Source of the DNA: Planctomycetota bacterium
GTDB taxonomy: Bacteria; Planctomycetota; Phycisphaerae; UBA1845; Fen-1342
NCBI GenBank assembly: GCA_022574815.1
Contig: JACZRH010000010.1
Coordinates: forward strand, 1 to 34,036
Direction of reading: 5' to 3'
Length of the DNA: 34,036 nucleotides
Below are positions 1 to 34,036 of the stretch, one piece after another. Below the pieces are notes generated by a model, which worked only from the letters and a program-made list of their open reading frames with translations, had not been told where the DNA came from and made no database searches. The position numbers were made by a program, and so were the translations under genes. Positions within the stretch are counted from its first letter, which is position 1. Every line of letters begins with the position of its first letter.

Positions 1-104
1 ACCCCGTCTTTTTATGAGTTTTGTCAGTCAATCAGGGTCGAAGGTCAATTGTGAACGGCTCGGGGAAATGCGCTCGGGCCGTTTTGATTCCGGGGAGGGA
101 TGGA

Positions 105-1019
105 TCAGTCGAGCGGGCTGCGCACGGCTTTTGGGCCTTTGTTGAGGACGTGCGTGTAGATCATTGTGGTTTTTACGTCTTTGTGGCCGAGCAGTTCCTG
201 AACGGTGCGAATGTCGTAGCCGTTCTCAAGAAGATGCGTTGCGAACGAGTGGCGAAGCGTGTGGCAGGTGGCGTGCTTTTCAATCTGGGCGAGTGCGGTT
301 GCCTGCTTAACGGCCCGCTGGACGGATGTCTGGCCGAGGTGATGTCGCCGGACGATCCCTGAGCGTGGGTCGCGCGCAAGTTTGTGCGAGGCGAAGACGA
401 ACTGCCACTTCCACTCGCGGTCGGCGGCTGGATATTTACGGACCAGTGCGCCCGGCAGATAGACGCGACCATGCCCGGATTCAAGATCCAGCTGGTGCAA
501 CTGCCGGACCCGTTCGAGATGGGCGTGCAATGGCTCGCAGAGAGATTCTGGCAGCATGGTAACGCGGTCATTGCCACCCTTGCCATCCCGCACGAATATC
601 TGCTTATTGGCGAAATCCACATCTTTCACGCGCAGACGGAGACATTCCATGAGCCGCAAGCCACTGCCATACATCAGGCGACCGGGGAGTTGATATTTTT
701 CGGGGAGCATCTGAAGCAGGCGTACGACCTCCTCGCGGGCCAAGACCGTGGGAACGCGCTGCTTTTGGCGTGGCCGCACAGCCCGACTGGCGGCGTCCAG
801 GTCAATGGATAACACTTCACGATAGAGAAATAGGAGCGCCGAGAGCGCCTGATTTTGGGTGGAGGCGGAGACGTTTTTTGCGACGGCCAAATGGGTGAGA
901 AAGGCTTCGATCTCGGTTGCACCCATTTCGTTGGGATGGCGCTTATCGTGGAAAAGGATGTATCGGCGAACCCAGCCGAGGTACGATTTTTCGGTACGGT
1001 ACGTTGCTGAAAATTCCAA
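105..1019 (-). CDS. intI: Integron-type tyrosine recombinase (IntI family), short N-terminus
   Basis: This is a site-specific tyrosine recombinase of 304 residues. The full catalytic set is visible: R122 in GLRLME, K147 in GKGG, H253 and R256 in CHTLRHSF, H279 in LLGHKD, and the nucleophile Y288 in MIYTHV. The stretch at about residues 183-228 ([14 protein letters not shown]...[10 protein letters not shown]...[11 protein letters not shown]) is the insertion that separates integron integrases from XerC/XerD. The C-terminus [10 protein letters not shown] is also IntI-like. The best start is TTG at 1019. The open frame reaches only 12 codons further upstream before a TAG at 1056-1058. Compared with IntI1 (337 residues, from memory) about 20 N-terminal residues are missing, so the 5' end may be truncated. 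I saw no convincing attI, attC or cassette array. Its upstream end points at a broken pseudopilin gene. Family assignment is firm; activity is uncertain. Confidence 0.9.
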
Positions 1020-1026
1020 CTTCGCG

Positions 1027-1518
1027 ATGCCAAGTAGGTATACATGGGTAGCGTTCTACGCTGGCAACGCCGGTTCGATGCTTTTCCTAACGGTCACCTT
1101 CGCGATAATGGCGGTGCTCGCAGTTTTGTCGATGCGGACGAAGCTGCCGTTCACGACGCGTTCCGGTGGCGCCGGGCGCTACGATCAGTCGGACAACGCC
1201 GTCTTCACCGCCAACGCCGACGAGGGCCGCGACCCGACCAACTACTCCGAGGGCTGGAATCTGAACGGGTCGGCCAAGCGTTCGCAATGGGGTGCGCTGC
1301 ACCCGCTGGCCACGCTGATGTGGATTTCCAACAGCCCGAGCGATCAGCCGGAGTTGGAGACGTTCGAGCACGCCGTTCACAACGCGAGCATCTTCGCGAA
1401 CACGCAGCAGTCGAACAACCGGGGCCGCGTCTGGCCGCACAACGCCGAGGGGTTCATTCTCGTATCCCCCGGAAAGGACGGGCTGTACGGAACGCAGGAC
1501 GACGTGCGCAACTACTAG
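1027..1518 (+). CDS. C-terminal remnant of a GspG-like pseudopilin, prepilin leader lost
   Basis: From about position 1150 the frame reads like the C-terminal half of a planctomycete pseudopilin. It ends in [18 protein letters not shown], almost the same ending as the next gene (LLVSPGADGLYGTADDI). This acidic DG...DD loop resembles the calcium-binding C-terminal region of GspG. No GFxxxE prepilin motif is present. The only hydrophobic stretch is [19 protein letters not shown], about 18 residues in, and it lacks the cleavage site and Glu+5. The ATG at 1027 is simply the first reasonable start; ATG at 1078 is an alternative. The upstream side is occupied by the opposing integrase gene, whose 5' end also looks short. 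I infer that a rearrangement replaced the 5' part of this gene. It could instead be an expressed membrane-anchored variant. Confidence 0.6.
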
Positions 1519-1534
1519 TCCCGAGTGTCAACCG

Positions 1535-1573
1535 CACCCGGCTGTCGGGTGCCCGGGGCCGGCGGCGCCGGCC
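1535..1573. repeat. Two adjacent GC-rich inverted repeats between pseudopilin genes
   Basis: Two hairpins lie in the 73-nt gap before the gene at 1592. The first pairs CACCCG (1535-1540) with CGGGTG (1546-1551). The second pairs GGCCGGC (1557-1563) with GCCGGCC (1567-1573) around a GGC loop. There is no T-tract, so a classical terminator is unlikely. They could modulate read-through or mRNA stability. Confidence 0.45.
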
Positions 1574-1591
1574 CGCGCAGGAGCCGTAAGC

Positions 1592-2623
1592 ATGAGCCAA
1601 TCAATCGCCAATCCGACTCGTCGCCGCGCTCGGACCGGTTTTTCGCTGGTCGAGCTGCTGGTTGTGATCGCCATTATCGTTCTGCTGATTTCGATCGTCG
1701 TACCGGCGTTGAGCGCCGCCCGGCGAGCGGCGAAAGAGGCATCGACCAACGTGATGCTCGGCGTGCTGTCGACCGGCTTGCAGACCTTCGAGGCCGATCG
1801 CCGCATCGGCGGGCGTTTTCCGCCGTCGCTGCCGGATTTGCGCCCTGATGGGACTCGAAAGGTGGCTGATCCCTACCACCCGAACAGCAGCAGAAGCACG
1901 ACAATTGAGATCAGCGGAGCAGGGTTGCTCGTGTGGGCGCTGGCCGGGGCAGACCTGCTCGGAACGCCTGGTTTCCGAACGTTTGATACTCAAAACAGTA
2001 CGGTCTGGAACGAAGATTCGCACAGAAAACTGGAAAGTGATCCCAGAAAGAGCGGCGCGTTCGCCCTGAATAGCAACCTCCAGCCGGTGCATGCCCGCTC
2101 CGGCCCATACGTCGACCTCAGCAAGATCAATGTGACGCGATGGGACAAGAATGAAGGCAGCTTCGTTATTCCGGCCGAGTTGGAAGCCCGTAGCGAATCC
2201 GGTCGAAGCGCCGTCACGCGCGAATACCCGATGTTCCTGGATTCTTTCGGCTACCCGGTTCTTTACTGGCGGGCCGATCCGGCCGGTGTGCAGTTCGCCG
2301 ACAGTGTTTCTCCTGACAGACTTCCTTCCGCCCGCCGTGGCATTTACCACTGGATCGACAACGAGGCGTTGGTCAACTCCGGCGCGCGAGACGTGTTGGT
2401 GCTCCGTGCCGACAACGAAGTGCATAAGCTCGATTATGAGCCAGGACAGGATCCCCCGATTGATCCTGCGCCCGGATTCTTCCAGTACTACATTTGGAAC
2501 CAGGACGTGGGGGCGAAGGTTCATCCTCAGCGTCCCGATTCGTACCTGCTGGTCAGTCCCGGCGCCGATGGCCTATATGGAACGGCCGACGACATTGCCA
2601 ACTTCGACCACGGCGGGCGGTAA
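1592..2623 (+). CDS. GspG-like major pseudopilin with prepilin leader
   Basis: This 343-residue protein has a class III prepilin leader: basic residues, then G16|F17SLVE21, giving cleavage after G16 and Glu at mature position +5. A hydrophobic helix follows to about residue 38 (LLVVIAIIVLLISIVVPAL). The rest is a periplasmic domain ending in LLVSPGADGLYGTADDI (D326-D334), similar to the calcium-binding loop of GspG in type II secretion. It would be processed by a prepilin peptidase and assembled into a pseudopilus on the inner membrane. The start ATG is preceded by CAGGAG (SD-like) at a normal distance. It is longer than a classical GspG (about 140-150 residues), as is common for planctomycete prepilin-type proteins. 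Its TAA overlaps a possible ATG of the next gene (TAATG at 2621-2625). Confidence 0.85.
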   Translation: MSQSIANPTRRRARTGFSLVELLVVIAIIVLLISIVVPALSAARRAAKEASTNVMLGVLSTGLQTFEADRRIGGRFPPSLPDLRPDGTRKVADPYHPNSSRSTTIEISGAGLLVWALAGADLLGTPGFRTFDTQNSTVWNEDSHRKLESDPRKSGAFALNSNLQPVHARSGPYVDLSKINVTRWDKNEGSFVIPAELEARSESGRSAVTREYPMFLDSFGYPVLYWRADPAGVQFADSVSPDRLPSARRGIYHWIDNEALVNSGARDVLVLRADNEVHKLDYEPGQDPPIDPAPGFFQYYIWNQDVGAKVHPQRPDSYLLVSPGADGLYGTADDIANFDHGGR

Positions 2624-2640
2624 TGCGAGAGGGCGGCGTG

Positions 2641-3570
2641 ATGAGACAGGCAGGCGAGCCCCTTCCACGTGTCATCTCGGCCAGCCGCGCGGCCTTTACG
2701 ATGGTCGAGCTGCTGGTGGTGATCGTCATCATCATCCTGCTGACGGGGCTGATCGCCGGCGTCGCGACCAAGGCGATCGAAAACCAGCGCATCACCGTCA
2801 CGAAGAACACGATGCGCATGATCGACCTGGCGATCCAGCAGTTCGTCGCTGACAGCCCGCTCGGCACGTATTACAACAATCGCCGCACGAACAGCGTGAG
2901 CTTCGGTTCTTTTCCGGCGTACCAGCTCGATTCGGACGACAATCCGAACCACGTCGGTTGGGCGGTCGAGCCCAACCCGCCGCCGTTGCTTAAGGATCGT
3001 TTGGAACGCGACCTTACTTCTCTCGGCAGCGACAATCCTGCAAAGATAGAGATCAGGAAGGACAGTTTCGACGATATTCGCAGCTTGTATACGTATTTGC
3101 GTGTGTTCAGCCCGGCGGGGCTTTCGCAGGTTCCCGAAACGGCTCGCAAGCCCCTTCGAGATCAGCCGGAGTGGGTGGATGTGACCGGCGGGACGTCGTC
3201 TGCGGGTGACAACGCCCGCGCCGAGGTGCTCGGGTTCTACGACGCCTGGGGCGTGCCTCTGGACTACTTTCTGAACGTGCGGCTCGAATGGGGCGTGCGG
3301 CTCGATGGTTCGACCGGGTTGGTCGTTCGCGACCGCGTCCCGGTCCTGCGGTCGCACGGCGTGTCGCGCGAGGTTTTCAAGGAATACGAGCGGACCAGCG
3401 ATCCTTCGGTGCTGGATGCCAAGAAAGCGATCTACAGCCAGCCGTTTCCGAGTCCGAAGGCCAATGTCGATCCGGATACGGGCTTGTTCAGCGGCGGCAC
3501 CGGCGGCAACGGCTGGGCTCGTGCCAAAGCGGCCGGCAAGAAGGATTATTACAAGTACATCCCGCAGTAG
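2641..3570 (+). CDS. Prepilin-type pseudopilin, GspG/GspH class not assigned
   Basis: The leader ends SRAA18|F19TMVE23, so Ala replaces the usual Gly at -1 and Glu is at +5. The hydrophobic helix LLVVIVIIILLTGLIAGVA follows. The remaining 270 or so residues form a periplasmic domain with no motif I recognise. I chose ATG 2641 because AGAGGG lies 7 nt upstream. ATG 2623, overlapping the previous TAA, is an in-frame alternative that would add six residues (MREGGV). The C-terminus KDYYKYIPQ lacks the DG...DD loop of its neighbour. Length is 309 residues. Tight spacing with the flanking pseudopilin genes indicates one transcript. Placement in the pseudopilus is inferred from context only. Confidence 0.8.
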   Translation: MRQAGEPLPRVISASRAAFTMVELLVVIVIIILLTGLIAGVATKAIENQRITVTKNTMRMIDLAIQQFVADSPLGTYYNNRRTNSVSFGSFPAYQLDSDDNPNHVGWAVEPNPPPLLKDRLERDLTSLGSDNPAKIEIRKDSFDDIRSLYTYLRVFSPAGLSQVPETARKPLRDQPEWVDVTGGTSSAGDNARAEVLGFYDAWGVPLDYFLNVRLEWGVRLDGSTGLVVRDRVPVLRSHGVSREVFKEYERTSDPSVLDAKKAIYSQPFPSPKANVDPDTGLFSGGTGGNGWARAKAAGKKDYYKYIPQ

Positions 3571-3591
3571 GACAGCCGGGCGCCGCGTAGA

Positions 3592-4542
3592 ATGCGAGCG
3601 GCAAACGATTTACGGAGAAATGCGTTGCGGCGGACCGCAAACGACATAGCGAACCGAGATCAGAGCACGAATCGCGATCAGAACCCCGTCCTTAAGGGCG
3701 GGGTCTACGCGCGGGGCGGCCCGCGCGCGTTCACCGTCGTCGAGCTGATCGTCGTGATCGTCATCATCGGGCTGATCCTGGCGATCGTCCTGCCCGGTCT
3801 CGCCAAGATGACCAGCGACGCCCGCTTCAGCTCCGCCTCCCAGAGCGTGCAGGCCGCTTTCACGCGGGCCTACGTCGCCGCCCAGTCCGATCGCAATATG
3901 ACGGCGATTCGCTTCGTCCCGGACGTTTGGGAATTGAACCCGGATAGCGACGAGACCGAGCCGACCGGGCGCCAGCAGATGGTGACCTACACCTACCGGA
4001 CGTCAACCGACCTGGAAACTGCGGCGGGCGAGTTCGTCGTCGAGTACCGCGAGCGGCTCACCCGCCGCGAAGGCAGCCAATCGGTCCAGCTACCGGCCAA
4101 CGTGTGGGTCGCGCCGGCGGTGACGCTCGAAAGGGACGGGAATGGGCTGACCACAACGGCCGCCGACCTGCTCGTCGGTGACGTCGGCGACTTTCGGCTC
4201 GATCCGGCCGCGAACACGTTTTATTCGCCCGACGATTTCCTGGTCGTTTTCGACCCGCAGACCGGCGTGCGCGGCGGCGTCAGCACGGGGCGGCGCGGCG
4301 CGTGGCCGCGGTTTCAGATGGCCGCGACCGACATGACGACGCCGGCCAGCCCGCGGGAGAGCGCGCAGGTCGAGCGCTTCAACTTTTCGGGTATCGTGAT
4401 CTACAAGCGGGAGCCGTTCCTTGCGCTGGGCGCTTCTGCTTCGGCTGACGACCGTCAGGACGTATTGCGGCGGATCGGCAGGCCGTATTTCGTACACCGC
4501 TACAGCGGTGGGCTGGTGATGGGATCTCGGGATACGCAGTGA
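3592..4542 (+). CDS. GspH-like minor pseudopilin with an unusually long leader
   Basis: This 316-residue protein has the prepilin motif PRA46|F47TVVE51 followed by LIVVIVIIGLILAIVLPGLA. The early mature part (SDARFSSASQSVQAAFTRAYVAAQSDRN) resembles GspH/FimT minor pseudopilins, which have an amphipathic helix followed by a beta domain. The 46-residue leader is far longer than the usual 6-25. A TTG at 3625 with GGAGA 6 nt upstream would shorten it to 35 residues. No start codon lies closer to the motif in this frame. Part of the leader is encoded by a perfect hairpin at 3683-3704 that resembles a transposon end. The gene ends GTGA, overlapping the GTG start of the next gene. GspH identity is by position and N-terminal pattern. 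Confidence 0.8.
   Translation: MRAANDLRRNALRRTANDIANRDQSTNRDQNPVLKGGVYARGGPRAFTVVELIVVIVIIGLILAIVLPGLAKMTSDARFSSASQSVQAAFTRAYVAAQSDRNMTAIRFVPDVWELNPDSDETEPTGRQQMVTYTYRTSTDLETAAGEFVVEYRERLTRREGSQSVQLPANVWVAPAVTLERDGNGLTTTAADLLVGDVGDFRLDPAANTFYSPDDFLVVFDPQTGVRGGVSTGRRGAWPRFQMAATDMTTPASPRESAQVERFNFSGIVIYKREPFLALGASASADDRQDVLRRIGRPYFVHRYSGGLVMGSRDTQ
3683..3704. repeat. 8-9 bp stem hairpin resembling an IS200/IS605-type end, inside a pilin leader
   Basis: CCCCGTCC (3684-3691) pairs with GGGCGGGG (3696-3703) around a TTAA loop, with one G-U pair. An extra A-T pair closes it at 3683 and 3704. Hairpins of the form CCCCGtCCTTnAGGGCGGGG are familiar at the right end of tnpB-bearing IS200/IS605 elements and in REP-like repeats. 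Here it sits in the coding sequence for the leader. No transposase remains nearby. The hairpin is directly visible; its origin is inference. Confidence 0.6.
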
Positions 4543-6236
4543 GGTGCGATGTGTGTGCGCATCGGAGTAATCGACGACGGGGGATCAAGCGGTGGGCGCG
4601 ATGCGCGCCCGCGGTGGCCGCCCTTTTGGCGGCCGGGCCCCGCACCGGCCGAAAGGTGTATCGCACGGGTCGTCCCGCGTTCAGTCTGGTCGAACTGATG
4701 ATCGCTCTGATCATCCTCGGCTTCGGGCTGTTGGTCGTCGGTGCGGCCCTGCCGGTCGGCTTGACGATCACGCGCGAGACGACCGAGGCGGCGGTCGGCG
4801 AGGCGGCGGGGAAGTATGGGATGGTCGTGGTCGAGCGCTCCATGCGACTTGCCGGCGCGTTTGGTAAACCCAATGCAACGCCCCCGATTCTCGTGCGACC
4901 GGATATCGACAGCGTCTTTCGGCCGCGCGTGCAGGTCACGTCGGGCGTTCCTCCTTTGGTCGGTGAGTTAGCCCCCCAGCCGGCGCCGGGCTTCGACTTC
5001 GAACCCTTCGTGAAGGTCCGGCCGCTGATCTCCTTGAATTTCAACGCGAAGTTGGGTCTTGGCTTGCCGATGGCGGTCATGCCGGATCGAGGGGAAGAAT
5101 TGATTCGGGCCTGGTTATTGGGTACCGGTCGTCCGACCCTCTCGACAGAAGTTGATTTTCCTCTCGGCGGGCCGTTTGCCGACGTGAATGGGGACGGTAT
5201 CCTCGATAGTCGTGTCTTCAATCCCGTGCTGTCGGCGATTGCGCGGACGTACCCGCCGGTCTCCTCGGTCACACGTTTGGACCCCGACGATTTTTTTAGC
5301 AACGGACAATACAGGGTCACGCTGGTCTCCGAACAAGAACGGGAAATGCGAAAGGCGCTGGACCGCACGATCGGGTGGACGGCGTTTTACCGCCGGGTGT
5401 CGTACGCCGAGGGCAGCGATCCGAACTTGTATGAAATCATTGTGATTGCCACGCGCCGGCCCGGGCGCGATTTCCGCTTCGGCGTGCAGGATGAAAGCGC
5501 GCCCCTGGGCGCGAGGTGGGGACCGCAACCGCCAATGGGTGGTGGGTCGGGTTCGCAGCAAGGTGAGCAAGCCGCCGCCCTCGCGGAATCCAGCGAAAGA
5601 GAAACGGCCGGGATTGGGCCAAACTTCGATGGAAACGGCGGCGAGCCGGTGGCCGGCGCGGCCGGCAACGGTGCATTCGGCGGGACGATTGCGCGAGCTG
5701 TCGCCAGCACCGTTGAAGAGAGCGCTGCCCCGTCGGCGTGGCTGGTGCTGTTCACGGTTTTGCCTCCGCTGCCGGACTTGGTTCTGGGTGATCCGAATCG
5801 CGCGGTCGACCCGTTGTTTGAGGAGGCAGCGACGCTGAGCTTCAAATGTACGGCAAGTGTGGGCGCGTTGCTTCCCGTGGGCAGCATTTTCATCCCGGCG
5901 GTCAACGATGATCGGCCGGGTTCCATTCCCGGCCAGGTTTACGTTTCGGCGGTGCCCGGGGTACAGATCTCCGGGTTCGTGCCGCACTCGCCGACGATCC
6001 TGCCGATCTACAAGGTGGTCGAACGCCCTGACTTGACGACCGTGATCGTCAAGAATCCCGGTGTTTATCCGTGGGTGAATCCTAACGCTGCGACGCCCCT
6101 GTCGCAGCACTGGCCCGTGTGGGTGATTCCGCCGAGTTTCAAGGAGCACGACTCGAATGGCAGGCCGATCTTCGAGAACCGATCGTCGGTCCTTTCCGTC
6201 ACCCGGCGGTATATCCGGCTGCGTGAGATTCCATGA
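4539..6236 (+). CDS. GspI/PilV-like minor pseudopilin, large (565 residues)
   Basis: The prepilin motif is RPA47|F48SLVE52 followed by LMIALIILGFGLLVVGAALPVG, a GspI/PilV-type N-terminus. The periplasmic part holds an EF-hand or dockerin-like loop DVNGDGILDS starting at D215. A low-complexity Gly/Ala/Glu/Ser region at roughly residues 327-390 looks like a linker. A distinct C-terminal part follows. Classical GspI is about 120 residues, so this is a strongly expanded version. The first possible start, GTG 4539, overlaps the previous stop (GTGA). GTG 4656 would give an eight-residue leader that is more typical, so the start is not settled. The stop overlaps the next ATG (ATGA at 6233-6236), indicating translational coupling. 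Confidence 0.8.
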   Translation: MRCDVCAHRSNRRRGIKRWARCAPAVAALLAAGPRTGRKVYRTGRPAFSLVELMIALIILGFGLLVVGAALPVGLTITRETTEAAVGEAAGKYGMVVVERSMRLAGAFGKPNATPPILVRPDIDSVFRPRVQVTSGVPPLVGELAPQPAPGFDFEPFVKVRPLISLNFNAKLGLGLPMAVMPDRGEELIRAWLLGTGRPTLSTEVDFPLGGPFADVNGDGILDSRVFNPVLSAIARTYPPVSSVTRLDPDDFFSNGQYRVTLVSEQEREMRKALDRTIGWTAFYRRVSYAEGSDPNLYEIIVIATRRPGRDFRFGVQDESAPLGARWGPQPPMGGGSGSQQGEQAAALAESSERETAGIGPNFDGNGGEPVAGAAGNGAFGGTIARAVASTVEESAAPSAWLVLFTVLPPLPDLVLGDPNRAVDPLFEEAATLSFKCTASVGALLPVGSIFIPAVNDDRPGSIPGQVYVSAVPGVQISGFVPHSPTILPIYKVVERPDLTTVIVKNPGVYPWVNPNAATPLSQHWPVWVIPPSFKEHDSNGRPIFENRSSVLSVTRRYIRLREIP

Positions 6237-7693
6237 CGAAGCGGCGCGGCAAATTCCGAACTCGACGAACGGTCGTTCATTCTCGCAAGATGGTCGCGGG
6301 CTTTACGCTGATCGAGATGCTGGTCTCGATGGCCGTGCTGGTGGTCACGCTGACGGTCGTTGGCGTGGTCTTCAGCGTCACGACCAAGACCGCCACGACG
6401 GCGGCGGCGATGGCCGAGGTGCAGGCCTGGGTGCGCGAGTGGGAGCGTCAGGTCACGCAGGATCTCAAGTTCGTCGACCCCTCCAGCAGCGTCCTGGTCC
6501 TCGTCGGCCGCACGCAGGCCGCCGCCCTGACCGAGGACGACCTCCAAGCCCGCAAGTTTCTGCGCTACCTCGTCGGCGATCCGGGAGCCGTGCCGTCCGG
6601 TTACGATCCGGTCTTCGATACGAGAGTAGATCCGCAGTACAGCAACCCGCGGGCCGACCTGATGATGCTCTACACGATGCGGGCCACCGCCTCGCAGGCC
6701 CCGCCTTCTACTCTTGGGCGCAATAATTCGCCGAACCCGTATCTCGCCGGAGCACGCTTCGCGCCGGTGCAGATCGTCTACGGGCACGCGGCCCGGGGCG
6801 AAGTCGATATGAGCACGACGCCGGCCGTGTTTTCGAGCAACCTGACGCATATTGAGCAGATTCTCGGCGGGGGCACTGACCCGGACAAACACAGCGTCAT
6901 CCCGGCCAACCGCTGGCACCTCGCCCGGCGGGCCACGATCATCGAGCCGGAAACCGCGTTCAACTCGCGGAAGCGCAGCTTTTCCAGCTCCGAGTTCACA
7001 AGAATCACGCGCTGTCTGGCGGATGGGAACAACGCCGGGGACGTGGCGCGTCTGAATTGGCAACTTTATTTGGCAACGTTCGGGCCGGGCAATTCCCGGA
7101 CGGGTTATCTTCTTCAGTTCGTACGGATGCAGCCGTACGTTTTTGATCCGGCAGTCGGTGCCCGCGTTAGCGGCACCCGGATCGACGAAGCGATCTACGA
7201 CGTGCTCTATCCGAGAGCGACAAAATCGGTTCACCACGTTGCGACGATTCTCGACGAGCCGCCGCTCGAGCTGCGCAGCAATCTCGGGCTGCACATGCTC
7301 CCGAGCTGCGCGTGGTTTCAGGTCGAGTTCCTGATGCCCGAAGACCCGCGCAACAGCCTCGATTATTACAACCCCGATCCATCGCAGCCTTTGGGAACGT
7401 CCTTCAGCAACCGCTACGACACGCCGCGCTGGACCGAGGTCGGGGACGACGAGACGTACCTTTTCTTGCCGGACACGGCGGAGAACCGTCGGGTGATCGC
7501 GTCTTCGGACGAGATATTTCAGCGGCTGGCCGATTTTGCGCTCACGAACCCGCTCAATCCGCCGCCCAGCCCGGTCGAGAGCCGGCGCATCCGGCTGTGG
7601 CCGTACGCAATTCGTTTGACAGTAAGAGTTTACGATTCACGGAACCGGCTGGCGGAGCCGATTGTCAGATCCATCGTTCACCGTTTCGAATAG
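6233..7693 (+). CDS. GspJ-like minor pseudopilin (486 residues)
   Basis: The leader is basic and ends VAG23|F24TLIE28, followed by MLVSMAVLVVTLTVVGVVFSV. This FTLIEML pattern with the following VQAWVREWERQVTQDLK helix is typical of GspJ/PulJ. GspJ in classical type II secretion is near 200 residues, so this protein has an extended periplasmic domain. ATG 6233 overlaps the previous stop. ATG 6290 would give a four-residue leader (MVAG) and is less likely. In type II systems GspJ joins GspI and GspK in a tip trimer, and all three types are present in order here. The domain after the first 100 residues has no motif I recognise. Confidence 0.82.
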   Translation: MTKRRGKFRTRRTVVHSRKMVAGFTLIEMLVSMAVLVVTLTVVGVVFSVTTKTATTAAAMAEVQAWVREWERQVTQDLKFVDPSSSVLVLVGRTQAAALTEDDLQARKFLRYLVGDPGAVPSGYDPVFDTRVDPQYSNPRADLMMLYTMRATASQAPPSTLGRNNSPNPYLAGARFAPVQIVYGHAARGEVDMSTTPAVFSSNLTHIEQILGGGTDPDKHSVIPANRWHLARRATIIEPETAFNSRKRSFSSSEFTRITRCLADGNNAGDVARLNWQLYLATFGPGNSRTGYLLQFVRMQPYVFDPAVGARVSGTRIDEAIYDVLYPRATKSVHHVATILDEPPLELRSNLGLHMLPSCAWFQVEFLMPEDPRNSLDYYNPDPSQPLGTSFSNRYDTPRWTEVGDDETYLFLPDTAENRRVIASSDEIFQRLADFALTNPLNPPPSPVESRRIRLWPYAIRLTVRVYDSRNRLAEPIVRSIVHRFE

Positions 7694-7814
7694 CGCACGT
7701 TTTCCTGGCCGGGTGTGGTTCTCCGGCCGAAGCAAAAGTTGTTCGTCGGGCAGTTTGGGAGAAGGGGTTGGGGCTGCACCCGGCCGGCGGTCGTGTGCGG
7801 GTTTTTGGGCTAAG

Positions 7815-7832
7815 CGTCTTGTTTACAAGACG
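7815..7832. repeat. Perfect inverted repeat upstream of the GspK-like gene
   Basis: CGTCTTG (7815-7821) and CAAGACG (7826-7832) form a 7-bp stem with a TTTA loop. It lies in the 243-nt gap between the GspJ-like and GspK-like genes. No T-tract follows, so it may be an operator, an RNA-processing site or chance. The rest of the gap (7694-7936) shows no promoter I would defend. Confidence 0.4.
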
Positions 7833-7936
7833 TTCCGAACGCTTGGCCACTTGGGAAGAGTTGACGATCGGGGCATAATGTGAGCGGAGACGGGAGATCG
7901 ATGGATCGTCCGGACGATAAGGCGACCAGGTGAGTT

Positions 7937-10900
7937 ATGAGACGTAAGCGGAAGGAAACGAAACGCGGCACGATCCTGCTCATGGTGGTGGGGCTGTTGT
8001 CGATGCTGTTCATCATCATATCGGCCTATTTGACGCTGGCACGCTTCGAACGCCACACGTCTCAGCAGGTCCGCCAGGGGCGCGAGATCGACGACATCAT
8101 TGACACGGTCAACGAACTCGTAATGCAGAAGCTGATCGAGCAGTGGACCGATAACAATGGCAACATGCTCTCGGACGGAGCGAACCTGCCCGACAACTTC
8201 GCGTTCGCCGACATTCCCGGCTATCGCGGATCGGGCGTCCAGGCGTCGCACGAATTGGTGCGTGCGGCGACGAGCATGCTGGGGTCGACGAGCGTGTATA
8301 TCACGCCAGCGGTGACCATGCTCAACGGATACATCCGGAGCGGTTCGACCGTATCGGTGGGATACTCGCGTGGTGGCAGTGTCGATTGGCTGCTCGATGA
8401 TCTCCTACCCGTTTGGAGTGACCGGCGCCACACCACTGGCATCGCCTCGTCCGCTTATCTTGCCTCGTTGTCGAGGTTTGCCCGGGATCCCTACACCGAC
8501 GCCGACGGCGACGGGATCGGAGACTCCTATCTGCCGGGCCTGGCGTTGGCGAGCGAGCTGGCGGGCGCGATCGCGGGGGTTCCGGTTCGCGTCCCGACCG
8601 GGGAACCGGCTTTTATCTGGCCGCCCAGTGACTCAAGAAGTGTGCCGGCTCGTCGGTTTCTGGAAACCGCGCGCTATATAACGTCGGTGCGGGTCATTCC
8701 GAACAGCGGCATGGTGAGTCTGGACGTCCCCTTTGCACACGGCGAGTTCTTGCAGCACACCTTCGCTTACGTGAACAAGGAGCCGGCCGGGACTGCGTTT
8801 CCGCCGTCCGGCTCCGGCATGAGCCTCGACGACTTCATTCGGCGGATGCGGGCCGAGGCACCGTCGATCGAGCCACTCTTGCGTCGGCGGGGCGCTTTGC
8901 CGTCGGCGGGCATCGATCCGACCAACCCGCAAGCTCGTCGCGACGCCGATTTCGCGCGCGTGCCCGCGATCGTTCGCATGCTCGAGAATGACTACGAGCG
9001 TACGTTCGTCTCGGGATTCCGGGTCGGCCAGTCCGGGCAGGAGCGCGAGCACTACCAGCGCTTCAATCTCGGACACCCGCGCGGAAACGAGTGGGAGCGT
9101 GCCCGGCAGGGGCTCTGGCTCGACGCGACGACCTTCAACGTGACGATTCCGTTGTTCGATCAAAGCGGGGCCAACGTCGGCGCAGGCGGTTTCGCGGTCA
9201 TGCAGTTTTACGACCGGCGGCACTTGTTCACATCGAAGAGCAACAGCGACGAGCTGGCCCGCAAGCAAGGATCGCCGCCGAATCCCCCGGGCCAGCCTTT
9301 CGGGACGCGCGCAGGTGAGCTGAAGTTTTATCTGGGCGATATCGATCAGTGCTACAGGGTCGATCCGGGCACGGGCGTGGTCCGCTTCGATTCAATTGCG
9401 GCGCAGCCGGTGCTGCGGCGCATAATGAACTTGTACTACGACATGCTCGAGGGCTACAAGGACTGGAAGACGGTTGCCGGCAATCCGAACGAAGAAGCCG
9501 TCTCGCGGCTGCAGCAGGCGGCGATGTTGACGGTCAATACGGTAGCGTTTGCGGCGCCGCGCACGGCCGATCAAAACGCGCAGTTGCCGGGTTTCATCGA
9601 CGTCGTTCGGTTTAGCCCCGGCACGATCTCGCCGGCACCGGTCTATTACGGCTACGGTCCGCAGCCGTTCATTACTCAGGCCATTGTATATCGTGACGAC
9701 GATGATGCCCGCGCCGTTGGCGTGGAGTTTTACAACCCGAACGAACCTTTTCGTGTGCGTAGCATAAACGACGAGCACGCGCTGTATCTGCCGCAGTTTG
9801 CGGTCAGTCTGAACAATGAATACGACGATCCCATCAATGGGATAAGTCCGGGTGCGCTTCGCCCGCTGGACTGGTCACGGAACATAGGCATTCCGCGACG
9901 GTTCCCAGGCCGTCGGTTCATGACTCTCTCAATCAGCAACAGTGGTGGCAATGGCTTTTTCAAGGGACGGTCGGATGGCGGTGAGATCGATCTCGCCGTG
10001 GGGCTAAACGGGAACGGCAAGATCACCATCAAGCTCTGGCGAGCCGACTTTGAAACGGCCCTCACGTCTAACCCTGCGGGCACCTGGCATTTGGTGGACA
10101 AGTTTACAGTTCCCGATGCGGATCCGCCGCAAAGCGGTGTGGGTCAATGGCTGTCGACTTACCGCGACACTCGAGCCGAGGACTATTTCGGGCTTGATAC
10201 CAGCCGTGTACCCGCGGTTCCTACTCGTTGGCGAATGGCGTTGGGCTTCCGGGACACGGACCGATTGTACCCCACGGCCAGCCGCGGATCCGGTCCACCC
10301 TCGGGCACCATTATGATTACTTACGGCGCTGTGGGACCCGGTCACCTCCCCGCGGTTGTTCCGTTCGGGCCGACGACTCCGCTGTACACGATGAACGCGC
10401 CGATCATCGAGCCGAACGGTCTGCGCATCAGCATCAGAGTGCATGACGTCGACCGCCCCCCTTCGTTCCCCACCGTCGGCTTCATGCACTTCGTGCCGCG
10501 TTTTTCGCACGTCAGGCAGGCGGCGACGGACTTTGAGCCGATGAGCGCGGTTCTGCGCGATCAGTGGATGGCGCGTAACTATAGCTTTACCACGAGCCAG
10601 AGCCCGCCGGCCGACTTCGGCCATATGCCGATCTTCGACAACGAGCAGAAGGCCGATGCGGGCGGGCAGTTCGACGATGCGCGGGCCGGGCGGATCCCGT
10701 GGGGGCTGCTGGTCTATGATTACTTCACGACGCTGGATCCGAGCACCGTGGATCCCTACCGCGTGCCGGGGCGCATCAACATCAACGCTGCCCCGTGGTG
10801 GGTGCTGGCGTCGCTGCCCGTCGTCGAGCCGGCGACGTTGTTCGGTGAGTATGGCCGGATGATGACGCCGCCGTCGCCGGCGTTCTGGAGCGGCGCGGGA

Positions 10901-11608
10901 ATCCTGTTCGGCGTCGGCAATGAGCCCGCGCCCGGGGTGCCTCTGCCGCGCTATGCAGTCGCCGACAGTCCGCGCACAGCCGGAGTGCCACTGATCAGCA
11001 CGGCGGATCCTAGTTGGCACTACCTGGGTCCGCGGCTGGCACAATCCATCGCCAGCTACCGCGATCGGATTCAGTATGCTCTAAATGTAACGACGGAGTT
11101 CTGGAACTCCGATGACCGGATGGGTTACCGCAGCACGCCAATCTACGTCGGGATGCGCCTAGGATCTCGACCGTCGACGTCGAACCCGCGCAAGTACGGA
11201 TTCGTCAGCGTCGGCGAGTTAGCCAACGTCAAGGGCTTCGCGTCTACGATTTATGACCCGGCGAACGGGTTACCGGTTCTGGATCCAGCAATCCAGGTCG
11301 AACCACCGCTTTCCGTGTTCAACACGATGCGGGCGCAACCTCGCGCCGCCGACTTTTTCAAAGCCGTCAGCCTGATGGCGATGCTGGACTCGCACTTCCT
11401 CACGACGCGCGGCAACACGTTTACGGTGTACGTGTCGGTCATGGACCGCGAGAACCCGCAGGCCAGCGTCCGCTCGCAGATCACGGTCGACCGCAGCAAC
11501 CTGCTGCCGCAGTTGATTCCGGGGCGAGGCACTCTTCAGAGCCGCGGGATGCCCGCGATCATCGCTCAGCGGCAGATTGCGTATTCCAATACGCGGTTCG
11601 ACGACTGA
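7937..11608 (+). CDS. gspK: Giant GspK-like minor pseudopilin (1223 residues)
   Basis: The N-terminus KRG|TILLMVVGLLSMLFIIISAYLTLARFE matches the GspK pattern: a prepilin-type cleavage site but no Glu at +5. Near the C-terminus G945-R-I-N-I-N-A-A-P953 WWVLASLP is the GspK signature that precedes its helix-hairpin-helix element. The later segments RLAQSIASYRD and FVSVGELANVKGF also match GspK. A calcium-type loop DADGDGIGDS starts at D188. GspK normally caps the pseudopilus tip with GspI and GspJ and has about 300-330 residues, so this copy carries roughly 900 extra, mostly between residue 200 and 940. I recognise no domain in that insert. ATG 7937 follows GGTGAGTT, a weak ribosome site. Family assignment is strong at both ends; what the extra mass does is unknown. 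Confidence 0.82.
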   Translation: MRRKRKETKRGTILLMVVGLLSMLFIIISAYLTLARFERHTSQQVRQGREIDDIIDTVNELVMQKLIEQWTDNNGNMLSDGANLPDNFAFADIPGYRGSGVQASHELVRAATSMLGSTSVYITPAVTMLNGYIRSGSTVSVGYSRGGSVDWLLDDLLPVWSDRRHTTGIASSAYLASLSRFARDPYTDADGDGIGDSYLPGLALASELAGAIAGVPVRVPTGEPAFIWPPSDSRSVPARRFLETARYITSVRVIPNSGMVSLDVPFAHGEFLQHTFAYVNKEPAGTAFPPSGSGMSLDDFIRRMRAEAPSIEPLLRRRGALPSAGIDPTNPQARRDADFARVPAIVRMLENDYERTFVSGFRVGQSGQEREHYQRFNLGHPRGNEWERARQGLWLDATTFNVTIPLFDQSGANVGAGGFAVMQFYDRRHLFTSKSNSDELARKQGSPPNPPGQPFGTRAGELKFYLGDIDQCYRVDPGTGVVRFDSIAAQPVLRRIMNLYYDMLEGYKDWKTVAGNPNEEAVSRLQQAAMLTVNTVAFAAPRTADQNAQLPGFIDVVRFSPGTISPAPVYYGYGPQPFITQAIVYRDDDDARAVGVEFYNPNEPFRVRSINDEHALYLPQFAVSLNNEYDDPINGISPGALRPLDWSRNIGIPRRFPGRRFMTLSISNSGGNGFFKGRSDGGEIDLAVGLNGNGKITIKLWRADFETALTSNPAGTWHLVDKFTVPDADPPQSGVGQWLSTYRDTRAEDYFGLDTSRVPAVPTRWRMALGFRDTDRLYPTASRGSGPPSGTIMITYGAVGPGHLPAVVPFGPTTPLYTMNAPIIEPNGLRISIRVHDVDRPPSFPTVGFMHFVPRFSHVRQAATDFEPMSAVLRDQWMARNYSFTTSQSPPADFGHMPIFDNEQKADAGGQFDDARAGRIPWGLLVYDYFTTLDPSTVDPYRVPGRININAAPWWVLASLPVVEPATLFGEYGRMMTPPSPAFWSGAGILFGVGNEPAPGVPLPRYAVADSPRTAGVPLISTADPSWHYLGPRLAQSIASYRDRIQYALNVTTEFWNSDDRMGYRSTPIYVGMRLGSRPSTSNPRKYGFVSVGELANVKGFASTIYDPANGLPVLDPAIQVEPPLSVFNTMRAQPRAADFFKAVSLMAMLDSHFLTTRGNTFTVYVSVMDRENPQASVRSQITVDRSNLLPQLIPGRGTLQSRGMPAIIAQRQIAYSNTRFDD

Positions 11609-11643
11609 GTCTCGTTCAGGTTTTGCGCACGCGAGTTTGGAGC

Positions 11644-11669
11644 GGCCGGCGTTCGTCGGCCCTCCTTTT
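11644..11669 (+). terminator. Candidate terminator after the GspK-like gene
   Basis: GGCCGGC (11644-11650) pairs with GTCGGCC (11655-11661), including one G-U pair, around a GTTC loop. CTCCTTTT follows. It lies 35 nt after the stop codon. The T-run is short and interrupted, so termination strength is uncertain. Confidence 0.5.
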
Positions 11670-11814
11670 GGGGGGAGCGAGCGCGACGGGCGGTGACTCG
11701 CGCGGGGCCGGATGGCACGGACGGCACCAGCCGCAGAGCATCGGACAGCCCCATTGATGGAGCGGCGGAGCCAGGAGGCCTGCGTTTTGCGGGTCGTGGA
11801 CGGGAAGCGGTGCT

Positions 11815-11861
11815 CCCGGCGTACGACGGCCGGTGGTGGGCCCGGCGTAGAACGGCCGGTG
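11815..11861. repeat. Tandem imperfect 21-bp direct repeat (26-bp period)
   Basis: The copies at 11815-11835 and 11841-11861 both read CCCGGCGTA..ACGGCCGGTG and differ at two or three central bases. A related string (GCCGGCGTTCGTCGGCC) occurs inside the hairpin at 11644. The repeats lie about 45 nt upstream of the tRNA-Thr/tuf promoter, so they could bind an activator. They may also be simple GC-rich drift. Confidence 0.5.
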
Positions 11862-11905
11862 CGGGGCCGGGCCGCTGCATCGGCGCTCGACCTCGATTTT
11901 TGATT

Positions 11906-11933
11906 TTGACAAGCCGGGATGGGGCTTTACAAT
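11906..11933 (+). promoter_or_regulatory. Sigma-70-type promoter for tRNA-Thr and tuf
   Basis: TTGACA (11906-11911) is a perfect -35 box and TACAAT (11928-11933) a near-perfect -10 box with a 16-bp spacer. It stands out in AT content from the surrounding GC-rich sequence. The expected transcript start is near 11940, about 75 nt before the tRNA, so the tRNA is probably co-transcribed with tuf and processed out. Confidence 0.8.
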
Positions 11934-12015
11934 GCTTAATCCGGTTTTCTCGGCCGGCCTGCACGCATGCGCGTTTGATCCGGCGGCGCCGTTTGTCTGT
12001 ACGTCGCCGGGAATC

Positions 12016-12087
<72 letters not shown>

Positions 12088-12211
12088 TGGTTCATGCTGC
12101 GGCCGGCGTTGGCCGGGTGTGTTACTCGTATGTTTGGAGCAGGTAGACAAAGGGGCCATTCAGCGGCCGCCCCGGGCGTGCTGATCCCCGGGTGACGAGT
12201 GGAGAATACGC

Positions 12212-13444
<1,233 letters not shown>

Positions 13445-13471
13445 CTCGACGACCAAGTCACCGGAACGCCG

Positions 13472-13493
13472 GGCGCGGGGCGGACCCCGCGCC
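13472..13493 (+). terminator. Strong GC hairpin after tuf
   Basis: GGCGCGGGG (13472-13480) and CCCCGCGCC (13485-13493) form a perfect 9-bp stem with a CGGA loop, 27 nt after the tuf stop. No T-run follows, so it may attenuate transcription or protect the 3' end of the message and not act as a classical terminator. The rest of the 215-nt tuf-rpmG gap shows no gene. Confidence 0.45.
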
Positions 13494-13659
13494 AACGCGG
13501 ACTTGCCTGGGGCGGGTGCCTTGTGAACGGTGCTCGGCGGGGTGCGGTCGTTCGTCTGCCGGCCGCGCGGGCTGAACGCTCTCGCCGACCGGGTCGGTCG
13601 GAGGTGCCTTTAATCAAAGCGTTTCGTCGGCCGAGGCGCTAGCTGCTGGAGAGTGCCGA

Positions 13660-13827
13660 ATGGCAAAGGCCCAAAAGCGCGAAAACGTGTGGCTGCAGTG
13701 TACCGAGACGGGCGACTTGAACTATCGTACGTCGGTCAACGTACAGGGCGGCACGCCTAAGTTGCAGCTCAAGAAATACAGCCCTCGGCTGCGCCGCCGT
13801 ACGCTGCACAAGATCAAGCGCAAGTAG
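13660..13827 (+). CDS. rpmG: 50S ribosomal protein L33, zinc-free type
   Basis: The 55-codon frame encodes MAKAQKRENVWLQCTETGD, continues to KKYSPRLRRRTLHKIKRK, and matches bacterial L33 end to end. L33 sits near the E site of the large subunit. Zinc-binding L33 has two CxxC pairs. Here only one Cys remains (C14 in LQCTETG), and the usual KYCP is KYSP, so this is the C-minus form that does not bind zinc. ATG 13660 is preceded by GGAGAG. Its position between tuf and tRNA-Trp/secE is a conserved order. A zinc-binding paralogue might exist elsewhere; none is in this window. Confidence 0.95.
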   Translation: MAKAQKRENVWLQCTETGDLNYRTSVNVQGGTPKLQLKKYSPRLRRRTLHKIKRK

Positions 13828-13832
13828 CGCGT

Positions 13833-13905
13833 AGGAGCGTAGCTCAATTGGAAGAGCAGCTGATTCCAAATCAGCAGGTTGTGGGTTCGAGTCCCTCCGC
13901 TCCTG
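13833..13905 (+). tRNA. tRNA-Trp (anticodon CCA)
   Basis: The acceptor AGGAGCG (13833-13839) pairs perfectly with CGCTCCT (13898-13904), with discriminator G. The anticodon stem GCTGA/TCAGC encloses loop TTCCAAA, giving CCA. The T-loop is TTCGAGT; its stem has one T-T mismatch. CCA is not encoded. It begins 5 nt after the rpmG stop, and tRNA-Trp before secE is a widely conserved arrangement. Confidence 0.97.
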
Positions 13906-13983
13906 GTGATTGGATGACGGGTTGGCGCCCGGTGGAGAGGGCACTGCTCTCGGCATGACGTTGGTTGAGTTGGACGACATTCG

Positions 13984-14562
13984 ATGGCAGAGCAAGGCGC
14001 GGTAAGCACGCCGCCGGAGAGTTCGATGGACGACTCAAACGAGCGGTCGCCGGGGTCGGGGCGGGTGCCCAAGGCCGCGAGTCCGCCGGGCGAGAAGCCT
14101 GCGCGTAAAGCGGGGGGAACCTCGCCTTTGCGGATCTACAAGCCGGGGCAGGGGGCCTATGTGCGCTGGGGGACGGCGGCCGGGGTGGGGATTGTCTCGG
14201 TCGCGGGCGCCGATTTTGTTTTCAAGCAGATGGCCCGCTTCGACCTCAAGGACATGCTCTGGGTGAAGTTCTTCGTTCCGGTGACGGTCGTCGTGGCATT
14301 GTTCTACCTGATTTATCGCTTCGTGGGCCGGAATGAAACGGTCGTCAACTTCATGATCGCGACCGAAAGTGAGATGAAGAAAGTCAATTGGTCCACCCGA
14401 CGTGAAGTGATCGGGGCGACCAAAATCGTCATCGTCACTACCCTGGCGCTAGCGGCGATTCTGTTTTTCGTGGACATTCTGTTCATGCTGCTCTTCAGTT
14501 GGATGGATGTGCTCCAGATCGACCTGATCGGCAACATCTTCGGCACCGGTGAGGGCTCATGA
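13984..14562 (+). CDS. secE: Preprotein translocase subunit SecE
   Basis: SecE clamps the SecY channel. The diagnostic segment ESEMKKVNWSTRREVIGATKIVIVTT, followed by a C-terminal membrane helix (about residues 142-172), is present. Two further hydrophobic segments lie at about 59-80 and 90-113, giving a three-helix SecE as in E. coli. The first 50 residues are Pro/Ser/Gly/Lys-rich and probably disordered, making this 192-residue protein long for SecE. ATG 13984 has no clear ribosome site. ATG 14026 has GGAGAG 4 nt upstream and would remove 14 residues, so it is a real alternative. The TGA overlaps the ATG of nusG (ATGA). Confidence 0.93.
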   Translation: MAEQGAVSTPPESSMDDSNERSPGSGRVPKAASPPGEKPARKAGGTSPLRIYKPGQGAYVRWGTAAGVGIVSVAGADFVFKQMARFDLKDMLWVKFFVPVTVVVALFYLIYRFVGRNETVVNFMIATESEMKKVNWSTRREVIGATKIVIVTTLALAAILFFVDILFMLLFSWMDVLQIDLIGNIFGTGEGS

Positions 14563-15263
14563 TGAGCCAATTGGAAAAAGAACAGCCGCTCGGCGGTGAC
14601 GAAAACCCGACCGGCTCTACCCCCGATCCCACGCCGGATCCGTCGGATGCCGGCGAGTCGGCCCCCGAATCGGCGCCCAACGCTCCGCCCGAGCCGCCGC
14701 CGACCGTGCAGGAAGGCATGAACTGGTATGTCCTGCGCGTCGCGTCGAACAAGGAAGGCCGCGTGCGCGATGCATTGGAGCGCAAGGTCAAAATCGAGAA
14801 GCTCGAGGATTGTATCGGCCGCATCCTGGTCCCCACACAGCGGGAGAAGCGTATGCGCGGCGGGACGGCGCGGGTCTATCACCGCAAGCTCTATCCCGGG
14901 TACGTGTTCGTCGAGATGAAGACCGAGCCGGACGGCAGCGTTCCGGAAGACGTCTGGTTCGTCATCAAGGAGACGACCGGGGTCGGAGACTTCATCGGGT
15001 CGGAGGGCAAACCGTCGGCGATGGGGCTGGTCGATATCGAGAAGATGCTGGCGGCAACGCTGGTGCCGGAAGAGTCGGCAGCGCTGGCCAATCTGAGCTT
15101 CAAGACAGGCGACAAAGTCAAGGTGCGCGAGGGTCCGTTCGAGAACTTCGAAGGCGTGGTGGACGAAATCAATTCGCAAAAGGGCACGGTCCGCGTGATC
15201 GTGACCATCTTTGGGCGGCTGACGCCGATCGAGATCGAGTACTGGCAGGTGGAGGGTCTCTAG
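14559..15263 (+). CDS. nusG: Transcription termination/antitermination factor NusG
   Basis: NusG binds RNA polymerase and links it to ribosomes and Rho. The NGN domain begins at MNWYVLRVASNKEGRV (about residue 54) and includes YPGYVFVEM. The KOW domain is at about 181-234 (FKTGDKVKVREGPFENFEGVVDEI). The protein has 234 residues against 181 in E. coli. The excess is mainly an N-terminal tail of about 53 residues rich in Pro, Glu and Asp. Two ATGs occur in tandem (14559 and 14562); the first overlaps the secE stop. An internal start at M54 would give a canonical NusG, but no strong ribosome site is seen there. Confidence 0.95.
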   Translation: MMSQLEKEQPLGGDENPTGSTPDPTPDPSDAGESAPESAPNAPPEPPPTVQEGMNWYVLRVASNKEGRVRDALERKVKIEKLEDCIGRILVPTQREKRMRGGTARVYHRKLYPGYVFVEMKTEPDGSVPEDVWFVIKETTGVGDFIGSEGKPSAMGLVDIEKMLAATLVPEESAALANLSFKTGDKVKVREGPFENFEGVVDEINSQKGTVRVIVTIFGRLTPIEIEYWQVEGL

Positions 15264-15275
15264 GCCCCGGCCGAC

Positions 15276-15304
15276 TTGGCACATGCGGTGCTAGATGCTA
15301 CAGT
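15276..15304 (+). promoter_or_regulatory. Candidate promoter for the ribosomal protein L11 operon
   Basis: TTGGCA (15276-15281) and TACAGT (15299-15304) are separated by 17 bp and lie in the 105-nt gap between nusG and rplK. In many bacteria rplKA has its own promoter after secE-nusG, which fits. The match is 5/6 and 4/6 to sigma-70 consensus. Confidence 0.55.
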
Positions 15305-15368
15305 ACGCGGCTCGGCGCTGTGCGGGCCTTTCACCCGCGGGCCGCGAGAGCCTTGACAGGGAAGCGGA

Positions 15369-15821
15369 ATGGCAAAAGCGATCATCGCGAAAATCAAACT
15401 CCAGGCTCCCGGCGGAAAGGCGACGCCCGCCCCGCCCGTCGGCCCCGCGCTGGGCCAGCACGGTGTGAACATCGGGCAGTTCGTCTCGCAGTTCAACGAA
15501 CGCACCAAGAACATGGACGGCGTGACCTGCCCGGTCGAGCTGACGGTCTACAAGGACAAGAGCTTCGAATTCATCGTCAAGAGCCCCCCGGCGGCCGTGC
15601 TGCTCCAAAAGGCGGCCAAGCCCATCGACGAGAGCTTGGCAATCGTCGAGAAGGGCTCCGGTGTGCCGAACGTCGAGAAGGTCGGGCGCGTCACGCAGGA
15701 GGATCTGCGCAAGATCGCCGAGACCAAGATGAACGATTTGAATGCGTTCGACCTGGACGCGGCCGCCCGGATCATCGCCGGCACCGCGCGTTCGATGGGC
15801 ATCGAGGTAATCGACGGATGA
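15369..15821 (+). CDS. rplK: 50S ribosomal protein L11
   Basis: L11 binds the GTPase-associated region of 23S rRNA. The N-terminal domain carries the typical [23 protein letters not shown] motif. The C-terminal RNA-binding domain includes [38 protein letters not shown]. At 150 residues it has the normal family length (about 140-150). ATG 15369 follows GGGAAGCGGA. The stop overlaps the next small gene by 4 nt (ATGA at 15818-15821). Confidence 0.97.
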
Positions 15822-16048
15822 ACACCGGGCAACTGGTCAACAAGTATCTCCTCTCGGCCCGCTTCGGCGACTTCGGCATCGCCTGGAGCTTGGGCGTGGA
15901 GACCGAGGATGAGGAGCAGCACGAGATCAGCCTGCCCGACGGGGCGGCCGCCCGAGCGCTGCTCGATCTGGCCCGCTTCGACGAGACGTTGTATTTCGAC
16001 CCGAAAACCAAGACGCTCAGCACCGGCTGGAACAATCCGGGGAGCTGA
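15818..16048 (+). CDS. Unknown 76-residue protein inserted between rplK and rplA
   Basis: The frame starts at an ATG overlapping the rplK stop (ATGA) and ends 87 nt before rplA. The protein begins [20 protein letters not shown], has an acidic middle (ETEDEEQHE) and ends [10 protein letters not shown]. It has no membrane helix, signal peptide or metal motif. I do not recognise the family. The residue mix is that of a folded soluble protein, and the tight overlap implies translational coupling to L11. The same frame stays open far upstream across nusG and rplK, but that part is a shadow. Possible roles are ribosome-associated or regulatory, by position only. Confidence 0.7.
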
Positions 16049-16135
16049 CCGCGACGAGCGCCGGCCCGTGTGCGGCGCAGGACAAAACGGGCCCGACCAC
16101 AGGCCGCTTCGATCAACAGTGGGAGCATTTTCGCA

Positions 16136-16834
16136 ATGCGAACGCGCAGCAAACGCTACAAGAAAGACCTGCAGAAGGTCTCGCAAGAGCCCATCCCTCT
16201 GGACGACGCGATCCAGCGTCTCAAGAGCCTCGGCCAAACCAAATTCGACCAGACCATCGACCTCGTCTGCCACCTCGGCATCGACGCACGCCAAGCCGAT
16301 CAGATGATCCGCGGCTCGGTGGGCCTTCCCAAAGGCATCGGCAGGTCGCGGCGCGTGATCGCGTTTTGCGGCGACGGGGACGTCGAAGCGGCTAAGGAAG
16401 CCGGGGCGATCGAGGCCGGCGGCGAAGAGTTGGTCGCCAAGGTGCAGAAGGGCTGGCTCGATTTCGACGTCGCGATCGCGCACCCGTCGATGATGGGCAA
16501 GGTCGGCAAGCTCGGCCGCCTGCTCGGCCCGCAGGGGAAAATGCCCTCGCCCAAGAGCGGCACGGTCACGCCCGACGTGATCACCGCCGTCCGCGAGTAC
16601 TCGGCGGGCAAGGTCGAGTTTCGCAACGACGCCGGCGGCAACGTCCACGCCCCGGTCGGCAAGATGAGCTTCACCGCCGAAGACCTGCACGAGAACATCG
16701 TCGCGTTCGTCAATCACATTCGGAAAATGAAACCGCCCGCCGCCAAGGGACATTATCTCAAGAAAGTCTGCATCAGCGGGACGATGACGCCCGCGATCAT
16801 GGTGCAGGTGCCGGCTGCCGGCGGATTGGAGTAG
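16136..16834 (+). CDS. rplA: 50S ribosomal protein L1
   Basis: L1 forms the mobile stalk at the E site and often represses its own operon. The 232-residue protein carries KFDQTIDLVCHLGID, the core GRLLGPQGKMPSPKSGTVTPD (the L1 signature GxMPxPK) and the C-terminal HIRKMKPPAAKGHYLKKVCISGTM. Length matches E. coli (234). ATG 16136 fits the family N-terminus (MRTRSKRYKKD) and follows GGGAG at a slightly long distance. An earlier in-frame ATG at 16070 would add 22 residues without homology, so I rejected it. Confidence 0.96.
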   Translation: MRTRSKRYKKDLQKVSQEPIPLDDAIQRLKSLGQTKFDQTIDLVCHLGIDARQADQMIRGSVGLPKGIGRSRRVIAFCGDGDVEAAKEAGAIEAGGEELVAKVQKGWLDFDVAIAHPSMMGKVGKLGRLLGPQGKMPSPKSGTVTPDVITAVREYSAGKVEFRNDAGGNVHAPVGKMSFTAEDLHENIVAFVNHIRKMKPPAAKGHYLKKVCISGTMTPAIMVQVPAAGGLE

Positions 16835-16838
16835 CGGC

Positions 16839-17378
16839 ATGAGCAAACCGGTCAAGGAAATGATCACTCGCGAGCTGCGGTCGCGCTACGGCGAGCTAGA
16901 AAGTGCCTTGTGGGTCGAGATGCTGGGCATCGACGGCATCACCACCAACCAGTTTCGCGGCGAGCTGCGCCAACGCGGGATGCGGCTCGAGGTTGTGAAG
17001 AACTCGCTATTCCGCCGGGCCTGCGCCGACGCGCCCCTGGCCCGGCTGGCCGAGGCGCTCAGCGGGCCGGCGGCGCTGCTGACCGGCGGCGATTCGCTCG
17101 TCGACATCGCCAAGCTCATCGACGAGTGGCGCCCCAAGATGCCCAGCCTGCGGCTGCGGGCCGCGATCCTCGAAGGCGAATACCTCGACGAAACGGCGGT
17201 CGGCGGCCTGTCGAAAATGCCCACGAAGGCCGACATGCAGGCCCGCCTCGCGGCAACGGTTCTCTCGCCGGGGGCGAATGTCGTGTCGGCGGCGCTTTCG
17301 GCCGGGAGCAATTTGGCCGGCTGCATCGAAGCACTGATCAAGAAACTCGAAGAGGGAGAGACGGCCGCGGCGGCCTAG
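16839..17378 (+). CDS. rplJ: 50S ribosomal protein L10
   Basis: L10 is the base of the L7/L12 stalk. The N-terminal rRNA-binding domain (VEMLGIDGITTNQFRGELRQRGMRLEVVKNSLFRRA) and the C-terminal helix that binds L12 dimers (SAGSNLAGCIEALIKKLEEGE) are visible. At 179 residues it is of normal length. It begins 4 nt after the rplA stop, with a GGAG-containing sequence in the end of rplA. Confidence 0.95.
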   Translation: MSKPVKEMITRELRSRYGELESALWVEMLGIDGITTNQFRGELRQRGMRLEVVKNSLFRRACADAPLARLAEALSGPAALLTGGDSLVDIAKLIDEWRPKMPSLRLRAAILEGEYLDETAVGGLSKMPTKADMQARLAATVLSPGANVVSAALSAGSNLAGCIEALIKKLEEGETAAAA

Positions 17379-17452
17379 CGCGCCGGCCGGCCTCCCGTAG
17401 CAGACATTTGCGCAAGCAGGATCGCACCGACTGTTCCGTTCGCGGATAAAAT

Positions 17453-17469
17453 GAGACCAACGGGGTCTC
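17453..17469 (+). repeat. Hairpin in the rplJ-rplL gap
   Basis: GAGACC (17453-17458) pairs with GGTCTC (17464-17469) around AACGG. It lies in the 134-nt gap before rplL. L12 is made in excess over L10, and an RNA structure here could set that ratio. The function is inferred. Confidence 0.4.
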
Positions 17470-17512
17470 GGCTATTGGAGCGATCGAGTCGTTCGCACCG
17501 GAGAAGCAACCC

Positions 17513-17926
17513 ATGGCAGAGGAAGCAGCCGCAACCCAAGAATTCGAGGCCCCGATCAAGGAGATCGGCGACAAGATCGTCGGCCTCACGCTCGTCCAAG
17601 CCAAGCAACTGGCCGACTACCTCAAGGCCGAATATGGCATCGAGCCGGCCGCCGGTGGAGCCGTCATGATGGCCCCGGCCGAAGGCGCCGGCGAGGCCGC
17701 GGCGGAGGAGCAAACCGAGTTCAATTTAGTGATCAAGGCAGCCGGCGACAAGAAGCTCCAGGTAATCAAGGTGGTTCGCGCCGCCCGCAGCGATCTGGGC
17801 CTCAAGGAAGCCAAGGCTCTCGTCGATGCGGCCCCCAAGGCCGTGCTCGAGGAGGTCAGCAAGGAAGACGCCGAGAAGTGGCGGAAGGATCTCGAGGCGG
17901 CGGGGGCGACGGTGGAGGTCGTATAA
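17513..17926 (+). CDS. rplL: 50S ribosomal protein L7/L12
   Basis: This is the flexible stalk protein that recruits translation factors. It has an N-terminal dimerisation domain ([23 protein letters not shown]), an Ala/Gly/Glu hinge (about residues 44-65) and the conserved C-terminal domain ([21 protein letters not shown]...[27 protein letters not shown]). At 137 residues it is slightly longer than E. coli (121). ATG follows GGAGA. A terminator follows, and rpoB does not. Confidence 0.97.
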
Positions 17927-17964
17927 CTCCGCCGACGAGGCGCGTTTTCAGAGACGCACGCGAC

Positions 17965-17998
17965 GGGCCCGGTCGGTATGGTCGGGCTCGTTTTCTTT
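17965..17998 (+). terminator. Rho-independent terminator after rplL
   Basis: GGGCCCGGTC (17965-17974) pairs with GGTCGGGCTC (17980-17989), including three G-U pairs, around a GGTAT loop. CGTTTTCTTT follows. It is 38 nt after the rplL stop and closes the ribosomal protein operon. Confidence 0.8.
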
Positions 17999-18150
17999 GC
18001 GCGGGATTCGGGAAGGAATGACCGCCGGCCGCGAGCTGAGCGCGGAGGTCAGTATGGGAATCTGGTAGCAGCCGACAAGTGGCGTTGTCTCGCCGCGCGG
18101 GAGGCAGGTCGCAAATTTCCGATCCATTCGTCAAAATAATCCAGAATTAG

Positions 18151-18164
18151 AATAGAATTCTATT
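18151..18164. promoter_or_regulatory. Candidate TetR operator, 14-bp perfect palindrome
   Basis: AATAGAATTCTATT is a perfect palindrome in an AT-rich island of about 40 nt in otherwise GC-rich DNA, 30 nt upstream of the tetR-type start. TAGAAT (18149-18154) inside it could serve as a -10 box, though no good -35 is seen. TetR regulators usually bind such sites over their own promoter. Confidence 0.55.
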
Positions 18165-18194
18165 TCATGGACCGAACGGAGCACCGGGATCAGT

Positions 18195-18851
18195 ATGGCC
18201 GTCGCACGCCAGCCGCAACAGACGCGCAGCCGACAGACGCTCGAACGCATCCTCGACGGCACCGAACAGTTATTGCGCAAGAAGCCGTTCGAGGAGATTA
18301 CCGTCGCCGAGATCGTGCGCGCCGCCGGCTCGTCGGTTGGGTCGTTCTACGCCCGTTTCGGCAGCAAGGAAGGGCTGCTGCCGCTGCTCTACCAGCGCTA
18401 CGACCGCGAGGTGCAGCGGCGGGTCGATCGGTGGTTCCGGCGCAGCGACTACTCCGAACTGTCGCTGGCCGAGCTGGTGCGGCGGTTCGTCGACACGACG
18501 GTGCGCTCGTTTCGGCGACGCGTCTGGCTGGTGCGGGCGGCGGCGCTCTACGTCCGATCGCACCCGGACGTTGTTACGCGCGAAATGCAGGAGCGCAGGA
18601 CGGAGATGCACAAGCGCATCGCGCGGATGTTCGAGCATCGCTACGGCGAGATCCGCCACCCCGATCCGGCCCGGGCTGTGCAGATGGGCATGTTCTTCGT
18701 CGGCGCGGCCTGCCGCGACGTAATCGTGATCGCCGGCCCGCACGCCCGTGCGACGAAGGTTTCGGACGAGGAGTTGAAGACGGAGTTGGCGCGGATGTTC
18801 TTGAGATACCTGGGCGCGGGCGCAAGTACCACCGGGAGCCGGAAATGCTGA
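18195..18851 (+). CDS. TetR/AcrR family transcriptional regulator
   Basis: The 218-residue protein has an N-terminal TetR DNA-binding domain at about residues 16-62: ILDGTEQLLRKKPFEEITVAEIVRAAGSSVGSFYARFGSKEGLL. The SVGSFYARFGSKEGL core is diagnostic for the helix-turn-helix. The C-terminal all-helical ligand domain is Arg-rich and not assignable to a ligand class. A perfect palindrome upstream is a likely autoregulatory site. The next gene, an exported hydrolase starting 148 nt downstream in the same direction, is the most obvious target. ATG 18195 has no strong ribosome site. Confidence 0.9.
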   Translation: MAVARQPQQTRSRQTLERILDGTEQLLRKKPFEEITVAEIVRAAGSSVGSFYARFGSKEGLLPLLYQRYDREVQRRVDRWFRRSDYSELSLAELVRRFVDTTVRSFRRRVWLVRAAALYVRSHPDVVTREMQERRTEMHKRIARMFEHRYGEIRHPDPARAVQMGMFFVGAACRDVIVIAGPHARATKVSDEELKTELARMFLRYLGAGASTTGSRKC

Positions 18852-18999
18852 ACATGTTCATTCCGAGCGCGGCGAAGCATTTTGCTGAAACCAAGGCGGG
18901 GCGCTTCGTTCCGCTCAGCTTGACGTCCAACTGTTCACTCTCCGCGTTGCAGCCGATCGGGCCGCGATGCGCCAGAGTGACGACCGGAAAGGAATTGCA

Positions 19000-20799
19000 A
19001 TGATCCATCGGAAATCGAGTTTTCTGACGTGGGCTGTCTTGACCTTGCTGCCTCTAGCAACGGGCGGCGCGATCGCCGCACAGGATGCGCCGCTGTCGGG
19101 CGACGAACTCTCGAAGTACGTCGGCACGTACGAACAGGACAACATCGACGGTCCCATTCGGGTCACCATTCGCAACGGGTATCTGACGGTCGAAGTCCGC
19201 GGGCGACCGCCGATTCGCATGAAGCATGTCGGCGGTCACAAGTTTCTCCCCGACGGCATGCCGGACGCGACCATTGTGTTTAAGGTGAGAAAGGGCCGAG
19301 TGGCCGGCTACACGTTCCGATCGCCGGAAGAGACCAACGTCGCCACACAAATCGAGGACGCCGAGCGCAAGGCCGGCGACGTGACGATCGAAACCAAGAC
19401 GCTTCGCGACGCCGACGGATGCCGGATCGAGGCCGATTTCGGACGGCTGGTTGTCCCGGAAAACCGAACCAATCCCGGCGGCAATCTGATCGAGTTGGCG
19501 TTCGTGCGGCTCAAGAGCACGTCGAAGAACCCCAAAGCACCCCTGATCTACCTGAACGGCGGCCCCGGCGGATCGTCGACGCCGCAGGCCCGCAGTCCGC
19601 AGGCTCTCAGCCGTTGGGCGCACTTCCTTCCGATTTGCGATGTGATCCTGCTCGATCAGCGCGGCTGCGGCAGCTCGTCGCCGCGTCTCTATTGGACGCC
19701 CGAGGATCGTCTGCCGACCGATCTGTTCAGCAGCGAGCAGCGCGCCCGTGAGGCCATGCTGGACGTGGCTCGACAGGCGGCGCAGCACTTCCGCGAGCGC
19801 GGCGTCGATCTGGCCGGCTATACGACCGCCGAGAGCGCCGATGATCTGAACGATCTTCGCATCGCCCTGGGCGCAAAGAAGATCAGCCTGTTCGGCTTTA
19901 GCTACGGTACGCACTTGGCGCAAGCGGTGATCAGACGGCACGGCGAGCATCTCGAAAACGTCGTCATTTGCGGCGTCGAGGGTCTGGCGATGACGCACAA
20001 GTATCCGCTCAACATGGACATTCAGTTTCGCAAGCTGGCGCTAATGGCGGCGAATGATCCGGGGATTGCGCCGCACGTGCCGGATCTCGTGGCCCTGCTG
20101 GATCGCGTGCTGGAGAAGCTGGAGCGCGAGCCGATCGACGTCGAAATCGTCGATCCTCAAAGCCGCAAGCGCGTTAAGGTTCCGGTGGGCAAATTCGGCT
20201 TGCAGATGATCCTGCGCTTCGACATGGGCGACGCGAGCGACCTGCCGGTCTTTCCCAAGCTGCTGTACACCATCGATCAAGGCGATCCCTCGGTGTTGAA
20301 GTGGTTCGTGCAGAAACGGTTCAGCATGTTCCGCGGTGTCAACGTGTTGACGTGGGTAATGGACGGCGCGTCGGGGGCGTCACCGCAGCGCTGGGTGCGC
20401 ATCCGCGCCGAGGCGAAGCAGAGCGCCTTCGGCAACGTAATGAACTTCCCCTACCCGCAGGTCAAAAAGGCATACGGCGTGCCGGATCTCGGTGAAGAAT
20501 TCCGTGCACCGCTGATCAGCGATGTGCGCACGCTTTTCCTGAGCGGTACGCTCGACTGGAACACGCCCCCGCACCAGGCCGAGGAGGTCCGCTGGGGCTT
20601 CTCGAACGGGACGCACCTGATCGTCGAGAACGCCGGGCACGAGCAGATCCTGCCGCAGCCGGCGATCGGAAAGGCGATCCTCGATTTTTTGCGCGGCAAG
20701 GACGTACACGGCGTCAAGGTGGTGCTGCCGCCCTTAAAGTTCGTGCCGATCGAGGGCACCGACAGGAGTGTGACGCATCCGGCGGTGGCGCGCCGGTAA
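19000..20799 (+). CDS. Exported S33-family alpha/beta hydrolase with an N-terminal DUF3471-like domain
   Basis: A signal peptide (FLTWAVLTLLPLATGGAIAAQ) is followed by a small beta domain at about residues 35-95 (LSKYVGTYEQDNIDG...). That domain resembles the DUF3471-type module often attached to beta-lactamase-like proteins. The catalytic part resembles tripeptidyl or prolyl aminopeptidases of clan SC: oxyanion motif N186GGPGGSS, DQRGCGSS, nucleophile Ser301 in GFSYG, Asp519 in SGTLDWNTPP and His547 in ENAGHEQ. The triad is complete. It probably cleaves short peptides or esters outside the cytoplasm. ATG 19000 is chosen over the in-frame ATG 18967 because AAAGGA lies 7 nt upstream and the signal peptide then starts correctly. 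The 599-residue length suits the family. The substrate is unknown. Confidence 0.88.
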   Translation: MIHRKSSFLTWAVLTLLPLATGGAIAAQDAPLSGDELSKYVGTYEQDNIDGPIRVTIRNGYLTVEVRGRPPIRMKHVGGHKFLPDGMPDATIVFKVRKGRVAGYTFRSPEETNVATQIEDAERKAGDVTIETKTLRDADGCRIEADFGRLVVPENRTNPGGNLIELAFVRLKSTSKNPKAPLIYLNGGPGGSSTPQARSPQALSRWAHFLPICDVILLDQRGCGSSSPRLYWTPEDRLPTDLFSSEQRAREAMLDVARQAAQHFRERGVDLAGYTTAESADDLNDLRIALGAKKISLFGFSYGTHLAQAVIRRHGEHLENVVICGVEGLAMTHKYPLNMDIQFRKLALMAANDPGIAPHVPDLVALLDRVLEKLEREPIDVEIVDPQSRKRVKVPVGKFGLQMILRFDMGDASDLPVFPKLLYTIDQGDPSVLKWFVQKRFSMFRGVNVLTWVMDGASGASPQRWVRIRAEAKQSAFGNVMNFPYPQVKKAYGVPDLGEEFRAPLISDVRTLFLSGTLDWNTPPHQAEEVRWGFSNGTHLIVENAGHEQILPQPAIGKAILDFLRGKDVHGVKVVLPPLKFVPIEGTDRSVTHPAVARR

Positions 20800-20805
20800 T
20801 TGCCT

Positions 20806-20819
20806 CAAGCGATCGCTTG
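20806..20819. repeat. 14-bp perfect palindrome after the hydrolase gene
   Basis: CAAGCGATCGCTTG lies 6 nt after the hydrolase stop. It contains GCGATCGC, the octamer known as HIP1 in cyanobacteria. One copy proves nothing; it may be a short hairpin or chance. The rest of the 228-nt gap to 21028 shows no gene. Confidence 0.4.
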
Positions 20820-21027
20820 TCACCTCCGCAACGATGGGGTGACGGGATGGGACTTTCCCGCACCGCATCGCCGCGACGGCGGAGCGCCCCTTCAGAGCAG
20901 CGCCTCGTCGTGCCGAAAACAAGATTACGGTCGGCCGCGCCGTTGTTCGCCCCGTCGCGCCGCGGCCGTTGGCCGAACGCGGCACCGCACGTTTCGTCGG
21001 CGGTTTTCGTTGGTTGAGGTGGTGTGG

Positions 21028-22179
21028 ATGGCGGTTTCCGAAGCTCCCGCGAGCGAGCGAATCGTGCGTTCGTCGAGCGACCTGACGATCGAGCGCGTCC
21101 GCCTTCGCGAGCTGGTCGATTACGCCGAGCATACGTCCCGCGTGACCCCCGCCAACCAAGAGCTGCCCATCACACCGCATCTGGCCCGCGCCCAAGCGTC
21201 GAATCCGTACGCCGACCCGGACGACATCGCACTGCTTGTCGGCCGCTCGGGCAGGAATTGCGCGGCCTACCTCGGATTGCTGCCGGGGCGGTTGCGGATC
21301 GGCGACCGGATTGCAAGGGTCCATTGGGCGACTGGGTGGGGCGTCGCACCCGGGTTCGGCGGACGTGGATATGGCCGCCGATTGTTGGCGGCGGCTCTGG
21401 CCGAGCCGATCGATTTCCTCAGCACGGGCAATAGCGACGCGGCGGAGCGGAGCTTTCGACGGGCCGGGCTCCGCGAACTGGGCCCGTTCGCGTTTCGGGT
21501 GATCTACTTGCAGAAACCACTCGCGGAGCGGGCCTGGAAGCGGATTCGTCGAGACGTGTTGAGCAAGCCCGCGGACCGACTGTCCGTCGTTCCAGAGTTC
21601 ACCCTTTCCCGACCGACTGGCCGCGGAAAGCTTATCCTGCGCGAAACCGCCGAGCTAAGCGAGGACGCCGAGCGGCTGCTCGCATCCACGCGCCCCGAGG
21701 TCGTCTTCGAGCGCGGCGTTGATGCGATTCACTGGACGGTGCGCTGCCCCTGGGTCGATGCGGACGGCTGCGCGCCGCCCGAAAACTACCGTTTCGCCAT
21801 GGTGCGCGACGCCTTTCGCTGCGGACTACTCGAAGCACACGATCGCGACACGGGGCAATTCGCCGGCTTTCTCGCATTTGCCGCGTCCACGCAAAACAAC
21901 CTGCTGATGTTGAAGCTGCTGGACTACTGCTTCGACCGCGACGCGCAGGCGACGGCGGGCCGCGCTTTGCTGCAACTCGCTCGGCTCGTCCGCGGCGACG
22001 GCCTGGTCCTTTCGGACGTTTGCGCCGCGCCGTTGCGGCCGCTGCTATCGTGCGGCTCGGTCGAGCACAAGCGGCAGCGCGGCTACTTTTGGCATCCGGG
22101 CGGCGCGGACAGCCCGCTCGCCCGGGTCGCCAACCGGGTCGCGCTCTCGCTCTGTGACGGCGATACCGCGTTCACGTAA
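21028..22179 (+). CDS. GNAT-type acyltransferase, probably two-domain
   Basis: The 383-residue protein has a GNAT acetyl-CoA binding motif GWGVAPGFGGRGYGRRLL (glycine cluster at residues 111-116). Around it is a fold fitting GNAT: IALLVGRSGRNCAAYLGLLPG before and SFRRAGLRELGPFAF after. The C-terminal half (TAELSEDAERLL...FAMVRDAFRCGLLEAHDRDTGQFAGFLAFA) could be a second, degenerate GNAT lobe, giving a tandem arrangement like FemX or MshD. The overlap-free 12-nt spacing to a polysaccharide deacetylase suggests joint action on an exopolysaccharide or glycolipid. ATG 21028 follows GAGGTGG. An upstream extension of the frame to 20800 has atypical composition and is not included. The substrate is unknown. 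Confidence 0.78.
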   Translation: MAVSEAPASERIVRSSSDLTIERVRLRELVDYAEHTSRVTPANQELPITPHLARAQASNPYADPDDIALLVGRSGRNCAAYLGLLPGRLRIGDRIARVHWATGWGVAPGFGGRGYGRRLLAAALAEPIDFLSTGNSDAAERSFRRAGLRELGPFAFRVIYLQKPLAERAWKRIRRDVLSKPADRLSVVPEFTLSRPTGRGKLILRETAELSEDAERLLASTRPEVVFERGVDAIHWTVRCPWVDADGCAPPENYRFAMVRDAFRCGLLEAHDRDTGQFAGFLAFAASTQNNLLMLKLLDYCFDRDAQATAGRALLQLARLVRGDGLVLSDVCAAPLRPLLSCGSVEHKRQRGYFWHPGGADSPLARVANRVALSLCDGDTAFT

Positions 22180-22191
22180 GGAGGCGCTGCA

Positions 22192-23220
22192 GTGCCGCTG
22201 GTGGAAACGTACCAGGCCGTCCGGCGTAAAGCGCTCGACCGCGTGCCGGTTCCGCTGTGGCGGCGGCTGGTCCGGCGTGACGTGATCAGCCTGTATTACC
22301 ACATGATCTCCGACCGCGAGTTGCCGCACGTTTCGTCGATCGGAAGCTACAAGGACGAAGTGCAGTTCGAGGCCGACCTCGCGTATCTCAGTGAGAACGG
22401 ACATCTGCTGAGCTACGACGAATTGCGGCGTCACCGGCTGTACGGCCGCCGCGTTCCGGGCGGGGCAATTCACATCACCTTTGACGACGGGTTTCGCGAG
22501 TGCGGCGAGAATGCCTGCCCGGCGCTGCGCCGCCAAGCTGCGTCCGCGACGTTCTTCATCCCCACGGACTTTATCGACAACCGCGATCTGATCTGGGTCC
22601 ACAAGATCGCCGTCTGTGTTGATCGGGTGCGGCGCGCCGCGCCAGAGACGATCGCTGCGGTGATCGCGACGATCAACGGCCGCTTTGGAGCGGGCTTGGA
22701 CCGGCGCGCGGCACTGGTTGCCTGGCTGAATGGTTTGCGCCAAATTCACGGAAGCGAAATCGAACGCGCGTGTGAGGCACTCGGCGTCGACCCCGCGGAC
22801 TATCTTCGCACATACCGGCCGTATCTCACACAGTGTCAAATCGAACGCATGGCGGCGGACGGATTCACCATCGGCGCGCATACCACCAGCCATTGCCTGC
22901 TCGAAGAGCTTTCCCACCCCGAGGACATCGAGCGCGAGATCGTCGAGTCCTGCCGGATCATCGCCGACATCACGGGCCGGAAACAGGTGCCGTTCGCGTT
23001 TCCATTCCACGGCTTCGGCGTGGATCGTGCGCTGCTCGCCGACATCCGCCGCCGGCACGACGTGATTGGTTTGATCTTCGATACCGGCCAGCTTCGGCGT
23101 GATCGCGAGTTCGTGGTGCATCGCGTGCCGGCGGACCGCACGCGGCACTGCCGACCCGGCGAGTCAAACATGCCCTTTCTGCTTCGCCGCGCCTACGCGG
23201 ACGAACAGAGGCTTTTGTAG
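22192..23220 (+). CDS. Polysaccharide deacetylase (NodB homology domain)
   Basis: The 342-residue protein shows the carbohydrate esterase family 4 motifs. Motif 1 is T96FDDG100 (catalytic base Asp98, metal ligand Asp99). Motif 2 is H230TTSH234 with the two metal His residues. Before them, SLYYHMISD matches the N-terminal strand of deacetylases in exopolysaccharide clusters. There is no signal peptide, so the enzyme probably acts in the cytoplasm or at the inner face of the membrane on an N-acetylated sugar. The GTG start is supported by GGAGG 7 nt upstream, directly after the stop of the acyltransferase gene. The pairing of acetyltransferase and deacetylase suggests control of the acyl state of one product. 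Confidence 0.9.
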   Translation: MPLVETYQAVRRKALDRVPVPLWRRLVRRDVISLYYHMISDRELPHVSSIGSYKDEVQFEADLAYLSENGHLLSYDELRRHRLYGRRVPGGAIHITFDDGFRECGENACPALRRQAASATFFIPTDFIDNRDLIWVHKIAVCVDRVRRAAPETIAAVIATINGRFGAGLDRRAALVAWLNGLRQIHGSEIERACEALGVDPADYLRTYRPYLTQCQIERMAADGFTIGAHTTSHCLLEELSHPEDIEREIVESCRIIADITGRKQVPFAFPFHGFGVDRALLADIRRRHDVIGLIFDTGQLRRDREFVVHRVPADRTRHCRPGESNMPFLLRRAYADEQRLL

Positions 23221-23378
23221 GTAAACGTGGCGTGGTACGTAGTCGCAGGCAGGGGTTCGGCGTTCAGGTTTCAGGGTTCAGAATAACGGATCGCGTTCCG
23301 ATTCGTGTCACGCGCGGCTGAAGCCACGGGCGACCTACGCTTCTGCCGGCCAACCGTCCAACGATGGTCGCGGCTCCG

Positions 23379-23672
23379 TCAGTAGCGGATTTCGAAGGCG
23401 GATTCGTTTTCGCGCACGGGGATTTCCGTGCTTGCCACGTCCGTGATGTTTCGCTCATAGTGGCGTCGAACCGCGGACAGCAGACCGTCGATCTGATCCG
23501 GCGGCCCCTGGGTTTCCATCTCGACGGTGCCATCGGGTAGGTTGCGGGCGTAGCCCGTCACGTCAAAATCGCGCGACAGCTCGAAGGCTGTCGCCCGAAA
23601 AAACACGCCTTGCACGCGCCCGTGAAACACGACCCGCCGCCGTTCGAGCTCGGGGGGGGCCTCGCCGCTCAC
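23379..23672 (-). CDS. acyP: Acylphosphatase
   Basis: Acylphosphatase hydrolyses carboxyl-phosphate bonds such as acetyl phosphate. The two signature motifs are intact: GRVQGVFFR with catalytic Arg26, and GYARNLPDGTVEM with catalytic Asn44. At 97 residues it has the usual length. The GTG start overlaps the stop of the preceding lipoprotein gene (GTGA), so the two are translationally coupled. The 158-nt region downstream, before the convergent deacetylase gene, shows no clear terminator. Confidence 0.93.
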   Translation of the reverse strand: MSGEAPPELERRRVVFHGRVQGVFFRATAFELSRDFDVTGYARNLPDGTVEMETQGPPDQIDGLLSAVRRHYERNITDVASTEIPVRENESAFEIRY

Positions 23673-24073
23673 GGCGCTTCGTCGTCTGTTTTTGCGCGGC
23701 CCTTTCTCAGCACGACCTTGTTCGAGTCATGCGTGACCTCGATGGAGGCGGCGTGGCGGACCGCGCCGTAGCTGCGTTCGCCGCCCGTCTGCGGGCGTAG
23801 CTTCAGCGTGAACCCATTGAATTTGTAGGTGCCGATCTCGCGCGTCGTGCGACCTTCGATCGTCGTCGTCGCGGCGTAGGTCCCGTCGCGGCGAAAGACG
23901 GCTTCGTCAATGCAGAACACCTCGCGGTTCGGCGTACACTGCACCATCTGCCACTCGCCGACGATCACACCCTGACATCCGCCGAGCGCGGGAAGCAGCG
24001 CAGCGAACACCGCGCCGGCGATCAAGGCACCGATTCGATTACGACGACGTTGAACTCGATCTTCCGGTTTCAA
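23669..24073 (-). CDS. Small lipoprotein, lipocalin-like
   Basis: A basic N-terminus and a hydrophobic segment lead to the lipobox L30GGC33, so the mature protein is probably lipid-anchored. The rest (VGEWQMVQ...FRRDGTYAATTTIEG...IGTYKFNGFTLKL) has the short beta-strand rhythm of lipocalin-like domains (GxW near the start, then DGTY). The start is TTG at 24073, supported by GGGAG 7 nt upstream. Length is 134 residues. It lies 144 nt after gltX and overlaps acyP. The function is unknown. Confidence 0.8.
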   Translation of the reverse strand: MKPEDRVQRRRNRIGALIAGAVFAALLPALGGCQGVIVGEWQMVQCTPNREVFCIDEAVFRRDGTYAATTTIEGRTTREIGTYKFNGFTLKLRPQTGGERSYGAVRHAASIEVTHDSNKVVLRKGRAKTDDEAP

Positions 24074-24217
24074 GGCTCGCTCCCGAATGCGAAAGGGGCC
24101 GCGGTTGTCGTTCGCTCCGTCCGATGGGGCTGGAGTCGCCGTTCGCGACCGGCGGCTTCACCCGCGGAGTAGACCCCGATTGTACTCGACTGGCCGGGGA
24201 ATCGTGAGCGTGCGGGA

Positions 24218-25861
24218 TCAGCTCGCTACGATCTGCTTGAGTGCGCGGTCGATCCTCGCCAGCGTGCGCTCGCGGCCGAGCAGCGCCAGCGTGTCGGAAA
24301 TCTGCGGGCTGATCGTCGTGCCGGTCGTTGCCACGCGCAGCGGCTGGGCGACCTTTCCGAGACCCAGTTCGCGTTGTTCGGCGAAGGCGCGGATGAACGT
24401 ATCCAGGTTTTGGGGGGACCAATCATCCAGGCCTTGCAGCGCTTGGCGCAACTCACCCAGCACCTTCAGCCCCGGTCGTTCGCCTTTCAGCAGCCACTTC
24501 TTGACGGCCTTTGGGTCGTATTGCAGCGATTCGTCGGGGGCGAACAGCGCGGCGCACTTGGTCACGATGTCGGAGAACGTGCGGAAGCCGGCGCACAATT
24601 TCATCAGGCGCTCGAGCAGCGCGTCGTCGAGCCCCGTGAGCGGCCCCGCTTCGTTGACGCTCAGGTAGTCGCGGAACGCCGCCAGCTTGCGTTCCGTGCT
24701 CGCGGCCTCGAGCGCCGTGGTGTTGAAGCTCAGCAGTTTGTCGCGGTCGAAGCGGGCGCTCTTCTTGCCGACCCGCTCCACGCCGAACAGCTCGCACAAC
24801 TCGGAAAGCGTCATCTTCTCGCGGTCGTCGCCGGGCGACCAGCCGAGCAGCGCGATGAAGTTGACCAGCACTTCCGGCAGATAGCCGCTCTTGCGAAAGT
24901 CGTGGATGTCGATCTCGGGCAGGGCGACGCCGAGGCCGCTTGCCAGGCGTTGCAGAGATTCCGCCTCGAGCTGGGTCTTGCTCTTTTTCCAGGCGGCGTA
25001 GCTATCCGCGTCGATCAAACCCGCCAGCTCCATCGCCTGGTCGTCCGCGAGGCCGGAGGTCTTGACGGCGTCGCGCACGACCGTGTCCTTCTCGCGCTTG
25101 CTCATCTTGCCGCCTTTCATCGTGAAGATGATCGGCAGGTGCGCGTACGCCGGCGTGGGGTAGCCGAAGGCCTCCTGCAGTGCCATGTGGTTGGCCGAGT
25201 TGAGCAGGTGCTCCTGCCCGCGCAGGACGTGCGTGATCTTCATGTGAAAGTCGTCGACCACGACGGCGAAGTGATAGGTGGGCCAGCCGTCGTTCTTGAC
25301 GATTACGAAGTCGCTCAGTTCGCTCGCGGCCACGTCGACGTCGCCGAGGATTTGATCGTGGATGACGAAATCGCGCTCGGGCATCTTGAAGCGCAGCACG
25401 GCCGGCCGGCCCGCGTCGCGCGCCTTCTGTGCGTCGGCTTCGGCGGGAAAGCTCTTCGGCCGCGGGTAGCGAAAGCCGCGCTCGCCGCTCTGCCGCGCCG
25501 CTGTGCGCATCGCGTCAAGTTCTGCGCGCGTTTCGAAGGCGTAGTAGGCCAGACCCTCATCGAGCAGTCGCCGCGCGTGCTCGGCGTAGCGCTCGAGCCG
25601 TTGGCTCTGGCAATACGGCCCGGCCGGCCCGCCGACCTGCGGCCCCTCGTCCCACTGCAAGCCGAGCCAGCGCAGATCATCGAGCAGTTTCTGTTCGGCG
25701 CCGGCGATGTTTCGGGTCCGGTCGGTGTCCTCGATGCGCAGCAGAAACTTGCCGCCGAGCCGCTTGGCCAGCAGGTAGTTGAACAACGCCGTCCGCGCCC
25801 CGCCGATGTGCAGATAGCCGGTGGGAGAGGGGGCAAAGCGTGTTCGGACTGTTTCAATCAT
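24218..25861 (-). CDS. gltX: Glutamyl-tRNA synthetase
   Basis: This class I synthetase attaches Glu to tRNA-Glu. Visible elements are FAPSPTGYLHIGG (HIGH motif, residues 9-21), LRIEDTDRTR, the core GDGWPTYHFA-like segment (KNDGWPTYHFAVVVDDFHMKITHVLRGQEH) and G-K252MSK255-RE. The C-terminal helical cage that reads the anticodon follows. At 547 residues it is longer than the usual 470-500, with the extra length in the C-terminal half. The ATG lies 82 nt from the PHP gene upstream. A tRNA-Glu gene sits nearby at 28509. I cannot tell discriminating from non-discriminating specificity by eye. Confidence 0.95.
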   Translation of the reverse strand: MIETVRTRFAPSPTGYLHIGGARTALFNYLLAKRLGGKFLLRIEDTDRTRNIAGAEQKLLDDLRWLGLQWDEGPQVGGPAGPYCQSQRLERYAEHARRLLDEGLAYYAFETRAELDAMRTAARQSGERGFRYPRPKSFPAEADAQKARDAGRPAVLRFKMPERDFVIHDQILGDVDVAASELSDFVIVKNDGWPTYHFAVVVDDFHMKITHVLRGQEHLLNSANHMALQEAFGYPTPAYAHLPIIFTMKGGKMSKREKDTVVRDAVKTSGLADDQAMELAGLIDADSYAAWKKSKTQLEAESLQRLASGLGVALPEIDIHDFRKSGYLPEVLVNFIALLGWSPGDDREKMTLSELCELFGVERVGKKSARFDRDKLLSFNTTALEAASTERKLAAFRDYLSVNEAGPLTGLDDALLERLMKLCAGFRTFSDIVTKCAALFAPDESLQYDPKAVKKWLLKGERPGLKVLGELRQALQGLDDWSPQNLDTFIRAFAEQRELGLGKVAQPLRVATTGTTISPQISDTLALLGRERTLARIDRALKQIVAS

Positions 25862-25943
25862 AGGATTGTCGCCGGGTTCAAGTCGGGCGATGGTATCCCA
25901 TGAAGTGATTCATGTCGCCTTCGGGCGGGCAACAGCGCGCCGC

Positions 25944-27287
25944 TTAGCGCTCACCGGTCTTTCGCGAATGGATGCGTATCGGATTGGTATAAAAGTATAA
26001 GTCCGGCCCGTCAGGGACGAGTCTGCGTCCCCGCGCGCGAAGGACCACGCCGCCGACCGGCACCGTCAGCGATTCAACGATGACTGGATGGCGCGCATTC
26101 TCGACGGGAAGGGAATGACGGCTGACGATTCGAGCTCCCTGCGCGGTGATGGCGATGATCTCGACTTCCGCGATCCGGTTGAGCGCTCCGGCATGATCGC
26201 GCGGCGGCACGACGAATGACACGCGCGCCACCACCTCGACACCGGGCGGCGCTTCGATCACCTCGCCGGGCCACGCCGGGCGATCCAGGCCTTCGGCCGA
26301 TACCGTGAACTCGACCGCGCGCACGATGTGACCGTGGGCGGCGAACGCCGTCCCCGCCCGCAGCGCGGCCAGCAGGCCCGCTGCATCTCGCTGTGGTGCG
26401 TATAGCCAGGTTTCCGAGAACTGCCCCGGCCAATAGTCCGTGCCGGGCGGCGTGGCGAGATGAAAATCAGACGGCGCCCGGGCGGCCCAGACGTCCAGCC
26501 CCGCCCGCAGCAGTTCGTCCCAGGCGTCACCCACCATCGCGGCGGCCGGGTCCCAGCGGTCAACCGTGCGCAAGAAATACCGGTACGAGCCGATCGGCGT
26601 GCCCGCCTGGTGCCCGGGCGCGCCGGAAAAGCCGACGAAGATGTCGCTTGTGCGCGACAGCGGGCCGAGCCGTTCCACCAGTGCCGTCGAGGCTCGCACC
26701 TTGCGGCTGGGGTGATTCCAGAGGAGCACGGGCCGGCTCCGTCCGGCCAAAGCGTGTTGCTCGAGCCATTGCACGGCTTTTGCGGCCGAGGGGTGCTCGC
26801 CGACGTCACGACGATCATCGTCGAAGCGCCGCTTGAATTCGGCGAGCACGCTCTCGGCGTCCGGATGAACCAGGACCGTGACGTGCTCGTCTCCGCCGAA
26901 GGGCGGGATGTTCCACTCGATTCCGGCGAGGATGATCAGGTCCGGATGTGCGCGGCGCGCCTCGCGAACGGCCTTGAAGTACGCGTCGGTCGCGGCGCCG
27001 CGACCGTGGTCGGAGTGGTCCGTGATCGCGACCGCGCTACAGCCGAACTCCTTTGCCTTTTCGACGACCTGCTCGACGCTGTGCGCGCCATCCGAGAAGC
27101 GAGTGTGTGTGTGGGTGTCAACTTTCAGCCAGGTGCCGCGGCCGATCCATTCGACGCGGCGCACGAACCGCGCGGACTCAGCCGCACGCCCGTCCGAGGC
27201 GGGCGACGTCGTGCGTTCATTGCACGAACAACATCCGGCGAGAAGAGCGGCGCAGAGTACCCCGCGCGGTCCCGTGCGTAATGGCAT
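25944..27287 (-). CDS. PHP-domain metallohydrolase lipoprotein
   Basis: An N-terminal lipobox (LLAGC19) is followed at D57-T-H59-T-H61 by the PHP metal motif [11 protein letters not shown]. Then come [11 protein letters not shown] (D90, H91) and later WNHPS and SDFH ligands typical of polymerase and histidinol-phosphatase (PHP) phosphoesterases. The C-terminal third is a beta-rich domain with RAVEFTV...VVARVSF repeats, possibly substrate binding. Being exported, it probably acts on phosphoesters outside the cytoplasm; the substrate is unknown. ATG 27287 is supported by GGGAG 7 nt upstream. Length is 447 residues. An upstream gene overlaps its first 163 nt in another frame, which is suspicious for that other gene. 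Confidence 0.85.
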
Positions 27288-27601
27288 CTTCCGACTCCCT
27301 GGAGATCGGTCCGGCAGCGCGCGAAACCATTGTGGAATTCTCGCGGTCGACGCCGGACGGCTTCGCTCGCCGCGCGGTTTGGATCGTACCCTAGTCTAAG
27401 CTGCGACTCGGCTCGTCGGAAACACTCATGCAGCGTCGCACACTCCGGGCAGCAGTTGGTGACGGCGCCGGTCAGATTGTACCCGCAGTGGCCGCCGAGC
27501 GAGCCGGCGGCGTTTTTCGCACGGGACATGACGATCAGGAAGATGCCGACCACGAAGGGCGCCAGCAGGAGGGCCAGGATACCCAAGGTCACGAGTGCCA
27601 A
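27125..27601 (-). CDS. Small membrane protein with a zinc ribbon; C-terminal extent doubtful
   Basis: The first 65 residues look real: a membrane helix ([20 protein letters not shown]) then [17 protein letters not shown]. This CGYNLTG...CPEC ribbon is common in small planctomycete proteins. The start is TTG 27601 with GGAG 8 nt upstream. Beyond about residue 70 the sequence loses character and runs 163 nt into the PHP gene in a different frame. A single-base shift near 27405 would end the protein at a TAG. I therefore suspect a frameshift or a natural C-terminal drift, and the true end is uncertain. Confidence 0.45.
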
Positions 27602-28007
27602 CGGCTTATCTCCAAATGATGGACTCCGATCGTGAGTAAGCGCGCGCGAATCGTCTAGCGGGACATTGCGAGTTCACAGCCGTTCGTACGTGGGATGGCC
27701 AATTCGAGAGTTTCGCTGAGATTCTCAGCAAATCGACTCGCGGCTCGCTTGATTTCTTATCGCGCCTGAGGGATATTGGCGGCGTAGTGGGTGTTCGTGG
27801 ATGCAGTTTTTCGCCTAGGTTGCGGCTGGGTTTACGAACGGCGTCGCCGCGCCTGGTTTGTGATACGGGTCTGGCGGGCCGCGGTCGTGTTGTTCGTAAA
27901 TGGATTTCACATGAGCGCGTCCCGGTAAGGCGGCTCTGTGTCCTCTTCACGCGATAACCATGGGAGACATCAGGGCTGATTGACCCCAAGGCGGGGCTCC
28001 ACCGAAC
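27602..28007. other. Intergenic region between divergent zinc-ribbon and CD225 genes
   Basis: No gene is supported in these 406 nt. A short hairpin GCTGAG/CTCAGC lies at 27715-27729. A weak promoter candidate for the plus strand is TTGATT (27749-27754), 17 bp, GATATT (27772-27777). An ATG at 27960 is in frame with the CD225 gene but is cut off by TGA at 27981. Confidence 0.5.
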
Positions 28008-28265
28008 GTGCCCAATCATTTGGTAATGTCGATCTTGTGTACGGTTCTCTGTTGCCTGCCCCTCGGAATCGTCGGCATCATCCATGCGGCCAAGGTCAAC
28101 GGGCTGGTCGCGCAGGGCGACATTGCCGGCGCGCAGGCGGCCTCAGATGAAGCCAAGAAGTGGTCGAAGATCGGGTTCATCATCGGAGTCGTCGTAATGG
28201 CCCTCTACCTGGCGTTCATGGTGTTCGGGCTCGTGTTCGCATCGACGATGCCGGATCCTCAGTAG
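28008..28265 (+). CDS. CD225/dispanin-like two-helix membrane protein
   Basis: The sequence PNHLVMSILCTVLCCLPLGIVGIIHAAKVNGLVAQGDIAGAQAAS matches the CD225 (interferon-induced transmembrane, dispanin) pattern: a first re-entrant or membrane helix with a CC pair, a loop with GDxxGAQ, and a second helix (IGFIIGVVVMALYLAFMVFGLVFA). At 85 residues it has typical bacterial size. The GTG start lacks a good ribosome site. Upstream in frame lie PQGGAPPNV, a Pro-rich lead-in typical for this family, then a TGA at 27981 and an ATG at 27960. The original start may therefore have been upstream. The function is unknown in bacteria. Confidence 0.75.
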   Translation: MPNHLVMSILCTVLCCLPLGIVGIIHAAKVNGLVAQGDIAGAQAASDEAKKWSKIGFIIGVVVMALYLAFMVFGLVFASTMPDPQ

Positions 28266-28459
28266 CCACGGCGCGGGGTCGGCGAGCGCTCGCGGAGCGT
28301 GGCCGCGAGCCGGAGTGCTGCCGCGTACTTGGGCGGCCCATTGGATCGAAGTGGGAACGCCTCGGAGCGGGCGTTTGGATGCGTTATTCGGCCGGCATGG
28401 GATTGCTTGGCGAGAGTGACTGACCAACGATTTCGCGCAGCGGATCCGTGGGATTCCAT

Positions 28460-28488
28460 TTGACGCACTTCGGCGGTGCGTCTATGCT
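28460..28488 (+). promoter_or_regulatory. Promoter for tRNA-Glu
   Basis: TTGACG (28460-28465) and TATGCT (28483-28488) are 17 bp apart. The expected start, near 28495, is about 14 nt before the mature tRNA, the usual layout for a single tRNA gene. Confidence 0.7.
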
Positions 28489-28508
28489 TTCGCACCCCTC
28501 GGACACTC

Positions 28509-28581
28509 GCCCCCATCGTCTAGAGGCCTAGGACACCGGCTTTTCATGCCGGCGACAGGGGTTCGACTCCCCTTGGGGGCG
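28509..28581 (+). tRNA. tRNA-Glu (anticodon TTC)
   Basis: The acceptor GCCCCCA (28509-28515) pairs with TGGGGGC (28574-28580), with discriminator G. The anticodon stem CCGGC/GCCGG encloses TTTTCAT, giving TTC. The T-arm is AGGGG/TTCGACT/CCCCT. CCA is not encoded. The body is close to bacterial tRNA-Glu (TCGTCTAGAGGCCTAGGACAC). GTTTTTGCGC follows and may aid termination. Confidence 0.97.
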
Positions 28582-28763
28582 TTTTTGCGCGGCGCCACCT
28601 CGTACCGCGTAGAATCGTCGTCGCATCGACGACCGTAAATCGTCCTTTCGCCAACCGCTTTGCGGCGATGATACGCAGCAGCTCAAACGCTTCTGGCGAG
28701 ACGGCCTGGTCATTCTCGATTGCTGGTCCTGCTGAAGCTGCCGCTCGCGGCTTCTCACAATTC

Positions 28764-30880
28764 CTATGGTTTGACGATTACCGCCGGGATTCCTTCCTTT
28801 TGCACGAGCCTATTGAACGCTGACACGTCGATCTCGATGATTCCCTGCAACGCGCTGAGCTGCCCGTCGAGCTTCGCTGACAGATCCACGAATACCCCAT
28901 ACACCTGGTCCGTCGGCCCGAAGTTCCCGCGCGAGACGACGCCGGCGAGGGCCGCGATTTTGTTGTTGAGCTTGATCGGATAATTGAGCGGGTCCTGATT
29001 GCTCTTTGATCGGGTCTGGATCAGTTCCTCTTCGATCGCGGTGAGCTTCTCCTTCAAATCCTTCACGGCCTGTTCGAGTGCCGCGACCGGGTTCTCAGTG
29101 TCTTCTGCGGTGTAGTCCGTGTGACTCGCGACGATGATCTCGCTTCCTCCGGCCGTCTCAAGCCCGGCCGCCGCACCGGCTTCGCGCGGCCGCTCGGCGA
29201 CCTGCTCGTCCGTGACGCTGATTTCGCGGTACTCCTTCACGCGCCGTAAGGCCCCGACAGTCTGGGCCTTGATCGAACGGATTCGATTGATCGCCTCGTG
29301 CGCGTCGCTGACCCGGTCGCGAATCCGGATCAGCAGCGCGAAGCGCTGGTCGAATTCCTTTTGCGTCGTCGGCACCCGTGGATCGATCGCAATCTCGAAC
29401 GTCTGCGTCCGCGGCTCGCCATTCACCGTCAGGCGAGCGTGGTACCGGCCCGGCGGCGCCGCCGGCCCGCGCGTGCTACCACCCCACATCACGGCGCCTT
29501 TGACCTCGACCGCGTCCGGATAGCGTGTATCCCACACAAAAGTGTTCATGCCCTTGTCGGCCGGGATGTGCTTGCTGCTGACGAAACCGAAACGCGCACG
29601 GCGCGGCGGCGCCTCGTCGGCCTCTTCACCGGCCGGCCTTGGCTCAAAGCTCTTAATGAGCTCGCCGTCCGAGTCGAGCAGCTCGAGCTTAATCGATTCC
29701 GGCTTCTCGGCCAGGCGATAGTTCAGGATCACGCCGCGGTCGACGGACTTGTAGATCCGGCGCGGCTTGAACAGATGTGCTTTGGCCGACGCAAGTTCAT
29801 CGTTCAACTGGTGCAAGTGCGTCAAGTCGTCCAGAATCCAGAAAGATCGCCCCTGCGTCGCGACGACCAGATCGTTCTCCTTGACGACCAGGTCGGTGAT
29901 CGGTGAAACGGGCAGGTCGAGCTGCAACGATTGCCAGTTCTTGCCGTCATCGAACGACGCAACCACGCCCGTTTCCGTGCCGGCGTAAAGCAATCCCACG
30001 CGCTGCGGATCTTCCCGCACGGCCCGGACGAACGCGTCGCGCGCGATGCCATCCACGATCAGGTCCCACGACGAGCCATAATCGGCCGTCTTGAATATAT
30101 AGGGCTTGAAATCGTCGAGCTTATACGCGTTGACCGCGATGTAGCATGTGGCCGGGTCGTGCGGCGAAACGTCAATCTGGCTGATCAACGCCCACTTCGG
30201 TGAATTGAGCGGCGTAACGTCCTTCCAGGTCAGACCGCCGTCGCGCGTGATATGTACCAGCCCGTCATCGCTGCCGGCCCAGATCACTCCCTTCTCGTGC
30301 GGCGATTCGGCCAGCGCGAAAATCGTGCAGTAGTATTCAACGCTCGTATTGTCGTGCGTGATAGGCCCCCCGGAGGGGCCTTGCTTGCTCTTGTCGTTGG
30401 TCGTCAGATCGGGGCTGATCGGCTCCCAGCTCTGCCCTTCGTTGGTGGATCGGAACAGCACGTTGCCCGCCGCATACAGCGTGTTCGGATCGTGCGGCGA
30501 GATCACGATCGGAAACGTCCATTGAAAGCGGTACTTCAGCAGGTCCGCGCCGCCGCCCATCGGGTTCTCCGGCCAGACGCTGATGTTGCGTGTCTGCCGC
30601 GTACGGTGGTCGTAACGGGTCATGAATCCGCCGTAGCTGCCGGCGTAGATGACGGCGGGATTGTCGGGACGCACGGCGATGTAGCCGCTCTCGCCGCCCC
30701 CGACCGAAAAGAAATCTCGCTGCCAGTTGCCCGGACGATTTCGGCTCGAGATGGAGGCGGTGCTGCTGTCCTGCTGCGCGCCATAGACCCGATACGGGAA
30801 CTGATTGTCGGTCGTTACGTGATAAAACTGGGCGGTCGGCTGGTTGTCCTGCCGCGACCAGCTCGCCCCGCCGTTGAAGG

Positions 30881-30884
<4 letters not shown>
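28764..30884 (-). CDS. VPS10/sortilin-like BNR propeller protein, C-terminal part of a split gene
   Basis: This 706-residue frame continues the protein begun in the adjoining upstream ORF. It starts directly with VTFNGGASWSRQDNQPTAQFYHV, which in intact homologues lies mid-protein. More BNR/Asp-box repeats follow (FRSTNEGQSW, ITRDGGLTW, FKTADYGSSW, ASFDDGKNW). Then come a C-terminal beta domain (GVILNYRLAEKPESIKLELLD...MNTFVWDTRYPDA) and a helical end with a coiled-coil feel (AVKDLKEKLTAIEEELIQTRSK). The GTG at 30884 overlaps the TGA of the upstream ORF (GTGA), so reinitiation is possible. It lacks its own signal peptide. Such proteins are secreted in related bacteria; the ligand is unknown. 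Confidence 0.8.
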
Positions 30885-31993
<1,109 letters not shown>

Positions 31994-32305
31994 CGTCCTG
32001 AGCCTTTCGAGTGAGAATGAATGCCCGCGTCCCTGCGGAGAATTGACCCGAATCGTCCGTAAAGCGGACCAACGTACGCTCGAGAAAAGAAACGCTCGCC
32101 TGCTAGCAGTTTGCGCAACGGGGCCTACGGCGTCAACCGCGAGGGCCTGCCCGCCCCGCACGAGCACAGGTGCCCCAGCGTTCGGATCCGCAGGCCCCAA
32201 CGCGGATTCCGAAAGCCCTTGCAGGTTTGCCTCCCATCTGGAATCATGCGTGTTCCGATCGGGCGAACGGTTACGCTAAACGCGAGTGAACTCGGAGGCG
32301 CGCAG
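31994..32305. other. Divergent intergenic region between the propeller and M24 genes
   Basis: No gene is supported in these 312 nt. A weak plus-strand promoter candidate is TTGCAG (32219-32224), 17 bp, AATCAT (32242-32247). GGAGG before 32306 is the ribosome site of the M24 gene. The two exported proteins could share control from here. Confidence 0.4.
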
Positions 32306-33763
32306 ATGGACGCGACGCGACGGCAGGTATTGGCGGGCGGCTCCCTGGCGCTATTGGGGACCGGCTTTCTTTCTCGTGTGCAAAGGGTCGCCGCCATGCA
32401 GAGCGGCACTTCCGGCTCGATGATCGGCGCCTTGAAGCGCCAGGCCGCCGGCACCAGCGAAAAGCTGCTGCTGAATCCGCAACCCGGCGAAGAAGGCCCG
32501 CCCCAGCCGGCCGACTTCGACCGGCTGCCGCTCGAATGGAACAAACGCACGGTCCAGCGCTTCAAGACCACGCTGGCCGAAAAAGAGATTCACGCGTTCC
32601 TCATGCGCGACCCGCTCAACATCACCTACCTGACCGGCTACTGGCATACCAAGACCGAGCGGCCGCAGGCGGTCTTCATGAACGCCGACCAGGCCGACCC
32701 GTGGTTCTTCTACCCGGCACTCGACCGGGACATCGTGCGTTCGTGGTGGTTCGGCGGTGGGCGGATGTACTTCGACTTCCACCACGGCGACGGCGCCTTC
32801 CCGCATTTGGGCCGAGTTCAGCAGGGCAAGAAGATTGACCTGTTCAAGTTCATGCTCGGGGGCATCAAGAAACACGGCATCCAGGGCAACCGGATCGGCC
32901 TCGACGGCGAGTTGTACCCGTCCCAGATCAAGAAAGCTCGGGAGGTGCTGCCTGATTTCGAGTGGGTCGACGTGTCCGAGACCATCATGGAGATGCGGCA
33001 GGTCAAGACGCCCGAAGAGCTGGCCCTGTGGCGGCGGGCGTACGTCTATTTCGACCGGGCCCACGCTTTCGCCCGCGACTACATTCTGACGCACGGCACC
33101 GACGTCACCGACTACGAGGTCAAGATGGCCACCGAGCTGTGGATCAACGACCAGCTCTACTCCGATCTCGACCTCGCCAATGGGGCCGCACATCACGGCG
33201 TGCGCAGCCGAATCGGGCTCAGCGTGCGCGTCGGACCGGTCACCGCGTATCCACACCCCAACCAGCCGTACTACAACCGCATCGGTCGCAACATGGCCCT
33301 GCAAATCGCAGGCAGCTGCCGCATCGGCGGATACGGCCATGAGAACTACCGCGCCTTCATCATCGCGGACCGCGCGGGGAACATCGATCCGCACATGCGC
33401 AAACTATGGGAGGTCAGTCGTGAGTGCTGCGATATCCAGATGCGCGAATCGCTCGAAGGCGTAACCTGCTCCTCCGTCGCATACAAGATTCACAAATACC
33501 AGCTCGAACACGGCGTCGCAAAATACGTGTATCACCGCCCCGCGCACGGGGCCGGCGTCGAAGGACACCAGTCGCCTTTCATCGCGCTGGGCGACTATAC
33601 GATGCTGCGAGCCAACATGTGTTTTTCGGAGGAGCCGGGCTTGTACGACCCCGAGAACCAGTGCGGATTCAACTGGAGCAATACGATCGTAGTCGCGAAA
33701 AAGAGCGGCTACCGCATGAGCCGCGTGCCGTACGGCGAGGAATGGTGCTGGCTGAAGCTGTAG
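32306..33763 (+). CDS. Tat-exported M24-fold protein (creatinase/aminopeptidase P type), metal ligands degenerate
   Basis: The start ATG 32306 follows GGAGG. The N-terminus DATRRQVLAGGSLALLGTGFL is a twin-arginine signal. The creatinase N-domain covers roughly residues 85-240 (MRDPLNITYLTGYW) and the pita-bread domain the rest. Of the five metal ligands in active M24 peptidases, only H414 (AHGAG) and E443 (EEPGLY) remain. The two Asp positions read A335 and E346 in the segment ending GGYGHENYR, and the last Glu is in a changed context (CGFNWSNTIVV). Creatinase-type members lack metal and cleave C-N bonds of small molecules, so a non-peptidase role is plausible. Length is 485 residues. An upstream frame extension to 32111 is unsupported. 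Confidence 0.85.
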   Translation: MDATRRQVLAGGSLALLGTGFLSRVQRVAAMQSGTSGSMIGALKRQAAGTSEKLLLNPQPGEEGPPQPADFDRLPLEWNKRTVQRFKTTLAEKEIHAFLMRDPLNITYLTGYWHTKTERPQAVFMNADQADPWFFYPALDRDIVRSWWFGGGRMYFDFHHGDGAFPHLGRVQQGKKIDLFKFMLGGIKKHGIQGNRIGLDGELYPSQIKKAREVLPDFEWVDVSETIMEMRQVKTPEELALWRRAYVYFDRAHAFARDYILTHGTDVTDYEVKMATELWINDQLYSDLDLANGAAHHGVRSRIGLSVRVGPVTAYPHPNQPYYNRIGRNMALQIAGSCRIGGYGHENYRAFIIADRAGNIDPHMRKLWEVSRECCDIQMRESLEGVTCSSVAYKIHKYQLEHGVAKYVYHRPAHGAGVEGHQSPFIALGDYTMLRANMCFSEEPGLYDPENQCGFNWSNTIVVAKKSGYRMSRVPYGEEWCWLKL

Positions 33764-33914
33764 CCCCTCGGCGCTCGATCGTGTGTGACACCGGCGTCTC
33801 GCCGACGAACAACGGAGAGCGTCCGCAACGGCAATTGCCCAGACGGCGACAGCAATGATACGTGCCCTGCGGATTGGCCCGATTTGGCATGACGGCGCAC
33901 TTTACGCGCGCGTC

Positions 33915-33950
33915 GGCCGGCTCACCCCCATCTTACATAGGTGACCGGCC
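33915..33950. terminator. Inverted repeat between convergent genes, possible bidirectional terminator
   Basis: GGCCGGCTCACC (33915-33926) pairs with GGTGACCGGCC (33940-33950) with one bulged base and a 13-nt loop. It lies between the M24 stop at 33763 and the stop of the opposing gene at 33961. T-runs are weak, so the role is inferred from placement. The stretch 33764-33914 shows nothing else. Confidence 0.5.
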
Positions 33951-33958
33951 AGGTATAC

Positions 33959-34036
33959 TTACGCGCGACGGTCGCCTTCGCGCGCGAACGGGCGGGGCAG
34001 AGCGAACGTCACGACTGCCGCCACCGCATAGAAGAC
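33959..34036 (-). CDS. C-terminal end of a membrane protein gene running off the window
   Basis: The minus strand from the window edge reads VFYAVAAVVTFALPRPFARE and then GDRRA before TAA at 33959-33961. A hydrophobic helix followed by a charged tail suggests the last segment of an integral membrane protein, perhaps a transporter. Only 25 codons are present, so identity cannot be given. Confidence 0.5.
   Translation of the reverse strand, partial: VFYAVAAVVTFALPRPFAREGDRRA

Follow-up and report, generated by a model that had tools for sequence, protein, structure and literature searches.

A hairpin of IS200/IS605 end type within the variable leader of a prepilin gene from a Planctomycetota bacterium

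A prepilin gene on contig JACZRH010000010.1 of a Planctomycetota bacterium (assembly GCA_022574815.1) carries a 22-nt hairpin in the part that encodes its leader, and the stem of this hairpin, judged by comparison with database copies, is of the IS200/IS605 end type. We consider it probable that the leader is an unconstrained, cleaved sequence and that the hairpin is a lone, tolerated occupant of it. Across the gene family, the better-supported picture from aligned loci is that of a hypervariable leader behind a TTG or GTG start and a near-fixed spacing between an upstream block and that start. In the following, the window denotes the whole stretch of 34,036 nucleotides that was analysed, to which all coordinates refer (Table 1).

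Table 1. Features of the prepilin gene and its neighbours in the window
Feature	Position	Strand	Remarks
Upstream prepilin-like ORF	2494..3570	+	Same cluster; real start further in than listed
TAGAAT block (-10-like)	3588..3593	+	Recurs upstream of orthologous pilin genes; overlaps ATG 3592
GGAG, putative Shine-Dalgarno	3614..3617	+	7 nt before TTG 3625
TTG, best-supported start codon	3625..3627	+	Inferred from comparison
Prepilin leader, 35 codons	3625..3729	+	LRRTANDIANRDQSTNRDQNPVLKGGVYARGGPRA; unmatched in the 18 other leaders
Hairpin ACCCCGTCCTTAAGGGCGGGGT	3683..3704	+	10 Watson-Crick pairs and one T.G; IS200/IS605 end type; encodes NPVLKGGV
Second hairpin, GC-only	3708..3727	+	8-pair arms, loop of 4; directly 3´ of the first; within ARGGPRA
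Mature GspH-like minor pseudopilin	3730..4542	+	Begins FTVVELIVVI after Ala; stop codon included; cleavage between A and F inferred from motif
Downstream prepilin ORF	4539..6236	+	Leader of 47 residues if the listed GTG is the start; without IS605-like hairpin

The prepilin gene and its cluster

The open reading frame at 3592–4542 (+), with the prepilin motif FTVVELIVVI from position 3730, sits among a cluster of prepilin-like genes, and relatives of the family have similar genes. The type 4 prepilin signal is present in full at the junction of A and FTVVELIVVI, with Gly or Ala followed by F, Glu at +5 and a hydrophobic stretch. The protein scores 20.4 bits with TIGR02532 (cut-off 16.3) and 19.1 with PF07963, slightly under the 21.2 of that model. 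In an alignment of 21 proteins (A1, from which L032 of the 22 loci was left out), the mature parts of the 20 others are 34–48% identical to the focal protein. TIGR01708 (GspH) matches 18 of the 21 and TIGR02596 (Verru_Chthon cassette protein D) all of them, the focal protein being matched by both. A previous reading of the DNA from its sequence only had called the protein GspH-like. The TIGR01708 matches support this weakly: the focal protein stays below the curated cut-offs (29.7 vs 80 bits for TIGR01708 and 36.1 vs 70 for TIGR02596), and the likeness is not exclusive, the GspG model matching 19 of the 21 aligned proteins, in the focal one over a shorter stretch. Adjoining the pilin cluster is a tyrosine recombinase (Phage_integrase and Phage_int_SAM_4; 105–1019, -), which we take to be integron-integrase-like. 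The cluster is closed by an ORF of 1223 aa at 7937–11608 (+), for which Pfam and NCBIfam gave no match at the thresholds applied.

Start codon and leader length

Thirty loci were retrieved (L012–L041) and start codons were counted on 22 of them (L012–L033), leaving out L034, the match of which began in the C-terminal part, and L035–L041, which were weak, partial or non-family. The block, TA[GC]AAT or any of four close variants of it, is found upstream in 19 of the 22 loci and is absent from L015, L022 and L026. No sigma-70 consensus promoter was found, and -10-like is used as a descriptive label. GGAG followed after 6–9 nt by an in-frame start codon occurs in 13 of the 22 loci including the focal one (12 of 21 orthologues), as opposed to 2/22 and 0/22 in the other two frames; nine loci are without the pattern. 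The start codon in the 13 loci is TTG (nine) or GTG (four).

The ATG at 3592 was rejected as the start codon, as it overlaps the TAGAAT block and has no Shine-Dalgarno sequence. A leader of 46 residues, as given in the sequence-only reading, presupposes this ATG; from the Shine-Dalgarno-supported TTG 3625 the leader would be 35 residues long, and this we find more likely from the comparison of loci. Since the start that is supported by comparison is often a TTG or GTG after GGAG, leader length and the choice of ATG may not be reliable for the prepilins of this group. The hairpin falls inside the leader of the 3592–4542 frame, where it reads N-P-V-L-K-G-G-V, in agreement with the earlier claim that it encodes part of the leader. 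As there is no in-frame ATG, GTG or TTG between the hairpin and the pilin motif, it is coding, barring a non-canonical start.

Leader variability in the family

Leaders from 19 loci were compared (L016, L022 and L026, without a chosen start, were left out), six of them with starts picked without GGAG (L013, L014, L015, L023, L029 and L030). In 12 of the 13 GGAG-start loci, the distance from the -10-like block, chosen from a fixed list of variants, to the start codon is 35–49 nt (83 in L024); the distance from start to motif among the same 13 loci ranges from 12 to 198 nt. Relatives that have no hairpin have leaders of 5–67 residues, the shortest being that of L017, and several come close to the focal 35, counted to F: 32 in G010 (a start without Shine-Dalgarno), 36 in G002 and 35 in G007. 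These leaders are similar in length to the focal one and different in sequence, so a long leader can be accounted for without the hairpin. By blastn, the focal leader matches none of the others at E 0.1. Matches at E 1e-3 or better are confined to L019, L031 and L032, which have an octamer array in common. The best stem in the 18 other leaders has 3–9 pairs.

Structure and rarity of the hairpin

The hairpin was originally described as a perfect palindrome. This needs correction, one of its 11 pairs being T.G and the remaining ten Watson-Crick (complementarity 93%). Four stems of at least 10 pairs occur in the window, of which this is the longest, and ten dinucleotide shuffles contain 1–4 of them (mean 1.8); as a mere hairpin it is mildly unusual. 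As a sequence it is unusual: with up to 3 mismatches, the 20-mer of the hairpin has its own site as the sole match in the window (expected in window shuffles, 0.00). A search for copies elsewhere in the genome, one of the checks proposed with the sequence-only reading, came back empty at the same stringency in the 4.48 Mb assembly (84% complete), with 1 match for the reversed control. A looser pattern, GAACCCCGYCC-gap-GGGCGGGG, likewise has one match in the focal genome (G000), and membership of a REP family of this genome was rejected.

At the RNA level, the stretch 3571–3740 folds with a z-score of -2.1, and 7 of 200 shuffles fold equally well. A scan found no intrinsic terminator signature at the hairpin, which rules out that reading, and Rfam at gathering scores gave three tRNAs and nothing else in the window.

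Resemblance to IS200/IS605 ends

The left and right ends of IS200/IS605 elements form hairpins that are bound by TnpA, and the right end overlaps the 3´ end of tnpB. The pattern CCCCGTCCTTNAGGGCGGGG was found in IMG/VR in at least 120 stretches and at least 128 occurrences, with 104 distinct contexts among the matches listed. Of the 128 listed occurrences, 48 share the strand of a tnpB and lie at its 3´ end, and 8 lie at a tnpB 5´ end. An IS605 protein lies within 700 nt in 61 of them; the 67 listed viral occurrences that have none within this distance, 22 of them near locus ends, suggest that the motif may at times stand by itself. As controls, two hairpins with rearranged composition gave 8 stretches (0/8 near IS605 proteins) and 0 stretches. 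Among the listed viral matches, 27 overlap the tnpB frame, and the tails of 26 read PVL or PVLQGGE, compared to PVLKGGV in the focal sequence, and both the position of the T.G pair and the reading frame are the same as in the tnpB-3´ copies. The focal loop base is A, one base off the common T/C-loop form and seen in 1 of the 128 listed viral copies. It gives AAG where TnpB has TAG or CAG, and the hairpin is thus open in the frame of the TnpB tail. TCAA follows within 13 nt of the stem in 35 of the 48 listed tnpB-3´ copies and not in the other 13; the 13 nt after the focal stem, TCTACGCGCGGGG, lack TCAA as well as the TTAA, TCAC and TTAC of other copies.

Plasmid sequences give a similar picture. 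A 35-nt query matched 128 records, with 95–99% identity at the best place in 124 of them and a match length of 21–23 nt in 29 of the 30 matches listed. It is the context and not the score that carries evidence here, as single matches listed have E-values of 0.3 to 4. Among nine records inspected, tnpA or tnpB is located 3´ of the match in six, i.e., in the left-end arrangement, and the six proteins tested by Pfam are Y1_Tnp (2) or OrfB/TnpB (4); in L062, also one of the nine, the match is to something other than the hairpin, and in L061 the tnpB is known from annotation only. Thirteen phage records matched, none of them informatively (best E 0.04). The earlier designation as IS200/IS605 right-end type is thus right, given the 48 of 128 listed viral copies next to tnpB 3´ ends and the TnpB tail frame; left ends have the hairpin as well.

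Transposases and related hairpins

None of the 7 window proteins scanned is a tnpA or tnpB product beside the hairpin, and the TnpB domain (PF07282) has no match in the 84% complete focal genome. Seven Y1_Tnp matches (6 over cut-off) are found on other contigs of it (C189, C176, C203, C120, C101, C209 and C14) in frames of 178–366 aa, which we take to be longer than a typical IS200 TnpA and perhaps RAYT-like. No palindrome like the focal hairpin was seen flanking these seven loci. In a set of relatives, 15 of 61 genomes have TnpB-domain matches, above cut-off in 9, and 11 of the 17 matches lie in open frames of at least 700 aa.

A search of 100 relatives with 2 mismatches gave 5 matches, each breaking at least one more stem pair as judged by eye, and 6 for the reversed control; the sets of relatives included no genome of the focal genus. 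Among 392 genomes of the phylum, inferred to be Planctomycetota, the pattern is present in two, the focal genome and one other with 8 copies. In the latter (G214, L189–L196), the eight hairpins are exact and of IS605 type, several are at contig ends, and the 5´ side is similar and the 3´ side variable. By its sequence, this flank pattern is as expected of the right end of a mobile element. The exact 22-mer with A loop occurs five times in other GTDB genomes, four times without an IS605 protein within 700 nt and once near a DNA end, and in 3 of these 5 genomes A-loop hairpins within one mismatch are found at several places.

Genus g17 has a small hairpin set of its own, GAACCCCGCCC-RYG-AGGGCGGGG, with L047 and L052 (G026) and L048, L053 and L054 (G016) among the copies listed. 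One copy lies a short way upstream of the pilin orthologue in G026. It was rejected as the same site as the focal hairpin, being outside the leader and a member of a set with at least 5 copies in G016 and G026.

Dispersed repeats in related leaders

Several other leaders of the family contain repeats, of different kinds, that are also scattered through the respective genome. The octamer pattern GGCACGNAGGCACG, counted with overlapping matches, is found 179 times in G019 (21 for the reversed control), 35 times in G012 (4) and 215 times in G021 (34); it has no match in 7 of 18 genomes. Octamer arrays GGCACGNA are dispersed in G019, G021, G012 and G000, where they are commoner than the reversed control. 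The clearest case of an array within a leader is L031 (G019), which has no later start. The leader of L019 (G012) also holds an array, with later GTG codons that leave doubt, and the next prepilin gene of G012, downstream of the L019 orthologue, has one in its leader right before the FSLAEM motif (...LRASVPACLRAFRAFSLAEM). The array common to the G012 and G019 leaders is on opposite strands in the two. An array of a different octamer is present in the leader of G009.

A second type of repeat is palindromic. The pattern GGCTTCCAGCCNGT is counted 39 times in G015 (reversed control, 1) and 28 times in G019 (0), and in G005 there are 294 copies (0), regularly spaced in places. L020 (G015) has a TTCCAG palindrome, GGCTTCCAGCC, in its leader, followed by two later GTG codons, and L031 has a TTCCAG palindrome of its own, a variant missed by the counted pattern. 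The leaders of G008 and G017 hold similar pieces, yet G008 has 0 matches to the octamer pattern and G017 has 1 to the palindrome pattern. Between genes, upstream of the pilin start of L020, there is also a long inverted repeat, presumably of the kind read as ...LPYGRGSD....

One intriguing possibility, which we put forward tentatively and do not favour, is that mobile or dispersed repeats have landed in frame, time and again, in the prepilin leaders of this family. Leaders might accept repeats because they are cut off before the pilin is used, and parts of the cleaved leader could then have been built from different elements in each genome. Candidates, no firmer than the idea itself, would be the octamer array and TTCCAG palindrome of G019, the arrays of G012, GGCTTCCAGCC of G015 and perhaps an IS605-type end in the focal gene. 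The idea gains some probability from the array in a second G012 leader and from the array on opposite strands in the G012 and G019 leaders. If true, prepilin leaders would provide a clean natural setting in which mobile or repeat DNA becomes coding sequence with the mature protein unharmed. A narrow literature search returned no paper on a prepilin leader derived from a mobile element and did not find the phrase Verru Chthon cassette, neither of which is meant as a claim of absence from print.

Origin of the hairpin

Type 4 pilin leaders are described as lying in the cytoplasm, differing in length and ending in Gly or Ala, after which prepilin peptidase cuts (PMC10191384). In the focal protein, the leader between TTG 3625 and the cleavage site would be removed by this peptidase with a cut between A and FTVVEL. 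From established type 4 pilin biology, all that the leader should need is a frame that stays open and a suitable end ahead of FTVVEL, so that it may drift like spacer DNA, free in length and sequence, while the -10-like block, the Shine-Dalgarno sequence and the start keep their near-fixed spacing. Additional sequence should do no harm as long as it keeps the frame and does not disturb targeting. The focal spacer contains a single such stretch, the 22-nt hairpin of IS200/IS605 end type, without an assigned function in the pilin gene and probably tolerated since it is removed together with the leader. Against this explanation count a fit to the IS605 motif that is closer than a random hairpin should give, the frame of the TnpB tail and the nine of 22 loci without the GGAG-start pattern. 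The chance of such a hairpin is about 1 in 1000 genomes by a rough estimate, extrapolated from the 17 stems of at least 10 pairs that were counted over 138 kb of the focal genome, in stretches not chosen at random.

Alternatively, the hairpin could be a decayed IS200/IS605 end that inserted into the leader and did not break the frame. It would then be either a right end that retains the final codons of TnpB, or else a solo copy or one associated with a palindrome. The pattern at tnpB 3´ ends (48 of the 128 listed viral occurrences, 8 at 5´ ends, with controls at 0/8 and in 0 stretches), the same place of the T.G pair and the same frame (PVLQGGE vs PVLKGGV), the plasmid matches (124 of 128 records at 95–99%, tnpA or tnpB 3´ in 6 of 9 inspected) and the one-mismatch A-loop hairpins that three of five other genomes have in multiple places all argue for such an origin. 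On weighing a base rate for IS605-type hairpins of about 1 in 391 genomes against an estimated chance of about 1 in 1000 or less, and the rare loop base, we nevertheless regard it as unlikely. The hairpin is a single copy in a genome with no TnpB match and is not followed by the TCAA of most listed tnpB-3´ copies (35 of 48); the A loop is found in 1 of 128 listed viral copies, and exact A-loop 22-mers are without an IS605 protein within 700 nt in four of five cases. Furthermore, 11 of 17 TnpB-domain matches in the set of relatives are in open frames of at least 700 aa, and the length of the leader calls for no insertion. The sequence-only reading had gone further in suggesting an inserted relic that lengthened the leader, and had named as evidence against it a lack of other copies and equally long, unrelated leaders in orthologues. 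This is largely what was found. A local or independent origin of the hairpin is somewhat more likely than a transposon origin.

A regulatory role, in which an early-coding mRNA structure slows translation or stabilises the transcript, would fit the stable RNA form (T.G becoming G-U), the folding of 3571–3740 above most shuffles and the second hairpin directly 3´, but it is very unlikely: the best stem in 18 other leaders has 3–9 pairs, there is no terminator signature, and the hairpin begins 58 nt past the first base of the start codon. More improbable still is that the hairpin lies in an untranslated stretch upstream of a non-canonical start. Orthologue L017 shows that a leader of 5 residues exists, but the focal gene has no in-frame ATG, GTG or TTG before the motif and has a GGAG-start upstream. 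The tolerated hairpin in an unconstrained leader thus remains the explanation that we prefer.

Comparison with known systems

The focal protein shares the N-terminal motif and early domain with GspH and Verru_Chthon cassette protein D prepilins (TIGR01708, TIGR02596), from which it differs in scoring under the curated cut-offs and in belonging to a set of which 19 of 21 are also matched by the GspG model. With IS200/IS605 ends, the hairpin has in common the stem sequence, the position of the T.G pair and the TnpB-tail reading frame; it differs in having no adjacent tnpA or tnpB, no TCAA tail like that of most listed right-end copies, a loop of A and not T/C, and a single copy. An IS605 end hairpin without tnpA is also described for PATE-like, ends-only IS605 sequences (PMC7290912), which are about 271 nt long and comprise a partial left end and a whole right end, compared to one 22-nt hairpin here (PMC7290912). 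Rickettsia palindromic elements are described as being kept in frame inside protein-coding genes (PMC10969869). They form multi-copy families of about 150 bp elements, whereas the focal hairpin is a candidate insertion of 22 nt that is found once at up to 3 mismatches (PMC10969869). What the two have in common is palindromic, possibly mobile DNA that is carried in frame within a gene (PMC10969869).
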